From Sphingopyxis panaciterrulae (lineage in GTDB: Bacteria > Pseudomonadota > Alphaproteobacteria > Sphingomonadales > Sphingomonadaceae): 64,000 bases of DNA. Below, in pieces: positions 1 through 64,000 of this stretch. Made by a program: the position numbers and the translations under genes. The first letter of the stretch is position 1. Each line of letters opens with the position of its first letter. The notes under the pieces were generated by a model. That model searched no databases. It worked only from the letters and a program-made list of their open reading frames with translations, and was not told the DNA's origin. The DNA is taken from contig NZ_JACIJH010000001.1 in NCBI RefSeq assembly GCF_014199295.1, positions 744,001 through 808,000 of the forward strand. The letters are read 5' to 3'.

Positions 1-294
1 ATGGGCGAAGACCGCGATATTGTCGGTATCGCCGGTGCGATAGACCTGGACGCGGTTCGCCGCGCCGACCTCGGGGCCGGGGACCGGCATGCCCTGAAGC
101 GTGCGCAGCGCATTGTCGAAGCGTTCGAGCAAGGCCGCGAACTTCTCGGCATCGCCCTTGTCGCTTTCCGAATAGACGACGAAGTGCGAGGTCTGCGCTT
201 CCCACCATTCGGCCCGCACCGCCGGGCTGGCGAACACCGCCAGCATCGCCGCCACCGCGCCCAGAAGCCGAGCGGCTCCGCGCGTCCATGCCAT
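1..294 (-). CDS. Secreted protein, N-terminal fragment (C-terminus outside window)
   Basis: Only the first 98 codons are present; the gene runs leftward out of the window. The frame opens at ATG 294 with MAWTRGAARLL, then a hydrophobic stretch and an ASPAVRA cleavage site, so it looks exported. The mature start (EWWEAQTSHFVVYSES) resembles the beginning of sphingomonad secreted TPR or DUF1570-like proteins, where a short strand ending in 'HF.vYs' precedes a helix. That family assignment is recollection, not proof. The long plus-strand frame over the same bases is a GC shadow: the minus frame has a signal peptide and ordinary amino-acid composition. Confidence 0.6.
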   Translation of the reverse strand, partial: MAWTRGAARLLGAVAAMLAVFASPAVRAEWWEAQTSHFVVYSESDKGDAEKFAALLERFDNALRTLQGMPVPGPEVGAANRVQVYRTGDTDNIAVFAH

Positions 295-376
295 CCCCGT
301 CACCGTCCATATCCCCCTTGGCTGTTCCTCTGCGGCGCAGCATAGCGGGCGCCGTCGCGCCTTCAAGTCTTTGGGT

Positions 377-2545
377 TCAAACGAAGCTGTAGGGATCGAC
401 GTCGATCGCGAGCCGCGCCTTCGCCGGCCAGTCGATGCGCCCCACCCAGTCGCGGATCGCGCCTTGCAGGTCGAAACTGCGCGGGGCGTGGAGGAGCAGC
501 CGGAAGCGGTGGCGTCCGCGCAGCATCGCGAGCGGGGCGGGGGCGGGGCCATAGATGGCGAGCCCGTCGGCGACCGGCGCCTTCTGCCCCAGCCGCTGCG
601 CGACCCCGCGCGCGACCTCCACATCTTCCGACGAGATGACGAGCGCGGCGAAACGGCCATAGGGCGGCGCCCCCGCCTGCCGCCGCGCCGCGGCCTCGGC
701 GGCGTAGAAACCCTCACGGTCGTTGGCGACGAGCGCCGCCATCACCGGCGCGCCCGGCACCCGCGTCTGGATCAGCACCTCGCCGGGCTTGACCCCGCGC
801 CCGGCGCGCCCCGCGACCTGCGCGATCTGCTGAAAAATACGCTCCGATGCGCGCAGATCGCCGCCGTCGAGGCCGAGATCGGCGTCGACCACGCCGACAA
901 GGGTGAGGTTGGGGAAATGATAGCCCTTGGTGACGAGCTGGGTGCCGATGATGATGTCGACCAGCCCGCCCTCGACATTGTCGACGAACTCGGCCGCCTT
1001 GGCGGGCGACCACAAGGTATCGGAGGTGACGATGGCCGTTCTGGCTTCGGGGAAACGCAGCGCCACCTCGTCGGCGACGCGCTCGACCCCGGGACCGCAG
1101 GCGACGAGGCTGTCCTCGTCCTCGCATTCGGGGCAGAGCCGTGGCGGCGGCATGACATGGCCGCAATGGTGGCAGGCGAGGCGGTGGACGAGCCGGTGCT
1201 CGACCATCCATGCGGTGCAGTTCGGGCACTGGATGCGGTGGCCGCAGGTGCGGCACAGGGTCAGCGGCGCGAAGCCGCGGCGGTTGAGGAACAGCAGGCT
1301 CTGCTCGCCCTTGCCGAGCCGGTCGGCGAGCGCGTCGACCAGCGGCGGCGCCAGCCAGCGGCCGCGGTCGGGCGGGTCGGTCCGCATGTCGATCGCGGCG
1401 AGATCGGGCAGCGTCGCACCGCCGTAGCGCGCGGGCAGGACGATATGGCGATAGCGCCCCGCCTCGACCTGCGCGAGGCTTTCGAGCGCCGGGGTCGCGC
1501 TCGCCAGGATCACCGGCAGCCCCTCGAAATGCCCGCGCATCACCGCGACGTCGCGCGCGTGATAATGGACGCCGTCCTCCTGCTTGAAGCTCGTCTCGTG
1601 CGCCTCGTCGACGACGATGACGCCCAGCTTCGCATAGGGCAGGAAAAGCGCCGAGCGCGCACCGACGACGATCTTCGCATCCCCGCTGGCGATGGCATGC
1701 CACGCGCGGCGGCGCTCGGTCGAACGGAGGCCACTGTGCCACGCGACGGGCTCGCAGCCGAAGCGCGCCGCAAAGCGGGTGAGCATCGGCTCGGTCAGCG
1801 CGATTTCGGGGAGCAGGACGAGCGCCTGCTGGCCCGCTTCGACCGCGGCGGCGATCGCCTCCATATAGACTTCGGTCTTGCCCGATCCGGTAACGCCGTC
1901 GAGCAGCAAGGTCTCGAACGTCGCGGCGGCCACCGCTTGGCGAAGCTCGTCCGCCGCCGTCGCCTGCTCGTCCGACAACTCGGGCGGCGCGAAGGCGGGG
2001 TCGGGCGCGGGATAGGGGGCGTCGGCCGACACGCTCACCGCCTCGAGCGCGCCCGCCTGCACCAGACCGCGGATCACCGCGTCGCTGACCTCGGCCAGCG
2101 CTGCGAGTTCGCGCACCATGCCCTGCCGCGCGCCGATCTTTTCGAGCGCCACCGTGCGCTGCGGCGTCATCCGCGCGGGTCGCTCGCCGGTGGAGCGATA
2201 TTCGACGATCGGGCGCCGCGCATCGGCGAAGGCGGCGCCGGGCAGCACCATGCGCAGCACCGCGCCCGGCGGGGCGAGATAATAGTCGCTCGTCCATTCG
2301 ACGAGGCGGCGCAGCGGTGCGGGCACCGGCGGCACCGCCACAATCTCGTAAAGATTGCGGAGGCGATTGTCGCCGACCGGCTCGGGCGCGCCGAAGCTTT
2401 CATCCTCCCACACCACCCCGCCCATCCGCCGCGGCCCGAGCGGCGCGACGACGACGCTGCCGAGCACCGCCTCGCTTTCGCGCGGAACGCGATAGTCGAG
2501 CGGGCCGAGGGCGGCGGTCAAAAGAAGGACGCGGGCGCGGGTCAT
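377..2545 (-). CDS. priA: Primosomal protein N' (replication restart helicase PriA)
   Basis: PriA is a 3'-5' superfamily 2 helicase that recognises stalled forks and starts primosome reassembly. The N-terminal DNA-binding part (MTRARVLLLTAALGPLDYRVP) is followed by a Walker A box GVTGSGKTEVYME, a DEAH box (VVDEAHETSFKQ), and the zinc-binding insertion with paired cysteines (CRTCGH, CPNC, CHHCGH, CPEC) that is diagnostic of PriA. The frame is open to 2635, but the upstream part encodes translated REP sequence, so ATG 2545 is chosen, giving 722 residues, a normal length. The downstream neighbour on the same strand is the partial secreted gene; no operon is evident. Confidence 0.95.
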   Translation of the reverse strand: MTRARVLLLTAALGPLDYRVPRESEAVLGSVVVAPLGPRRMGGVVWEDESFGAPEPVGDNRLRNLYEIVAVPPVPAPLRRLVEWTSDYYLAPPGAVLRMVLPGAAFADARRPIVEYRSTGERPARMTPQRTVALEKIGARQGMVRELAALAEVSDAVIRGLVQAGALEAVSVSADAPYPAPDPAFAPPELSDEQATAADELRQAVAAATFETLLLDGVTGSGKTEVYMEAIAAAVEAGQQALVLLPEIALTEPMLTRFAARFGCEPVAWHSGLRSTERRRAWHAIASGDAKIVVGARSALFLPYAKLGVIVVDEAHETSFKQEDGVHYHARDVAVMRGHFEGLPVILASATPALESLAQVEAGRYRHIVLPARYGGATLPDLAAIDMRTDPPDRGRWLAPPLVDALADRLGKGEQSLLFLNRRGFAPLTLCRTCGHRIQCPNCTAWMVEHRLVHRLACHHCGHVMPPPRLCPECEDEDSLVACGPGVERVADEVALRFPEARTAIVTSDTLWSPAKAAEFVDNVEGGLVDIIIGTQLVTKGYHFPNLTLVGVVDADLGLDGGDLRASERIFQQIAQVAGRAGRGVKPGEVLIQTRVPGAPVMAALVANDREGFYAAEAAARRQAGAPPYGRFAALVISSEDVEVARGVAQRLGQKAPVADGLAIYGPAPAPLAMLRGRHRFRLLLHAPRSFDLQGAIRDWVGRIDWPAKARLAIDVDPYSFV

Positions 2546-2603
2546 GGGATTTGGCAGGATATAGGGCGCTGCCGGAAATAGGAAAGCGACGGTTTGAAGA
2601 GTC

Positions 2604-2679
2604 GTCGCCCCCGCGAAGGCGGGGGCCGCTGGCAACCTTGCGCTACGCCGCCAGCGGCCCCCGCCTTCGCGGGGGCGAC
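2604..2679. repeat. Inverted pair of REP elements (29-bp perfect arms)
   Basis: Two arms at 2604-2632 and 2651-2679 are exact reverse complements over 29 bp, separated by 18 bp. Each arm contains its own smaller palindrome, CCCCCGCGAAGGCGGGGG. The pair lies between the stop of the PepSY gene and the start of priA. Related pairs occur at 8731-8814 and 63879-63960. Such pairs could form a stable hairpin in RNA or a cruciform in DNA. Confidence 0.85.
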
Positions 2680-2681
2680 GG

Positions 2682-3776
2682 TCAGCTTGGCGCCAGCGCC
2701 GTCTTCGCCGCCCGCTTCGCCGGTTTCGGGCGGCGGAACCAGAAGGTCCAGACCGCGAAGCTGCCGAGCATGGTCAGCGACAGGCCCGAAAGCGTCAGCA
2801 CCAGCCGCCAGAGAAGCCCGCCCACCTTGCCCGAATGGAGCGGATAGGCCTTGTTGAACGCCTGCGCGCCCGGCGCCATCGCCAGCGCGTCGCGCGCGCC
2901 GAGGATGCGGCCGGTTGCGGCGTCGAACCATAGGGTCGTGCGGCCGTTGGGCAGCCATTCGGCCTGCTGGCGCATCCGCAGGCTGATCGGATCGCCGGCC
3001 TTGCGGGGCAGGCTGAGGATGCGGAATTCGGCGGTCGGAAAGCGCCGCCGCGCCGCGGCGAACATCGCGGCGTAATCGGGCTTCGCGGCGAGCGGGCCGC
3101 TTTCATATTTCGGCGGCTCCATCGACTTGACCGTTTCGGCGACGGGTCCGAAGGGTGCGACCATCGCCATCGCGAAGGGGCGGAAGATCATCATCGTGCC
3201 GGTGACGAGCGAGAGCAGCAGCAGCGGCGCGACGACGACGCCCAGGTCGCGGTGGTGGGTGACGATGGCGGGACGGCTCATCCGCTTCGGCCACAGGCGG
3301 AGGCGAAAGCTCTTCCGGGTCCGCCACCAAAGGATCGCGCCCGTGACGACGAAGAACAGGCCGCACAGCCCGGCGATGCCGGTCACCCATTCGCCGCTGT
3401 CGCCGGCGAAGAGATGGTGGTGGAAATCGAAGATCCACAGTTCGGGCCGCTCCCACTGGCTCGCCCAGCCAGCCACGACACGCCCCGACTGGTCGGCGTA
3501 GAATCCGGCGCCCTCGCCCAAGGCGAAGCGCCCCTGATGCAGACCGAAGCCGTCATGAGCATAGATGATGCCCTGCGGCGCGCCGGGCAGCGCCATGATC
3601 GTCTCGGTCGCGGCGGTGACGCTCGCCAGGTCGGTGCGCAGCGGATCGCCCGCGTGCGGTATGCCGATCCACGCATCCTTGTGGAGCAGGATCGTGCCCG
3701 ACAGGCCGAGCAGCGCCAGCAGCAGGCCGATCAGGCCCCCCGTCCAGCGATGCAGCGTGTCGAGCAGTTTCATCAT
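2682..3776 (-). CDS. PepSY-associated membrane protein
   Basis: A 364-residue membrane protein of the PepSY-associated TM helix family, commonly encoded beside TonB-dependent siderophore receptors and proposed to act in periplasmic or inner-membrane handling or reduction of iron chelates. An N-terminal amphipathic HRWTGG segment and first TM helix (GLIGLLLALLGLSGTILL) are followed by a periplasmic PepSY-like region, a TM helix with a HHHLFAGDSGEW stretch before it, further TM helices (VVVAPLLLLSLVTGTMMI), and a C-terminal TM helix ending in WTFWFRRPKP. It lies 154 bp downstream of a TonB receptor on the same strand, which supports an iron role. The first two codons are both ATG. Confidence 0.85.
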   Translation of the reverse strand: MMKLLDTLHRWTGGLIGLLLALLGLSGTILLHKDAWIGIPHAGDPLRTDLASVTAATETIMALPGAPQGIIYAHDGFGLHQGRFALGEGAGFYADQSGRVVAGWASQWERPELWIFDFHHHLFAGDSGEWVTGIAGLCGLFFVVTGAILWWRTRKSFRLRLWPKRMSRPAIVTHHRDLGVVVAPLLLLSLVTGTMMIFRPFAMAMVAPFGPVAETVKSMEPPKYESGPLAAKPDYAAMFAAARRRFPTAEFRILSLPRKAGDPISLRMRQQAEWLPNGRTTLWFDAATGRILGARDALAMAPGAQAFNKAYPLHSGKVGGLLWRLVLTLSGLSLTMLGSFAVWTFWFRRPKPAKRAAKTALAPS

Positions 3777-3804
3777 CGGATCATGCAGACGTCAAATTGA
3801 TCCA

Positions 3805-3912
3805 CCGTCATTGCGAGGAGTCGCAGGCGACGAAGCAATCTCCAGCTATCGGCAAGGCGGGGCGATAAGTGGAGATTGCTTCCCCCGGCTTTCGTCGGGG
3901 TCGCAATGACGG
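3805..3912. repeat. Palindromic intergenic repeat (GTCATTGCGAG family)
   Basis: This repeat occupies the gap between the TonB receptor and the PepSY gene. It begins CCGTCATTGCGAGGAGTCG and ends CGCAATGACGG, with an inner pair GAAGCAATCTCCA / TGGAGATTGCTTC. The same outer sequence forms the core of the MITE-like elements at 32830, 40749 and 50064, but this copy lacks their terminal inverted repeats. Confidence 0.75.
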
Positions 3913-3930
3913 CAAAAGGCGTGTCACGGA

Positions 3931-6102
3931 TTAGAATCGGTAATCCCAGCCGAGCGTGAAGGTGCGCCCGCGCCCCGCGAAGTTGAAGAAATTGTCGGTC
4001 GGGCGCTGGGTGTCGCTCGCGTAGCTGATATATTGTTCGTCGAACAGATTCTGCACCGCCAGGCTGATGCCGCCGAGGCTGGTCTGATAGCGCACGAAGG
4101 CGTCGGTCAGATTATAGCCCTCGAAATCGTTGCGCGGATCGCGCCCCGGCCCGCGGAAGCTGCGCGCCAGATAGAATTGCGTCTGCACGCGCGCCGACAC
4201 GGGGCCGTTCGCATAGGCGGCGGCGAGGTTGAGCCGGTCGGGCGAGATGTTCGCGCCGTCGAGGTCGGTGTCGACCGCGCCGTCCTGATCCGCGTCGAAA
4301 CGGCCGTCGATATGGGCATAGCCCGCCGAGACGGTCAGCCCGTCGATCGGCAGCTTGATCGCGAGATTGACCTCCAGCCCCTCGATCTCGACGCGCTGGC
4401 GCACGACGTCGAAAATGCCGTCGGGCCGTGCGATCAGCAATTGTCCCTTGGTGCTCGTCGACCAGAAATAGGTCGCGCTGGCGTTGAGGGGGCCGCGCTT
4501 GACCTCGACCCCGATCTCGCGGTTGTTCGAGACGATCGGCGCGATGTCGAGATAATTGTCGATGTCGACCCCCGCGACCTTTACCGCGCGGGTGATGCGG
4601 CCGATGTCGGGAACGGTATAGCCCTCGGCATAGCTCGCATAGGCGCGGATGCCGGGGATCGGCTCGACGATGACGCCGCCATTGAGCAGCACGTCGTCGA
4701 AGCTGGGGCTGCCGCCCGCGACGTCGACGCCGCCATAGGTCGCCTCGTCGCTGCCGTCATAGGTGTTGGCGGCCAGCGTGTGATAATCGGCGATCTTGAT
4801 CTTCACATTCTCGTAGCGCGCGCCGCCGGCGAGGCGGACGAGACCGCCCGCCAGCTTGAGATTGGCTTGGCCGAAGGGCGCGAAGCTGCGGAATTCGCTC
4901 GGCGGCACCCAGGCGCGGTCGGTCGCGATCAGCCGCTGCTCGGTCGTGTCCCACAGCGCGTCGAAGCCCGCGATCAGCGTCAGCGCCTCGAAGCCGGGAA
5001 CCGCGCGCTCATAGCTCAGCTTGCCGCCGATCTTGCGGCTGCGGTTCTGCGACTGGTCGAACAATGTGCCGACCGGCGCGATGGTCGGGTCCTGAAAGCT
5101 GGCGATCGGATTGGGCTCGCCGCCGAAGGTGTCGCGGCTGCGGTTCCAGAAGATCTGGCTGACGAAATTGCCGCCGCCAAGGTCGGTGTCGGTCAGCGAC
5201 AGCGCGACGCTTTCGGTGCGGCCCGTCGCCGGGACGCCGGGCGGCAGGCCCGGCTCGGCGCTCGTCGGCAGTCCGCCGGTCTTGTCGCCCGCGACCGGGG
5301 CATAGTCGCCGTCGCCCTCCAGCTCGAATCGGCTCGCGATCAGGTCGAGCCGCATCGTGTCGGTCACCGCATAGCCGAAGCGGCCGAACAGCGAGAGCGC
5401 CTTCGAATCCATCGTCTCGCCCTGCGTCAGGTTGATGCCGACCGGGCGGCCCTCGCCGTCGCGGAACAGGCCGCGCAGCTCATAGGCGGCGCCGACGCTC
5501 GCGTCGAAGCGGCCTGCCTTGTACTGGATCAGGCCCGCGGTCTTGCCGCCCATGCCGGCCTCCGAAAAGTCGTCGTCGGCCGTCGCCTGCAGCAGCGCGC
5601 GGCCCGATACGCCTTCCTCGGCCGGGGCGCCGACGGTGACCTGGTTGACGATGCCGCCGGTGCCGCCGATCCCCTGCAGCGCGTTCGATCCGAAAATGAC
5701 CTCGACCCGGTCGATGAAGAAGCCGTCGATGGTGAAGCCGTCGCGGCTGCCGTCGCGCATCGGGGTCGATTGCGGGATGCCGTTGATCGCATAGAGCGGC
5801 GCGCGCCCGCGCAGCGTCTCGCCCGCGCCCGACAATTTCTGCCGCGTCGGCGAGAAGCTGGGAACCAGCGTTGCGACCGCATCGGTGACCGACCCCGAAA
5901 TCGCGATCTGCTGGTCGAGCGCCTCCTTGCCGATGACATCGACCGTCAGCGGCAGCGCATTAGCCGGCAGAATCGAGCGCGCCGCGGTGACGACGATCGT
6001 ATCTTCCTCGTTCCCCGCTGCCGCGGCGGCGCCATCCTGCGCGAAGGCGGGCGAGGACAGCATGGTGCAGGCAAGTGCGGCGGCGACCAATTTGCGATTC
6101 AT
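3931..6102 (-). CDS. TonB-dependent outer-membrane receptor
   Basis: A 723-residue TonB-dependent receptor importing a bulky substrate, probably a ferric chelate. It has a signal peptide (MNRKLVAAALACTMLSSPAFAQ), a TonB-box-like segment EDTIVVTAAR just after the mature N-terminus, a plug domain (GETLRGRAPLYAINGIPQ; VEVIFGSNALQGIGGTGGIVN) and a barrel ending in the aromatic strand GRGRTFTLGWDYRF. The frame is open to 6225, but AGGAG lies six bases before ATG 6102 and directly abuts the in-frame ATG 6108, so 6102 is preferred. Co-directional with the PepSY gene. The substrate cannot be named from sequence. Confidence 0.92.
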   Translation of the reverse strand: MNRKLVAAALACTMLSSPAFAQDGAAAAAGNEEDTIVVTAARSILPANALPLTVDVIGKEALDQQIAISGSVTDAVATLVPSFSPTRQKLSGAGETLRGRAPLYAINGIPQSTPMRDGSRDGFTIDGFFIDRVEVIFGSNALQGIGGTGGIVNQVTVGAPAEEGVSGRALLQATADDDFSEAGMGGKTAGLIQYKAGRFDASVGAAYELRGLFRDGEGRPVGINLTQGETMDSKALSLFGRFGYAVTDTMRLDLIASRFELEGDGDYAPVAGDKTGGLPTSAEPGLPPGVPATGRTESVALSLTDTDLGGGNFVSQIFWNRSRDTFGGEPNPIASFQDPTIAPVGTLFDQSQNRSRKIGGKLSYERAVPGFEALTLIAGFDALWDTTEQRLIATDRAWVPPSEFRSFAPFGQANLKLAGGLVRLAGGARYENVKIKIADYHTLAANTYDGSDEATYGGVDVAGGSPSFDDVLLNGGVIVEPIPGIRAYASYAEGYTVPDIGRITRAVKVAGVDIDNYLDIAPIVSNNREIGVEVKRGPLNASATYFWSTSTKGQLLIARPDGIFDVVRQRVEIEGLEVNLAIKLPIDGLTVSAGYAHIDGRFDADQDGAVDTDLDGANISPDRLNLAAAYANGPVSARVQTQFYLARSFRGPGRDPRNDFEGYNLTDAFVRYQTSLGGISLAVQNLFDEQYISYASDTQRPTDNFFNFAGRGRTFTLGWDYRF

Positions 6103-6132
6103 TCTCATCTCCTGTTCGCGAGTGGCCGCTAA

Positions 6133-6147
6133 TGCGAGCGATTTGCA
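6133..6147 (-). promoter_or_regulatory. Possible Fur/Mur-type box upstream of TonB receptor
   Basis: The 15-bp sequence TGCGAGCGATTTGCA (plus-strand reading) lies about 30 bp before the receptor start. It has the TGC-N9-GCA outline of some alphaproteobacterial iron-regulator sites, but its dyad symmetry is poor beyond the ends. It is listed only because the downstream gene pair looks iron-related. Confidence 0.22.
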
Positions 6148-6219
6148 GATGCAAGGGTTTTCGACCTGCCCTCTGGAGGGGAGCGGCAGCGTTCGACCGT
6201 GTGTGGACGTTTCATTCTT

Positions 6220-6322
6220 CGTCACCCTGAACTTGTTTCAGGGTCCATGGCCTGCCCTTGAATACGGCGCGGCGCCGAAGGAGAGACCCGGCCATGGATG
6301 CTGAAACAAGTTCAGCATGACG
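6220..6322. repeat. Intact REP-type palindrome (CTGAACTTGTTTCAGG family)
   Basis: An inverted repeat opening with CGTCACCCTGAACTTGTTTC and closing with the complementary GCTGAAACAAGTTCAGCATG motif, containing CCATGG on both arms. It lies between the divergent receptor and patatin genes. The copy near 32815-33066 is the same repeat interrupted by a MITE, so this copy serves as the uninterrupted (empty) site. Confidence 0.85.
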
Positions 6323-6411
6323 AGGTTGGATGGCGGCTCCCCACCCCACGGCCGACACCCGCTCGCCTGAAAGGGTGACGCTTACCCCAAAAGCGCGCTA
6401 TCAGCCCCGGC

Positions 6412-8721
6412 ATGCGGGAAAAGGAATTGCGGTTCGCCCTGATTTGCTACGGCGGCATCAGCCTCGCCGTCTATATGCACGGCGTCACAAAGGAAGTGTG
6501 GCGGCTCGCCGCGGCGTCGCGGGCCTTTCACGACGGCGAGGCGATCGCGGGGTCGGGCGGGGTCTATCGCGACCTGCTCGCCGACCTGCTCGCGGGCAGC
6601 AACGTCCGGCTGCGCGTCCTCGCCGACATTGTCGCGGGGGCGAGCGCGGGCGGGATCAACGGCATCTTTCTCGCGCGCGCGCTCGCGACCGGCCAGTCGC
6701 TCGACCCGCTCACCGAATTATGGCTGACCGACGCCGACGTCGATCGGCTGATCGACCCCGACGCGCGGCCGCTGTCGGCGGCGACCAAATTCTGGGCGGT
6801 GCCGATCGCCGGCTGGGCGATGAAGCGGCGCGGCAACGTGATCGACCGCACCGTCGGCGGCGCGGCGCAGGACGAAGTGCGCGCCAAGCTGTCGCGTTTC
6901 GTGCGCGCGCGCTGGTTCGAGCCGCCGTTCGGCGGCGCGACATTCTCGAACCTGATTCTCGACGCCTTCGACGCGATGGACGCCGGGCCGCGCGGGCCGG
7001 TGCTGGTGCCGGCGGGTCAGCCGGTCGACCTGTTCGTCTCGGTCACCGATTTCGCCGGGCACAGCATGCCGCTCGCGCTCAACAGCCCGCCGCGCGTGAC
7101 CGAGCAGGAACATCGGCTGATCATCCATTTCCGGCACGACGGCCGCGCCGGCAAAAGGCTGGACGATGTCCCCGGCCTCGCCGCCGCGGCGCGCGCGACG
7201 GCCAGCTTTCCCGGCGCCTTTCCGCCCTTCACGCTGCGCGAGATCGACGCGGTTCTGGAAAAGCGCGGGATCGACTGGCCCGATCGCGCCGATTTCATCC
7301 GCGTCCAGTTGCCGCACGGCGACGAAGCCGATTCCGCTGACCGGGTGCTGATCGACGGATCGGTGCTCGCCAACGCGCCCTTCCGTCCCGCGATCGCGGC
7401 GCTCAAGCAGCGGCCGGCGCGCCGCGAGATCGACCGGCGTTTCGTCTATATCGACCCCAAGCCCGATTACCGCTCGATCAGCTTCAACCGCCACGGCGAT
7501 CCGGTCGAGGGCGAGGAGAAAAGGCTGCCCGGTTTCCTGACCACGATCCTCGGCGCGCTCTCCGAAATCCCGCGCGAACAGCCGATCCGCGACAATGTCG
7601 AGGCGATCGAGGCGATGTCGCGGCGTATCCGCCGGATGCAGCATATCGTCGACGCGATGAAGGTCGAGGTGGAGGAACAGGTCGCCGCGCTGTTCGGCAC
7701 CACCTTCTTCCTCGACACGCCGACCCCGGCGCGGCTCGACAAGTGGCGCGCCAAGGCGCAGGTCGAGGCGGCGGCGCGCGCCGGTTTCGCCTATCCGCCC
7801 TATGGGCACCTCAAGCTGTCGGCGATCGTCGAGGAACTGGTCCGCCTGATCGACCGCCTGTCGCCGTCCAAGGGGGCGGTGCATCGCGCCAATCGCCGGA
7901 CGGCGCTGTGGGACGAGGTGCGCGCGCGCGGACTGGATCGCATCTCGGGCAAGAGGGGCGCGGGGGCGAGCCGCGACGCGGTCGACTTCTTTCGCGCCCA
8001 CGACCTCGGCTTCCGTACCCGCCGCCTGCGCTTCCTCGCGCGCGAACTCGACGCGGTCGAGGCAAAGCGCGACGAGCGCGATCCGGCGTGCGAGGCGATG
8101 CGCGAGGCGATCTTCACCGCGCTCGGCCTCTATCTCGAGCGCGAAGGGGATAGCTGGCACGCCGATCTCGACGTGGCCGAGGATGCCGGCATGGGGGCGT
8201 GGCTCGATGCGATCGGCGCGCGGCGCGACCTGCCCGCGGTCGATCGCGAGGGCGACGGGCTGCTCGCCAAAAGCCTCGCCGCGCTGCCGAAGGACGACCG
8301 GCGGCAGCTCCTGCTCGCCTATCTCGGCTATCCCTTCTACGACATTGCGACGCTGCCGCTGCTCCAGGGCGAGGGGTTCGACGAGTTCGATCCGATCAAG
8401 ATCGACCGCATCTCCCCTTCCGACGCGACCGCGATCCGCACCGGCGGTGCGGCGGCGATGCTCAAGGGAATCGAGTTCAACAGCTTCGGCGCCTTCTTCA
8501 GCCGCGCCTATCGCGAGAATGACTATCTGTGGGGGCGGCTCCACGGCGCCGACCGGCTGATCGACATCGTGGCGAGCAGCATCGGCGGCGAGGGCGCGCT
8601 GAAGACCGACGAGCTGGCGGCGCTCAAACGCCGGGCCTTCCACGCGATATTGGACGAGGAGGAAGGGCGGCTTCCGAAGGTGAAGGCGCTGATCGCGGAG
8701 ATCAGGGGGGAGATAGGCTAA
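6412..8721 (+). CDS. Patatin-like phospholipase family protein
   Basis: A 769-residue patatin-related protein, a lipid acyl hydrolase with a Ser-Asp dyad. The N-terminal half has the glycine-rich oxyanion segment (CYGGISLAVYMHGV), the nucleophile elbow GASAGG and the catalytic DGS motif (LIDGSVLAN) near residues 310-315. The long C-terminal half matches the arrangement of patatin-related proteins with a DUF3376 extension found in alphaproteobacteria. The first ATG, at 6412, precedes MREKELRFALICYGG, which sits right before the glycine motif, so no earlier start is needed. No clear Shine-Dalgarno is seen. No operon partner; dnaJ lies opposite and convergent. Confidence 0.88.
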   Translation: MREKELRFALICYGGISLAVYMHGVTKEVWRLAAASRAFHDGEAIAGSGGVYRDLLADLLAGSNVRLRVLADIVAGASAGGINGIFLARALATGQSLDPLTELWLTDADVDRLIDPDARPLSAATKFWAVPIAGWAMKRRGNVIDRTVGGAAQDEVRAKLSRFVRARWFEPPFGGATFSNLILDAFDAMDAGPRGPVLVPAGQPVDLFVSVTDFAGHSMPLALNSPPRVTEQEHRLIIHFRHDGRAGKRLDDVPGLAAAARATASFPGAFPPFTLREIDAVLEKRGIDWPDRADFIRVQLPHGDEADSADRVLIDGSVLANAPFRPAIAALKQRPARREIDRRFVYIDPKPDYRSISFNRHGDPVEGEEKRLPGFLTTILGALSEIPREQPIRDNVEAIEAMSRRIRRMQHIVDAMKVEVEEQVAALFGTTFFLDTPTPARLDKWRAKAQVEAAARAGFAYPPYGHLKLSAIVEELVRLIDRLSPSKGAVHRANRRTALWDEVRARGLDRISGKRGAGASRDAVDFFRAHDLGFRTRRLRFLARELDAVEAKRDERDPACEAMREAIFTALGLYLEREGDSWHADLDVAEDAGMGAWLDAIGARRDLPAVDREGDGLLAKSLAALPKDDRRQLLLAYLGYPFYDIATLPLLQGEGFDEFDPIKIDRISPSDATAIRTGGAAAMLKGIEFNSFGAFFSRAYRENDYLWGRLHGADRLIDIVASSIGGEGALKTDELAALKRRAFHAILDEEEGRLPKVKALIAEIRGEIG

Positions 8722-8730
8722 ATCTCTCGC

Positions 8731-8814
8731 CGCCCCCGCGAAGGCGGGGGCCGCCGTCGGCTTTGCCCTTCGTCGCTGCGCAAACCTCCAGCGGCCCCCG
8801 CCTTCGCGGGGGCG
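8731..8814. repeat. Inverted pair of REP elements between convergent genes
   Basis: Arms at 8731-8754 and 8791-8814 are exact complements (CGCCCCCGCGAAGGCG outward) around a 36-bp centre. The pair lies between the stops of the patatin gene and dnaJ. It belongs to the same family as 2604-2679 and 63879-63960. Confidence 0.82.
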
Positions 8815-8818
8815 ACGA

Positions 8819-9934
8819 TCACTCCGTCAGATCGTCCCACATATCCTTGATACGCCCGAAGAAGCCCTGGCTCGCGGGACATTCTTCGCCGGTCTCGGTT
8901 TCGCGGAACTCGCAGAGCAGTTCCTTCTGCCGCGCGGTGAGCTTCGTCGGCGTCTCGACGTCGATCTGGATCACCAGGTCGCCGTGGCCGCGGCCGTTGA
9001 GCACCGGCATGCCGGCGCCACGCTGGCGGAGTTGCTTGCCCGACTGAATGCCCGCGGGAATGCGGATGTCGTGCTTGGCGCCGTCGAGACCGGGGATGAC
9101 GATCTCGCCGCCCAGCGCTGCGATGGTGAAACTGATCGGCGCGCGCGTGAACAGCGTCGTGCCCTCGCGTTCGAACAGCTTGTGCCGCGCCATGTGGAGG
9201 AAGATGTAGAGGTCGCCTGGCGCGGCGCCGCGCGCGCCGCTCTCACCCTCGCCCGACAGGCGGATGCGTGTGCCTTCGTCGACCCCCGGCGGGATGGTGA
9301 CGGTCAGCGACTTGCGCCGGTCGACACGGCCCTCGCCGCGGCAGGTGGGGCAGGGATCGGCGATCACCTCGCCCGCGCCCTGGCAGGCGGGGCAGGTGCG
9401 CTCGACCATGAAGAAACCCTGCTGCGCGCGCACCTTGCCGTGGCCGCCGCAGGTTCCGCAGCGGTGAGTGGTGGTGCCCGGCTTGGCGCCCGATCCGTCG
9501 CACGCGTCGCAGCGCGCGGCGACATCGACCTGAATTTCGCGGCTGCAGCCGGTGAAGGCGTCCTCGAGCCTTATCTCCATATCATAGCGCAGGTCGGCGC
9601 CGCGCGCGGGGCCGCGCTGTTGCTGGCGCCCGCCGAAAGCCGAACCGAAGATCGATTCGAAGATGTCGCCGATATCGCCGAAATCGGCCCCGCCGCCGCC
9701 GAAGCCGTTGGGCATGCTCTTGCCGAACCGGTCGTAGGCTGCGCGCTTCTGTGGGTCCTTCAGCACCTCATAGGCTTCGTTGATCGCCTTGAAGCGGGCC
9801 TCGCTGACCTGGCACCCCGGATTGCGGTCGGGATGATATTGCATCGCCAGCTTGCGATAGGCCGCCTTCAGCACCTTGTCGTCGGCGGTGCGGTCGACTT
9901 CCAGCAGTTCGTAATAATCGATGTCGAGCGACAT
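8819..9934 (-). CDS. dnaJ: Chaperone protein DnaJ
   Basis: Hsp40 co-chaperone that delivers substrates to DnaK and stimulates its ATPase. The 371 residues show an N-terminal J domain with HPD (AMQYHPDRNPG), a G/F-rich linker (FGGGGADFGDIGDIF), and four CxxCxGxG zinc repeats (CDACDGSG, CGTCGGHG, CPACQGAG, CPTCRGEG). The C-terminal substrate-binding domains follow. It lies 119 bp downstream of dnaK on the same strand, the usual dnaK-dnaJ order, with a REP in the gap. Confidence 0.98.
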   Translation of the reverse strand: MSLDIDYYELLEVDRTADDKVLKAAYRKLAMQYHPDRNPGCQVSEARFKAINEAYEVLKDPQKRAAYDRFGKSMPNGFGGGGADFGDIGDIFESIFGSAFGGRQQQRGPARGADLRYDMEIRLEDAFTGCSREIQVDVAARCDACDGSGAKPGTTTHRCGTCGGHGKVRAQQGFFMVERTCPACQGAGEVIADPCPTCRGEGRVDRRKSLTVTIPPGVDEGTRIRLSGEGESGARGAAPGDLYIFLHMARHKLFEREGTTLFTRAPISFTIAALGGEIVIPGLDGAKHDIRIPAGIQSGKQLRQRGAGMPVLNGRGHGDLVIQIDVETPTKLTARQKELLCEFRETETGEECPASQGFFGRIKDMWDDLTE

Positions 9935-9958
9935 TCTTCAAAGCCCCTGCTTCAACCC

Positions 9959-10039
9959 GTCACCCCGGCGAAGGCCGGGGCCGCTGTCGGTCCGGCGGCG
10001 CCGGTCCCGAGAGCGATGCCGGCTTGCGCCGGCATGACG
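9959..10039. repeat. REP-type repeats in the dnaK-dnaJ gap
   Basis: Two palindromes are adjacent: CCCCGGCGAAGGCCGGGG at the left and GATGCCGGCTTGCGCCGGCA at the right, the latter ending in CATGACGG. They fill most of the intergenic gap. A co-transcribed hairpin here could separate dnaK and dnaJ mRNA stability; that is inference. Confidence 0.7.
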
Positions 10040-10053
10040 GCTGAAGGTCATCC

Positions 10054-11958
<1,905 letters not shown>

Positions 11959-12041
11959 AATGTTAACGTCCTTGTTGCTCTTGTGGCGCCCTCAACAGGC
12001 ACGCCGGATACAGGGTTCCCCCAACGGGGTTTCTGGGCGCG

Positions 12042-12069
12042 ATATAGGTGCGCCGCGGCTTGGCACAAG
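12042..12069 (-). promoter_or_regulatory. Sigma-32 type promoter of dnaK
   Basis: Reading the minus strand, CTTG (12069-12066) is followed after exactly 17 bp by CCTATAT (12048-12042). This fits the alphaproteobacterial RpoH pattern CTTG-N17/18-CYTATNT. The -10 lies about 84 bp before the dnaK start. The match is seen directly; the sigma assignment is from the known consensus. Confidence 0.65.
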
Positions 12070-12122
12070 GGCTTCGGGGGCTTATCTGTCACCTGTGTAC
12101 TGAGCCATATCGGGAGCGTCCC

Positions 12123-12677
12123 ATGATCAAGTCCCTCGCCACCGCCGCCCTTGCCGCGTCCGCGCTGACCCTGTCGTCGTGCGGCGGCGATCTGGGCAAG
12201 GAGCCCGAACTGCGCGTCGCAAGCGGCTATATCGAGATGGGGGCAACCCCCGACCGGCCCGCGGCGGGCTATTTCACGATTCTGGGCGGGCCGCGCGACG
12301 TCGATCTGGTCGCGGTGACCGCCGATCTCGCCCAGCGGGTCGAGATGCACGAAAGCGTGCGCGAGAACGGCGTCGTGACGATGAAGCCGCTGACCAGCGC
12401 GCCGGTGCCGGCGAAGGGCAAGCTGGAGTTCAAGCCCGGCGGCAAGCATCTGATGATCTGGAACATCAACCCCGCCGCGGTGCGCGTCGGCAAGCTGCCG
12501 ATGATCTTCGTCTTCTCGAACAACAACAACGAGCGCATCCTGTTCGACCTCAAGATCCGCCAGGCCTCGGCGGCCGGCGACCAGGGCAGCGCGGCGATGG
12601 ATCATGGCGGGATGGACATGGGCGACATGGGCGCGGCTGGCGCGGATAAGGGCGCGGCGGACCCGGCGAAGAAATAA
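12123..12677 (+). CDS. Periplasmic copper chaperone PCu(A)C family lipoprotein
   Basis: A 184-residue exported protein that binds Cu(I), usually for delivery to cytochrome oxidase or for copper handling. The ligand pattern H-X10-M-X21-H-X-M is complete (HESVRENGVVTM, then HLM). The signal peptide ends in a lipobox-like LSSC, so it is probably a lipoprotein. A Met/His-rich tail (MDHGGMDMGDMG) may add copper sites. The frame is open from 12048, but ATG 12123 places the signal peptide at the N-terminus. The next gene starts 6 bp downstream, so the two are probably co-transcribed. Confidence 0.92.
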   Translation: MIKSLATAALAASALTLSSCGGDLGKEPELRVASGYIEMGATPDRPAAGYFTILGGPRDVDLVAVTADLAQRVEMHESVRENGVVTMKPLTSAPVPAKGKLEFKPGGKHLMIWNINPAAVRVGKLPMIFVFSNNNNERILFDLKIRQASAAGDQGSAAMDHGGMDMGDMGAAGADKGAADPAKK

Positions 12678-12683
12678 GCTGGG

Positions 12684-13157
12684 GTGGCGCGACCTTCGCG
12701 TGTCCTGACGCCCGGCGAGATCGCGCTCGCGCGCAGCGTGTTCGGTGATGCGATTCACTATGACCGGGTGCGCGTGTGCAACCATAAGTGGATTTTCTTC
12801 CAGCCGCGCCGGGTGGTGATGGCGCCGATGGGCGCATTGCATTTCCATCCGCACGGCGGCCTTTATTGCGAGGACTTCAGCCGCGCGGACCGCGCCTCGC
12901 AGGGGCTGTTCATTCACGAGATGGTGCATGTCTGGCAGGCGCAGACGCGCGGGCGCTGGTATCTGGTGCTGATGCGCCATCCCTTCGCGGCCTATAGCTA
13001 CGGTCTCAAGCCCGGCTGGCGCCTCGACCGCTACGGCCTCGAACAGCAGGCGGAGATCGTGCGGCATTATTGGCTGCTGACGCAAGGCGTGACGATCGCC
13101 GGTGCGCCGGGCGTGGAGGCGTATCGCGCGGTCCTGCCCTTTTCGCCCGCGCCCTGA
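12684..13157 (+). CDS. HEMVH-containing 'vgr-related' protein
   Basis: A 157-residue protein of a family often labelled vgr-related in sphingomonads; the label has little functional content. It has a zincin-like HEMVHVWQ motif near residue 78 and several conserved aromatic/His residues (NHKWIFFQP, LHFHPHGG), suggesting a small metallopeptidase-like fold. No signal peptide or TM segment. It follows the copper chaperone by 6 bp. Enzymatic activity is inferred only from the motif. Confidence 0.72.
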   Translation: MARPSRVLTPGEIALARSVFGDAIHYDRVRVCNHKWIFFQPRRVVMAPMGALHFHPHGGLYCEDFSRADRASQGLFIHEMVHVWQAQTRGRWYLVLMRHPFAAYSYGLKPGWRLDRYGLEQQAEIVRHYWLLTQGVTIAGAPGVEAYRAVLPFSPAP

Positions 13158-13200
13158 AAATCACTAGCCAAGCCCGCGCTGTTCGTCCTATGTTCCGCGC

Positions 13201-14556
13201 ATGACCATCGCCACATTGCTCGCCGCCCTGATCGCCCTTGCCGTCGGCGCGCTGATCGGCTGGCTGTTCGCGGGGCGGCAGGCGGGCGGGCTCAAGGCCG
13301 AGCGCGACGGGCTTGCCGAGCGGTTCAAGGCCGCGGTTGCCGACCTTGCCGCCGAGGCGGAGGCGCGCAAGGCGGCCGACCTGCAACTCTCCGCGCTGCT
13401 TGCCGAGCAGAAGGCGCGCGATGCTGCGCACGATGCGCAGATCGCGCAGCTCAAGGACGCGCAGGCGGCGCTGACCGCGCAGTTCCGCGAGGTCGGGCAG
13501 GCGATGCTCGGCGAGGCGCAAAAGGCGTTTCTCGAACGCGCCGAGGCGCGCTTCAAGCAGAGCGAGGAAAGCGCGGGACAGAATCTGAAGGCGCTGCTCT
13601 CGCCCGTTCACGAGCGGCTCGAAAAATATGAGCAGGCGGTCGCGAAGGTCGAGGCCGAGCGCCGCGACGCCTTCGGCATGCTCCACGGCCAGATCGCGGC
13701 GATGCGCGAAGGCACCGAGCGGGTGTCGAGCGAGGCGGCGAAGCTGGTCAACGCGCTGCGCAACGCGCCCAAGGCGCGGGGGCGCTGGGGCGAGCAGCAG
13801 CTTCGCAACGTGCTCGAAAGCTGCGGCCTTAGCGAGCATGCCGATTTCCAGACCGAGGTGAGCGTTACCGATGGCGACGGCGGGCGGCTACGCCCCGACG
13901 TCGTGGTGAAGGTACCGGGCGGACAGAGCCTCGTCATCGACGCCAAGGTGTCGCTGAACGCCTATCAGGATGCGTTCGGCGCGGTCGACGAGGGCGAGAA
14001 GACGGCGCACCTCGCGGCGCACGCCGCGGCGATGAAGGCCCATGTCAACGCGCTCGGCGCCAAAAGCTATTGGGCCCAATTTCCCGACACCCCCGATTTC
14101 GTCATCATGTTCGTTCCGGGGGAACATTTTCTCGCCGCTGCGCTCGATCAGGATACCGCGCTTTGGGACTATGCTTTCGAGCGCAAGGTCCTGCTGGCTA
14201 CCCCGACCAACCTCATCGCGATCGCGCGGACGGTCGCGGCCGTCTGGCGACAGGAGAAGCTGGCGAACCAGGCGCGCGATATCGCCGCTCTGGGGAAGGA
14301 ACTTTATTCGCGCATCGCGACGATGGGCGAGCATATCGTCAAGGTGGGCCGGAATCTGGACCAGGCGGCGGGCGCCTATAATGCGTTTGTAGGCAGCTTC
14401 GAGGATCGCGTTCTCACGCAGGCGCGGAAGTTCGAACTTCTCGACGTCGAAACCAGCGGCAAGGAAATCCCCGAACTGCCCGTCGTCGAACGGGCGGCGC
14501 GGCCGCTTGCCAAATTGGGGGTGGTGCCGAGCGCGGTGAACGACGGCGGGAAATAG
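13201..14556 (+). CDS. rmuC: DNA recombination protein RmuC
   Basis: RmuC-family protein of 451 residues, which limits certain rearrangements and has a restriction-endonuclease-like core. It has one N-terminal TM anchor (TLLAALIALAVGALIGWLF), a long coiled coil of about 150 residues rich in Ala, Glu and Lys, then the RmuC core: ARGRWGEQQLRNVLE, RPDVVVKVPGGQSLVIDAKV, FVIMFVPGE and LLATPTNLIAIARTVA. Length is normal. A GC hairpin follows the stop. Confidence 0.94.
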   Translation: MTIATLLAALIALAVGALIGWLFAGRQAGGLKAERDGLAERFKAAVADLAAEAEARKAADLQLSALLAEQKARDAAHDAQIAQLKDAQAALTAQFREVGQAMLGEAQKAFLERAEARFKQSEESAGQNLKALLSPVHERLEKYEQAVAKVEAERRDAFGMLHGQIAAMREGTERVSSEAAKLVNALRNAPKARGRWGEQQLRNVLESCGLSEHADFQTEVSVTDGDGGRLRPDVVVKVPGGQSLVIDAKVSLNAYQDAFGAVDEGEKTAHLAAHAAAMKAHVNALGAKSYWAQFPDTPDFVIMFVPGEHFLAAALDQDTALWDYAFERKVLLATPTNLIAIARTVAAVWRQEKLANQARDIAALGKELYSRIATMGEHIVKVGRNLDQAAGAYNAFVGSFEDRVLTQARKFELLDVETSGKEIPELPVVERAARPLAKLGVVPSAVNDGGK

Positions 14557-14570
14557 CCGGCGTCGAGGGG

Positions 14571-14592
14571 GCCGCCTCGGGCGGCGGCGTTT
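14571..14592 (+). terminator. Possible rho-independent terminator of rmuC
   Basis: GCCGCC-TCG-GGCGGC forms a 6-bp stem, followed by GGCG and then TTTTGTTT. The T-tract is not directly adjacent to the stem, so it is weak as a terminator. It lies between the convergent rmuC and ATP12 genes. Confidence 0.35.
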
Positions 14593-14596
14593 TGTT

Positions 14597-15286
14597 TCAG
14601 AGCAGCGTTAGAAACCGTGCTGCATGGTGCCAGTCGGCTTCGCGCAGGGCGCGCGCTTTCTGCGCTTCGCTGTCGGCGCCCCAGCGGCGCTCCTGATATA
14701 GCTCGTCGAGGCTGACCGCGTCCCATAGCGCCGCGGCGTCGAACGCGTCTTCGGTCAGCGCCAGTCCCGCGACCAGCGAGCCGCCGATCGTCACCAGCGG
14801 CGCCAGCGCGGCGAGGCGGAAGGGATCGAGCACCCGCACCGCGTCCCGCAGTGCCGTGACGGTCGCCGGGGGCTGGTCGACCGGCAGTACCCCGCGCGCG
14901 AGGGCGAATTCGACGCCGTGGCGCGCCTCGGCCCAGGCGAGCAGCGGGTTCCACGCCGCCGCCTGCTCGGCCTGCAGGGCGGTGTCGCGGTCGTCGCGGT
15001 AGCAGAGCAGGTCGCTGGCGGCATAGGCGGCGATCGGCTCGGCGAAGGCGGCGGGGTCGGGCGCGGCAAGGTCGATCGCCGCGTTGGCGAGGCCGGTCAG
15101 CGGCATGGCGGCCGGATCGATCGTCTCGCCCTGCGCCGCCCATTCGGCGGCGATCGCCGCGGCCAGCGCTTGGCTTGCGATCAGCAGCGGCGCGCGCGCG
15201 GGGGTGCGTACGGCGCGGCCGTCGAGCGCGATTCCCCAGCCGCCGTCCTGCCGGACGGCCTGCGCCTCTTTCCAGAAGCGCTTCAC
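14597..15286 (-). CDS. ATP12-family F1-ATPase assembly chaperone
   Basis: A 229-residue ATP12 homologue; in mitochondria ATP12 chaperones the F1 alpha subunit, and alphaproteobacterial members are thought to act similarly. Visible motifs are the N-terminal RFWKEAQAV, GWGIALDGRAVRTPAR and IAAEWAAQG, the central ASDLLCYRDD, and the ALTEDAFDA...LWDAVSLDELYQ C-terminal region. It is the last gene of the crcB-rluA-paiB-orf-atp12 operon and overlaps the preceding ORF by 4 bp. Confidence 0.92.
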   Translation of the reverse strand: MKRFWKEAQAVRQDGGWGIALDGRAVRTPARAPLLIASQALAAAIAAEWAAQGETIDPAAMPLTGLANAAIDLAAPDPAAFAEPIAAYAASDLLCYRDDRDTALQAEQAAAWNPLLAWAEARHGVEFALARGVLPVDQPPATVTALRDAVRVLDPFRLAALAPLVTIGGSLVAGLALTEDAFDAAALWDAVSLDELYQERRWGADSEAQKARALREADWHHAARFLTLL

Positions 15287-15519
15287 GACTCTGTGGGCGA
15301 GCGCCAGCGGCGCGCGAGAATCTTCGGCATGATCGCAAAGTCGAAGAGGCCGAACAACACCACCGCGACCCCGACCCAGCGGTCGGCGGGCTGCCCCGCG
15401 ACCGCCCAGGCGCCGCGAATCAGCCCGAAGCCGGCGAGGACGAGGATCGCGCCCACCACGCGCATCGAGGAAAGGGCGAAGAATCGCTTTCTGGCGAGGG
15501 CGTCGGGGTTCGTGGTCAT
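15283..15519 (-). CDS. Small two-helix membrane protein
   Basis: A 78-residue protein with two TM segments (VVGAILVLAGFGLIRGAW and WVGVAVVLFGLFDFAIM) and short charged ends. It overlaps paiB upstream and atp12 downstream by 4 bp each, so it is translationally coupled and real. No recognised domain; small proteins of this kind recur in the RluA-ATP12 neighbourhood of sphingomonads, but the function is unknown. Confidence 0.8.
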   Translation of the reverse strand: MTTNPDALARKRFFALSSMRVVGAILVLAGFGLIRGAWAVAGQPADRWVGVAVVLFGLFDFAIMPKILARRWRSPTES

Positions 15520-16133
15520 GCTGTCTCCCTATCGCCGCCGAGTTGTCGCATCAAATGGGCAAGGGCGCCGTGGCCGGTCCGTTCGACGCCCGCCGCGAGC
15601 CGCTCGCGCTCGGCCTTGTTCTGCGACAGCTTGAGCGTCGGCCGCCACGCGGCGATCCGCATCTCGAAGCCGGCGATCGCACCAATGAGCCGGCCGAAGT
15701 AGGCGGCATCCATCTTGTCGCGCGTCCAGGGCGGATTTTCGCCGACCCGTGCTTCGTGGTGGGCCGAAAGGATGTCGAGTTGCGCGACGAGTTCGCTCTC
15801 GTCGAGCCGGCGAACCGTGCCCTCCATTTCGACGGCGACATAATTCCAGGTCGGCACCGCTTTCGCCTGCTCTTCGTACCAGTTCGCGCTGATATAGGCG
15901 TCCGGGCCCTGCACGACCGCGAGCGCCGTCCTGCCCGCGAGATGCCGGGTCAGGCCGTTGCCGCGGGCAAGGTGGAATTGCAGCGTCGTGCCGTCGTCGT
16001 TCAGCACCACCGGCGCGTGGGCGACGCGCGGTCCGTCGGGGGTGCCGGCGAAGACGGCGGCAAAGCCGATCTCGCGCACGAGCAGCGCGGCGACGCCGTC
16101 CTGCGCCGGCCGGAACGCAGGATTCGGGTGCAT
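15516..16133 (-). CDS. PaiB-type FMN-binding split-barrel protein
   Basis: A 205-residue member of the FMN-binding negative transcriptional regulator (PaiB) family. It starts MHPNPAFRP, typical of the family, and has the conserved AHAPVV and QGPDAYISANWY segments, then VPTWNYVAVEMEG. Despite the family name, regulation is not established for most members; a flavin- or haem-binding split barrel is the safer statement. Its ATG shares one base with the rluA stop (TGATG). The longer open frame upstream of 16133 is the shadow of rluA. Confidence 0.9.
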   Translation of the reverse strand: MHPNPAFRPAQDGVAALLVREIGFAAVFAGTPDGPRVAHAPVVLNDDGTTLQFHLARGNGLTRHLAGRTALAVVQGPDAYISANWYEEQAKAVPTWNYVAVEMEGTVRRLDESELVAQLDILSAHHEARVGENPPWTRDKMDAAYFGRLIGAIAGFEMRIAAWRPTLKLSQNKAERERLAAGVERTGHGALAHLMRQLGGDRETA

Positions 16134-17290
16134 CAGCGCGGCTTTCTCGGCGCCGGCTTGCGTCCGCCGGGCCGCGCCGGGCCGCGCTTCGTCGGCGGCT
16201 TGCCGCCCGGCTTGGCCGGCGCGGCGCTGCGGCTGCGCCGTTCGCCGCGGCGCGCCTTGCGGACCTGTTTGGCGTGCGCCTTGGCCTTCGCCTTCTGCAC
16301 CGTCTTCGCCGAAGGGCGAGGCGCTTCCTCCGCCAGCACGTCGCCGAGCAGCGGATCGAAGCCCAGCGCGTCGAGGCTGGCCGCGAAATGGTCGGGGACG
16401 GGCGCCGAAATATCGAGCGCGCCGCCGTCGGGATGGTCGATGCGCAGCCGGCGGCTGTGCAGGTGCAGCTTGCGGCTGATCGTGCCGGTCAGGAAGGCGG
16501 TCTTGCCGCCATATTTGCCGTCGCCGACGATCGGGTGGCCGATTGCCGCCATATGCACGCGAAGCTGATGGGTGCGGCCGGTCAGCGGTTGCAGTTCGAC
16601 CCACGCCGCGCTGTTGCCCGCGCGCTCGATGATCCGGTAGCGCGTCTTCGAGGGCAACCCCTTATCGTCGACGTGCATCTTCTCGCCGCCCGACCCGGGC
16701 TGCTTGGCAAGCGGCAGGTCGATCTCGCCCTGCGCGATGTCGGGCACGCCGACGACGATCGCCCAATATGTCTTGCGCGCGCTGCGGTTCGAAAAGGCCT
16801 TGGCGAACCACGCCGCGGCGCGCGGGGTGCGCGCGACGAGCAGCGCGCCCGACGTGTCCTTGTCGAGCCGGTGGACCAGCTTCGGGCGCACCGGCGCTTC
16901 GCCCTGCAGCGCGCCGAGCAGCCCGTCGACATGGGCGTCGGTCTTCGTGCCGCCCTGCGTCGCGAGCCCCGGCGGCTTGTCGAGCACCAGCGCGCTCGCG
17001 TCGCGGTGGATCACCATCGCCTCGGCGAGCGCGATGTCAGTGGGGGAGAGCGGCTTGTCCTTGCGCGGGCGCGGCCCCGCGGGCGCGGCGGGCGGGACAG
17101 GCATGGCGATCGTCTGCCCCGCCTCGATCCGGTCCGACACGTCCGCCTTCCGGCCGTCGACGGTCAGTTCGCCCGAGCGCGCCCAGCGCGCGATCAGCGC
17201 GTGCGGCGTGCCCGGCCGGTGCCGCTTGAACCAGCGGTCGAGGCGGATGCCGCCGTCCTCGTCGGCGACGATGGCGCGCTCGCCGCTCAT
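16133..17290 (-). CDS. RluA-family 23S rRNA pseudouridine synthase
   Basis: A 385-residue pseudouridine synthase, RluC-like. An N-terminal S4 RNA-binding domain (IRLDRWFKRHRPG, ELTVDGRKAD) is followed by the catalytic domain with HRLDKDTSG, whose Asp is the nucleophile, and LQPLTGRTHQLRVHM. A C-terminal tail of about 70 residues, very rich in Lys, Arg, Ala and Pro, is longer than in enterobacterial RluC and probably binds RNA non-specifically. ATG 17290 overlaps the crcB stop by 4 bp (ATGA); this fixes the start against a frame open to 17617. Confidence 0.93.
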   Translation of the reverse strand: MSGERAIVADEDGGIRLDRWFKRHRPGTPHALIARWARSGELTVDGRKADVSDRIEAGQTIAMPVPPAAPAGPRPRKDKPLSPTDIALAEAMVIHRDASALVLDKPPGLATQGGTKTDAHVDGLLGALQGEAPVRPKLVHRLDKDTSGALLVARTPRAAAWFAKAFSNRSARKTYWAIVVGVPDIAQGEIDLPLAKQPGSGGEKMHVDDKGLPSKTRYRIIERAGNSAAWVELQPLTGRTHQLRVHMAAIGHPIVGDGKYGGKTAFLTGTISRKLHLHSRRLRIDHPDGGALDISAPVPDHFAASLDALGFDPLLGDVLAEEAPRPSAKTVQKAKAKAHAKQVRKARRGERRSRSAAPAKPGGKPPTKRGPARPGGRKPAPRKPR

Positions 17291-17664
17291 GCCGGCAATT
17301 GCCGCATCGCGAGCATCCCGGCGCCGCACGCCGCGATGCCGATCACCACCGAGGCGAGGATATAAAAGGCCGCCAGCGCAACTTGCCCGCGCTCGAACAA
17401 CAGCCAGAATTCGAGGCTGAACGAAGAAAAGGTGGTGAAGCCGCCGAGAATGCCGACCCCCAGGAACAGCCGCGTCGTCTCGCTGCCGCCGCTCCGCGCG
17501 AGCCAGCCGATCAGCAGTCCCATCAGCAGGCTGCCGGCGATGTTGATCGACAATGTCCACCATGGGAAGCCCGGCCCGAGCCGCGCTAGCATGACTTGGC
17601 CGATCAGGTGGCGACAACCGGCGCCGATCGCGCCGCCGACCATGACGGGAAAAAGAGCGTTCAT
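17287..17664 (-). CDS. crcB: Fluoride efflux channel CrcB
   Basis: A 125-residue, four-TM fluoride channel (CrcB/Fluc). Signature segments GGAIGAGCRHLIG, WWTLSINIAGSLLMGLL (the conserved Asn of the pore) and GILGGFTTFSSFSLE (the Phe box) are all present. It heads the operon with rluA. No fluoride riboswitch consensus was found in the short space upstream. Confidence 0.95.
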   Translation of the reverse strand: MNALFPVMVGGAIGAGCRHLIGQVMLARLGPGFPWWTLSINIAGSLLMGLLIGWLARSGGSETTRLFLGVGILGGFTTFSSFSLEFWLLFERGQVALAAFYILASVVIGIAACGAGMLAMRQLPA

Positions 17665-17712
17665 GGCGCTCGCCCTAGCCGGAAACGACGGCGAGGCAAA
17701 GCGCGCGCATTG

Positions 17713-18288
17713 CTATGCGTCGGGGCGCGCCGCCGGCGTCGCCGGCCGTTCGTGCGCGGCGCGCCAGTCGGCGGGGCGGACGAAGGGCCCCTGCCAGATG
17801 CCGCGACGCCTTGCGCGGGCCTCTGCCTCTTCGAGCGCATGGCCGTCGTCGGTCGCGACCGCCCAGCCCTGGCGGATCATTTCGGCGGCAAGGTCGACGC
17901 CGCCCGGCGCGGTACGGCAGGCGGCAAGGGTGCGGCCATAGCGATCCTTCGCCGCCAGATCGCACAGCAGGGGGCCGCGCCCCGCGAGCGTCGCGAGCGC
18001 GCCGCTCGCCTCTTGGCCGCACGGCCAGCGCGCACCATCGGCCCGCGCGCAATCCTGCCGATATTCGACCGCGTCGAGCCCCGTCAGGCGGATCGTCAGC
18101 GTTTCGCCGTCGCGCCGCAGCGTCAGGCTGTCGCCGTCGATGACATGGACGAGCGGCAGGCGGACCGGCGGCACGGGGCGCCAGATCCATGCCGCCCAGG
18201 CCATACCCGCCAGCAGCAGGACCGCGACCAGCGATCGCGCGCGCCGCTTCCAGCGCTGGATGGTCAGGGGCGAAGGGCCGAACGTCAT
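17713..18288 (-). CDS. Membrane-anchored thermonuclease-family protein
   Basis: A 191-residue staphylococcal nuclease-like (TNase) protein. An N-terminal TM helix (SLVAVLLLAGMAWAAWIW) anchors it, facing the periplasm. The nuclease fold shows VIDGDSLTL, RLTGLDAVEYRQ and AKDRYGRTLA, holding the Arg, Glu and Arg expected in the active site, and ends RRRGIWQG. ATG 18288 is chosen over an upstream ATG at 18363 because the extra 25 residues look non-homologous; neither start has a strong ribosome site. Confidence 0.85.
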   Translation of the reverse strand: MTFGPSPLTIQRWKRRARSLVAVLLLAGMAWAAWIWRPVPPVRLPLVHVIDGDSLTLRRDGETLTIRLTGLDAVEYRQDCARADGARWPCGQEASGALATLAGRGPLLCDLAAKDRYGRTLAACRTAPGGVDLAAEMIRQGWAVATDDGHALEEAEARARRRGIWQGPFVRPADWRAAHERPATPAARPDA

Positions 18289-18520
18289 CTTCGTCGCCTG
18301 CGACTGTGCTGGAGACTTGGCAAGCCCGATCGGGGGTTGACGGCAGGAACAAACCATGTCCAAAATGGACCAATCTCGCCGCCGCCATCCCGCATCGACC
18401 TATGCTTCGCGCGAACAGGGTCCGGATTGACGGCGAAAGCGAACGAACAAAAGGTGAATATCGCCGGTGTGACGACATAAGGACGCCAAGGCGGACCAAC
18501 AGGGAGGGGAAGGCAGCGAT

Positions 18521-19567
18521 ATGGATTATCCCATGCCAGGGCAGCGGATGTTCGGCGTTTCGCCGACAAGCGATTCGGGGACGGGCGGTTGGGTCCATGC
18601 GGCCCCCCCTTCTCCGCGTGCGGTGGCGGATGCGGAGGAACTGCCTTCGACCCTGCTGATGATCGGCGAGACGGGGGACCAGCCGAATTCCGATCTTTGG
18701 GGAGTCAGGCTGGCGGGACCGGTCCCGGTCGATGGCGCGCCGGCGCGCGTGGAGGCGCTGTCGCGGTTCGACATCGTCTGGCTCCGCGAAGCCGATCGCC
18801 TGACCGATGCCGCCTTTACGGCCCTGATCGAGGCGGTCGCCGAACGCGGATGCGGCCTGTTGTGCGAGGCATCGCTCGCCGCGATCGATCGGCTCGCCGC
18901 CGCGGTCCCCGCAGCGCTGCGGGTCGAATGGCTGGTCGACGCCGAGGCCACCGACCGGCTGGTAGCGATCGCGGCGCTGCGCGAGCCGCGCCGCATGGAC
19001 GTGCGTGATGTGGCGCGCGACGAGGCGATGGAGCGGATCGACCGATTGCAGGAAGAGGTTGCGCGCATCGCGCGCCTGCTCGGCGATCTGGCGGGGTCGC
19101 GCGGCCTGCCGGGGACGCCGGTCGATCATGGCGCCCACGGCGACGGGCGGGGCGACCATGCGGGGCAGGTGCGCGCGCCGGTGCGCGACTATCATATCGG
19201 CCCGCGCAGCTTCGAGCCGCAGGACCGCGCCATCGATCGCCAGCGCGCCAAGGCGGTGCGGCACATGCTGCGCCAGCGGCGGATGCGCGAGCAATATTTC
19301 CCCGCCGACCTGTTTGCCGATCCCGCGTGGGACATGCTGCTCGACCTTTATGCCGCGCGGCTGGAGCGCCAGCCGGTGTCGGTGTCGAGCCTGTGCATCG
19401 CCGCGGCGGTGCCGGCGACGACGGCGCTGCGCTGGATCAAGACGATGACCGACGCGGGGCTCTTCCTGCGCGAAGCCGACCCGAACGACGGCCGGCGCAT
19501 CTTCATCGCGCTGGCCGAAGGCGCGTTCGACGCGATGGCGCGCTATTTCGAGGCGCTGGAGGAATAG
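18521..19567 (+). CDS. Winged-helix (MarR-like) DNA-binding protein with N-terminal extension
   Basis: A 348-residue protein. Residues 1-180 are of unknown type, with alternating strand/helix character (FDIVWLREADRLTD) recalling a receiver- or Rossmann-like fold without obvious catalytic residues. The C-terminal third (FADPAWDMLLDLYAARLE, then SVSSLCIAAAVPATTALRWI, then DGRRIFIAL) is a winged-helix domain of MarR type. A GGGAAGG ribosome site precedes ATG 18521. It lies just before tRNA-Val. A regulator is likely; the target is unknown. Confidence 0.78.
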   Translation: MDYPMPGQRMFGVSPTSDSGTGGWVHAAPPSPRAVADAEELPSTLLMIGETGDQPNSDLWGVRLAGPVPVDGAPARVEALSRFDIVWLREADRLTDAAFTALIEAVAERGCGLLCEASLAAIDRLAAAVPAALRVEWLVDAEATDRLVAIAALREPRRMDVRDVARDEAMERIDRLQEEVARIARLLGDLAGSRGLPGTPVDHGAHGDGRGDHAGQVRAPVRDYHIGPRSFEPQDRAIDRQRAKAVRHMLRQRRMREQYFPADLFADPAWDMLLDLYAARLERQPVSVSSLCIAAAVPATTALRWIKTMTDAGLFLREADPNDGRRIFIALAEGAFDAMARYFEALEE

Positions 19568-19633
19568 GGGAGAAATAGCCGCCGGCTTGCCAGCGCGCGC
19601 AGGCTGTGGCAGGGCGCGCGCTTCCCGTAATGG

Positions 19634-19709
19634 GGGCGATTAGCTCAGTTGGTAGAGCGCCTCGTTTACACCGAGGATGTCGGCAGTTCGAGCCTGTCAT
19701 CGCCCACCA
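19634..19709 (+). tRNA. tRNA-Val (anticodon UAC)
   Basis: The 76-nt sequence folds as a cloverleaf: acceptor GGGCGAT / ATCGCCC with discriminator A and encoded CCA, D arm TAGCTCAGTTGGTAGAGC, anticodon stem CCTCG / CGAGG around loop TTTACAC (anticodon TAC), and T arm with GTTCGAG. No integrase or flanking direct repeat suggests a prophage here. Confidence 0.97.
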
Positions 19710-19726
19710 TCCTCATCCCCCGGACA

Positions 19727-19764
19727 CGAAAACGCCCGTCCCCGTAAGGGAACGGGCGTTTTCG
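19727..19764. terminator. Bidirectional terminator between tRNA-Val and acnA
   Basis: A 13-bp perfect stem, arms CGAAAACGCCCGT and ACGGGCGTTTTCG, closes a 12-nt loop. The arm sequences give A-rich 5' and T-rich 3' sides on both strands, so it can terminate both the tRNA transcript and the convergent aconitase transcript. Confidence 0.85.
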
Positions 19765-19784
19765 CCGTTTCGGTTTGCCGGCGG

Positions 19785-22475
<2,691 letters not shown>

Positions 22476-22665
22476 GTGCAGTTCCCTTTTCGGGCGCGGC
22501 GGGGAATGACGCCCCGCTGGCCCAAGCCGGGAAAGCGGGGCAGGCGGGAGTCGCGCGCGCGGGTTTATGTCGGCGCCTCCCTACGCCGGGAGCGGGGAAA
22601 TGCAAGGGGGGGGTGGGTCGTAACCGCGATGCAGCCCAATGCCCGATCCGCCTGGACGGAAAAAC

Positions 22666-23778
22666 TTATGCGGCCTCGATCATTCGTTCGCTGATTTCGG
22701 CCTTCACCCAATTCAGCAGCACCAGATTGCGGATTGCCCCGGCCACGGCCTCGCGTTTTTCCCCGGCCTGCCAGGAGGGTTTCCAGTCCAGAACATAATC
22801 CAGAATATCCTGCTCGGTGACCGCCGACGCCAGCCGGCGCGATTTGATCGACCGACAGGCATAGATGATGGTTGCGACCTCCTCGGCCTGTTCGGTGCTT
22901 TTGATGCGGCTGAACAGATCGACCGTCTTGTCGATCTTCTTGCGATGAAGCGTGATTTCGGCGGAAAGCCTGCGCCGGTCCTTTTCATATTGCGGGCTGA
23001 CGCGAAAGGCGATCATCTTGCCGAACTGCGCTTCCTGCAACCAGTTGCGGTTTGCGAAATCGTGAAGCGCGGCCTTCATGTCGCCCGAAAACGGGCCATA
23101 GCTTCCCTTGCCGAAGCCGAAACCGGTCGGAACGCCCATTTCGGTCAGGACATAGGCGATTTTCTGGAAAATGGTTCGCCCCACAGGATTGGCGTAAGGT
23201 TGCGCCTGAAGTTCCCGCAACACTTCGATCAAGGCGATCCAACTCGGGTTCGGCTTTTCCGCCCTGACTCCCTGGCCGGTCAGGCTGAGTTGGGCGGGTG
23301 CGGCCAGGAACTCGACCGTCAATTCGCTTTTTGGGGTGCCGTAAGGCGCATAGACTTCGACGTCGATCGGCAATCCCCGCAGTTTCGAGTAGATGAGCGG
23401 TCCGACCTCTGACCAGGCCAGGCCGCCATTGCCACAGCCGAGCGGCGGCAGGGCCAGGCTGGTGATGCCCCATCCGGCAGCATGGGCGGCCAGATGATCG
23501 AGGCCGCGTTCGATATCCAGAAGCCGCGACGCCGAGCGCCAATGACCCTTGGTCGGGAAGTTGAGAATCCGGGTGCCGGATTCGTCCTGATAGAGATAGG
23601 GTTCGCCCAGCCGCACCTCGCCGCGTGCGCAGCGGGCCTCATAATCCCGAGCCATGCGGGGAAAGCGTTTCTTGAATTCCAGGGCAACGCCCTTGCCCAT
23701 CACGCCGACACAATTGACGGTGTTGGTGAGCGTCTGGGCCTCGCTGGCGAACAGGTCTCCGATCAGAGCTTTGAACAT
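22666..23778 (-). CDS. darG: DarG-type antitoxin: macrodomain DNA ADP-ribosyl glycohydrolase
   Basis: A 370-residue antitoxin of the DarTG system. Residues 1-150 are a macrodomain with NTVNCVGVMGKGVALEF (ribose/ADP loop), LNFPTKGHWR (holding the lysine known to matter in DarG) and LPPLGCGNGGLAW. It removes ADP-ribose from DNA. The C-terminal half (FQKIAYVLTEMGVPTGFGFG, KGSYGPFSGDMKAAL) matches the DarT-binding domain. ATG 23778 is chosen because the macrodomain starts at MFKALIGDLF; it lies 8 bp after the toxin stop. It is complete, so the antitoxin should be active. GC is lower than in neighbours, which suggests transfer. Confidence 0.9.
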   Translation of the reverse strand: MFKALIGDLFASEAQTLTNTVNCVGVMGKGVALEFKKRFPRMARDYEARCARGEVRLGEPYLYQDESGTRILNFPTKGHWRSASRLLDIERGLDHLAAHAAGWGITSLALPPLGCGNGGLAWSEVGPLIYSKLRGLPIDVEVYAPYGTPKSELTVEFLAAPAQLSLTGQGVRAEKPNPSWIALIEVLRELQAQPYANPVGRTIFQKIAYVLTEMGVPTGFGFGKGSYGPFSGDMKAALHDFANRNWLQEAQFGKMIAFRVSPQYEKDRRRLSAEITLHRKKIDKTVDLFSRIKSTEQAEEVATIIYACRSIKSRRLASAVTEQDILDYVLDWKPSWQAGEKREAVAGAIRNLVLLNWVKAEISERMIEAA

Positions 23779-23786
23779 GGGACAGA

Positions 23787-24386
23787 CTACCACGCATTCG
23801 GTCGAAAGAACAGAAAGGGATCGATCGTGACAGGCAGATGCGGCGCGTGATCGGCCAGCCGGGTGCCAGCAGTCCGATCTATCACATAGGCGCCCGCCAG
23901 CAATTCCCGTGGAATATGATGCGGCACCAGGACTTCCGCGCATTTGCGGGACTTGTGCTGGAAATAGCGTCTCGGGTCATCGGGATGGGTCCAGTTTTCG
24001 GCAAGCACGTCGTCAAAATCTATCAGCGCCCATTGGGAGGGATGCAGAAAGCGGGCGTAGTCGCTGGCGGCATTGCTGTCGGTGATGACCGTCCCCTCGA
24101 TCGCCAGCACAGCAAGGGAAACCCGCAGGACGCAGAGCGATCCGGCTTCGTTCAGCCGCTTGTAAAGCATCGGATTGCGGGCGTGGAAGTAGAGATTGGC
24201 ATATTGGTGCAGGCGCAAGCCGCGCGGCACGCGCCTCTGATCGCGATGATCCTGCACCGGTTGCATCGCAACCGACGCATGTCGAAGGCGCGACGCCTGC
24301 TCGTACGACAGGATGCCGTGCGCCAGAACCGAGGCAAGATTTGCGATCGGCATGATAAAATGCAGTTCGGCGACACGCAGGTCCAT
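23787..24386 (-). CDS. darT: DarT-type toxin: DNA ADP-ribosyltransferase (DUF4433)
   Basis: A toxin that transfers ADP-ribose from NAD+ to bases in single-stranded DNA, blocking replication; some DarTG systems act in phage defence. Family residues are present: the early NAD-site His (ELHFIM), the Arg before VPRG (HRDQRRVPRG), the YANLYFHARNPML segment equivalent to the family's P(F/Y)YF.PRSPML, and the catalytic Glu in KCAEVLVPHHIP. ATG 24386 gives 199 residues, near the usual length; an in-frame GTG at 24455 would add 23. It is the first gene of a two-gene unit, toxin first as usual. Confidence 0.88.
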   Translation of the reverse strand: MDLRVAELHFIMPIANLASVLAHGILSYEQASRLRHASVAMQPVQDHRDQRRVPRGLRLHQYANLYFHARNPMLYKRLNEAGSLCVLRVSLAVLAIEGTVITDSNAASDYARFLHPSQWALIDFDDVLAENWTHPDDPRRYFQHKSRKCAEVLVPHHIPRELLAGAYVIDRTAGTRLADHAPHLPVTIDPFLFFRPNAW

Positions 24387-24455
24387 AAGGAAGGCTTCGG
24401 CGACGAGCCCGCCCGCGTCAAGACATATGGCTATGGCGGGCCTGCGCGCGCTCAC

Positions 24456-24540
24456 CGCGCGGCTACAGGAAATATGCCAGGAAAAAATATCTTTCCTATA
24501 TTACCAAATAGGTTCAAATATCTCCTGATTCATTCCAGAT
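24456..24540 (-). promoter_or_regulatory. AT-rich promoter region of darTG with small dyad
   Basis: This short stretch is far richer in A and T than its surroundings. It contains the dyad CCTAT-N8-ATAGG at 24495-24512 and, on the minus strand, TTGAAC followed at 17 bp by AAAGAT. A promoter with possible autoregulation is likely, but the exact boxes are uncertain. Confidence 0.4.
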
Positions 24541-24558
24541 GATTCGGGAGATCGAGCT

Positions 24559-25380
24559 ATGGGGCATAAGGTGGGGCAGGTGTCGCGGGGTCGGGCGGTG
24601 GCGATTTCGAGCGATGGCGAGGACCCCGACAGGCCCTCCCCCGGCCCCTCCCGCAAGCGGGAGGGGAGGAGGGCGGCAAATCCCCTGATGCCCGGGCTGC
24701 GCATTCGCGAGGATGGGTGGACGGTGGCGCGGACGCGGGTGTTTCTGGGGGTGCTGGCGCGGACGGGGTGCGTGGCCGATGCGGCGCGGGTGGCGGGGGT
24801 CAGCACGACCTCGGTCAATCGCTCCCGAAAGCTGTTTCCGGCGTTCGACCGGGCGTGCGCCGAGGCGCTGGCGAAGGCGCTGCGCGGGCTGGAGGCGGTT
24901 GCGTGGCAGCGCGCGGTCGAAGGGCGCGAGACCGTCGTCATCCGCGACGGTAAGGAGGTCGAGCGGCGGGTCGCGCCGTCCGACGCGCTGCTGAAACTGC
25001 TGATCCAGCGCGGCGACGCCTCGGGGGCGGCGGGGCGCGCGATGACGCCGGAGCAGGCCGAGGCCTTCGTGCTGCCCGAGGCGGTGCGGCATCGCTTCAT
25101 CGACCGCGAGGAGTTCGCCGCGGGCATGGTGTTCGAGGACGGGATCAAGCGGAAGCGCCATATCGCGACGCAGGAGGAGACCGATGCGGTGCTGGTGAAG
25201 CGCATCGCGATGGTCAAGCGGATGCGTGCCGGAGGCGGCCTGCGCGACGGGCGATGCCGCGCCTGCGGCAACCCGCTGGGGGAGCGCGAACGGACCGTGC
25301 TGACGGCGGTCGCAGCGGGCGAGCCCGTGCCGCGCGGCCTGTTGCCGTATCGCGATGCCTGGACCGAGGAGGAGGATTGA
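24559..25380 (+). CDS. Stand-alone paralogue of the GTA small-terminase protein
   Basis: A 273-residue protein related to the small-terminase-like gene at 41078. Both have a DNA-binding-like N-terminal region (GWTVARTRVFLGVLARTGC here; GWTKARREAFLTELAHSCN there), a P-F-x-A-x-x-x-A-L segment, and an almost identical block RHIATQEETDAVLxKRIAMVKRxRA. This copy also has a C-terminal CRACGNPL pair of cysteines. GGGAG lies 8 bp before ATG 24559. The first 43 codons include a REP hairpin (24645-24666) read in frame, so ATG 24688 (MPGLRIREDGW) is an alternative start. It lies 16.5 kb from the GTA cluster, beside darTG. Function is inferred: accessory DNA packaging or regulation. Confidence 0.7.
   Translation: MGHKVGQVSRGRAVAISSDGEDPDRPSPGPSRKREGRRAANPLMPGLRIREDGWTVARTRVFLGVLARTGCVADAARVAGVSTTSVNRSRKLFPAFDRACAEALAKALRGLEAVAWQRAVEGRETVVIRDGKEVERRVAPSDALLKLLIQRGDASGAAGRAMTPEQAEAFVLPEAVRHRFIDREEFAAGMVFEDGIKRKRHIATQEETDAVLVKRIAMVKRMRAGGGLRDGRCRACGNPLGERERTVLTAVAAGEPVPRGLLPYRDAWTEEED
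24645..24666. repeat. REP hairpin inside the 5' end of the terminase paralogue
   Basis: CCCCTCCCGCAAGCGGGAGG plus two more bases forms a perfect palindromic hairpin. It belongs to the same family as the 3' hairpins at GTA gene borders (CCCCTCCCCTGAAGGGGAGG). It is translated as part of SPGPSRKREGRR if the first ATG is used. Confidence 0.8.
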
Positions 25381-25393
25381 GCGGCGGCCGCGA

Positions 25394-26569
25394 TCAGCCG
25401 GCGGCGGACAGCGGCAGGGCCGAGGCGAAGGCGCGGACGCGATCGCGGCCGGCGCGCTTCGCTTCGTAGAGCGCCTGGTCGGCCTCGCGCATCAGTTGCG
25501 ACAACCCCTTGCCCGGCGCGCCGGTCGCCAGCCCGAAGCTGGCGGTCGGGGTCAGGGCGGGCGGGATACGCCCGGCGCAGGCGGGGGCGAGTCCGGTGCG
25601 GACGGCTTCCGCGACGCGCCGCGCCGTCTCTATGCCGTCGCCGGGGAGCAGCAGCGCGAACTCCTCGCCGCCGATGCGGCCCGCGACCATGGCCGGGGGA
25701 GCGCTGTGCCGGACGACCGCACCGAAGGCGGCGATGATCGCGTCGCCGACCGCGTGACCGTGGACGTCGTTGACCTGCTTGAACCGGTCGAGATCGGCGA
25801 TCAGCAGCGCGACGGAGGGGTTTTCGCCGCCGCAGCGGCGCAGCGCCGCCGTGGCCGCCGCCTCGAATCCCCGGCGGTTGAGCAGGCCCGACAGCGGATC
25901 GCTTTCGGCCTGCTGGCGCAACTCGGCGATCAGGTCGATCGCGATCGCGACCATCAGGCTGATCGCGGCGAGCACCGACACGATCGCCTGGCTGAACTGC
26001 ACCGTGGTCCAGTAGATCGACTGCTGGAATCCCTCGTAATTGGCGAAGCCGCCGGTCAGCGACAGGATGACGAGCGGCCGCACGATCAGATTGGCGGCCG
26101 ACAGCGCGGCGACCCAGAACAGCAGCCGGTCGATCAGGTGCGGCTTGGCGAGCGGCCAGAGCGCCCGCACGACCATCAGCGCGATGATTCCGGCGCCGAG
26201 GCTGATCGTATAGATGCGGCCCTCGATGCTCGGCCGGCCGAGCAGGAACCAGAGGAAGGCCGCGAGCGACACCGCGGTCGTGACCGTCATCGCCCGCCAG
26301 GGGATGGGCAGGCCATAGCGGCCGACGATCGCGGCGGCGAAGAACAGGCCCGTGAGCAGAAAGCCGGCATTGGCGGGCAGGCGCTGCAATTCCATCGGCA
26401 GCGCCGGGGCGACGTCCTGGACCAGGAAGGCGAAGGCGGTCGCGACATAGGCGGCCGCAGCATAGGCGATATAGCGCTCGCGCCGCTGGAACCACAGCAG
26501 GAAGAAGGCGGCGGCGAAGAGCAGCCCGATCGCCGGATTGAGCAAGGATATGAAAATCTGTCCCGTCAA
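25394..26569 (-). CDS. Membrane-bound diguanylate cyclase (GGEEF)
   Basis: A 391-residue protein making cyclic di-GMP from two GTP. The N-terminal 215 residues hold about six TM helices (PAIGLLFAAAFFLLWF; AMTVTTAVSLAAFLWFLLG; others). The GGDEF domain begins DPLSGLLNRRGFE and carries IADLDRFKQVND and the active-site variant GGEEF, which is normally functional. No RxxD product-inhibition site is seen five residues before GGEEF. The input is probably a membrane signal. Convergent with the terminase paralogue; no operon. Confidence 0.92.
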   Translation of the reverse strand: MTGQIFISLLNPAIGLLFAAAFFLLWFQRRERYIAYAAAAYVATAFAFLVQDVAPALPMELQRLPANAGFLLTGLFFAAAIVGRYGLPIPWRAMTVTTAVSLAAFLWFLLGRPSIEGRIYTISLGAGIIALMVVRALWPLAKPHLIDRLLFWVAALSAANLIVRPLVILSLTGGFANYEGFQQSIYWTTVQFSQAIVSVLAAISLMVAIAIDLIAELRQQAESDPLSGLLNRRGFEAAATAALRRCGGENPSVALLIADLDRFKQVNDVHGHAVGDAIIAAFGAVVRHSAPPAMVAGRIGGEEFALLLPGDGIETARRVAEAVRTGLAPACAGRIPPALTPTASFGLATGAPGKGLSQLMREADQALYEAKRAGRDRVRAFASALPLSAAG

Positions 26570-26662
26570 AGCGGTTTCCTGCGTGACCCCGCACCAGCAT
26601 AGGCGATGTCTGGATAATGGTTGGTTACCGGCCGCCGCGTTGCCGCCGACACGATGGGACGG

Positions 26663-27667
26663 TCAGGCACTGCCGCGGGCGACGAGGCGGACCGGAATCC
26701 GGGTGCCGCTGCGGCGGAAGCCGGTATCCTCGAGCGCCATGGCGACGAGCGCCTCGCCCGCGGCGTCGAGATCGGGCTCGAGCGTGGTGAGCGCAGGGTC
26801 GGCGAGGGTGCCGGCGCGAATGCCGTCGAAGCCGATCAGCGCGACGTCGCCCGGAACGCTGCGCCCCGTTTCCTTGAGCCCCTGAAGCACGCCGAGCGCG
26901 AGCATGTCGCTCGCGGCGAAAATGCCGTCGACGTCGGGATGCCTGGCGAGCAGGTCGCGGGCGGCGGCGACGCCCTGGGCGTGGCGATCGGATGCCGCGG
27001 GCGGCTCGGCGAGGATGGGGGTGACGCCGCGCGCGGTCGCCGCGGCGGTAAAGCCGTCGCGCCGCTCGTCGAACTGGCGCTGCGGCGAGCGCTGCGGGCC
27101 GATGAAGGCGAGGCGGCGCCGCCCCCCGGCGATCAGATGCTCGGCGGCGAGGCGGCCGCCGATGCCATTGTCGCTGCGCATCCAGTGGAAAGGATCGCCG
27201 GGGCTGCCCCAGCAGGTGAAGCCGAGCCCCGCAGCCTGCGCCTCGGCGAAGAAATCCCATGCGGTGCGGTTGCTGGTCGTGCCGATGACGATCATTGCGT
27301 CGGCGAGGCCGGAGGCGACGAAGTCGGCGCGGAAATTGGCCGCGCTTTCCTGGAACGAGACGAGCAGGTTGAAACCGCGAGCCGACGTCGCGGCGGCGAT
27401 GCTGCCGAGCAGCGCGAAGTAGAAGGGGTTGATCGCGCTGCGATCCTCGCCGGGGCGGCAGATGGTGACGAGCGCGATCGTCTCGCTGCTCTTGAGGCGG
27501 AGCGACGAGGCGTGGCGGTCGACGACATAGCCGAGTTCGCGCGCCGCCGCCGCGACGCGGGCGCGCGTCTCGGCATTGACGCCCGGGCTGTTCCGCAAAG
27601 CGCGCGAGACGGTCGATTGCGAGACGCCGGCGCGTTCGGCGACGTCGAACGATGTCGGACGGAGCAT
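26663..27667 (-). CDS. LacI-family transcriptional regulator
   Basis: A 334-residue regulator. The N-terminal helix-turn-helix and hinge (SFDVAERAGVSQSTVSRALR, RVAAAARELGY) are typical of LacI, followed by a periplasmic-binding-protein-like effector domain with IGFDGIRAGTLADPALTTLEPD. No sugar transporter or enzyme lies next to it, so the effector and targets cannot be deduced. Confidence 0.92.
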   Translation of the reverse strand: MLRPTSFDVAERAGVSQSTVSRALRNSPGVNAETRARVAAAARELGYVVDRHASSLRLKSSETIALVTICRPGEDRSAINPFYFALLGSIAAATSARGFNLLVSFQESAANFRADFVASGLADAMIVIGTTSNRTAWDFFAEAQAAGLGFTCWGSPGDPFHWMRSDNGIGGRLAAEHLIAGGRRRLAFIGPQRSPQRQFDERRDGFTAAATARGVTPILAEPPAASDRHAQGVAAARDLLARHPDVDGIFAASDMLALGVLQGLKETGRSVPGDVALIGFDGIRAGTLADPALTTLEPDLDAAGEALVAMALEDTGFRRSGTRIPVRLVARGSA

Positions 27668-27725
27668 CTATGTTCCCCTGGACGGCGGAGCCGGTCGGCC
27701 TCTGTCGCCGCGCAACCGGGGCTTG

Positions 27726-29339
27726 TCAATCCGCGGCGGCGGGCCAGCGGATAGCGATCGACAGGCTGTGATCGCCGGCGCGGCGGTCCCAACTGCCCCC
27801 GAGCTGACGCTCGATCAGCGCGCGGATGAAGCGGGTGCCGAAGCTTTCGCCGTCGAACTGCGGGGTTTCGGGAAGGCCGCTCTCGCTCCAGTCGAGCGCG
27901 ACGTCGCCCGCGTCGCGTCGCCAGCCGATCGCGAGCGTGCCCTGGCCGGCGAGCGCGCCATATTTGACGCTGTTGGTGACGAGTTCATGGACCGCGAGCG
28001 CGATCGCCTGTGCGCCTTCGTCGTCCAGCCGGACCTCGGGACCGGAGAGGACGGGGGCGTTGCTCCGCGTTTCGGGCCAGCCCGAAATCTCGAGCTCGCG
28101 GCGGATGATCCGGCCGAGGTCGACGCTCTCGACCATGCCGGTGACGAGCATCTGCTTCGCGTCGGACAGCGCGCGCATCCGGCCGTCGAAGCGGCGCTGG
28201 AAATCGTCGAGGTCGTCCGATTCGCGCGCCGTGATGCGCGCGAGCGCGCCGATGCGGGCGAAGGCGTTCTTCATCCGGTGCGCCATCTCGCCGATCATCA
28301 GCTCACGCGCTTCGGCGTGGCGCTCGCGCTCCTCGGTGAGCGTCTGGAAGGCGGCGAGGCGGCGCTGCTGCAGCCGGTGGAGCTGCATCGCGAGCAGGCT
28401 GAGCGCCGCGCCGAAGAGCAGGATGGCGAGCGGCCGGCCGATGCGATCGATAAAGCGGCCATAGGAAATGCGCATGACCCACTGGCGGTCGGCGACCTGG
28501 ATCCGCTGTTCGTGCGCATCCCAGCCGATCCGGCCGCGCCGGAACACGCGCGTCGCCGCCGGGCCTTCGCCGGCGAGCATCTCGATCCCGGCGACCTGAT
28601 CGAGTTGCGATCCGAGCACCGCGGTCATCAGATTGTCGATGCGGAAAGGGGCATAGACGAAGGCTTCGATAGGGCGCGCGCCGCGCGCGGTCGCGAAGAC
28701 GGCGGGCCGCGTGGGTTCGGCATAGACGGGGACATAGATGAGGAAGCCGGCCTGCTTGCTGCGCGCCTTGCGTTCCTGCACCAGTTCGACGATGCCGCTC
28801 GCCGCGGGGCGCCCCGTCTGCCAGGCACGGCGCATCGCGGCGCGGCGGACCGGCTCGCTGTACATATCGTAGCCGAGCGCGACGTGGTTGAGCGGATCGT
28901 CGGGCTCGATCAGGACGATCGGAAAGCCGATCGGCTGATCGGTAGCGGGCCAGACCCTGATGGCCTGCCCGTAATTCTCGCGCAACCGGTCCTCGGCGGC
29001 GGCCGGGGTCGCGCGGCGCATCGCGATCGCGATGCCGATGCCCTGCATCCCGGGCGCGCGCGCGCGCGGCTGGAGCGCGGCGAGATAGGAACGCACGGCG
29101 AAGCCGCTCGCTGCATTGTCCGACTGATAGAGGGCGCGTACCCCTTCGAGCACCCCGAGCTGGTCGCGCAGCCTCGTATCGACCTGCATCGCGACGCGCG
29201 CCGCCTGATCGACCTCCTGGGCCTTGTTATAGAAGAAGCTGGCGACCGCGGCGACGAGCGCGGCGAGCATGATGACCAGCCCGACGAAGCGGACCGAAAG
29301 GGCCATCAGCCGATCTGCCCAGGCGGACGGACGCATCAT
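27726..29339 (-). CDS. CHASE-domain sensor histidine kinase of the HWE/HisKA2 type
   Basis: A 537-residue kinase. TM1 (FVGLVIMLAALVAAVASFF) and TM2 (LAILLFGAALSLLAMQL) flank a periplasmic CHASE domain (YLAALQPRARAPGMQGIGIA; GYDMYSEPVRRAAMRRA). The cytoplasmic part has the phospho-acceptor motif EMAHRMKNAFARIGAL and the ATPase N-box HELVTNSVKYGAL, followed by GESFGTRFIRALIERQLGG. HWE/HisKA2 kinases often act in alphaproteobacterial general stress signalling. No response regulator is adjacent. ATG 29339 (or the next codon, also ATG) is chosen over the ORF limit at 29495 because it places TM1 near the N-terminus. Confidence 0.88.
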   Translation of the reverse strand: MMRPSAWADRLMALSVRFVGLVIMLAALVAAVASFFYNKAQEVDQAARVAMQVDTRLRDQLGVLEGVRALYQSDNAASGFAVRSYLAALQPRARAPGMQGIGIAIAMRRATPAAAEDRLRENYGQAIRVWPATDQPIGFPIVLIEPDDPLNHVALGYDMYSEPVRRAAMRRAWQTGRPAASGIVELVQERKARSKQAGFLIYVPVYAEPTRPAVFATARGARPIEAFVYAPFRIDNLMTAVLGSQLDQVAGIEMLAGEGPAATRVFRRGRIGWDAHEQRIQVADRQWVMRISYGRFIDRIGRPLAILLFGAALSLLAMQLHRLQQRRLAAFQTLTEERERHAEARELMIGEMAHRMKNAFARIGALARITARESDDLDDFQRRFDGRMRALSDAKQMLVTGMVESVDLGRIIRRELEISGWPETRSNAPVLSGPEVRLDDEGAQAIALAVHELVTNSVKYGALAGQGTLAIGWRRDAGDVALDWSESGLPETPQFDGESFGTRFIRALIERQLGGSWDRRAGDHSLSIAIRWPAAAD

Positions 29340-29517
29340 GGTGAGGTGACATCCTGTTGGCCCCGAAACCGGGACTCTTTCATGCCAAGCGGCTGATAGC
29401 AAGCGGTTGTTGCGGCCATTTCGGCGGCTCGCCGACCGGCGCTCCATCCGTTCCGGACGGGTTGCAAGGCGCAGCGCCTCGCCTATTCTGGCCACCGGAT
29501 CGAAGCGGGAGCGGGTG

Positions 29518-30165
29518 ATGATAGTCTATGGATCGGTGGTGTCGCCTTTCGTGCGGAAGTTGCTCGGCTATCTGGGTGAGAAGGGGATCGATTTCGAGCT
29601 GAAGGGGGTGGGAATCGGCGACCCCGACCCCGGATTCCAGGCGGCCTCGCCGCTCGGCAAGATGCCGGCGATGGACGACGACGGCTTCCTTCTCGCCGAT
29701 TCGAGCGCGATCATCCACTATCTGGAGGCGAAGCATCCCGAGCCGCCGCTGATCCCCGCCGACCCGCAGGCACGCGGCCGGACGATCTGGTGGGAGGAGT
29801 TCGGCGACACGATCTTCGCGGCGTGCAGCGGCAAGATGTTCTTCAACCGCATCGTCGCGCCGAAATTCCTGGGCCGCGAAGGCGACCTGGACGCCGCGGC
29901 GCAGGCCGAGGCGGAGGAATTGCCCCGGCTGCTCGACTATCTGGAAGGCGCGATCCCGGCGTCGGGCTTCCTCGTCGGCGGCGGCCTGACGCTCGCCGAC
30001 CTCGCGGTCGCGTCGCCGCTGGTGAATTTCCGCCATTGCGGCACGGTGCTCGACCCGGCGCGCCATCCCCGGATCGCCGAGTGGAGCGAAGCCATATTGT
30101 CGCGACCGAGCCTGGCGCCCTGGATCGCGAAGGAGGACCGCATGATGGCGAAGCTGTCGGGATAG
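29518..30165 (+). CDS. Glutathione S-transferase family protein
   Basis: A 215-residue GST. It has an N-terminal thioredoxin-like domain (MIVYGSVVSPFVRKLLGYLGEKG with the catalytic-position Ser; GKMPAMDDDGFLLADSSAI, the cis-Pro and glutathione-binding SS) and an all-helical C-terminal domain (GGLTLADLAVASPL). GGGAG precedes ATG 29518, so the longer frame from 29407 is rejected. The substrate is unknown. A PAS protein begins 3 bp after its stop. Confidence 0.9.
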   Translation: MIVYGSVVSPFVRKLLGYLGEKGIDFELKGVGIGDPDPGFQAASPLGKMPAMDDDGFLLADSSAIIHYLEAKHPEPPLIPADPQARGRTIWWEEFGDTIFAACSGKMFFNRIVAPKFLGREGDLDAAAQAEAEELPRLLDYLEGAIPASGFLVGGGLTLADLAVASPLVNFRHCGTVLDPARHPRIAEWSEAILSRPSLAPWIAKEDRMMAKLSG

Positions 30166-30168
30166 TGC

Positions 30169-30708
30169 GTGCAGGCTTGCCGACAGGCGAGGCGTCCGGT
30201 ATTTTCCGGCCGGTGGGGACTCGCGCTGGAAGGGGCAGGCGCATTGCGACATCAATATCCGTTGCCGCTGCATCATAGCTGGCCGCTGTTCGAGCGGGCG
30301 CGGCATTTCGATCTGGGCTGGGTTGAGCGGGCCGGCGTCCGCCCGCCCGCGCTGCCCCCGGCGGCGGCCGATGCCGACGCGCTGGAGCGCGCGGGGATCG
30401 GCACATGGGAATGCGATCTGGCCGACGACAGCCTGACCTGGTCGCCGACGGTCCATGACCTGTTCGGCCTGCCGCGCGGTGCGCCCGTCGCGCGCGCCGA
30501 TGCCGTGGCCCGCTATGGCGAGGGATCGCGCGCCGCGATGGAACGGCTGCGCGCACACGCCATCGCGCACCGTCGCGGCTTCACCCTCGACGTCGAGATA
30601 TGGTCCGCGCCGGCACGCAGCGACTGGGTGCGACTGATCGCGGCGCCGATCTGCGTGGGCGATCAAGTCGTGGGGCTGCACGGGCTCAAGTGCCGGATTC
30701 CGGGGTAG
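30169..30708 (+). CDS. Single-PAS-domain protein
   Basis: A 179-residue frame with one PAS-like domain (ERAGIGTWECDLADDSLTWS, then VHDLFGLPRGAP, ending DWVRLIAAPICVGDQVVGLHG). No output domain follows, so it may be a small sensor or partner protein. The frame can begin at GTG 30169, three bases after the GST stop, or at TTG 30244, which has GGAAGGGG upstream; the second start may be the real one. Confidence 0.6.
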   Translation: MQACRQARRPVFSGRWGLALEGAGALRHQYPLPLHHSWPLFERARHFDLGWVERAGVRPPALPPAAADADALERAGIGTWECDLADDSLTWSPTVHDLFGLPRGAPVARADAVARYGEGSRAAMERLRAHAIAHRRGFTLDVEIWSAPARSDWVRLIAAPICVGDQVVGLHGLKCRIPG

Positions 30709-30755
30709 CGAGCGGGTGGGGTCGGCTTTCGGCCGGTTGCGGACATGGGGAGAAA

Positions 30756-30884
30756 GCCCCTCCCCTGAAGGGGAGGGGCAACGAAGACTTGGTAGCTTGC
30801 TGCCTAGTCGCAGTGGGGTGGGGTCTATCGGCTTTGCGCAAGGCCGATGGCCCCCACCCCAACCCCTCCCCTGAAGGGGAGGGG
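30756..30884. repeat. Two copies of the CCCCTCCCCTGAAGGGGAGG hairpin repeat
   Basis: Perfect hairpins lie at 30756-30779 and 30863-30884. On the minus strand the first is preceded by GGCAGCAAGCTACC, the 5' hairpin of the two-part repeat seen inside the GTA cluster, here with one stem mismatch. The pair lies between the converging PAS and ABC-F genes. Confidence 0.8.
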
Positions 30885-30934
30885 CTTCATGGGGCCGCAA
30901 CGTCCGCCTTCCCACCCCATGGCGGACCAGCCGC

Positions 30935-32533
30935 TTATCCCGCCCCGTCCAGCGCGACCGTCCGCGCGATGCCGATGGCGTTCAGGAACGTGCGGTCGTG
31001 GCTGACGACGAGCAGGGCGCCGTCATAGGCGGCGAGGCCGGTTTCGACCGCGGTGAGGGCGTCGAGGTCGAGATGGTTGGTCGGTTCGTCGAGGATCAGC
31101 AATTGCGGGGGCCGCGGCGCGCCGAGGGTGCAGGCGAGGCCGGCGCGAAGCATCTGGCCGTCGCTGAGCGTGCCCGCGATGCGGTCGGCGGCCTCGGCGC
31201 GGAAGCGGAAGCGGGCGAGCGCGGCGCGGCACTGGTTGTTCGTGGTGCCGGGATTGAGGCGGAGGAAATTGTCGGCGACCGAGCGCGCCGGATCGAGCAG
31301 CGCCACCCGCTGATCGAACAGCGCGAAAGGCACGAGGGTGCGCGCGCGGCCCTGCCACGGGGCGAGCGTTCCGGCGACGAGCGCGAGCAGGGTCGACTTG
31401 CCCGCGCCATTGGGGCCGACGATCGCGACGCGTTCCGGCCCGGTTATCGTCAAGGACAGGTCGCGGATGACGGGCCGGCCGGCGACATGGCCAGCGGTGA
31501 CATGGTCGAGGTCGAGGACGGTGCGCGAGGCGGGCAGGCCGGCCGAGGGGAGCGACACCGCGAGCGGATCGACGATCTCGATCCGGCTGCGGGCCTCGGC
31601 GAGCTGCGCCGTCGCCGCGTCCTGCCGGCGTTCGGCGAGGCGACCGGCGGCGCCGCGGCTTTCCTCGGCGCGGCGCTTCATCCCGCCGGCGACGATGCGC
31701 GGCATGTCGCCGCGCGCGGCCTTGCGGCGGCCGCCCGAATCGCGGCGATCCTGCCGCTCGGTCGCCGCCTGCGCCTGGCGCTGGACTGCGTCGGCGCGCT
31801 TTTCCGCCGTCGCGAGCTGCTGTTCGGCGGCCGCCTGCTCGATCTGCCTGCGTGCCTGCCACGCGCTCCAGCCGCCACCGGTCCGCGTGGCGCCGAGGCC
31901 GGTCAGCTCGACGATCGCGTCCATCTCTTCGAGCAGGTCGCGGTCGTGGCTGACCACGACCGCGCCGCCGCGCCAGCCGGCGAGCGTCTCGCGCACCGCG
32001 GCACGTCCGGCGGCGTCGAGATTGTTGGTCGGCTCGTCGAGAAGGAGGAAATCGGGCACGGCGAAGATCGCGCCGGCGAGCGCGGCGCGAGTGCGCTCGC
32101 CGCCCGAAAGCCGCGCGAGCGGGGTGTCGGGCGGAAACGGCAGGCCGAGCTTCGTGAGCGATTCGGCGATTCGGGCGTCGAGCGTCCAGTCTGCCTCGGC
32201 CAGTTCGTCCGCGGTCGCGGCGCCGGATTCGGCCCTGCGGAGCAGGGCGAGCGCGGCGCGGGCGCCGAAGAGGTCGGCGATCGTCTCGTCCGGCGCGACC
32301 TGCACCGTCTGGCGCAGCATCGCGATCCGCCCCTCGATCGCGACGCTGCCGGTCGACGGGGCCAGATCGCCGGTCAGCAGGCGCAGCAGCGTCGATTTGC
32401 CGACGCCGTTGCGTCCGACGATGCCGGTGCGTTCGGGCGCGAAACGAAGGTCGAGGTTCGAAAGGACGGCGCGGCCGTCAGGCGTGGACCAGCCGAGCCG
32501 GGAGACGGTGATCGCGGGGATGGAACGGGACAT
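30935..32533 (-). CDS. ABC-F family ATPase
   Basis: A 532-residue soluble protein with two ABC ATPase domains and no membrane segments. Domain 1 has GRNGVGKSTLL, LSGGERTRA and LLLDEPTNNLD; domain 2 has GPNGAGKSTLL, a variant signature LSDGQMLRAG and LILDEPTNHLD. The interdomain linker is long, basic and helical (KRADAVQRQAQAATERQDRR). ABC-F proteins act on the ribosome, in translation factor or antibiotic-protection roles; which applies here is unknown. ATG 32533 (MSRSIPAITVSRLGW) is the family-like start; the frame upstream is repeat sequence. A leader ORF and a start-codon hairpin lie just upstream. Confidence 0.92.
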   Translation of the reverse strand: MSRSIPAITVSRLGWSTPDGRAVLSNLDLRFAPERTGIVGRNGVGKSTLLRLLTGDLAPSTGSVAIEGRIAMLRQTVQVAPDETIADLFGARAALALLRRAESGAATADELAEADWTLDARIAESLTKLGLPFPPDTPLARLSGGERTRAALAGAIFAVPDFLLLDEPTNNLDAAGRAAVRETLAGWRGGAVVVSHDRDLLEEMDAIVELTGLGATRTGGGWSAWQARRQIEQAAAEQQLATAEKRADAVQRQAQAATERQDRRDSGGRRKAARGDMPRIVAGGMKRRAEESRGAAGRLAERRQDAATAQLAEARSRIEIVDPLAVSLPSAGLPASRTVLDLDHVTAGHVAGRPVIRDLSLTITGPERVAIVGPNGAGKSTLLALVAGTLAPWQGRARTLVPFALFDQRVALLDPARSVADNFLRLNPGTTNNQCRAALARFRFRAEAADRIAGTLSDGQMLRAGLACTLGAPRPPQLLILDEPTNHLDLDALTAVETGLAAYDGALLVVSHDRTFLNAIGIARTVALDGAG

Positions 32534-32591
32534 GGACAAGGGCTTTCCTGGCGGCAAGGCGGGCGGGCGTTGCGGTCGGATTCTTGTCCAT
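32478..32591 (-). CDS. Possible leader ORF overlapping the ABC-F start
   Basis: A 37-codon frame begins at ATG 32591 (MDKNPTATPARLAARKALVH) with GGAG eight bases upstream. It ends at 32478, inside the ABC-F gene in another frame. Its ATG sits in the arm CATGGACAAG that pairs with CTTGTCCATG holding the ABC-F start codon. No homology is recognised; support is the start, the ribosome site and the structure. Confidence 0.3.
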   Translation of the reverse strand: MDKNPTATPARLAARKALVHVPFHPRDHRLPARLVHA

Positions 32592-32592
32592 G
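32531..32592 (-). promoter_or_regulatory. Hairpin sequestering the ABC-F start codon
   Basis: The perfect 10-bp inverted repeat CATGGACAAG / CTTGTCCATG (32531-32540 and 32583-32592) encloses 42 nt that include the probable ribosome site AGGAAAG of the ABC-F gene. In mRNA the two arms hold the start codons of the leader ORF and of the ABC-F gene. This layout fits translational attenuation; that reading is inference. Confidence 0.4.
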
Positions 32593-33239
32593 ACGGGGGG
32601 CTCCGGTTGGGGTTGCGGGGGCAAGCTAGGCATTGGGGCGGAGGGAGGCAAGGGGTGGGGACGGAACGGCGCTTCGCGTGGAACGATGATTCCCCGTCAT
32701 TTCGGGCGGTGATGCCGTTTGCAAGCAGGAGCGTGATTTGGTGGTGGGTCAGTTTGAATTTCCGTCTGTGTATGGTTTGCGCTGTGTGTGGTTCACGCGC
32801 TTCTCTTTTCCCGTCACCCTGAACTTGTTCGGCGCTTATCGCTTTCGCATCCGTAATCCCGTCATTGCGAGCGGAGCGAAGCAATCCAGAGCGGTTTGCG
32901 CGCACTCTGGATTGCTTCGCTCCGCTCGCAATGACGAAGTAAGGAGGCTTACGGATGCCAAGGGTATAATTGCCAACTTGTTTCAGGGTCCATGGCCTGA
33001 GGTTTCGACGAACGCAGCGCCGGACGAGAGAGCTGGCCATGGATGCTGAAACAAGTTCAGCATGACGAAGAAAGAGACTGGCTCTATTAATCCAGGCGGA
33101 AATTCAAACCGACCCACTACCCGTGATTTTGCCTTCTTCGTCACCCCGGATCAAGTCGAGGGTGGCGGGATAGCTGCCGGCCCACCTCGCTTCGAGCGGG
33201 CGGACCGTGTTAGGGAAATAAAGCGCTTGCCATGGATGC
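32593..33239. other. Gene-free stretch of repeats between ABC-F and blaI genes
   Basis: No convincing gene is found. The left part, to about 32810, shows nothing recognisable. The rest is a REP of the CTGAACTTGTTTCAGG family (about 32812-33066) interrupted by a MITE-like element, followed at about 33140 by a partial CCCCGGATCAAGTC REP. Confidence 0.7.
32830..32974. mobile_element. MITE-like element, copy A (145 bp), inserted in a REP
   Basis: The element runs from CGGCGCTTATCGC to GGGTATAATTGCC. Its ends are imperfect inverted repeats (about 22 of 29 positions, including a shared GCATCCGTAA). Its centre is a palindrome with two perfect 32-bp arms (32860-32891 and 32905-32936). It is flanked by the 8-bp direct repeat AACTTGTT at 32822-32829 and 32975-32982. 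Removing the element and one repeat restores the intact REP seen at 6220. It encodes no protein, so any transposition would need a transposase from elsewhere. Confidence 0.8.
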
Positions 33240-33270
33240 GCTACAAATGTAGCTAGGCTACAAATGTAGC
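33227..33270 (+). promoter_or_regulatory. Twin BlaI-type operators over the blaI-M56 promoter
   Basis: Two identical perfect palindromes GCTACAAATGTAGC lie at 33240-33253 and 33257-33270, 17 bp centre to centre. Each contains TACA-N2-TGTA, the BlaI/MecI operator core. A possible -35 TTGCCA (33227-33232) and -10 TAGCTA (33250-33255), 17 bp apart, are overlapped by the operators, so repressor binding would block transcription. The operators are clear; the promoter boxes are tentative. Confidence 0.82.
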
Positions 33271-33285
33271 GCGAAAGGTGATTCG

Positions 33286-33663
33286 ATGCTGTCCAGTCTG
33301 CCGCCGCGGGAACGCGAAATCGTCGACATCTTGTATGAAAGGGGCGCCTCCACGGTGTCCGAGATCGGGGCGGCGCTGAGCGACGCGCTGACCGGGTCGG
33401 CGATCCGCGCGATGCTCAAGCGACTGGAGGCCAAGGGCTTCGTCGCGCGCACCGCGTCGGAGCGCGGCTTTCTTTATGCGCCGAGCGTCGAGGAGAAGAC
33501 GGCGAGCAAGTCGGCGCTGAGCCAGGTCGTGCGCGTCTTTTTCAACGGGTCGCCGACGAGCGCCGCCGCGGCGCTGCTGGGGATGCAGGACAAGATGAGC
33601 GACGGCGAGCTGGCCGAACTGGAGCAACTGATCGCGCAGGCGCGCGACGGGAGGACGAAATGA
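33286..33663 (+). CDS. BlaI/MecI-family repressor
   Basis: A 125-residue penicillinase-repressor family regulator. The winged helix spans LPPREREIVDILYERGASTVSEIG and TGSAIRAMLKRLEAKGFVAR, with the wing ERGFLYAPSV; the C-terminal dimerisation helices include FFNGSPTSAAAALL. In the family, repression is relieved when an M56 sensor protease signals. Its stop overlaps the M56 gene start by 4 bp (ATGA), and two matching operators lie just upstream, so autoregulation of the whole operon is expected. Confidence 0.93.
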   Translation: MLSSLPPREREIVDILYERGASTVSEIGAALSDALTGSAIRAMLKRLEAKGFVARTASERGFLYAPSVEEKTASKSALSQVVRVFFNGSPTSAAAALLGMQDKMSDGELAELEQLIAQARDGRTK

Positions 33664-35345
33664 CGATCACCGCCGCGACCCTGATCGGTCTCGCCTGGAA
33701 ATCGGCCGCGATCGCCGGCCTGTCGCTGTTGCTGCTGCGCCTGTTGAAGCGGCGCTCGGCGGCCGAGCGCTCGCTGATCGCGCATGTCGGACTGGCGGCG
33801 CTGCTCGCGCTGCCGCTGGCCAGCTTGCTGCTGCCGCAATGGGCGCCGCTGCCGGCGAGCTGGTTCGCCGAGCCGGCGGCCGCGCCCGCCGTCATCCCAC
33901 ACGGAGGGGGCACGCCGGTGGCGGTCGCGCTGCCCGCCGCCACGGCTTCAGTCCCGGCCGTGGCGGCGGCATCGTCGCCGCTGCCGGCGTCGTGGCCGTC
34001 CGCCGCCGAGCTGGCGGTCTGGGTCTATGCGCTGCCGCTCGCGCTGCTTTTCCTGATCATGCTGGTCGCGGTGGTGCGGCTGTTCGCGATGCGCGGCCGC
34101 GCCGACGTGCTGGTGCAGCCGTCGTGGCTGTCGGCGCTGGCCGAGGCGCAGCGGCGCATGGGGTTCAAGCATGGCACCGCGCTGCTGGTGAGCGAGGAAT
34201 TGCGCTCGCCGATAAGCTGGGGCGTGCTGCGCCCGACGATCGTGCTGAGCCCGCACGCGGTCGCGGCGGTCGGCGAGGCCGAGGCGATCATCGCGCACGA
34301 ACTGGCGCATGTCGCGCGGCTCGACTGGGCCAAGCTGCTCGCGGCGCGGCTGGCCTGCGCGCTCTTCTGGTTCAATCCGCTGGTGTGGATGCTCGCGAGG
34401 GAAAGCCACCAGCTTCGCGAGGAAGCGGCCGACGATGCGGTGCTGCTCGCCGATATCGACGGGCCCGATTATGCGACGCTGCTGGTCGGCGCGGCGCGCC
34501 ACGACAACAAGGCGGTGCTGCTCGCCGCGCATGGCGTCGCGCCGGGCCGGAACAGCCTGAAGCGCCGGATCACCCGCGTGCTCGACGCGCGGGCGCGGCG
34601 CGGGCCGGCGGGGCCGGGCTGGATCGCGGTGGGACTTGCCTTTCTGGCAGGCGTGACGCTGCCGCTCGCCGCCTTCTCGGCGACCGCGGCGCCGCGTGAG
34701 GCCGAGGCGATGCCCGCGAAGAGCAAGGTCGCGGCGCCGCGTGCGGTTGCGGCCGAGGCCGGGGAGGACATGATCCCCGCGCGCAAGCCGATCGCGCCCG
34801 ACGATCTGATCGGCATGAAGGCGATGGGCGTGACCCCCGAGGATGTGCGCGAAGCGCGGGCGGGCGGCGGGAGCATCGATCCCGACGACCTGATCGCGGG
34901 CAAGGCCGTCGGCGCCAGCCCCGCCTATCTGAAGCGGATGCGCGCGGTCTTTCCGAACGCCGACGGTGACGACCTGATCGGAGCCTCGGCGCTGGGGATC
35001 GACGTCGGCTATGCCCGCGAGATGAAGGCGCTGTTTCCCCGGCTGACGATCGACGACCTGTCGGGGATGCGGGCGCTGGGCGTCGACGCCGCCTATGTCC
35101 GCAAGATGCGGCGGTCCGGGGTGCCGCTGGCGAGCCCTGACGATGCGATCGAGCATCGCGCGCTGGACGGCGGGATCGATGTGCCCCGGATCGTGTCGAA
35201 CGCGATGAGCGTCGCGACGAGCGCATCGTCGGTGTCCGTCAGCAAGGACGGCGTCGCGGTTGTCGATATGCACGGCCCCGACGGATCGACGATCCGGGTT
35301 GCCGCGCCGCGGCCGCCCGCGCCGCCGGTGCCGCCCGAAGACTGA
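33660..35345 (+). CDS. M56 (BlaR1-like) membrane metalloprotease with C-terminal 28-residue repeats
   Basis: A 561-residue M56 sensor protease. The N-terminal membrane part has TM helices (AIAGLSLLLLRLLKR; VYALPLALLFLIMLVAVVR) around a cytoplasmic protease region with the zinc motif AHELAHVARLDW and EAADDAVLLAD, then a final TM helix (GWIAVGLAFLAGVTLPLAAF). The exported C-terminus has no beta-lactam-binding domain. Instead residues about 381-505 hold four to five repeats of about 28 residues with the pattern DDLIGxxALGVxxxYVRxMR. The same repeat makes up the end of the next gene product, suggesting that the sensor and that protein recognise the same ligand or each other. Confidence 0.88.
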   Translation: MTITAATLIGLAWKSAAIAGLSLLLLRLLKRRSAAERSLIAHVGLAALLALPLASLLLPQWAPLPASWFAEPAAAPAVIPHGGGTPVAVALPAATASVPAVAAASSPLPASWPSAAELAVWVYALPLALLFLIMLVAVVRLFAMRGRADVLVQPSWLSALAEAQRRMGFKHGTALLVSEELRSPISWGVLRPTIVLSPHAVAAVGEAEAIIAHELAHVARLDWAKLLAARLACALFWFNPLVWMLARESHQLREEAADDAVLLADIDGPDYATLLVGAARHDNKAVLLAAHGVAPGRNSLKRRITRVLDARARRGPAGPGWIAVGLAFLAGVTLPLAAFSATAAPREAEAMPAKSKVAAPRAVAAEAGEDMIPARKPIAPDDLIGMKAMGVTPEDVREARAGGGSIDPDDLIAGKAVGASPAYLKRMRAVFPNADGDDLIGASALGIDVGYAREMKALFPRLTIDDLSGMRALGVDAAYVRKMRRSGVPLASPDDAIEHRALDGGIDVPRIVSNAMSVATSASSVSVSKDGVAVVDMHGPDGSTIRVAAPRPPAPPVPPED

Positions 35346-35470
35346 TGTGACGCCGGGCCGTCCGGCCTGAACCGGACGGCCCATCCAAACCGAAGACCGA
35401 GGATTTCGAAACGCCGCGCGCCGGCGAGCGATGGCGCTCGCCCTGCTCCGCGGCCCGGAGGAGACGTGCC

Positions 35471-36217
35471 ATGAAAGCGATGATTGTTGCCGCCGGCCTT
35501 GCGACCCTGTCCGCGCTGGCCTCTGCCGCGCCGATGCAGGCGCCCGGCCAGCCGCCGGTGCTGACCGATATCCGCTGGGATATCCTGCCCCCCGACGGCA
35601 AGCGAGGGGATGAACCGCGGTTGCGGGTGCGCAGCGAGGCGTCGAGCAGCGACTTCGCGCTCGACGGCTCGCGGCCCGAGATGGCGGGGGCGCTGCGGGC
35701 ACTGGGCGAGGGCAAGGGGCCGGTGGCGTTCCGGATCGCGCACGCGGCGGGGAGGCTCGATTGCGACGGGCGGCTGACGCGGCGTTATGAAGGCAAGGGC
35801 GATTGCCGCTTTACCGGCGATCCCGGTTTCGAGGGGCAACTGGCGGCGCGCGGGCTGGCGCCCGACGGTCCGCGCGACCTGCTCGCCATGCTGATGGTCG
35901 ATGCGACGCTCGCGTTGGCCGACGGGCTGACCGACGCGGGTCTGCGCCCGGAGGATTCGGACGATCTGATCGCGGCGGCGGCGCTGAAGATATCGCCCGC
36001 CTATGTTCGCGAACTGCGCGGCGGTGCCCTGAAGCTCGAATCGATCGACGACGTGATCGCATGCCGCGCGCTGGGGGTCGACGGCGCCTATGTGCGCGAG
36101 CTGGCCGACGCCGGCTATGCCGATCTCGATGCCGAGGATATCGTCGGGATGAAGGCGCTGGGCGTGACCGGCGACTATGCGCGGCGGATGAATGCGGCGG
36201 CGGGGGCGAAGCGGTGA
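35471..36217 (+). CDS. Secreted protein sharing the M56 sensor repeats
   Basis: A 248-residue exported protein with a signal peptide (MKAMIVAAGLATLSALASA). Residues about 25-130 form a domain I do not recognise, with a paired-cysteine region (RLDCDGRLTRRYEGKGDCRF). From about residue 164 come three repeats of about 28 residues (DDLIAAAALKISPAYVREL; DDVIACRALGVDGAYVREL; EDIVGMKALGVTGDYARRM), the same type as in the preceding M56 protein. It sits between the sensor and a TonB receptor and overlaps the receptor start by 4 bp. Function unknown; a signalling or adaptor role is inferred from the shared repeats. Confidence 0.78.
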   Translation: MKAMIVAAGLATLSALASAAPMQAPGQPPVLTDIRWDILPPDGKRGDEPRLRVRSEASSSDFALDGSRPEMAGALRALGEGKGPVAFRIAHAAGRLDCDGRLTRRYEGKGDCRFTGDPGFEGQLAARGLAPDGPRDLLAMLMVDATLALADGLTDAGLRPEDSDDLIAAAALKISPAYVRELRGGALKLESIDDVIACRALGVDGAYVRELADAGYADLDAEDIVGMKALGVTGDYARRMNAAAGAKR

Positions 36218-38313
36218 GATTCGCCGGCAGCCTGTTCGCGATCGCCGCCGTCCTGTGGGTCCAGTCCGCCTGTGCGCAGGAGGCGCCGGCGAGCGGCGAA
36301 GCGCCCCCGCCGGTCGCGGACCCCGCGGTCGCCCTGGGCCAGGCGCTTGCCGGGACGGTCTATACCCCGGCCGACTTCACGCGCTACGCGCCCAAGACCG
36401 CCCTCGACATGCTGAATCAGGTGCCCGGCTTCTCGATCCGCGAGAATGACAGGGTGCGCGGGCTGGGCCAGGCGACGGGCAATGTGCTGTTCAACGGCGC
36501 GCGGCCATCGACCAAGTCGGACACGATCGTCACCCAGTTGACCCGCATTTCGGCCGCCGATGTCGAGCGGATCGAGATCGTCGACGGCGCGAGCCTCGAT
36601 ATCCCCGGCCTGTCGGGGCAGGTCGCGAACATCGTGTTCCGTGCCGACGGTTTCTCCGGCCAATTTTCGTGGAAGCCCGAATTCCGGCCGCATTACACCG
36701 ATCCGCTCTTCACCCGCGCCGACATTTCAGTGCGCGGGCGAGGGGGCGACGTCGAATATGAGCTGGGCCTCAACAACGATAACAGCTCGCGCAGCGGTGC
36801 CGGCGGGCCGACGCTGATCCGCGACGGCAGCGGTGCGATCGTCGAGCGGCGCAAGGATATATGGAACACCCATTATGATACGCCCAAGCTGTCGGCGAAG
36901 CTGACCTGGGACCCCGCGGGCGACAGCATCGCGCATCTGGGCGCGCATTATCAGCGCCGCTGGTACCGCTATGACGAAGATGGCGTCTGGATGTCGCCCG
37001 GCCTGCCCGATCGCCTGCGCACGGTGCGCGAGACCGAGACGACCTGGAACTATGAGCTGAGCGGCGACTATCAGTTCGGGGCGGGTCCCGGAAAGCTCAA
37101 GCTGATCGGCCTGCGCCGCTTCAGCCACGAGCCGGTGTCGCAGGAGGTGGTGCTGCGCCCCGCGGACGGGTCGGCGGCGACCGGCGACCGCTTCACCCAG
37201 ACCGGCGACGTCGGCGAGACGATCGGGCGCGGCGAATATCAGTGGAAGATGTTCGGCGGCGACTGGCAATTGTCGGCGGAAGCGGCGTTCAACACGCTGG
37301 ATAATGTCGCGCGGCTCTACACGCTCGACCCCGCATCGGACGATTTCGTCGAGATTCCCTATCCCGAAGGGACGGGCGGGGTGAAGGAGGATCGCTACGA
37401 GGCGCTGCTCAGCTTTGGGCGCAAGCTGACCGACAAGCTGTCCTTTCAGCTCGTCGCGGGCGCCGAACATTCGACACTGGCGCAGAGCGGCGCGGACGGG
37501 CTGGAGCGTAGTTTCTTTCGCCCCAAGGGATCGCTGACGCTCGCCTGGACGCCCGCGGCGGGCCTCGACCTGTCGCTGAAGGTCCAGCGGCAGGTCGAGC
37601 AGCTCGACTTCTACGACTTCCTCGCGCGCGCCTTCCTGAACGACGACAACAGCAATGCCGGCAATGCCGACCTGCGCCCGCAGCAGAACTGGCGCTATGA
37701 GCTGGAGGCGAACCAGTCGCTCGGGAAATGGGGATCGACGAAGATTCAGTTCGTTTATGTGGACGCGGAGGATTTCGTCGATGTGGTGCCGGTCGACGGC
37801 GGCGAGTCGGTTGGCAATATTCCCAGCGCCTGGGCGGCGGCGGTCGTGTGGTCGGCGACGATCAACCTCGACCCGGCGGGGCTGAAAGGGGTCAAGATCG
37901 AAGCCAGCGTCGATCTGGAAACCTCGCGGTTGCGCGATCCCTTTACCGGCGACAAGCGCCAGTGGAGCGGCTTTCAGGACCGGTCGGCTGACTTTTCGCT
38001 GCGCCACGACATCCCCGGCGGCGACTGGGCGTGGGGCGCGACCGCCAGCTATGGCCATTATCAGCCCAATTATCGCCGGAACGAGGCGAACCGGACTTGG
38101 GAAGGACCCGTTTTCGCGTCGATCTTCGTCGAGAACAAGGATGTGATGGGGCTGACCGTGCGAGCGGAGATGGCCAATGCGATCAATGCGCGCTCGCGGC
38201 GCGAGCGCGTGGTCTATGAAGGGCTGCGCGGCGCGAGCCCCGTCGCCTTTACCGAGAGCCGCGACCGGCTGATCGGGCCGATCTTCGCCTTTTCGGTGCG
38301 GGGTAAATTCTAG
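36214..38313 (+). CDS. TonB-dependent receptor coupled to the BlaI-M56 operon
   Basis: A 699-residue outer-membrane receptor. It starts at GTG 36214, overlapping the previous stop by 4 bp (GTGA), and opens with a signal peptide (FAGSLFAIAAVLWVQSACAQ). The plug domain has YTPADFTRYAPKTALDML, VLFNGARPSTKSD and VERIEIVDGASLDIPGLSG; the barrel ends FAFSVRGKF. No convincing TonB box was picked out after the signal peptide. The GTG coupling ties its expression to the BlaI repressor. The substrate is unknown. Confidence 0.87.
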   Translation: MRFAGSLFAIAAVLWVQSACAQEAPASGEAPPPVADPAVALGQALAGTVYTPADFTRYAPKTALDMLNQVPGFSIRENDRVRGLGQATGNVLFNGARPSTKSDTIVTQLTRISAADVERIEIVDGASLDIPGLSGQVANIVFRADGFSGQFSWKPEFRPHYTDPLFTRADISVRGRGGDVEYELGLNNDNSSRSGAGGPTLIRDGSGAIVERRKDIWNTHYDTPKLSAKLTWDPAGDSIAHLGAHYQRRWYRYDEDGVWMSPGLPDRLRTVRETETTWNYELSGDYQFGAGPGKLKLIGLRRFSHEPVSQEVVLRPADGSAATGDRFTQTGDVGETIGRGEYQWKMFGGDWQLSAEAAFNTLDNVARLYTLDPASDDFVEIPYPEGTGGVKEDRYEALLSFGRKLTDKLSFQLVAGAEHSTLAQSGADGLERSFFRPKGSLTLAWTPAAGLDLSLKVQRQVEQLDFYDFLARAFLNDDNSNAGNADLRPQQNWRYELEANQSLGKWGSTKIQFVYVDAEDFVDVVPVDGGESVGNIPSAWAAAVVWSATINLDPAGLKGVKIEASVDLETSRLRDPFTGDKRQWSGFQDRSADFSLRHDIPGGDWAWGATASYGHYQPNYRRNEANRTWEGPVFASIFVENKDVMGLTVRAEMANAINARSRRERVVYEGLRGASPVAFTESRDRLIGPIFAFSVRGKF

Positions 38314-38340
38314 GGAGCCGCACTGGGGCAGGGCGCGCCG

Positions 38341-39943
<1,603 letters not shown>

Positions 39944-40030
39944 GCCGGCGGGTGTAATCGCGCGGGGGGCGGCGGGCAAGCGGACGGTGGGGCGCCGGGG
40001 CGGGCGCGCGGCTCGCCCCGGCGCGGCCGG

Positions 40031-40498
40031 TCAGCCGGCGGCGTAGCGCCAGCGGATCAGCGGTCCGTCCTCCGCGTCGACGCGGGTGCCGACGCGCGCG
40101 AAGCCGGCGCGTGCGAGCACGCGCTGCGAGGCGATGTTCTGCTCGGCGGTCTCGGCGGTGAGCGCCGCGACGTCGGGACGGGCATCGGCCCAGGCGGCGA
40201 TCGCCCGGAGCGCGGCCCGCATATGGCCGCGGCCCTGCCGGCCGGGCGCGATGCCATAGCCGAGGTCGACCGCGCCATCCGCCGGCGGGCGGGTGATCGA
40301 GCAGAGCCCGACGAGTTCGCCCTCGGCGGCGATCAGCCAGGAGGCGGGCGCGAAATGCGCGCGCACGCCCGCCGCGACATCGGCGAGCATCGCGAGGATG
40401 TCGGGCGGCGCGACCGGCGGGTCGAGCCAAAGCAGCCCGCGCGGGGCCTGGCCGCGCAGCAGGGCGGCATAATCGTCTTCGGTGGTTTCCAATATCAT
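40031..40498 (-). CDS. GNAT-family N-acetyltransferase
   Basis: A 155-residue GNAT protein using acetyl-CoA. The acetyl-CoA loop is GYGIAPGRQGRGHMRAAL, followed by AWADARPDVAALTAETAEQNIASQRVLARAGF, the typical motif A/B of RimJ-like members. The acceptor substrate is unknown. Confidence 0.88.
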   Translation of the reverse strand: MILETTEDDYAALLRGQAPRGLLWLDPPVAPPDILAMLADVAAGVRAHFAPASWLIAAEGELVGLCSITRPPADGAVDLGYGIAPGRQGRGHMRAALRAIAAWADARPDVAALTAETAEQNIASQRVLARAGFARVGTRVDAEDGPLIRWRYAAG

Positions 40499-40740
40499 GG
40501 GTGACTTTCGAAATGCGGGCAGCGGCGCACGGGCGCGCGCTGCGGTCGGTCATTTCGCGGGGTGTCGGCGCCGGGCCGCGCTCGCACGCGTCCGCACCGG
40601 CCCGCGACTGCGGTCCAAGCCGAACAGGGTGAGCAAAGGCGGTCTCCCGAAAAAGCGGTGCGGGCGGTCTGGCAGGGCGGCGTGGCGATGTAAAGGCGTG
40701 ATGGGCGAGGGCGGCCTTGTTGGGAGAAGCGGGCGCCCCG
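40499..40740. other. Left part of the gene-free region upstream of the GTA cluster
   Basis: No plausible gene or recognisable repeat is seen here. It separates the GNAT gene (reading away) from the MITE-like copy C and the GTA control region. Confidence 0.5.
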
Positions 40741-40748
40741 GGTCAGGT

Positions 40749-40914
40749 CGACGCTTATCCCCGCGACATCCCTATGGCGTCATTGCAACCCCGGCGAAAG
40801 CCGGGGGAAGCCATCTCCAGCTATCGTCCCGCCTTGCCGATGGCTGGAGATTGCGTCGTCGCTCCGCTCCTCGCAATGACGAATGGGACTATGGATGGTG
40901 CGAGGATAATCGCC
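40749..40914. mobile_element. MITE-like element, divergent copy C (166 bp)
   Basis: The ends CGACGCTTATCCCCGCGACA and GGTGCGAGGATAATCGCC are imperfect inverted repeats and match the ends of copies A and B in outline. The interior starts GGCGTCATTGCAAC and ends CGCAATGACGAA as in the other copies but is diverged. Flanks are GGTCAGGT (left) and GATCAAGT (right), a decayed 8-bp duplication inside a CCCCGG-TCA-GTCCGGGG REP. It ends about 160 bp before the GTA cluster. Confidence 0.6.
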
Positions 40915-40949
40915 GATCAAGTCCGGGGTGACGAAAGGAAGGGTGCTTG

Positions 40950-40978
40950 ATAACCATATAGGTTATTTTCTATTGACA
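40950..40978 (+). promoter_or_regulatory. Candidate operator/promoter of the GTA cluster
   Basis: A 17-bp perfect dyad ATAACC-ATATA-GGTTAT (40950-40966) is followed by TTGACA (40973-40978), a full -35 match. A -10 box is not clear: ACATGG lies 18 bp downstream. The stretch is much more AT-rich than its surroundings and is the only regulator-like site before the first GTA gene. Confidence 0.5.
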
Positions 40979-41077
40979 TCGTAACGCTGTTGTGGCACAT
41001 GGGTTCCATCATGACGAATTGCGAGTCGGGCCGGCGCCGTGGGGCGTGCGGCCCGATTGCCTTTGGAGGGATGCGGG

Positions 41078-41653
41078 ATGGCGGACGGTGAGGAGGATCA
41101 GATTTCGGCCTTTGCGAACGGGCCGTTGCAGCGGCGCAAGGCGAGCAAGCGGGGCTGGACCAAAGCGCGGCGCGAGGCGTTTCTGACCGAACTCGCGCAT
41201 AGCTGCAACGTGACGCGCGCGCATCGGGCGGCGGGGGCGCCGGATCGCTACGCCTATGCGCTTCGCCAGCGCGATCCGCAATTCGCCCGGGCATGGCAGC
41301 AGGCGCTGGAACTGGGGTTCGAGCGGCTGGAGACCGCGCTGCTTCGCCGCGCGCTGGAAGTCGCGGGGGCGCTCGAAATCGACGCGGCGGAGGAGCGCGC
41401 CGAGACGGTCGAGAAGATGACGGTCGAGCAGGCGATCGGCCTGCTCAATATGCACCGGCGCAGCGTGCGCGAAGGACAGGCGGCGCGCCGGACCCCGGCA
41501 GCGCGCCACATCGCGACGCAGGAAGAGACCGACGCGGTGCTGCTGAAACGGATCGCGATGGTCAAGCGCCAGCGGGCGCGGCGCGCGGCGATCGACGGCG
41601 GCGAGTTGGCCGCGACGCCGGTGCCCGATCGCGCGCCGAAAGGAGCGGCATGA
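41078..41653 (+). CDS. GTA small-terminase-like protein (g1 position)
   Basis: A 191-residue protein in the position of RcGTA g1. It has a helical DNA-binding-like region (GWTKARREAFLTELAHSCN, VTRAHRAAGAPDRYAYALR) and the block RHIATQEETDAVLLKRIAMV shared with the paralogue at 24559. A strong GGAGGG ribosome site lies 7 bp before ATG 41078. It overlaps terL by 4 bp. Its role, assembly with the large terminase on DNA, is inferred from position and coupling. Confidence 0.8.
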   Translation: MADGEEDQISAFANGPLQRRKASKRGWTKARREAFLTELAHSCNVTRAHRAAGAPDRYAYALRQRDPQFARAWQQALELGFERLETALLRRALEVAGALEIDAAEERAETVEKMTVEQAIGLLNMHRRSVREGQAARRTPAARHIATQEETDAVLLKRIAMVKRQRARRAAIDGGELAATPVPDRAPKGAA

Positions 41654-43008
41654 GCCGTCGTGGGGCGCCGAAGGGAGCGGCCGAGCTGTGGGAGGCGTCC
41701 TTTGCGATCACCGGCGATTTGAGCGAGCTGACGCCCGCGGAATTGCGATATGTGCTCCGCGGGCTGACCGATGGGCAGAAAGCCGAACTTGCGACGCGCT
41801 GGTACGGGTTCGAGAATAAGGGACAGCGCGAGCCGCCGGGCGACTGGCGAGTCTGGCTGATCCAGGCGGGGCGCGGGTTCGGCAAGACGCGCGCGGGGGC
41901 CGAATGGGTGAGCCAGATCGCGCGCGACATACCCGAGGCGCGGATCGCGCTGGTCGCAGCGACGCACGCCGACGGGGTGCGGGTGATGATCGAGGGGCCG
42001 AGCGGGCTGCTGGCGGTGGCGCGCCATGGCGAGGAGGCGCGATGGGTGGTCGGGCGGCGCGAGCTGGTCTTTGCCAGCGGCGCGGTCGCGACGCTCTATT
42101 CGGCCGAGGCGGGCGAGGAACTGCGCGGGCCCGAACATCATGCCGCCTGGTGCGACGAGCTGGCGAAATGGCGGCGCGGCGAGGCGGCGTGGGACAATCT
42201 GATGCTGGGGCTGCGGCTCGGCGAGCGGCCGCGCGTCGTGGTGACGACGACGCCGCGCACCAATGCGGCGATGCGGCGGGTGAAGGCGGCGCCGGGGGTC
42301 GCGGCGACCTTTGGCAAGACGCGCGAGAATCCGTGGCTGCCGGGCGATTTCGTCGTCGCGATGCTGGAAAGCTATGGCGGAACGCGGCTGGGGCGGCAGG
42401 AACTCGACGGCGAGATGCTGGAGGATGTCGAGGGGGCGCTGTGGACGCGGGAGCTGGTCGAGCGGTGCCGGGTCGCGGCCGACGGAATCGGGAAACCCGT
42501 GCGCGTGGTGATCGGGGTCGATCCGCCCGCGACCAGCACCGGCGATGCGTGCGGGATCGTCGTCGCGGCGCTGCTGCGCGACCGGCGGCTGGCGGTGGTC
42601 GAGGATGCGAGCGTCGCCAATCCGCCGCCGGCCGTCTGGGCGCAGGCGGTCGCCGCGGCGGCGGCGCGCTGGGGCGCCGAGCGGGTGGTGGCCGAGAGCA
42701 ATATGGGCGGCGAGATGGTTGCGGGCACGCTGGCGCAGGCCGACCTCGCGCTGCCGGTGGTGTCGGTGCACGCCAGCGTCGGCAAGGCGCGGCGCGCCGA
42801 GCCGGTCGCGCTCGCCTATGAGCGCGGGCAGGTCGTGCACGCCGGTGTGTTCGCGGCGCTGGAGGACGAGCTTTGCGGGTTGCAGGTCGGCGGCGGCTAT
42901 GCCGGGCCGGGGCGCTCGCCCGACCGGGCCGATGCCTGCGTGTGGGCGTTGGCGGCGTTGCTGGACGGGTTGCGGAAGGGGCGGGAGCCGGGGGTGCGGC
43001 GGGTTTGA
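41650..43008 (+). CDS. terL: GTA terminase large subunit / packaging ATPase-nuclease
   Basis: A 452-residue large terminase that translocates and cuts DNA for packaging. The ATPase part has a Walker A-like QAGRGFGKTRAGAEW, Walker B region HHAAWCDELAKW and coupling motif VVTTTPR. The nuclease part has VVIGVDPPATS, VVAESNMGG and the late acidic SPDRADACVWAL. In GTAs this enzyme packages host DNA by headful. ATG 41650 overlaps the upstream stop (ATGA); the longer frame from 41293 is a shadow. An REP repeat region separates it from the portal gene. Confidence 0.95.
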   Translation: MSRRGAPKGAAELWEASFAITGDLSELTPAELRYVLRGLTDGQKAELATRWYGFENKGQREPPGDWRVWLIQAGRGFGKTRAGAEWVSQIARDIPEARIALVAATHADGVRVMIEGPSGLLAVARHGEEARWVVGRRELVFASGAVATLYSAEAGEELRGPEHHAAWCDELAKWRRGEAAWDNLMLGLRLGERPRVVVTTTPRTNAAMRRVKAAPGVAATFGKTRENPWLPGDFVVAMLESYGGTRLGRQELDGEMLEDVEGALWTRELVERCRVAADGIGKPVRVVIGVDPPATSTGDACGIVVAALLRDRRLAVVEDASVANPPPAVWAQAVAAAAARWGAERVVAESNMGGEMVAGTLAQADLALPVVSVHASVGKARRAEPVALAYERGQVVHAGVFAALEDELCGLQVGGGYAGPGRSPDRADACVWALAALLDGLRKGREPGVRRV

Positions 43009-43037
43009 GACTCGCGCGAAGGAAAGAAGCTCATAAG

Positions 43038-43161
43038 CCCTCTCCCCTTCAGGGGAGAGGGTTGGGAGAGGGGGAAGGAATGCGCTGCCCCTGGCCCCTC
43101 TCAACTTCGGCTAGCGAGCAAGCTCGCAAGCCTTCGTATCTCTCCCCTGAAGGGGAGAGAG
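43038..43161. repeat. Two-hairpin repeat between terL and portal
   Basis: A CCTCTCCCCTTCAGGGGAGAGG hairpin lies at 43038-43060. A full two-part repeat follows: GCGAG-CAAG-CTCGC near 43115-43128, then TCTCCCCTGAAGGGGAGA at about 43141-43158. It fills the 178-bp gap. The same two-part unit recurs four more times in the cluster. Confidence 0.8.
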
Positions 43162-43186
43162 CGGGGTATTATTTCAGGAGACAAGC

Positions 43187-44293
43187 ATGAACTGGTTTGG
43201 CCGCAAGGCCGCGTCGAGTCCGGCGCGGCCCGCTTTGTCGCGTGTCCATGGGAGCTGGAGCGCGCCAGCGCCGCTGTCGTGGGAAGCGCAGGTACGCGCG
43301 GGCTATCTGGGCAATGCCATCGTCCAGCGCAGCGTGCGGCTGATCGCCGAGGCGGCGGGGGCGGCGCCGCTGACGGCAGGCGATCCGGCGTTGCTGCGGC
43401 TTGTCGCGGCCACCTCCGGCGGGCAGGGGCTGGTCGAGACGCTGGCGTCGCAATTGCTGCTCCACGGCAACGGCTATGTGCAGATCTTGACCGACGGGGC
43501 GGGGGCGCCCGCCGAGCTGTTCGCGCTGCGGCCCGAGCGGGTGACGGTCGAGGCCGATGGGCGCGGCTGGCCGGTCGCCTATCGCTATAAGGCGGGCGGC
43601 CGCATGGCGGTGCTGCCGGCCGAGGACGGCGCGGGGCGGCCGGCGGTCGTGCATGTGAAGGCGCTGCATCCGCTCGACGATCATTATGGCGCCGGGTGCC
43701 TGGCGGCGGCAGAGGGGGCGATCGCGGCGCATAATGCCGCGGCGAAGTGGAATGCGGCGCTGCTGGACAATGCGGCGCGGCCGTCGGGGGCACTGGTCCA
43801 CGATCCGGGCGACAAGGGCATGCCGCTGTCGGCCGAACAGGTCGACCGGCTGCGCGAGGAACTGGCCGAGAGCTTTGCCGGCGGGACCAATGCGGGGCGG
43901 CCGCTGCTGCTGGAGGGCGGGCTGAAGTGGCAGGCGCTGTCGCTGTCGCCCGCGGACATGGATTTCCTGGAGCTGAAGCACAGCGCGGCGCGCGAGATCG
44001 CGATGGCCTTCGGGGTGCCGCCGATGCTGCTCGGGCTGCCGGGGGATGCGACCTACGCCAATTATCGCGAGGCCAATCGCGCGCTGTGGCGGCTGACGGT
44101 GCTGCCGCTGTGCGCGAAGATATTGGGGGCGCTGGCGCAGGGGCTGAGCGGGTGGTTCGGCGCGGCGGAACTGCGCGTCGATCTGGATAAGGTGCCGGCG
44201 CTGGCGGAGGACCGGATGGCGCTGTGGCGCGAGGTGTCGGGGGCCGACTGGCTGACCGCCGGGGAGAAGAAGGCGCTGCTGGGGGTCGTATAA
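43187..44293 (+). CDS. GTA/HK97-type portal protein
   Basis: A 368-residue HK97-family portal, the dodecameric DNA channel at one capsid vertex. Typical segments are AGYLGNAIVQRSVRLIAEAA, QLLLHGNGYVQIL, ELFALRPERVTVE, ADMDFLELKHSAAREIAMAF, VPPMLLGLPGDATYANYREANRA. AGGAG lies 7 bp before ATG 43187. Shorter than many phage portals but normal for GTA g3. Confidence 0.95.
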   Translation: MNWFGRKAASSPARPALSRVHGSWSAPAPLSWEAQVRAGYLGNAIVQRSVRLIAEAAGAAPLTAGDPALLRLVAATSGGQGLVETLASQLLLHGNGYVQILTDGAGAPAELFALRPERVTVEADGRGWPVAYRYKAGGRMAVLPAEDGAGRPAVVHVKALHPLDDHYGAGCLAAAEGAIAAHNAAAKWNAALLDNAARPSGALVHDPGDKGMPLSAEQVDRLREELAESFAGGTNAGRPLLLEGGLKWQALSLSPADMDFLELKHSAAREIAMAFGVPPMLLGLPGDATYANYREANRALWRLTVLPLCAKILGALAQGLSGWFGAAELRVDLDKVPALAEDRMALWREVSGADWLTAGEKKALLGVV

Positions 44294-44306
44294 CCGATTG
44301 GGTTCG

Positions 44307-44473
44307 CGCGAAGACGCAAGGACACGAAGGAACGACTCTCTTCCGTTCGTGCTGAGCTTGTCGAAGCACCGTCCTTTTTCGCAACGCGGAAGAAAGGACG
44401 GCCCTTCGACAAGCTCAGGGCGAACGGAAAGGGGGGAGAGCGATACCTCTTCGTGTCCTTGTGTCTTCGTGCG
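44307..44473. repeat. Nested palindromic repeats between portal and next gene
   Basis: Outer arms (CGCGAAGACGCAAGGACACG at 44307 on; complementary TTCGTGTCCTTGTGTCTTCG near 44450-44473) enclose an inner palindrome at 44344-44427 of the TTCGACAAGCTCAGGGCGAA family. This looks like one repeat inserted in another. It fills the gap before the small membrane-protein gene. Confidence 0.75.
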
Positions 44474-44495
44474 ACATTTTTTCGAGGAATTCGAC

Positions 44496-44822
44496 ATGGA
44501 TGAGGATGAAGCGCTGGCGCGGTTGGTCGCGCTGGCGGGGACGGGTGCGTCCGGGGCGTCCGGGACGCCCGACGCGGCGCTGCTACGCGCGGTGGTCGAG
44601 GAGGCGAGCGAGCTGGGGGCGCGGCGGGCGCTGGCGCGGCTGGGGCTGGCCGATGAGGCGGCGCGCGGCGACATCGGCGACCTGCGGCAATTGCTCGGCG
44701 CGTGGCGCGACGCCAAGACCAGCGCGCGGCAGGCAGCGGTCGACTGGGCGGTGCGCGCGCTGCTGGCGCTGCTCGTGCTGGGGCTGGCGGTGAAGCTGGG
44801 GCTGCCGGGGCTGCTGCGGTGA
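44496..44822 (+). CDS. Small membrane protein in the GTA g3.5 position
   Basis: A 108-residue protein: an Ala/Glu-rich helical part (EEASELGARRALARLGLADE, then DIGDLRQLLGAWRDAKTSAR) and a C-terminal TM helix (ALLALLVLGLAVKLGL). It resembles the small proteins (DUF6127-like, from memory) found between portal and protease in sphingomonad GTAs. The start is ATG 44496; the longer frame is repeat sequence. It overlaps the protease start by 4 bp (GTGA). Role unknown. Confidence 0.75.
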   Translation: MDEDEALARLVALAGTGASGASGTPDAALLRAVVEEASELGARRALARLGLADEAARGDIGDLRQLLGAWRDAKTSARQAAVDWAVRALLALLVLGLAVKLGLPGLLR

Positions 44823-45328
44823 GGGGCCGGGTCAGGCCTCGGGACCCCGCCCCCAACCCCTCCCCTGAAGGGGAGGGGGGCATCAGGTTCGCGGGCTATG
44901 CCGCGGTGTTCGACCGGGTCGACCGGGGCGACGATGTGGTGCGCGGCGGGGCCTTTGCGGCGAGCCTGCGCGCGCGGCGGGCAGTGCCGCTGTTGTGGCA
45001 GCACCGGCCCGGCGCGGTGGTGGGGGTCATCGAGACATTGGCGGAGGATGCGCGGGGGCTGCGCGTCGTCGCGCGGGTCACGCATCCGACCGCGGCGGGA
45101 CTGGTCGCGCGCGGGGCGCTGACCGGGCTGTCGTTCGGATACCGCGTGCGTGCGGCGCGCGGGGCGCGGCCGCGCGAGCTGCTGGCGCTCGACCTGGCCG
45201 AGGTGAGCCTGGTCGCGGTGCCGATGCAGCCGGCGGCGCGGGTGATCGCGGTGGAATCCATTGACTCGATGACGAGATCGGCCAGCATGGCGCAGCAGAT
45301 AAAGGGGGGATGGCTATGCGTTTCATGA
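44819..45328 (+). CDS. GTA HK97-family prohead protease
   Basis: A 169-residue maturation protease (RcGTA g4 equivalent) that trims the capsid scaffold region. Core segments are FAGYAAVFDRVDRGDDVVRGGAF, VPLLWQHRPGAVVG (catalytic His), ALTGLSFGYR (catalytic Ser) and DLAEVSLVAVPMQPAARV. It starts at GTG 44819, overlapping the previous stop. The first 20 or so residues include an in-frame translated REP hairpin (44848-44880, giving NPSPEGEGG), so the native N-terminus has been replaced or extended. The C-terminal residues overlap the next gene. Confidence 0.9.
   Translation: MRGRVRPRDPAPNPSPEGEGGIRFAGYAAVFDRVDRGDDVVRGGAFAASLRARRAVPLLWQHRPGAVVGVIETLAEDARGLRVVARVTHPTAAGLVARGALTGLSFGYRVRAARGARPRELLALDLAEVSLVAVPMQPAARVIAVESIDSMTRSASMAQQIKGGWLCVS
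44858..44880. repeat. REP hairpin inside the protease gene
   Basis: CCCCTCCCCTGAAGGGGAGG and adjacent bases form a perfect hairpin and are read in frame as part of the protease N-terminus. The 5' hairpin of the two-part repeat is absent here. Confidence 0.8.
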
Positions 45329-45843
45329 TGATCTTTTCCATGGCGGCCGCGACGCTGGCCGCACCGGCAGCGGCCCGTGCAGCCTCCGCCGATTTTACTT
45401 GCAGCGCACCTGCCGCGAAATTTTCGTCCCTGGATATCGCAGCGAACCCGGATGATTTCGAGATCAGCGGGTCGATCGCCCTGACAAGGAAAGGGGAGGA
45501 CAAGAAATGGCTTCCGAGCGGCCAGATCCGCTTGGTCGCGTCGGACAAAAGGGATTCCCTCGCAATCAGGCTGGTCGTCGAAGACGTCCGGAGCAGCGTC
45601 GCAAGGCTCTATCTGTGGTCGTCCCGCGACGGCGACGAACGCGCGAGCGCGGGCAAGCTATTGGCGCTCGACGAGAGCGCGCTCTTTTCGATCAAGGTCT
45701 CGAGCAGGTCCGAAGTCCTGGTGACGGCAGGAGGCGAGGGGGTGCGCGTCCCGCTGAATTTGGGCGAGACGCCGACGCTGACCATCGTCTGTTCGACGGG
45801 TGCGTTCGACTTTTCGAATCTGAGATGGACCCCCGCTCCCTAG
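45316..45843 (+). CDS. Secreted protein inserted in the GTA cluster (cargo gene)
   Basis: A 175-residue exported protein with signal peptide MRFMMIFSMAAATLAAPAAARA and a mature part without recognised domains (two cysteines, FTCSA and IVCSTG, may form a disulfide). Base composition is less GC-rich than the flanking GTA genes. AAGGGGGG before the region favours ATG 45316, though ATG 45310 is possible; both overlap the protease 3' end. It is followed by its own strong terminator. It has no counterpart in RcGTA, so it looks like a later addition. Confidence 0.72.
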   Translation: MRFMMIFSMAAATLAAPAAARAASADFTCSAPAAKFSSLDIAANPDDFEISGSIALTRKGEDKKWLPSGQIRLVASDKRDSLAIRLVVEDVRSSVARLYLWSSRDGDERASAGKLLALDESALFSIKVSSRSEVLVTAGGEGVRVPLNLGETPTLTIVCSTGAFDFSNLRWTPAP

Positions 45844-45869
45844 AATGGGGCCAATGTTCGAAGCGTGAC

Positions 45870-45897
45870 GAGGCTGCCTTTGGCAGCCTCTTTTTTT
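45870..45897 (+). terminator. Strong intrinsic terminator inside the GTA cluster
   Basis: The perfect 9-bp stem GAGGCTGCC-TTT-GGCAGCCTC is followed directly by seven T. It lies between the cargo gene and the major capsid gene, only 13 bp before the capsid start, so transcription from upstream GTA genes should be reduced before the capsid unless antitermination or a further promoter operates. Confidence 0.9.
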
Positions 45898-45909
45898 GGA
45901 GGGAACGAT

Positions 45910-47049
45910 ATGGACGATATGGAGATCAAGGCCGATGCGCTCGAGGGGGCGTTCGATGCGGTGCTGGCGGCGGAGGCGGTCGACGAGCTGAAGGCGTCGG
46001 TGGCGGCGCTGAAGGCCCAGGTCGACGCGCAGGCGGTCGCGGCGTCGCGGCTGCCGCTCGACGGGGCGAAGGCGGCCGACCCGGCGCGCGATGCCTTTGT
46101 CGAACGCTATCTGCGGCGCGGGATCGATGCGGGCGTCGAGATGAAGAGCCTGTCGGGGGCGTCGGGCGGCGAGGGCGGCTATGCGGTGCCGCGCGAGATC
46201 GACGGGGCGATCGCGGCGACGCTGACATCGCTGTCGCCGATCCGCGGCATCGCGACCGTCGTGCAGACGGGGACGAGCGGCTATCGCAAGCTGATCGCGA
46301 CCGGGGCGACCGAGGCGGGCTGGGTCGGCGAGACCGCGGCGCGCCCGGCGACCGATACGCGAAGCTTTGCCGAGATCGCGCCGCCCTCCGGCGAACTCTA
46401 CGCCAATCCGGCGGCGAGCCAGGCGATGCTCGACGACGCGATGTTCAACGTCGAGGACTGGCTGGCCGACGAGATCGCGCGCGAGTTCGCGGTCGCCGAG
46501 GGCACGGCCTTCGTCGGCGGCAACGGAACGAACCGGCCCAAGGGCTTTCTGTCCTATGCGGCGACCGACGAGGACGATGCGGCGCGCGATTTCGGGACGC
46601 TGCAATATGTCGCGAGCGGCGCGGCGGGCGGCTTTGCGGCGGCGAGCCCGCAGGACGGGCTGATCGAACTGGTCCACAGCCTGCGCGCGCCGTACCGGCA
46701 GGGCGCGGCGTGGGTGATGAACTCGGGCACGCTGGCGCGCATCCGCAAGTTCAAGACCAGCGACGGCGCCTTTCTGTGGCAGCCGGGGCTGGTCGAGGGG
46801 CAGGCGGCGACGCTGCTCGGTTATCCGGTGGTCGAGGCCGAGGACATGCCCGATGTCGCGGCCGACAGCCTGTCGATCGCCTTCGGCAATTTCCGCGCCG
46901 GTTACCTGATCGCCGATCGCGGCGAGACGCGCATCCTGCGCGATCCGTTCAGCAACAAGCCCTTCGTGCATTTCTATGCAACCAAGCGGGTGGGCGGCGC
47001 GATTGTCGATTCGAACGCCATCAAGCTGATGAAATTCGCCGCCAGCTAA
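45910..47049 (+). CDS. GTA/HK97-type major capsid protein
   Basis: A 379-residue HK97-fold capsid protein (g5). Residues 1-95 are the helical scaffold/delta region (AVDELKASVAALKAQVDA) removed by the protease; the mature domain begins around MKSLSGASGGEGGYAVPREI. Typical segments are GEGGYAVPREIDGAI, AEGTAFVGGNGTNRPKGFL and SIAFGNFRAGYLIADR. TGGAGGGA precedes ATG 45910. It should form the T=3-like small GTA head, by family knowledge. Confidence 0.95.
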   Translation: MDDMEIKADALEGAFDAVLAAEAVDELKASVAALKAQVDAQAVAASRLPLDGAKAADPARDAFVERYLRRGIDAGVEMKSLSGASGGEGGYAVPREIDGAIAATLTSLSPIRGIATVVQTGTSGYRKLIATGATEAGWVGETAARPATDTRSFAEIAPPSGELYANPAASQAMLDDAMFNVEDWLADEIAREFAVAEGTAFVGGNGTNRPKGFLSYAATDEDDAARDFGTLQYVASGAAGGFAAASPQDGLIELVHSLRAPYRQGAAWVMNSGTLARIRKFKTSDGAFLWQPGLVEGQAATLLGYPVVEAEDMPDVAADSLSIAFGNFRAGYLIADRGETRILRDPFSNKPFVHFYATKRVGGAIVDSNAIKLMKFAAS

Positions 47050-47158
47050 GCGGCTGGTGTGCGATGCGGCGCCCGGTCCTGGTTCCCTCCCTTTCGGAGC
47101 CGGCCGGGCGCTTAGCGATTTTCCCGAAACAGGATTTGTCCGGAAAGGATGGCTTGCC

Positions 47159-48394
47159 ATGCCGACCCTCTTTTTCGCCGACCTGGTGCGCGAGCTGTGC
47201 CAGGAGGGCGGGTCCGGGCCGCTGACGCCGAGCGGCGCGGTGCCCGGTCACCGTCGCTTTGCCGACGCGGTGCCGCCGGGCGCCGGCTTTCACTATGCGA
47301 TCGCCGGGGTCGCGCAGCCCGACCAGTGGGAGGCGGGGACCGGGCGGATCGACGCCGACGGCCGGTTGCAGCGCGACAGCGTCGCGGCGTCGTCGGCGGG
47401 GAACGCCTTCGTCGACTTCGCGCCGGGGCTGAAGACCATCGCGCTGACCGTCGGGGCCGGCTGGTTCGCCGCGAGCGACGCGGCCGCCGCCATGCGCGAC
47501 GAGGCGCTGGCGCGCACCGTGCGGCGCGATGCGTCGGGACGCTATGCGCTGGACGGCGCGCTGGCGGCGGCCGACGGCAGCGCGGGCGCGCCGGCGCTGG
47601 CCTTTGCCGCGGACGGCGACAGCGGCCTCTATCGCCCCGCGGCCGATGCGCTGGCGATCGCGACGGCGGGGAGCGAGCGGCTGCGGGTGACCGCGAGCGG
47701 CCATGTCGGGATCGGCACGAGCCTTCCCGATGCCCCCCTGACCGTCAGCGGCGAGTGCAGCGCCACGCGCATGCGCGTCAGCGCATCGGGCGCCGATGCG
47801 CCGGCCTATGGCTTCAACGGCGCCGCGGGGCTCGGCTTCTATCGCTACAGCGGTTCGGCGATCGGCTTCGCGGCCGACGGCGTGAACATCGGCGCCTTTT
47901 CCGCAGGCATCCTGCGGGCGGGGACGGACAATGGCGCGCTGCTGGGATCGGGGGCCATCCGATGGTCGGTCGTCTATGCCGCGACCGGCGCCATCAACAC
48001 CTCCGACGGGCGCGAAAAGACGTGGCAGGGCGCGGCCAGCGCGGCCGAACTGGCCGCCGCCGCGCGCATCGCCCGCGAACTGGGCTTTTACTGCTGGAAC
48101 GACGCCATCGCGGCGAAGGGAGCGGACGGCGCGCGCCGGCATTTCGGGGTTCGCGCGCAGGCGGTGTGGGCGATCATGGCCGAGGAGGGGCTGATCGCGC
48201 CGCTCGCCGAGGGGCAGGCGCCCGACAGCCGCTATGCCTTTCTGTGCTGGGACGGATGGGAGGAGGAACGCGACGCGGCGGATCGGCCGGTCCGCGCCGC
48301 CGGCGACCGGTTCGGCATTCGGCCCGACCAGTTGGCGCTGTTCCTGATCGCGGCGCAGGAGGCGCGGCTTGCGGCGCTGGAGGCGGCGGCGTGA
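47159..48394 (+). CDS. Fibre protein with C-terminal S74 intramolecular chaperone domain
   Basis: A 411-residue fibre/spike-type protein. Central beta-rich segments (DGDSGLYRPAADALAIATAG, VGIGTSLPDAPLTVSG) are standard in tail fibres. The C-terminal domain from about residue 280 has NTSDGREKTWQ (the S-D-x-R-x-K motif of self-cleaving peptidase S74), LGFYCWNDAIAAKG and HFGVRAQAVWAIM. It should trimerise then cleave itself. Placement directly after the capsid gene is unusual for a GTA. ATG 47159 is preferred over 47057. Couples to the next small ORF by GTGA. Confidence 0.87.
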   Translation: MPTLFFADLVRELCQEGGSGPLTPSGAVPGHRRFADAVPPGAGFHYAIAGVAQPDQWEAGTGRIDADGRLQRDSVAASSAGNAFVDFAPGLKTIALTVGAGWFAASDAAAAMRDEALARTVRRDASGRYALDGALAAADGSAGAPALAFAADGDSGLYRPAADALAIATAGSERLRVTASGHVGIGTSLPDAPLTVSGECSATRMRVSASGADAPAYGFNGAAGLGFYRYSGSAIGFAADGVNIGAFSAGILRAGTDNGALLGSGAIRWSVVYAATGAINTSDGREKTWQGAASAAELAAAARIARELGFYCWNDAIAAKGADGARRHFGVRAQAVWAIMAEEGLIAPLAEGQAPDSRYAFLCWDGWEEERDAADRPVRAAGDRFGIRPDQLALFLIAAQEARLAALEAAA

Positions 48395-48546
48395 TCGGCG
48401 GCGCGGCGCTGTCGGCGCGGGCGATCGCCGGCCCGGCGCACCGCGACCTGCCGAGCAGTTGGGGCGGCCCCGATCCGATGCTGGCGCGCACCGCCGCCCG
48501 CCCGCCCGGCGAGCGTGCGACGCGCCAGGTCGTGCGCAAACCATGA
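48391..48546 (+). CDS. Small 51-residue ORF after the fibre gene
   Basis: A GTG start overlaps the fibre stop by 4 bp, and the frame runs 51 codons to TGA 48546, just before the adaptor gene ribosome site. The product is basic and Pro/Arg-rich (SWGGPDPMLARTAARPPGER). No homology is recognised. Support is only the coupling and the lack of any other gene in the gap. Confidence 0.45.
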   Translation: MIGGAALSARAIAGPAHRDLPSSWGGPDPMLARTAARPPGERATRQVVRKP

Positions 48547-48558
48547 GAGCGAGGAGCG

Positions 48559-48843
48559 ATGATGACGATGCTGGTCAAGGATCCGGGAACGCGGATCGAT
48601 TATGAATTCGACTGGGGCGCCGCCTATCCCGCGGGGCAGGCGATCGTCGAGAGCGACTGGACGGTCGCGCCCGACGAGGCGGGCGGCATCGCGGTCGCGG
48701 CGACGGCGCACGACCTGCTCTGCGCGACCGCGGCGCTGACCGGCGGCATCGTCGGCCGCGTCTATCGCGTGACCAACCGCGTGACGCTGAGCGACGGCCA
48801 GATCGACGAGCGGTCGATGAGCCTGCGGGTGGAGGAACGATGA
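48559..48843 (+). CDS. Phage fibre-tail adaptor-like protein
   Basis: A 94-residue beta-sandwich-like protein: KDPGTRIDYEFDWGAAYPAG, IVESDWTVAPDEAGG, LTGGIVGRVYRVTNRVTLSDG, DERSMSLRV. This is the pattern of small phage fibre-adaptor (Gp77-like) proteins. It follows the S74 fibre and was probably acquired with it. GAGGAG lies before the paired ATG codons at 48559 and 48562. It overlaps g6 by 4 bp. Confidence 0.75.
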   Translation: MMTMLVKDPGTRIDYEFDWGAAYPAGQAIVESDWTVAPDEAGGIAVAATAHDLLCATAALTGGIVGRVYRVTNRVTLSDGQIDERSMSLRVEER

Positions 48844-49388
48844 TGAACGGGACCATGGTGCCGGGCGATACCCCGGTGAGCCTGAACGAAGCGCGTGGCT
48901 GGCTGCGGATGGAGGCGACGGTCGACGATGCGGTGATCGCCGGGCTGATCCGCGCCGCGACCAATGTCTGCGAGGCCTTCATCGGCCGGTGGTTGATCGT
49001 CCGCGCGGCGGAAGAGGAGGTGGTGCTGCGCGCCGGGGTCGCGCGGCTGGGCATCCGGCCGGTGGTCGGGATCGATGCGGTGACGCTGTTGACCGCGACC
49101 GGCGGCGAGACCGCGCTGGACGCGAGCGATTACCGGCTGTCGGTCGGGGAGGACGGCACGGCGCGGCTGGCGCCGGCGGCGGCGGGGATCGCGGGGCGCC
49201 TGCGCGTCCGCTATCGCGCCGGGCTGGCGGCCGAATCCAATGCCATTCCCGAGGCGATCCGCCAGGGCATCGTGCGGCTGGTCCAGCATCTGCACGAGGC
49301 GCGCGACGGCGCGGGGGCCGCGCCGCCGGCGGCGGTCGCTGCGCTGTGGCAGCCGTGGCGACGGGTCGGGCTGGGAGGCGCGGCATGA
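48840..49388 (+). CDS. GTA head-tail connector (g6-like)
   Basis: A 182-residue adaptor of the phage gp6/gp15-like connector type that binds under the portal. Segments SLNEARGWLRMEATVDDAVI, LIRAATNVCEAFIGRWL and IPEAIRQGIVRLVQHLHEAR are family-typical. ATG overlaps the previous stop and the next gene overlaps its stop (ATGA). The connector is normally followed by a closure/stopper gene (g7), which is not present. Confidence 0.87.
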   Translation: MMNGTMVPGDTPVSLNEARGWLRMEATVDDAVIAGLIRAATNVCEAFIGRWLIVRAAEEEVVLRAGVARLGIRPVVGIDAVTLLTATGGETALDASDYRLSVGEDGTARLAPAAAGIAGRLRVRYRAGLAAESNAIPEAIRQGIVRLVQHLHEARDGAGAAPPAAVAALWQPWRRVGLGGAA

Positions 49389-49777
49389 CGAGCGCCGAGC
49401 AGGCGGTGCGCGTGCGGACGCTGGCGCTGCTCGCCGCCGACAGGGCGCTGGCCGGATTGGTGCATGGCGTGTTCGACGGCACGCCGCCGCGCGCGAGCCC
49501 GCCCTATGTCGCGATCGGGTCGGTCGAGGGACGCGACTGGGGCACCAAGGATCGGGCGGGGCGCGAGGTGCGGCTGAGCCTGCGGCTGGTCGGGACCGAC
49601 CCCGCGGGGCCGGGCGAGGCGGCGGTGCGGATCGAAGCCGTCGCGGCGATGCTGCGGGGAACGGTCGACGGCTGGGAGATCGTCGGGGCGCGGGTGATGC
49701 GGAGCCGTCACGGCTTTCGGCGCGAGGGCGGCTGGCGGCACGAGACGATATTGCGCTGCCGGTGTCTGGCGGGGTGA
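49385..49777 (+). CDS. Tail terminator / DUF3168 protein (g8-like)
   Basis: A 130-residue DUF3168 protein that caps the tail at the head junction. Segments AVRVRTLALLAADRALAGLV, PPYVAIGSVEGRDWGTKDRAG and WEIVGARVMRSRHGFRREGG fit the family. ATG 49385 overlaps the g6 stop. The long frame from 48989 is the shadow of g6. A 615-bp repeat-rich gap follows. Confidence 0.88.
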   Translation: MTSAEQAVRVRTLALLAADRALAGLVHGVFDGTPPRASPPYVAIGSVEGRDWGTKDRAGREVRLSLRLVGTDPAGPGEAAVRIEAVAAMLRGTVDGWEIVGARVMRSRHGFRREGGWRHETILRCRCLAG

Positions 49778-50392
49778 TGGGGTTTCGGGGCGAGGGTTGG
49801 GAGAGGGCGCGTCCGGCAGGCCCCCCTCTCCAGCTTCGGCTAGGCAGCAAGCTGCCAAGCCTCCCTATCCTTTCCCCTGAAGGGGAGAGGGATCACGCCC
49901 AGCCATCCGCCCCGCTCTCGGCACGAACGGGATGGACGCGACGAAATGGCGGGAAGGGGGTGGGGAGCGGACAACCCCCACCTTCGTCATCCCGGACTTG
50001 ATCCGGGATCCCGCTTCTTGAGCACCGACTGGCTTTGATTTTCAGCGGGACCCCGGATCAAGTCGGCGCTTATCGCTTTCGCATCCGTCATCCCGTCATT
50101 GCGAGCGGAGCGAAGCAATCCAGAGCGGTTTGCGCGCACTCTGGATTGCTTCGCTCCGCTCGCAATGACGAAGTAAGGAGGCTTACGGATGCCAAGGGTA
50201 TAATTGCCGATCAAGTCCGGGGTGACGATGACTGGATGGCCGCAACCGGTCGAAGCCGGACGGCCCGTTTTCCATCGGGTTACAGCGAATATCGGTCAAT
50301 CGAATTTGTCCAGGCCGCCTGGCGGGCAAGCTCGCAAGCCTGTTTATCTCTCCCCTGAAGGGGAGAGAGCGTGAACCCGGACCGGCGCCGGC
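49778..50392. other. Repeat-filled gap inside the GTA cluster
   Basis: No gene is found. In order it holds a two-part repeat (GGCAG-CAAG-CTGCC near 49841-49854, hairpin CCCCTGAAGGGG near 49875-49892), a TCCCGGACTTGATCCGGGA REP near 49989-50008, the MITE-like copy B inside a second such REP, and another two-part repeat near 50330-50372. Confidence 0.8.
50064..50208. mobile_element. MITE-like element, copy B (145 bp), inserted in a REP
   Basis: This is identical in length to copy A and differs at one base that I can see (CCGTCATCC for CCGTAATCC). It is flanked by the 8-bp direct repeat GATCAAGT at 50056-50063 and 50209-50216. Excising it rebuilds the REP CCCCGGATCAAGTCCGGGG. The near-identity of A and B suggests recent movement. 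Confidence 0.8.
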
Positions 50393-50728
50393 TCACTCGG
50401 CGGGCAGGGTACCCGATTCGCTGTAGTCGACGAATTTCTCGATGAAGTTCGCGTGATAATCCTCGACCTGCATGTCGGCGTCCTCGGTGGCGTCGGCATC
50501 CGAGTCGCCGCCCGATTTGTCGAGCACGATCACGGCCTTGCGAAAGGCCTCGCGCTCGGCCTGGCAGACCGTCTTGATCGCGGCCTCGTAATCCGCGGCG
50601 GTCTTTTTCGCTTCGAGCGACTTTTTGAGATCGGCGCGGAGGCATTTGGCGAAAGCTTCGCGCGTGTCGGCGGCCGTGGCCATTGGCGACGGCGCTGCGG
50701 CAGCCAAGAGCAAGCTGGCGATGAGCAT
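50393..50728 (-). CDS. Small secreted protein on the opposite strand (moron-like)
   Basis: A 111-residue exported protein (signal peptide MLIASLLLAAAAPSPMATAAD) with a charged helical mature part (FAKCLRADLKKSLEAKKTA, two Cys) and an acidic end. It reads against all other GTA genes, and GGGGAG precedes ATG 50728, so it has its own expression unit. Its 5' side lies 47 bp from the major tail protein start. No homologue is recognised. It looks like a cargo (moron) gene. Confidence 0.7.
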   Translation of the reverse strand: MLIASLLLAAAAPSPMATAADTREAFAKCLRADLKKSLEAKKTAADYEAAIKTVCQAEREAFRKAVIVLDKSGGDSDADATEDADMQVEDYHANFIEKFVDYSESGTLPAE

Positions 50729-50775
50729 CCTGCGACTCCCCGTTTGCAGATGATTTTGCGCAAGGAGAATAGACC

Positions 50776-51183
50776 ATGGCAATCGAAAATGGGAGCGCTT
50801 TTCTGCTCAAGATCGGCGATGGCGCCGCGCCGCCCGCCTATCGCACCGTCGCCGGGCTGCGCACGACGATGGTGTCGGTGAACGGCGAGGCGGTGAACGT
50901 CACGACCAAGGAGTCGGGCGGCTGGCGCGAACTGCTGTCGGGCGCCGGCGTGCGGTCGGTGTCGGTGAACGCGGCGGGAATCTTCACCGGGTCCGATGCC
51001 GAGGTGCAGGTGCGCGGCCATGCGCTGGCGGGGACGATCGACGATTACCGGCTGAGCTTCGAGAGCGGCGAGCGGATGGAAGGGCGCTTTCTGGTGACGC
51101 GCCTCGATTACAGCGGCGATTACAACGGCGAGCGCCAATATGTGCTGAGCCTGGAATCGAGCGGGCCGGTGGTGAGCCTGTGA
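50776..51183 (+). CDS. GTA major tail protein (g9-like)
   Basis: A 135-residue TP901-1-type major tail protein that stacks to form the tail tube: MAIENGSAFLLKIGDG, VAGLRTTMVSVNGEAVNVTTKESGGWRE-like region, IDDYRLSFESGERMEGRFLV. CAAGGAG lies before ATG 50776. It overlaps g10 by 4 bp (GTGA). A promoter for the tail genes may lie in the 47 bp shared with the antisense cargo gene. Confidence 0.92.
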   Translation: MAIENGSAFLLKIGDGAAPPAYRTVAGLRTTMVSVNGEAVNVTTKESGGWRELLSGAGVRSVSVNAAGIFTGSDAEVQVRGHALAGTIDDYRLSFESGERMEGRFLVTRLDYSGDYNGERQYVLSLESSGPVVSL

Positions 51184-51494
51184 GCGCGGCGGCGAATCCG
51201 CTGCGCGGCGAGGCGGAATTGCGGATCGGCGGGCGGGCGCATGTGCTGCGGCCGAGCTTTGCCGCGCTGGTCGCGGCGGAGGCGGAACTGGGGCCGTTGT
51301 TCGCGCTGGTCGAGCGCGCGGCCGATGGCGGGCTGACGCTGAGCGAGCTGGCGGCGCTGTTCTGGCATTGCCTGGCCGAGCGGCCCGAGGCGCTGACGCG
51401 CGAGGCGGTCGGCGAAGCGGTGGTGGCCGGGGGGCTGGCGGCGGTGACGCCGGCGCTGCGGGTGCTGCTGGGGCAGATATTGCAGGGGCGGTGA
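51180..51494 (+). CDS. GTA tail assembly chaperone (g10-like)
   Basis: A 104-residue protein of the GTA gp10 / tail-assembly-chaperone type, starting at GTG 51180 over the previous stop. Segments RGEAELRIGGRAHVLRPSFA, ALVAAEAELGPLFALVERAA and LTLSELAALFWHCLAE match the family. It should help load the tape measure protein. Confidence 0.85.
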   Translation: MSAAANPLRGEAELRIGGRAHVLRPSFAALVAAEAELGPLFALVERAADGGLTLSELAALFWHCLAERPEALTREAVGEAVVAGGLAAVTPALRVLLGQILQGR

Positions 51495-51760
51495 TGAAGG
51501 AGATGCGGATTGCCCACCCCGCTGCGACTAGCGAGCAAGCTCGCAAGTCTCGCTGCCCCTCCCCTGAAGGGGAGGGGGGAATAGGGGCTGTCGCGCTGCG
51601 GCTGGTGGGGGTGATGGCGCGGGTCGCGGGGTGGCGGCCGGGTGAGGTCTGGGCCGCGACGCCCGCCGATATCGCGGCGGTGCTGGCGCCCGAGGCGGAG
51701 GCGGGCGGAATCGACCGCGGCGGCCTGACCGCGATGATGGAGCGATGTCCCGATGGATGA
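51491..51760 (+). CDS. Second tail assembly chaperone (g10.1-like) with REP-derived N-terminus
   Basis: An 89-codon gene from GTG 51491 (or ATG 51494, also in frame). The C-terminal 58 residues (ALRLVGVMARVAGWRPGEVW, ATPADIAAVL, IDRGGLTAMMERCPDG) match the DUF2376 chaperone family, which usually is just this long. The N-terminal 27 residues (HPAATSEQARKSRCPSPEGE) are the translation of a two-part repeat at 51524-51580. The repeat has thus been absorbed between start codon and functional domain. It overlaps the tape measure gene by 8 bp. Confidence 0.8.
   Translation: MMKEMRIAHPAATSEQARKSRCPSPEGEGGIGAVALRLVGVMARVAGWRPGEVWAATPADIAAVLAPEAEAGGIDRGGLTAMMERCPDG
51524..51580. repeat. Two-hairpin repeat inside g10.1
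   Basis: GCGAG-CAAG-CTCGC at about 51533-51546 is followed by CCCCTCCCCTGAAGGGGAGG near 51557-51578. The unit is read through in frame without a stop codon, although the same repeat in other places carries TAG in one frame. Confidence 0.82.
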
Positions 51761-52298
51761 GGTGGATGAGATGGTCGTCGCGGTGCGCGCCGACACCGAC
51801 GGCTTTCGCCGCGATATCGCCGCGATGCGCGACGAATTGGCGGGGCCGCTGGTATCGGCGGCCGACGCCGCGGGGCGCGGGATCGAACGGGCGCTGTCGC
51901 GCGCGGTGCTGAGCGGCAAGCTGGGGTTCGAGGATCTGAAGCGGCTGGCGCTGTCGGTGATGAACGAGATCGCGCGTTCGGCGATTTCGGGCGGGCTGGG
52001 CGCGCTGGTCGGCGGGGGCGGGCTGGGCGCGGCACTGTCGCTGCTCGGCGCGCCGGGGCGGGCGACGGGCGGGCCGGTGAGCGCCGGGCGCGCCTATCGC
52101 GTCGGCGAAAACGGCCCCGAGCTGTTCGTGCCGGCGGCGAGCGGGCGGATCGAGACCGCGGGGGCCGGCGGCGCGCGCAACATCGCGATCACGGTGAATG
52201 TACAGGGCGGCGCGGCGAGCGAGCCGCAGCGGCTGGCGCAGACGGGGCGGCAACTGGCGCGCGCGGTGCGGCGGGCGGTGGCCGAGGGGACGGACTGA
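51753..52298 (+). CDS. Short tail tape measure protein (g11-like)
   Basis: A 181-residue tape measure: DEMVVAVRADTDGFRRDIAA, a helix-rich centre and a Gly-rich hydrophobic segment (SGGLGALVGGGGLGAALSLL) followed by the tail signature GRAYRVGENGPELFVPAASG. Its length predicts a short tail, as in RcGTA. It starts at ATG 51753 within the end of g10.1 and its stop shares a base with the gp12 start. Confidence 0.9.
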   Translation: MDEVDEMVVAVRADTDGFRRDIAAMRDELAGPLVSAADAAGRGIERALSRAVLSGKLGFEDLKRLALSVMNEIARSAISGGLGALVGGGGLGAALSLLGAPGRATGGPVSAGRAYRVGENGPELFVPAASGRIETAGAGGARNIAITVNVQGGAASEPQRLAQTGRQLARAVRRAVAEGTD

Positions 52299-54628
52299 TG
52301 GGCTGGGCGCTGGTGGCGGCCGAACCGCATCACAGGAAGGGCTGGGTCAAGCGCTTCGACCCGCGGTTCTGGACCGTCGATTTCGCGCGGCCGATGATGG
52401 CGAGCGTGGTGGCGACGGCGCCCGATGCGCTGCGCGTCGAGGCGGTGTTCCATAACAGGCAGGACCTGGCAGGGCTGATCTGGGAGGCCGAGGATCGCTG
52501 GGATCATCCGCTGCTCGCCTATGAGACCGGCCGCGATTTCCGGCATACGCAGTTGCGGTTCCGATGGCGGTCGGACGGGGTGAAGCCGCTCGACGCGCTG
52601 CACGGGCCGACGCTGACCATCGAGGGGCGCGATGCGGGCGGCGCGCCGCGCGCCTGGTATGTGCGGCTGTGGAACTATGCCGTGGGGGCGGCCGAGGATG
52701 CGGTCGTTACCCTCGATTTCGATGCGCTCGACGGCGGCTTCCTGCTGCCGGGCGAGGCGGACCCGGTGTGGGCGGGCGATATCGACCGGATGTTCGTGTC
52801 GCTGGTCGCGCCCGATTACGACCTGAGCGAGGGCGTGCTGGCGGCGCCGGCCGAGGGGTGGGCCGAGATGCGCGACATCGCCTGCACCGGTTCGGGGTCG
52901 GTGCTGGCGATCGGCGACGCGGTGCTGCCCGAGCATGGGCTGGGAATCGCGAACGGCTATGACGATTGCTACCACCTGACCCCGGCGCGGGTGGTGCGGC
53001 AGGTCGTCGGGCTCGGCTATCGCGGCGATGTCGTTCATTATGTCGGGATGAGCCATTTCATGCGGCTGACGGCGGCGGGCGGCGGCTTTGCGGTCAACGC
53101 GGCGGGCGGGGTTCTCAACGCGCCGGCGGCGGCGTGGCACGCGGCGCTGGCCGGGGAATGCAAGGCGGCGGGGCTGGGGCTGATCTGGTCGCTGTCCTAT
53201 GAACTGTTCGATGCCTATTGCCCCGCGGACTGGAAGCAGCGCGATGCGGCGGGCGCGCCGGCGCTGACCGGATGGGTGCCGCCCTCGACCCTGCTGTCGC
53301 CGGCGAATGCGGCGGCGATGGCGTGGTTGCAGGCGGCGGCGCGTGCCTTCGTGGGAATCGCGGTCGCGGCGGAGCTGGCGGTCAGGTTCCAGGTCGGCGA
53401 GCCTTGGTGGTGGGTGGCCGAGGACGCGCGCATCTGTGCCTATGACGATGCGACGACGACGGCGCTGGGGGCGGCGAGCGTGGCGATTGCCGATGTGCGC
53501 GGCCCCCTCGACGCGGGGCAGCGGGCGATGCTCGATGCGCTGGGCGGGCTGCTGGCGGCATCGACCGCGGCGCTGGTCGCGGCGGCGCGCGATGCGGCGG
53601 GGGAGGCGGGGCTGGTCAGCTATCTGCTCGTCTTCCTGCCGAGCGTGCTCGACCCGGCGGCGCCCGAACTGCGGCGCGCCAATGTGCCATTGGGCTGGGC
53701 GGCGCCGGCGTTCGATGTGCTGCAGCTCGAGGATTATGACTGGGTGACCGGCGGGCGCGGGGCCGAGACCGCGGGCGCGCGCGCGGCGATGATCGCCCGG
53801 CTCGGCTATCCGCCGGGGGACCAGCATTATTTCGCGGGGTTCGTGCTGAAAGGCGAGGATCGGGCGCTGTGGGCGCCGATCGCCGAGGCCGCCGCGGCGG
53901 CGCGGCGGGCGGGGGTGGCGCGGACGTTCGTCTGGGCGCTGCCGCAGGTCGCGCGCGACGGGTTAACGGCCTTCGATGGCGAGGATGAGGAGGCGGATGT
54001 GCAGGCATATGATGCGGTGGACTTTCCGCTCGCGATCGGACGCGAGGCGCTGGTCGTCACCGAATTCTCGACCCAGATCGTCAGCTCGCCTTCTGGCCAC
54101 GAGCAGCGCGCGAGCGAATGGGCCGAGGCGCGGATGCGCTACGACGCGGGGCCGGGGCTGCGCTCCGAGGCGGATGTGCGGGCACTGACGGATTTCTTCC
54201 GCGCCCGCCGCGGAGCGGCGCGGGCGTTCCGCTTTCGCGATCCGTTCGACCAGAGTTCGGCCGTCGACGGCGGGGCGCCGGGGCCGACCGACCAGCGGCT
54301 CGGCTTCGGCGACGGCAGCCGGCGGCAGTTCGCGCTGGTCAAGCTGTATGGCGCAGGCGAGGCGGTGCAGGAACGCCGCATCCGGCTGCCGGTCGCGGGC
54401 AGCGTGCGGGTGGCGGTCGACGGGGTCGAGACGGCGGCCTTTTCGCTGACGGACGCGGGCGAGCTGCTGCTCGACGCGGCGCCGGCGGTGGGGGCGGAGG
54501 TGCGCGCGGGCTTTCAGTTCGACGTGCCGGTGCGCTTTGCCGAGGATCGGCTGGAGGCGAGCCGCGCGACCTTTCTGGCGGGCGAACTGGCGAGCGTGCC
54601 GCTGGTCGAGGTGCGGGCGCCATGGTGA
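52298..54628 (+). CDS. Giant gp12: TIM-barrel-like region fused to DUF2460 tail domain
   Basis: A 776-residue protein. The C-terminal 200 residues, from about residue 573 (AVDFPLAIGREALVVTEFST, MRYDAGPGLRSEADVRALTD, RGAARAFRFRDPFD), are the DUF2460 domain that alone makes up RcGTA gp12 (about 200 residues). Before it, residues 1-190 are beta-rich and residues about 200-560 look like a TIM barrel of glycoside-hydrolase type (GYRGDVVHYVGMSHF; GLGLIWSLSYELF; VRFQVGEPWWWV). Such fused forms resemble non-contractile tail-sheath or distal-tail proteins of some phages. No catalytic pair can be assigned with confidence. Translation is coupled at both ends. Confidence 0.8.
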   Translation: MGWALVAAEPHHRKGWVKRFDPRFWTVDFARPMMASVVATAPDALRVEAVFHNRQDLAGLIWEAEDRWDHPLLAYETGRDFRHTQLRFRWRSDGVKPLDALHGPTLTIEGRDAGGAPRAWYVRLWNYAVGAAEDAVVTLDFDALDGGFLLPGEADPVWAGDIDRMFVSLVAPDYDLSEGVLAAPAEGWAEMRDIACTGSGSVLAIGDAVLPEHGLGIANGYDDCYHLTPARVVRQVVGLGYRGDVVHYVGMSHFMRLTAAGGGFAVNAAGGVLNAPAAAWHAALAGECKAAGLGLIWSLSYELFDAYCPADWKQRDAAGAPALTGWVPPSTLLSPANAAAMAWLQAAARAFVGIAVAAELAVRFQVGEPWWWVAEDARICAYDDATTTALGAASVAIADVRGPLDAGQRAMLDALGGLLAASTAALVAAARDAAGEAGLVSYLLVFLPSVLDPAAPELRRANVPLGWAAPAFDVLQLEDYDWVTGGRGAETAGARAAMIARLGYPPGDQHYFAGFVLKGEDRALWAPIAEAAAAARRAGVARTFVWALPQVARDGLTAFDGEDEEADVQAYDAVDFPLAIGREALVVTEFSTQIVSSPSGHEQRASEWAEARMRYDAGPGLRSEADVRALTDFFRARRGAARAFRFRDPFDQSSAVDGGAPGPTDQRLGFGDGSRRQFALVKLYGAGEAVQERRIRLPVAGSVRVAVDGVETAAFSLTDAGELLLDAAPAVGAEVRAGFQFDVPVRFAEDRLEASRATFLAGELASVPLVEVRAPW

Positions 54629-55449
54629 TGGACGCTGCGCCCGACTGGCTGCGCGAGGAGCTGGTGACGCTCGCCTGGTGCTGGCGGCTGTCGCGGCGCG
54701 ACGGGGTGGTCGTCGGGCTGACCTCGCACGACCGCGACCTGACGGTCGGCGGCATATATTATCGCGCGGCGCCGGGGATGAAGCCGTCGGCGGTCGAAAC
54801 GAGCGACGCGATCGAGACCGGAACGCTCGACCTGGAGGGTGCGATCGCGAGCGACGCGATCGCGGCGCGCGACCTCGACGCGGGGCGTTGGGACGGGGCG
54901 GCGCTGGCGCTGTTCGTGACCGACTGGAGCGCGCCCGAAGCGGCGCCGGTGACCGTGGCGCGCGGGACGCTGGGCGCGGTCGAGCGGCGCGGCGCGGCCT
55001 TTGCGGCGGAATTGCAGGGCGTGGTGCGGGCGCTCGACGGGCCGGTGTGCCCGGCAACCTCGCCTTCGTGCCGCGCGGCGCTCGGCGACCGGGGGTGCCG
55101 GGTCGACCTGGCGCCGCGCACGCATATACGGCGCGTCGTCGCGGTCGACGGGCGCGCGGTGACGCTCGACAGCGCGGCGCCCGCGGGCGCGATGACGTTC
55201 GGCGAGTTGATGTGGATGGAAGGCCCCGCTTGCGGGCTGGCGAGCCCCGTGATCGGCGAGGCGGGGGCCGTGCTGGCGCTGGCCGAGGTGCCGCCCTTCG
55301 ATGTCGGAGCGCCGGTGCGGGTACGACTGGTCGAAGGGTGCGACAAGCAGCTTGCGACGTGCCGGGCGCGGTTCGGCAATGCCGTCAATTTTCGCGGCGA
55401 GGCGCAGCTTCCCGGCAACGACCTGCTGACGCGCTATCCCGGTGGATGA
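54622..55449 (+). CDS. GTA baseplate protein gp13-like (DUF2163)
   Basis: A 275-residue DUF2163 / phage BR0599-type protein. N-terminal WLREELVTLAWCWRLSRRDG and GLTSHDRDLTVGGIYYRAAPG, a central cysteine-bearing segment (CPATSPSCRAALGDRGCRVD) and the C-terminal GCDKQLATCRARFGNAVNFR-GE, which in RcGTA gp13 binds an iron-sulfur cluster by structure (family knowledge). ATG 54622 overlaps the gp12 stop by 7 bp; ATG 54628 is an alternative. Confidence 0.92.
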   Translation: MVMDAAPDWLREELVTLAWCWRLSRRDGVVVGLTSHDRDLTVGGIYYRAAPGMKPSAVETSDAIETGTLDLEGAIASDAIAARDLDAGRWDGAALALFVTDWSAPEAAPVTVARGTLGAVERRGAAFAAELQGVVRALDGPVCPATSPSCRAALGDRGCRVDLAPRTHIRRVVAVDGRAVTLDSAAPAGAMTFGELMWMEGPACGLASPVIGEAGAVLALAEVPPFDVGAPVRVRLVEGCDKQLATCRARFGNAVNFRGEAQLPGNDLLTRYPGG

Positions 55450-55858
55450 GCCGGGCGTGCGGGCCTTTGCGGCGGCGCGGGCGATGGTCGGGGTGCGATT
55501 TCGGCGGCAGGGATGCGATCCGGCGACCGGGCTCGACTGCGTGGGGCTGGTGTGGGCGGCCTATGCCGCGGCGGGGCGGAGGCTGGTGCGGCCGGCCGAT
55601 TATCCGCTGCGTGGGTGGGCACGCGAGCGGGTCGAGGCGGCACTGGTCGCGGCGAGCTTTGCGCCGGCGGGGGACGCGCGAAGCGGCGATGTCGGGCTGA
55701 TCGCGCTGGCGGCGGGGCAGTTTCATCTGGGGGTGATCGGGGCGGAGAGCTTCGTTCACGCCCATGCCGGGCTGCGGCGGGTGGTCGAGACGCCGCTGGG
55801 CGCTTTGGGTGACGTGGTGCGGTGGCGGCTCAGGGCAGGCCCACCCTGCTGCGACTAG
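55442..55858 (+). CDS. GTA cell-wall peptidase gp14-like (NlpC/P60)
   Basis: A 138-residue NlpC/P60 peptidase that opens peptidoglycan during DNA delivery. The catalytic Cys is in TGLDCVGLVWAAY and the His in AAGQFHLGVIG; FVHAHAGLRRVVE follows. It starts at GTG 55442, overlapping gp13 by 8 bp. The last residues (AGPPCCD) and stop codon come from a two-part repeat at 55845-55905, so the native C-terminus has been replaced. Confidence 0.92.
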   Translation: MDEPGVRAFAAARAMVGVRFRRQGCDPATGLDCVGLVWAAYAAAGRRLVRPADYPLRGWARERVEAALVAASFAPAGDARSGDVGLIALAAGQFHLGVIGAESFVHAHAGLRRVVETPLGALGDVVRWRLRAGPPCCD

Positions 55859-55905
55859 GCAGCAAGCTGCCAAGTCTCGCTGCCCCTCCCGCAGGCGGGA
55901 GGGGA
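55845..55905. repeat. Two-hairpin repeat between gp14 and gp15
   Basis: GGCAG-CAAG-CTGCC at about 55858-55871 is followed by CCCCTCCCGCAGGCGGGAGG near 55883-55904. Here the first stem reads GGCAG/CTGCC instead of GCGAG/CTCGC, both sides changed together, and the second loop differs (GCAGGC), again with matching arms. The gp14 stop codon TAG is inside the repeat. Confidence 0.82.
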
Positions 55906-55930
55906 AATTCGGGTGATCGGGAGGGGTGCG

Positions 55931-58108
55931 ATGGCGACTTTGGTGCTGACGGTGGTCGGCGGGATCGTCGGTGGGCCGGTCGGGGCGGCGCTGGGGGCGG
56001 CGATCGGGCGGCAGGCGGATGCGGCGATCTTTGCGCCCAAGGGCCGCGAGGGGCCGCGGCTGGCCGACCTGAAGGTGCAGGCGTCGACCTATGGCCAGCA
56101 GATTCCGCGGCTGTTCGGAACGATGCGCGTCGCGGGCAGCGTGGTCTGGGCGACCGACCTGATCGAGCGGCGGACGAAGAGCGGCGGCGGCAAGGGGCGG
56201 CCGTCGGTGACCGAATATAGCTATGCGGTGTCGCTGGCGGTGGCGCTGTCGTCGCGGCGCGTGCGCAGGATCGGGCGGATCTGGGCCGACGGCAATCTGC
56301 TGCGCGGCGCGAGCGGGAGTTTCAGGGAGCGCTGCACCTTTCGCTGGCATGACGGCAGCGAGGACCAGGCGGTCGATCCGCTGATCGCGTCGGCGGTCGG
56401 CGCGGGCAGCGCGAGCGCATTTCGCGGGCTGGCCTATGCGGTGTTCGAGGAGCTGGAACTCGGCAGTTTCGGCAATCGCATCCCGTCGCTGACCTTCGAG
56501 GTCGAGGCGGATGCGGGCGATATCGACGCCGGGCTGGTCGGCGATACGCTGCTTGGCGAGACGGGGCGTTGCCTCGGCCGCTGGCCGTTCGGCGGCTATG
56601 CGGCGTCGGGCGACCGGGTGCGCGAGGCGCTGGCGCCGTTGTTCGCGGCCGACGGGACGCGGCTGGCGAGCGCGCCCGACGGCTGGCGGCTGGCGCCGAC
56701 GAGCCTGGCGGGCGATGCGCTGGCGCTGGCCGATTTCCGCGAGGCGCGAAGCCGCGAGGCGGCGCGCGACCGGATCGAGCAGCGCCGCGCGCCGCTCGCG
56801 GCGCTGCCGGGCACGATCCGGCTGCGCCATTATGCGCCCGAGCGCGACTATCAACTGGGGCAGCAGGCGAGCGCCGTGGCGGGCGGCGGCGCGCGCGAGG
56901 AGGCGATCGACCTGCCGGCGGTGCTGGCGGCCGATGCGGCGCGCGGACTGGCGCGGCAGCTTGCCGCGGCCGCCGCCGACGGACGCGAAACCTGCGTGTG
57001 GCAGGCCGATCTGGCGGCGCTGGCGCTGCCGGTCGGTGGGCGGGTGGTGCTGGCGGACGGGACGATCTGGCGGCTCGCGCGGCGCCGGGTGAAGGGCGCC
57101 GGGATCGAGATCGAGCTTTGCCGGTATCAGCCGCTGGATGCAGCGGCGGTCGCGGCCGATCCGGGGGCGCCGGTGACGGCGCCCGACTGGCCCGATGCCG
57201 AAGGCGCGGTGCGGCTGTTCGACCTGCCGTCGATCGGCAGCCCGGTTGCCGCCACGCCGCGGCTGGTCGTCGCGGCGGCGGGGAGCAACGATGGCTGGCG
57301 CGGCGCCGATTGCTGGGTCGTGCCCGCCCCCGATGCCGAGCCGGTCGCGCTGGGGTCGGTGCGGCCCGCGGCGGCGCTGGGGGCGCTCGCCGCGCCGCTG
57401 GAGGCCGGAAGCGCCTTCCTGATCGATCGGGCGCATGCGGCGCTCGTCACCCTGGTCAATCCGTCGATGACGCTGGAATCGGTGAGCGAGGCGATGCTGC
57501 TCGCCGGCGCCAATCGCGCCATGATCGGGAACGAACTGGTGCAGTTCGGCGGCGCCGAGCAGCTCGGCCCGGCGCTGTGGCGGCTGACACGGCTGCTGCG
57601 CGGGCGTGCGGGGACCGAGGTTGCGGCGGCGCATGGGACGGGCACGCCCTTCGTGTTGCTCGACGATCCGGCGCTGCTGCCCGTCCCTACCGAGATCGCG
57701 GGCTGGGCCGCGAGCGGAGCGGCGGTGCTGCAATGGGCGGATCGCAACGGCACGGCGGTGACCGAGGTTCCGATTCCCGCAGCGGCGCAGGCGTTGCGGC
57801 CGCTGTCGCCGGTGCAGGGGCGCATGACGCCCGACGGCGCGGGCGGGGTGACCGCCGCATGGACGCGCCGCAGCCGCCTCGACACCGGCTGGCGCGATGG
57901 GATCGACCTGGCGCTGGGCGAAAGCCGCGAGCTTTACCGGGTTGCGACGCTGCCCGCGGTCGCCGGCGTCGGCCCGTGGGAACCGGGCGAGGCGTCGCTT
58001 TCCCTCGACGCGGCGATGCTTGCCGCGCTGCCGCCGGGCACGGCGCTCGACATCCGCCAGGTCGGCGATTTCGGGCTTTCGCCGCCGCTGATCCTTCCCC
58101 TGACGTAA
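55931..58108 (+). CDS. GTA host-specificity/tail tip protein gp15-like, short form
   Basis: A 725-residue gp15 homologue. It opens with a glycine zipper membrane-like segment (VGGIVGGPVGAALGAAIGRQ), then DLKVQASTYGQQIPRLFGTM and VAGSVVWATDLIERR, the conserved tail-protein core; the C-terminal half carries the Phage-tail_3-like region and beta-rich tip. RcGTA gp15 is about 1,300 residues because of a large TIM-barrel-like domain near the N-terminus; that domain is absent here. GGGAGGGG precedes ATG 55931, favoured over GTG 55913. It determines receptor contact, by analogy. Confidence 0.87.
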   Translation: MATLVLTVVGGIVGGPVGAALGAAIGRQADAAIFAPKGREGPRLADLKVQASTYGQQIPRLFGTMRVAGSVVWATDLIERRTKSGGGKGRPSVTEYSYAVSLAVALSSRRVRRIGRIWADGNLLRGASGSFRERCTFRWHDGSEDQAVDPLIASAVGAGSASAFRGLAYAVFEELELGSFGNRIPSLTFEVEADAGDIDAGLVGDTLLGETGRCLGRWPFGGYAASGDRVREALAPLFAADGTRLASAPDGWRLAPTSLAGDALALADFREARSREAARDRIEQRRAPLAALPGTIRLRHYAPERDYQLGQQASAVAGGGAREEAIDLPAVLAADAARGLARQLAAAAADGRETCVWQADLAALALPVGGRVVLADGTIWRLARRRVKGAGIEIELCRYQPLDAAAVAADPGAPVTAPDWPDAEGAVRLFDLPSIGSPVAATPRLVVAAAGSNDGWRGADCWVVPAPDAEPVALGSVRPAAALGALAAPLEAGSAFLIDRAHAALVTLVNPSMTLESVSEAMLLAGANRAMIGNELVQFGGAEQLGPALWRLTRLLRGRAGTEVAAAHGTGTPFVLLDDPALLPVPTEIAGWAASGAAVLQWADRNGTAVTEVPIPAAAQALRPLSPVQGRMTPDGAGGVTAAWTRRSRLDTGWRDGIDLALGESRELYRVATLPAVAGVGPWEPGEASLSLDAAMLAALPPGTALDIRQVGDFGLSPPLILPLT

Positions 58109-58120
58109 AGGAAAATCCCG

Positions 58121-58573
58121 ATGACCGATCTGCCGACGACCGCGCGCTTCCGGCTTCCGCTCCTCGCCGCCGCGCAGGCGCAGAAGGAGATCACGCACAA
58201 TGAGGCGCTGACCCTGCTCGACGCGCTGGTCCAGCCGGTGATCGAGGCCGGGCCGCAGGACGATCCGCCGTCAGCGCCGACGGCCGGGCACGGCTGGCTG
58301 GTCGGCGGCGCGCCGACCGGGGATTGGACCGAAGCCGCTGGAATGATCGCGGTTTATACCGCAGGCGGATGGCGCTTCGTCGAACCGCGCGCCGGGATGC
58401 GGCTGTTGCGCCTGTCCGACGGAGGCTGGCTCCGTTTCGACGGGAGCGGCTGGAGGGGGCCGGAGGCGGTCGCGAGTCCCTTGGGCGGTGCGATCGTCGA
58501 CTCCGAAGCGCGCGCCGCGATCGATGCGCTGATTTTGCATCTATCGGCGCATGGCCTTCTGATTGCAGGCTGA
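58121..58573 (+). CDS. DUF2793 protein at the end of the GTA cluster
   Basis: A 150-residue DUF2793 protein (TARFRLPLLAAAQAQKEITH, NEALTLLDALVQPVIE, HGWLVGGAPTGDWTEAAG, GWRFVEPRAGMRLLRLSDG). This domain is common in alphaproteobacterial GTAs and phages, often in a fibre or tip protein. It begins 12 bp after gp15 and probably closes the operon. Confidence 0.88.
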   Translation: MTDLPTTARFRLPLLAAAQAQKEITHNEALTLLDALVQPVIEAGPQDDPPSAPTAGHGWLVGGAPTGDWTEAAGMIAVYTAGGWRFVEPRAGMRLLRLSDGGWLRFDGSGWRGPEAVASPLGGAIVDSEARAAIDALILHLSAHGLLIAG

Positions 58574-58703
58574 TTTTCGGTTTCGCGATGCACAAAGTGC
58601 GGCTTTTTGGCAACAGATTGGCGATTTGTTGGCTTGCGTGGAACCAAAGCGACGAGTAGGACGTCTGACGAGACGTAAATCTCAATTGAAAGGGGAATCT
58701 ATT

Positions 58704-59816
58704 ATGAGGAAGCTTGCCGTCGCCGTGGCGTTGGCCTCCACTGCCCTTGCGTCGCCTGCCCTTGCGCGCGACAACTCCTGGTATGTGGGAGTCGGCGGTG
58801 GTGTGATGCTCGTCGAGGACATGGACCTCGACATCGGCTCCATCGATAATGCCGGCACCGTCGAACATCGTAAAGGCTATGATTTCGAAGGTACCGTCGG
58901 CTATGACTTCGGCGCGTTCCGCGCGGAAGTCGAGGTTGGCTATCGCGAAGCCGACATCAAGGAAGGCCGCTTCGTTGCGCCGGGGATTCCCTCGCAGGCC
59001 AATGGCACGGGCTCGTTTGTCGGCTCGACGCCGCTGAACGGCGATTCGAACGCCCTGAGCTTCATGGTCAACGGCATGTTCGACTTCGGCGACGACGATG
59101 GCCTGCAGGGCTTCGTCGGCGGTGGTGCCGGTGTCGCGCGCGTCGATTTCGCGCCGGTCTTCGCCGGCCCGTTCATCGACGATTCGGACACGGGCTTCGC
59201 CTGGCAGGCGATCGCGGGTATCCGCGCGCCGCTCACCAAGAACTGGGACGCCGGCCTGAAGTATCGTTTCTTCAACGCCAGCGGTCTGGATCTGGTCGAT
59301 CAGGCCGGTCGCGACGTTTCGACGCGCTTCCGTTCGCACTCGATCCTGGGCACGCTGACCTACAACTTCGGTGGCGCGGAAGCTCCGCCCCCGCCGCCCC
59401 CGCCGCCCCCGCCGCCTCCGCCGCCCCCCCCGCCGCCCCCGCCGCCTCCGCCGCCGGTGGTCTGCGAGCCTGGGCCGTACATCGTGTACTTCGACTGGGA
59501 TCAGTCGGCGATCACGCCCGAAGCGGCTTCGACGCTGGACAATGCGATCAGCGCCTACAACCAGGGCTGCAGCGGTCAGCAGGTCATGCTCGCCGGTCAC
59601 GCCGACCGTTCGGGTTCGGCCACGTACAACGTCGGTCTGTCGCAGCGTCGCGCCGATGCCGTGAAGGCCTATCTGACGGCCCGCGGCGTTGCCGATACGG
59701 CGGTCACGACCGAAGCGTTCGGCGAGACCCGTCCGGCCGTTGCGACCGCCGATGGCGTCCGCAACGACCAGAACCGTCGCGTGGAAATCACTTACGGTCC
59801 GGGTTCGGGCATGTAA
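58704..59816 (+). CDS. OmpA-family outer-membrane protein with polyproline linker
   Basis: A 370-residue porin-like protein: signal peptide (MRKLAVAVALASTALASPALA), an eight-stranded barrel (NSWYVGVGGGVMLVEDMDLD to SILGTLTYNFGG), a run of about two dozen prolines, and a C-terminal OmpA domain (YIVYFDWDQSAITPEAASTL, LAGHADRSGSATYNVGLSQR, NDQNRRVEITYG) that binds peptidoglycan. AAAGGGGAA precedes ATG 58704; the frame from 58563 is not used. Highly expressed genes of this kind show biased codons, as here (TTC, CGC/CGT). A terminator follows. Confidence 0.95.
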   Translation: MRKLAVAVALASTALASPALARDNSWYVGVGGGVMLVEDMDLDIGSIDNAGTVEHRKGYDFEGTVGYDFGAFRAEVEVGYREADIKEGRFVAPGIPSQANGTGSFVGSTPLNGDSNALSFMVNGMFDFGDDDGLQGFVGGGAGVARVDFAPVFAGPFIDDSDTGFAWQAIAGIRAPLTKNWDAGLKYRFFNASGLDLVDQAGRDVSTRFRSHSILGTLTYNFGGAEAPPPPPPPPPPPPPPPPPPPPPPPPVVCEPGPYIVYFDWDQSAITPEAASTLDNAISAYNQGCSGQQVMLAGHADRSGSATYNVGLSQRRADAVKAYLTARGVADTAVTTEAFGETRPAVATADGVRNDQNRRVEITYGPGSGM

Positions 59817-59856
59817 GACCGGTTTCCATTCCCGACAGGGACTGGATGAAAAAGAG

Positions 59857-59887
59857 GGGCGGCATCGAAAGGTGCCGCCCTTTCTTT
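59857..59887 (+). terminator. Rho-independent terminator of ompA
   Basis: The stem GGGCGGCATC-GAAA-GGTGCCGCCC (10 bp with one T-G wobble, GAAA tetraloop) is followed by TTTCTTT. Confidence 0.9.
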
Positions 59888-60079
59888 GTCGTCATACAAG
59901 CCTGTTTCGGGGGGATGGCCGGACCTCTGCGTGGCGCAGGTCCGGGCGGCTAGAGGGGGCGCGCATTCGCGGCCGAAGAAGATGGGCCACGCGGCGGCGC
60001 GGCGAAATCGAGGAGGGACGCGAAGCCGCTCGATGCTCCGCATCCGCGCACCGGGGCGCGGGTCGACGGTCGGGATCGA

Positions 60080-60616
60080 TCAGGCGGCGGGCGCGGTTCC
60101 CGGCCGCAGATGCTGCATCATGTAGCTGGCATAATCGGCCTTGCCGAGCGGCACGCCCATGTGGCGCAGGATCGCATAGGCGGCGACGATGTGAAAATAA
60201 AACTGAGGCAGCGCCCAGTCGCGGACATAGTCGAGGGCGCGGAGGTCGAAGACCATGCCGTTCGGCAGCGAGAATTCGACCGGCCGGTCGGCGTCGTCGC
60301 CGAACGCCGCGGGATCGAGTGCGTCGAGCCAGGCGAGCGTCTGCGCGATCTGCGCCTGCATTCCCGCGAAATCGGACGCATCATCGGCGAAATCGGGCGC
60401 GCCGCTCGCGCCGAGGCGGGTGGCGGCCTGAAGCGCCTGGCCGCAGGAGAAGCGGATCTGGGTGGCGAGCGGGAACATGTCGGGCGCGAGGCGCGCCGCG
60501 AGCAACTGCAACTCGCCGACGCCATTGCTCTCGCCCCAGGTCAGGGCCTTGGCGAGCTGGCCGGACAGCGCGGTCAGCGCGTTGCGCCAGGCGGGAACGG
60601 TCAGGCTGTGCAGCAT
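60080..60616 (-). CDS. DUF1993 domain protein
   Basis: A 178-residue all-helical DUF1993 protein of unknown function (PAWRNALTALSGQLAKAL, LAPDMFPLATQIRFSCGQAL, FYFHIVAAYAILRHMGVPLG). The fold is related to the DinB four-helix bundle; paired His residues occur but no metal site is certain. AGGAG precedes ATG 60616. It lies 23 bp downstream of the ABC transporter stop on the same strand, so the two may be co-transcribed. Confidence 0.88.
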   Translation of the reverse strand: MLHSLTVPAWRNALTALSGQLAKALTWGESNGVGELQLLAARLAPDMFPLATQIRFSCGQALQAATRLGASGAPDFADDASDFAGMQAQIAQTLAWLDALDPAAFGDDADRPVEFSLPNGMVFDLRALDYVRDWALPQFYFHIVAAYAILRHMGVPLGKADYASYMMQHLRPGTAPAA

Positions 60617-60639
60617 GTCGGAAACTCCTGTGCGGCCGG

Positions 60640-62445
<1,806 letters not shown>

Positions 62446-62617
62446 CGCGCATCGCCCTAGCAGCCGGGGCGCCGCCGCTCAACGCCGCATAATCGCGCCC
62501 CGCTTCACGTCGCTTGAAGCAGGACGAAATGATGCGTTGCACAATGAGATCGATGCCCTAACATGCCGGCCGAAACAGGGCGCCGGCAGAGCGTCCGACC
62601 GGACGCAAGGACCTTCG

Positions 62618-63847
62618 ATGCTTTATCACGCTTTCGACATGCAGAAATCCTGGCTTGCGGGGGCGAGCGCGCTCGCCACCGCGGGGGCGCAGGCGATGCA
62701 GCACCCCGCCAACCCGCTCGGCTATTTCGGCGCCAGCCCGCTGTTCGCTTCGGCGCTTGAGGTGTTCGCCCACGCCGCGGCGCCGCGCGGCAAGCCCGCC
62801 TTCGACCTCTACGAAACGGTGGTGGACGGTGAGACGGTGCGGGTGTCGGAAGCGGTCGAGGCGCGCAAGCCCTTCGGCCAGCTCAAGCATTTCAAGCACA
62901 AGGGCACGCCAAAAGGAGCGGGGGCCGCGCCCAAGCTGCTGATCGTCGCGCCGATGTCGGGCCATTATGCGACGCTGCTGCGCGGCACGGTCGAGCGGAT
63001 GCTGCCGGGGCACGACGTCTGGATCACCGACTGGCGCGACGCGCGCAACGTGCCGCTGCAAGCCGGCAAGTTCGATCTCGACGATTATATCGACTATCTG
63101 ATCGCGTGGCTCGAGCATATCGGGCCGGGCGCGCATGTGCTGGCGGTGTGCCAGCCGTCGGTGCCCTGCTATGCCGCCGCGGCGGTCATGGCGGCGTCGA
63201 AGCACGCGTGCCGGCCGCGGACGCTGACGATGATGGGCGGGCCGATCGACACCCGCAAGGCGCCGACCGCGGTCAACCAGCATGCGACGACGCGGCCCTA
63301 TGCCTGGTTCCAGGAAAATGTCATCGCCACCGTGCCCGCCTGGTATCCGGGCGCCGGGCGCCGCGTCTATCCGGGCTTCCTTCAGCTTGCCGGCTTCATG
63401 GCGATGAACCTGGGCAACCACATGATGAGCCATTGGGAGATGTTCAAGCATCTGGTCGACGGCGATGGCGAGAGCGCCGACAAGACCAAGCTATTCTATG
63501 ACGAATATCGCTCGGTCTGCGACATGACCGCCGAATTCTATCTGCAGACGGTCGACGCGGTGTTCCAGCGCCACCTGCTGCCCAGGGGCGCGTTCGAGCA
63601 TCGCGGCAAGGCGGTCGATCCGAACGCGATCGCCGATATCGGGCTGCTCGCCATCGAGGGCGAACGCGACGATATATCGGGAATCGGCCAGACCAAGGCG
63701 GCGCTGACGCTCGCCAAGTCTCTGCCGGCGGCCAAGAAGAAATATCTGATGGCGAAGGGCGTCGGCCATTACGGCATCTTCAACGGCCGCAAATGGCGCG
63801 AGGAGATCGCACCGGTGGTGGAGGAGTGGATTCGCAGCAACGGGTGA
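62618..63847 (+). CDS. phaZ: Intracellular polyhydroxyalkanoate depolymerase
   Basis: A 409-residue PhaZ-type enzyme that degrades stored PHB granules. Family segments are MLYHAFDMQKSWLAGAS, LLIVAPMSGHYATLLRGTVE, HDVWITDWRDARNVPL, the nucleophile motif LAVCQPSVPCYAA (Cys in place of the lipase Ser), GGPIDTRKAPTAVNQHA and a C-terminal GVGHYGIFNGRKW with the catalytic His. ATG 62618 is family-like; the frame from 62384 is not used. It implies that the host stores PHA. Confidence 0.94.
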   Translation: MLYHAFDMQKSWLAGASALATAGAQAMQHPANPLGYFGASPLFASALEVFAHAAAPRGKPAFDLYETVVDGETVRVSEAVEARKPFGQLKHFKHKGTPKGAGAAPKLLIVAPMSGHYATLLRGTVERMLPGHDVWITDWRDARNVPLQAGKFDLDDYIDYLIAWLEHIGPGAHVLAVCQPSVPCYAAAAVMAASKHACRPRTLTMMGGPIDTRKAPTAVNQHATTRPYAWFQENVIATVPAWYPGAGRRVYPGFLQLAGFMAMNLGNHMMSHWEMFKHLVDGDGESADKTKLFYDEYRSVCDMTAEFYLQTVDAVFQRHLLPRGAFEHRGKAVDPNAIADIGLLAIEGERDDISGIGQTKAALTLAKSLPAAKKKYLMAKGVGHYGIFNGRKWREEIAPVVEEWIRSNG

Positions 63848-63878
63848 GAATGGCGGGTTTCGGCCGATAACAGCCGTA

Positions 63879-63960
63879 GCCCCCGCGAAGGCGGGGGCCG
63901 CCGTCGTCTTACGCAGCGGCGCAGGAATAAGCCTCCAGCGGCCCCCGCCTTCGCGGGGGC
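63879..63960. repeat. Inverted pair of REP elements after phaZ
   Basis: Arms GCCCCCGCGAAGGCGGGGGC (63879 on) and its complement (63938-63960) enclose about 37 bp. The pair is the same type as at 2604 and 8731. Confidence 0.82.
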
Positions 63961-64000
63961 GACGAGTTATGCAATATCCGCTCACCACCCCAAAACGGCC

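Follow-up and report, generated by a model that had tools for sequence, protein, structure and literature searches.

The 64,000-nucleotide stretch of Sphingopyxis panaciterrulae DNA analyzed here (the window) contains four intact REPs and three that are occupied by a short element. This raises the question of what the elements are, which enzyme moves them and what directs them to REPs. The relevant features are listed below.

6220-6322, no strand: intact REP1 dimer of the kind interrupted by copy A, cores at 6227 (-) and 6301 (+)
32822-32830, + strand: left target duplication of copy A, AACTTGTTC
32831-32974, + strand: MITE copy A, 144 bp, ends GGCGCTTATC...GGTATAATTGCC
32860-32936, no strand: interior of copy A, a CGTC-tagged REP dimer, CGTCATTGCGAG...CTCGCAATGACG
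32975-32983, + strand: right target duplication of copy A, AACTTGTTT, 8/9 identical to the left copy
33046-33060, + strand: intact partner core in the REP dimer interrupted by copy A, CTGAAACAAGTTCAG
40741-40749, + strand: left flank 9-mer of copy C, GGTCAGGTC
40750-40914, + strand: diverged MITE copy C, 165 bp, ends GACGCTTATCC / GGCGATTATCC
40915-40923, + strand: right flank 9-mer of copy C, GATCAAGTC, 7/9 match
49992-50006, - strand: intact partner core in the REP dimer interrupted by copy B, CCGGATCAAGTCCGG
50056-50064, + strand: left target duplication of copy B, GATCAAGTC
50065-50208, + strand: MITE copy B, 144 bp
50209-50217, + strand: right target duplication of copy B, GATCAAGTC, 9/9 identical to the left copy

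Copies A and B are 99% alike, start with GGC and end with GCC, and 18 of the 24 positions in their terminal inverted repeats agree. The equal length, near-identity and imperfect inverted repeats described in the first-pass annotation are borne out. The length given there, 145 bp, has to be corrected to 144 bp, and the direct repeats, read as 8 bp, are in fact 9 bp long (9/9 in B, 8/9 in A). The differing base in the duplication of copy A explains both earlier values. Nine is the correct number since the ninth base belongs to the target in other duplicated copies and is identical on both sides, namely T in REP1 insertions and C (T in L007) in REP2 insertions. At 144 bp the element is too short for a transposase gene, as expected of a MITE. 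A scan of the window with Rfam returned one tRNA and nothing else.

The duplication is centred on the REP dyad. The annotated targets of A and B, the centres of REPs from two families, were recovered at the same dyad position in both, and copy C is indeed a diverged copy with a decayed duplication, located in a REP2 palindrome. The REP at 6220-6322 had been put forward as an empty site for copy A; it is an intact paralogous site but not the earlier state of the locus of A itself. CGTC REPs are characterised by the CGTC tag, a stem of 8-9 bp, a loop of 4-5 nt and a CCA tail. Both target consensus REPs fold in this way, the stem having 8 bp and the loop 5 nt, and the 9-bp duplication comprises the loop and two stem base pairs on each side. 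The single REP in the interior of the element folds less neatly; its stem is interrupted and its loop only 3 nt long. This interior palindrome is also found alone elsewhere in the genome, and related MITEs of other species contain either the same palindrome or another one (CCCCGGCGAAAGCCGGGG) between similar ends. Since the MITEs carry REP dimers, they may build new REPs where they land.

Copies, target sites and empty loci in Sphingopyxis

BLAST against the draft genome of the strain (4.43 Mb, 35 contigs) identified 15 near full-length copies (40 of 86 first-look candidates were scored) as well as many matches to the interior palindrome alone. All 15 copies are placed in REPs at a fixed position, the behavior of a REP-specific IS of type 1 in the scheme of Tobes and Pareja. 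Twelve of them are flanked by the duplication expected of a mobile MITE, ten with 9/9 and two with 8/9 matching positions (8/9 in L011). The remaining three have hybrid REP flanks: in L003, REP1 is joined to REP2, and in L014 and L015 the flank 9-mers are inverted copies of each other (9/9 and 7/9, respectively). The genome has 184 intact REP cores (0 with a reversed-pattern control), which at 9 bp each amount to 0.04% of its length. Random placement of 15 out of 15 copies has a log10 P of about -39, allowing for 400 REPs of 29 bp, and chance is thus excluded.

Pattern searches that were blind to the target added four diverged copies in the same genome (C1:601664, C3:28295, C4:108561, C10:404) and 12 copies in six other Sphingopyxis genomes (six in G002, two in G001 and one each in G352, G355, G358 and G373). 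In total, 28 of 31 copies are located in a REP or half-REP, a count that leaves out copy C of the window. Several of the 28 have decayed or inverted 9-mers; C4:108561 has a REP on one side only and C3:28295 a truncated end. Exceptions are L103, L106 and L310, which lie outside REPs, and the specificity is therefore not strict across the genus. A search with the terminal inverted repeats only, covering 298 genomes of the family, gave matches in 12 genomes and was accepted for the strain itself and G002 only; ten matches (L093-L101, L104) were rejected, having no second end in the 260 bases examined. The combined target-plus-end pattern matched 17 of 80 genomes. It is biased towards REPs by design and was excluded from all target counts; of the 30 loci read, several (L125, L128-L130, L132, L134, L141) resembled chance matches and lacked a second end. 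In six plasmid records no match over 80% of the element was found, the best ones covering the interior palindrome.

The inverted-flank copies (L014, L015, C1:601664, L305, L307) look like a MITE that spans from one REP centre to the partner centre and has lost its middle. Recombination of two insertions or intramolecular transposition, in each case across one REP dimer, could, by inference, have given rise to the hybrid and inverted flanks; both fit. Read by eye, about six of the 15 copies (L008-L011, L013, L014) have the loop of the interior REP dimer (CGGTTTGCGCGCA) in the opposite orientation with respect to the element ends, as though the palindrome were inverting.

The two genes flanking copy B are conserved across many Sphingopyxis genomes. 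From longer lists, 11 orthologous loci were read for copy B and seven for copy A. In two of the 11 (L293, L288), these genes enclose an intact REP2 dimer that lacks the element. In L293 (G023), the joined flanks of copy B align across both REPs, and in L288 (G361) the REP dimer is more diverged. The other nine have no REP core within two mismatches near the junction, and in L290 the left gene is missing. None of the seven copy A loci has a core within one mismatch, and only L297 shows any left flank, which makes this set uninformative about an empty site. According to the first-pass annotation, a lack of direct repeats in most copies or a general absence of empty sites would have refuted mobility. 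Neither applies, given that 12 of the 15 copies keep the 9-bp duplication at 8/9 or better and that these two copy B loci are empty. Many near-identical copies, unrelated flanks, duplications and the dyad position agree with the small non-coding mobile element homing to REP centres that was proposed.

IS1595 transposons and their two target classes

One match of the target-plus-end search, L144 in G001, lacks the internal palindrome. This transposon measures 3,014 bp, is flanked by GATCAAGTC at either end and encodes a transposase of the IS1595 family (PF12762, 3.4e-36; NF033547, 6.9e-56). Transposase matches were found in 32 of 80 genomes of the genus, and a scan of named genomes yielded 384 IS1595 relatives, of which 80 loci were kept. 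An element of Sphingopyxis italica DSM 25229 (L266, the same element as L186) is 2,419 bp long with a AAACAAGTT duplication. Relatives thus carry transposons of 2-3 kb that have similar ends and are flanked by 9-bp duplications in the same REPs.

The ends of A and B match those of a group comprising L273, L270, L237, L187 and L186 at 38-39 of 48 positions, compared to a maximum of 24/48 among 2,000 random window pairs. In principle, the MITE could be moved by a different DDE family that makes 9-bp duplications. The IS903 group of IS5, which makes 9-bp duplications and prefers palindromic targets, was the first idea on account of the duplication length and the GGC ends. It was dropped in favor of IS1595 because of the end matches and because IS1595 elements of relatives use the same REP targets. 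The IS5-type transposases of the genome were outside the survey, and a mover of this kind is considered improbable.

A zinc ribbon combined with a DDE transposase is shared with the IS1595 family (PF12762/PF12760; NF033547). Passenger genes are a trait of this family; open reading frames of 224, 222 and 158 aa are present in L152 and of 277 and 161 aa in L266. The five had no match in Pfam, and the four that were queried in NCBIfam had none there. A sequence comparison of the transposase with the PDB gave no relative. The AlphaFold model of the L266 transposase (pLDDT 88.6) gave only weak matches with Foldseek, the best being ISCth4 (E 1.2e-4, TM 0.38).

For target classification, 100 IS1595 loci were assembled from the 80 kept loci and 20 of an earlier search, with L192 left out and L152 included. 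Four duplicates (L210, L213, L218, L266) and the near-twin L195 were removed from trees, leaving 95 distinct loci. Both ends and the duplication could be mapped in 76 of these, and 19 remained unlabelled. The latter include L249, L250 and L272, whose 9-bp pairs were set aside by hand as chance; their inverted repeats match at 13-16 of 25 positions and no palindrome is present, compared to at least 20 in labelled 9-bp elements. L188, with a broken transposase gene, was retained as class N.

Two classes are apparent. Class R (14/76) has 9-bp duplications in palindromes, and class N (62/76) has 8-bp duplications elsewhere. The 8- and 9-bp registers align differently, and a chance extension cannot make one look like the other. 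Thirteen class R elements are found in REP1/REP2-type palindromes, 12 with a CTTG/CAAG loop and L214 with CCTG; the arms are complementary at 6/6 positions in 11 of them and at 5/6 in L214 and L215. The exception is L199, in a different and weaker palindrome (4/6 arm positions). L196 and L202 are near-twins. REP1 or REP2 was not seen in the examined flanks of the 62 class N elements. In six of the 62 class N targets (L184, L190, L221, L226, L245, L276), nevertheless, the arms are complementary at 5 or 6 of 6 positions, whereas about 0.3 would be expected by arithmetic, so a preference for dyads is not exclusive to class R and may be general.

Class N elements are frequently found beside SOS-type boxes. 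An exact GAACN7GAAC or GTTCN7GTTC box, which we take to be the alphaproteobacterial LexA operator, is present within 50 bp of 25 of the 62 elements, compared to 4 of 2,380 controls and none of the 14 class R elements. In 19 of the 25, the near edge of the box lies about 8-12 bp from the centre of the duplication. With one mismatch allowed, the numbers rise to 35/62 and 162/2,380 (control). Within 1.5 kb of the 62 elements, a recA homologue is encoded in 14 cases and lexA in five (both at L276), mostly directly adjacent; NCBIfam confirmed one gene of each kind, and the others were identified by BLAST against these two. Loci of the 8-bp class that were noted individually for SOS-type boxes are L187, L228, L238, L251, L256, L258-L261, L274 and L276, among others.

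The restriction to REPs could also result from selection or availability, if insertions elsewhere were lost or if the REP class occurred only in REP-rich hosts. REPs are mostly intergenic and presumably safe, and some MITEs outside REPs do exist. The insertions, however, are at one position within the REP and not scattered over intergenic DNA. Availability fails to explain the classes because hosts of 8-bp elements have REPs too: 41 intact cores were counted in G026 (host of L187), 49 in G353 and 43 in G378. Such an explanation has little left to support it.

As to the parent of the MITEs, shared ends and a duplication length found in IS1595 (9 bp, 14/76) are present, and a transposase in the same genome is not. 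The draft genome contains no PF12762 match at E<=0.01 and no protein match at 1e-20. Since no IS1595 transposase was found, the copies look orphaned; that an active enzyme is unseen beside the MITE in this genome bears on its present autonomy, not on its descent. Elements of both classes occur in the group whose ends are closest to those of A and B, and the closest ends to those of C are mostly class N. The assignment of the MITEs to class R therefore rests on target and duplication length. Judged by homology, the probable transposase is one of the IS1595 family, and ends, duplication length and target mark the MITE as an IS1595 derivative whose movement is inferred and which is apparently orphaned here. 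The first-pass annotation spoke of a distinct mobile system; it is not an independent one, as its ends and targets match IS1595 transposons of relatives.

Recurrent sites were also observed in other hosts. In Erythrobacter-type hosts, L223, L233, L235, L239 and L240 have a target in common, AAATCCTA or ATTTCCTA adjoining CTTGTCTAGGAAAAAT, which in L240 is on the other strand. In two Sphingopyxis genomes, different IS1595 elements occupy apparently the same chromosomal site with 8-bp duplications (L183/L210, L185/L218).

Central transposase segment and target choice

The part of the transposase that tracks target class was located by nearest-neighbour class prediction in 40-residue segments of 77 sequences including L195 (14 R, 63 N, of which 62-63 N were scored); segment numbers run 3 residues ahead of the L152 protein. 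Segments up to residue 120 predicted only 2-6 of 14 class R elements correctly. Those at 161-200, 181-220 and 201-240 were correct for 13-14 of 14 R and for 62 of 62 scored N, with 14/14 and 62/62 (63 labelled) at 181-220. The full-length sequence gave 12/14 and 57/62. The same picture emerged from trees: a tree of residues 132-245 requires three label changes (shuffle mean 13.0, minimum 10) and one of residues 1-128 requires 11 (mean of 500 shuffles 13.1). The N-terminal tree is itself slightly non-random, with 25 of 500 shuffles at or below 11.

Pairs of closely related elements with different targets are consistent with this. The transposases of L186, in a REP, and L187, at recA, are identical at 124/125 N-terminal, 50/104 central and 49/51 C-terminal positions (99, 48 and 96%). 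At the DNA level, the two outer parts are 91% and 89% alike, and the middle part between them has no match. For L208 (N) and L204 (R) the respective protein values are 87, 45 and 86%. In the main group (11 R, 59 N; L152 numbering), S147 is found in 11/11 R and 0/59 N, and M185 in 11/11 R and 1/59 N. In L266 the diagnostic residues are S148, Y156, M186 and F205-G206. The model places the diagnostic positions in three regions, namely a loop of low confidence that follows the first catalytic strand, a helix, and the stretch immediately behind the second catalytic D; the catalytic residues were assigned by motif.

From the centre, two of the 19 unlabelled loci were called R (L203, L197) and 17 N. 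L203 had not been examined before its call; its only visible end follows CCCGGATCAAGTC, although by N-terminus its closest neighbour is an N element. L197 lies in a CCCTCCCTGAAG palindrome; it is no independent test, as its flanks had been seen earlier and an R element is its closest neighbour by N-terminus as well. Among the ends seen at the 17 loci called N there is no REP flank, although some of these loci have no convincing visible end.

Within this set of sequences, residues ~130-240 are correlated with target class far better than the N-terminus is. The link is a correlation without bench data, and the R centres of the main group may share one ancestor. On balance, the evidence leans slightly towards an exchangeable target module in IS1595, located at residues ~130-240 of the catalytic domain. 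Recombination would swap it between lineages and so switch elements between two kinds of target, sites next to the LexA (SOS) boxes in front of recA/lexA (8-bp stagger) and REP hairpin loops (9-bp stagger), the MITEs exploiting the REP module.

Proposed mechanism and related systems

Copy number, duplications, position at REP centres, empty copy B loci and IS1595 transposons of relatives with the same 9-bp REP targets are direct observations; the mechanism beyond this anatomy is inferred. A class R transposase would bind the ~24-bp ends of the MITE and place it in the hairpin loop of a CGTC-tagged REP, with two cuts 9 bp apart that are symmetrical about the dyad. It may have moved the present copies by cut-and-paste or copy-paste and would now be absent from this genome. 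The target would be set by the central segment of the catalytic domain (~130-240), presumably exchanged between transposase lineages by recombination. The overall reading, in which A, B and C are IS1595 MITEs, a class R transposase inserts into CGTC REP loops and target choice resides in an exchanged central segment, is given a probability of roughly 0.87.

Two further explanations take the REP content of the element as their starting point. A RAYT/TnpA-REP (IS200/IS605-like) enzyme, as thought to act on REPINs, might move an element that contains a REP dimer and sits in REPs. To our knowledge, IS200/IS605 enzymes make no target duplication. The 9-bp duplications and GGC...GCC inverted ends are marks of a DDE transposase, and the tag is CGTC, unlike the GTAG tag and missing duplication of REPINs. 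CGTC REPs are moreover reported without an associated transposase gene in the available part of PMC3733652, and the idea is very doubtful. Least tenable of all is a longer REP or BIME, a 144-bp composite spread with host REPs and without insertion: the REP dimer of the interior is also found on its own in this genome, but perfect 9-bp duplications at the same position in two REP families with otherwise unrelated flanks, the empty copy B orthologues and the use of these targets by autonomous transposons that have similar ends contradict it.

Insertion of IS into REPs is known for elements of the IS3, IS110 and IS4 families (Tobes and Pareja 2006, PMC1525189, consulted in part). As with the MITE, all copies of such REP-targeting IS are found in REPs at one position, and ISRm22 is located at the axis of palindromy and likewise has copies with hybrid duplications. 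In the accessible portion of that paper, the specific cases have duplications of 0 to 6 bp where given and include no MITE, in contrast to the IS1595 origin, the 9 bp and the REP-carrying non-autonomous elements described here. Its Table 1, as available, has no specific IS1595 case, with values of 2/17 for IS1016 and 1/3 for IS1016C2. Duplications of 8 bp for ISApl4 and of 7-9 bp for IS1016 elements are quoted in an excerpt of PMC12561309, where ISApl4 is described as preferring A/T-rich 8-mers; the REP class, in contrast, has 9-bp duplications in REP dyads. Both the target REPs and the interior of the MITE share the CGTC tag and the CCA tail with CGTC REPs (Di Nocera et al. 2013, PMC3733652). 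As far as the available text of that study goes, CGTC REPs have no transposase association, whereas here class R of IS1595 uses them as insertion targets.

The literature consulted contained no description of IS1595 in REPs or beside SOS boxes; an earlier account, e.g. Siguier 2009, is not excluded. Nor was a REP-centre-specific MITE or a central segment that tracks target class found there, with the same reservation. A REP-homing MITE of IS1595 is a variant on the known theme of IS insertion into REPs, and the novel part is the swappable target module, which is correlational. CGTC REPs, described as lacking a dedicated transposase, gain a class of DDE transposons that land there. Target choice by DDE enzymes is still poorly understood, and natural chimeras with the same ends, N- and C-terminus but a different centre and target make it testable by a single segment swap. 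Compact site-selective transposases are useful tools.

A nested arrangement of MITE, REP and IS is also known from QMITE2 and IS1111 of Coxiella (cited in the review PMC10969869). There the IS enters a REP inside the MITE, whereas here a REP-carrying MITE enters REPs. A separate case of nesting was observed in G022 (C44), where the broken IS1595 element L188 is apparently inserted in a CCCCGGCGAAAGCCGGGG-type MITE.
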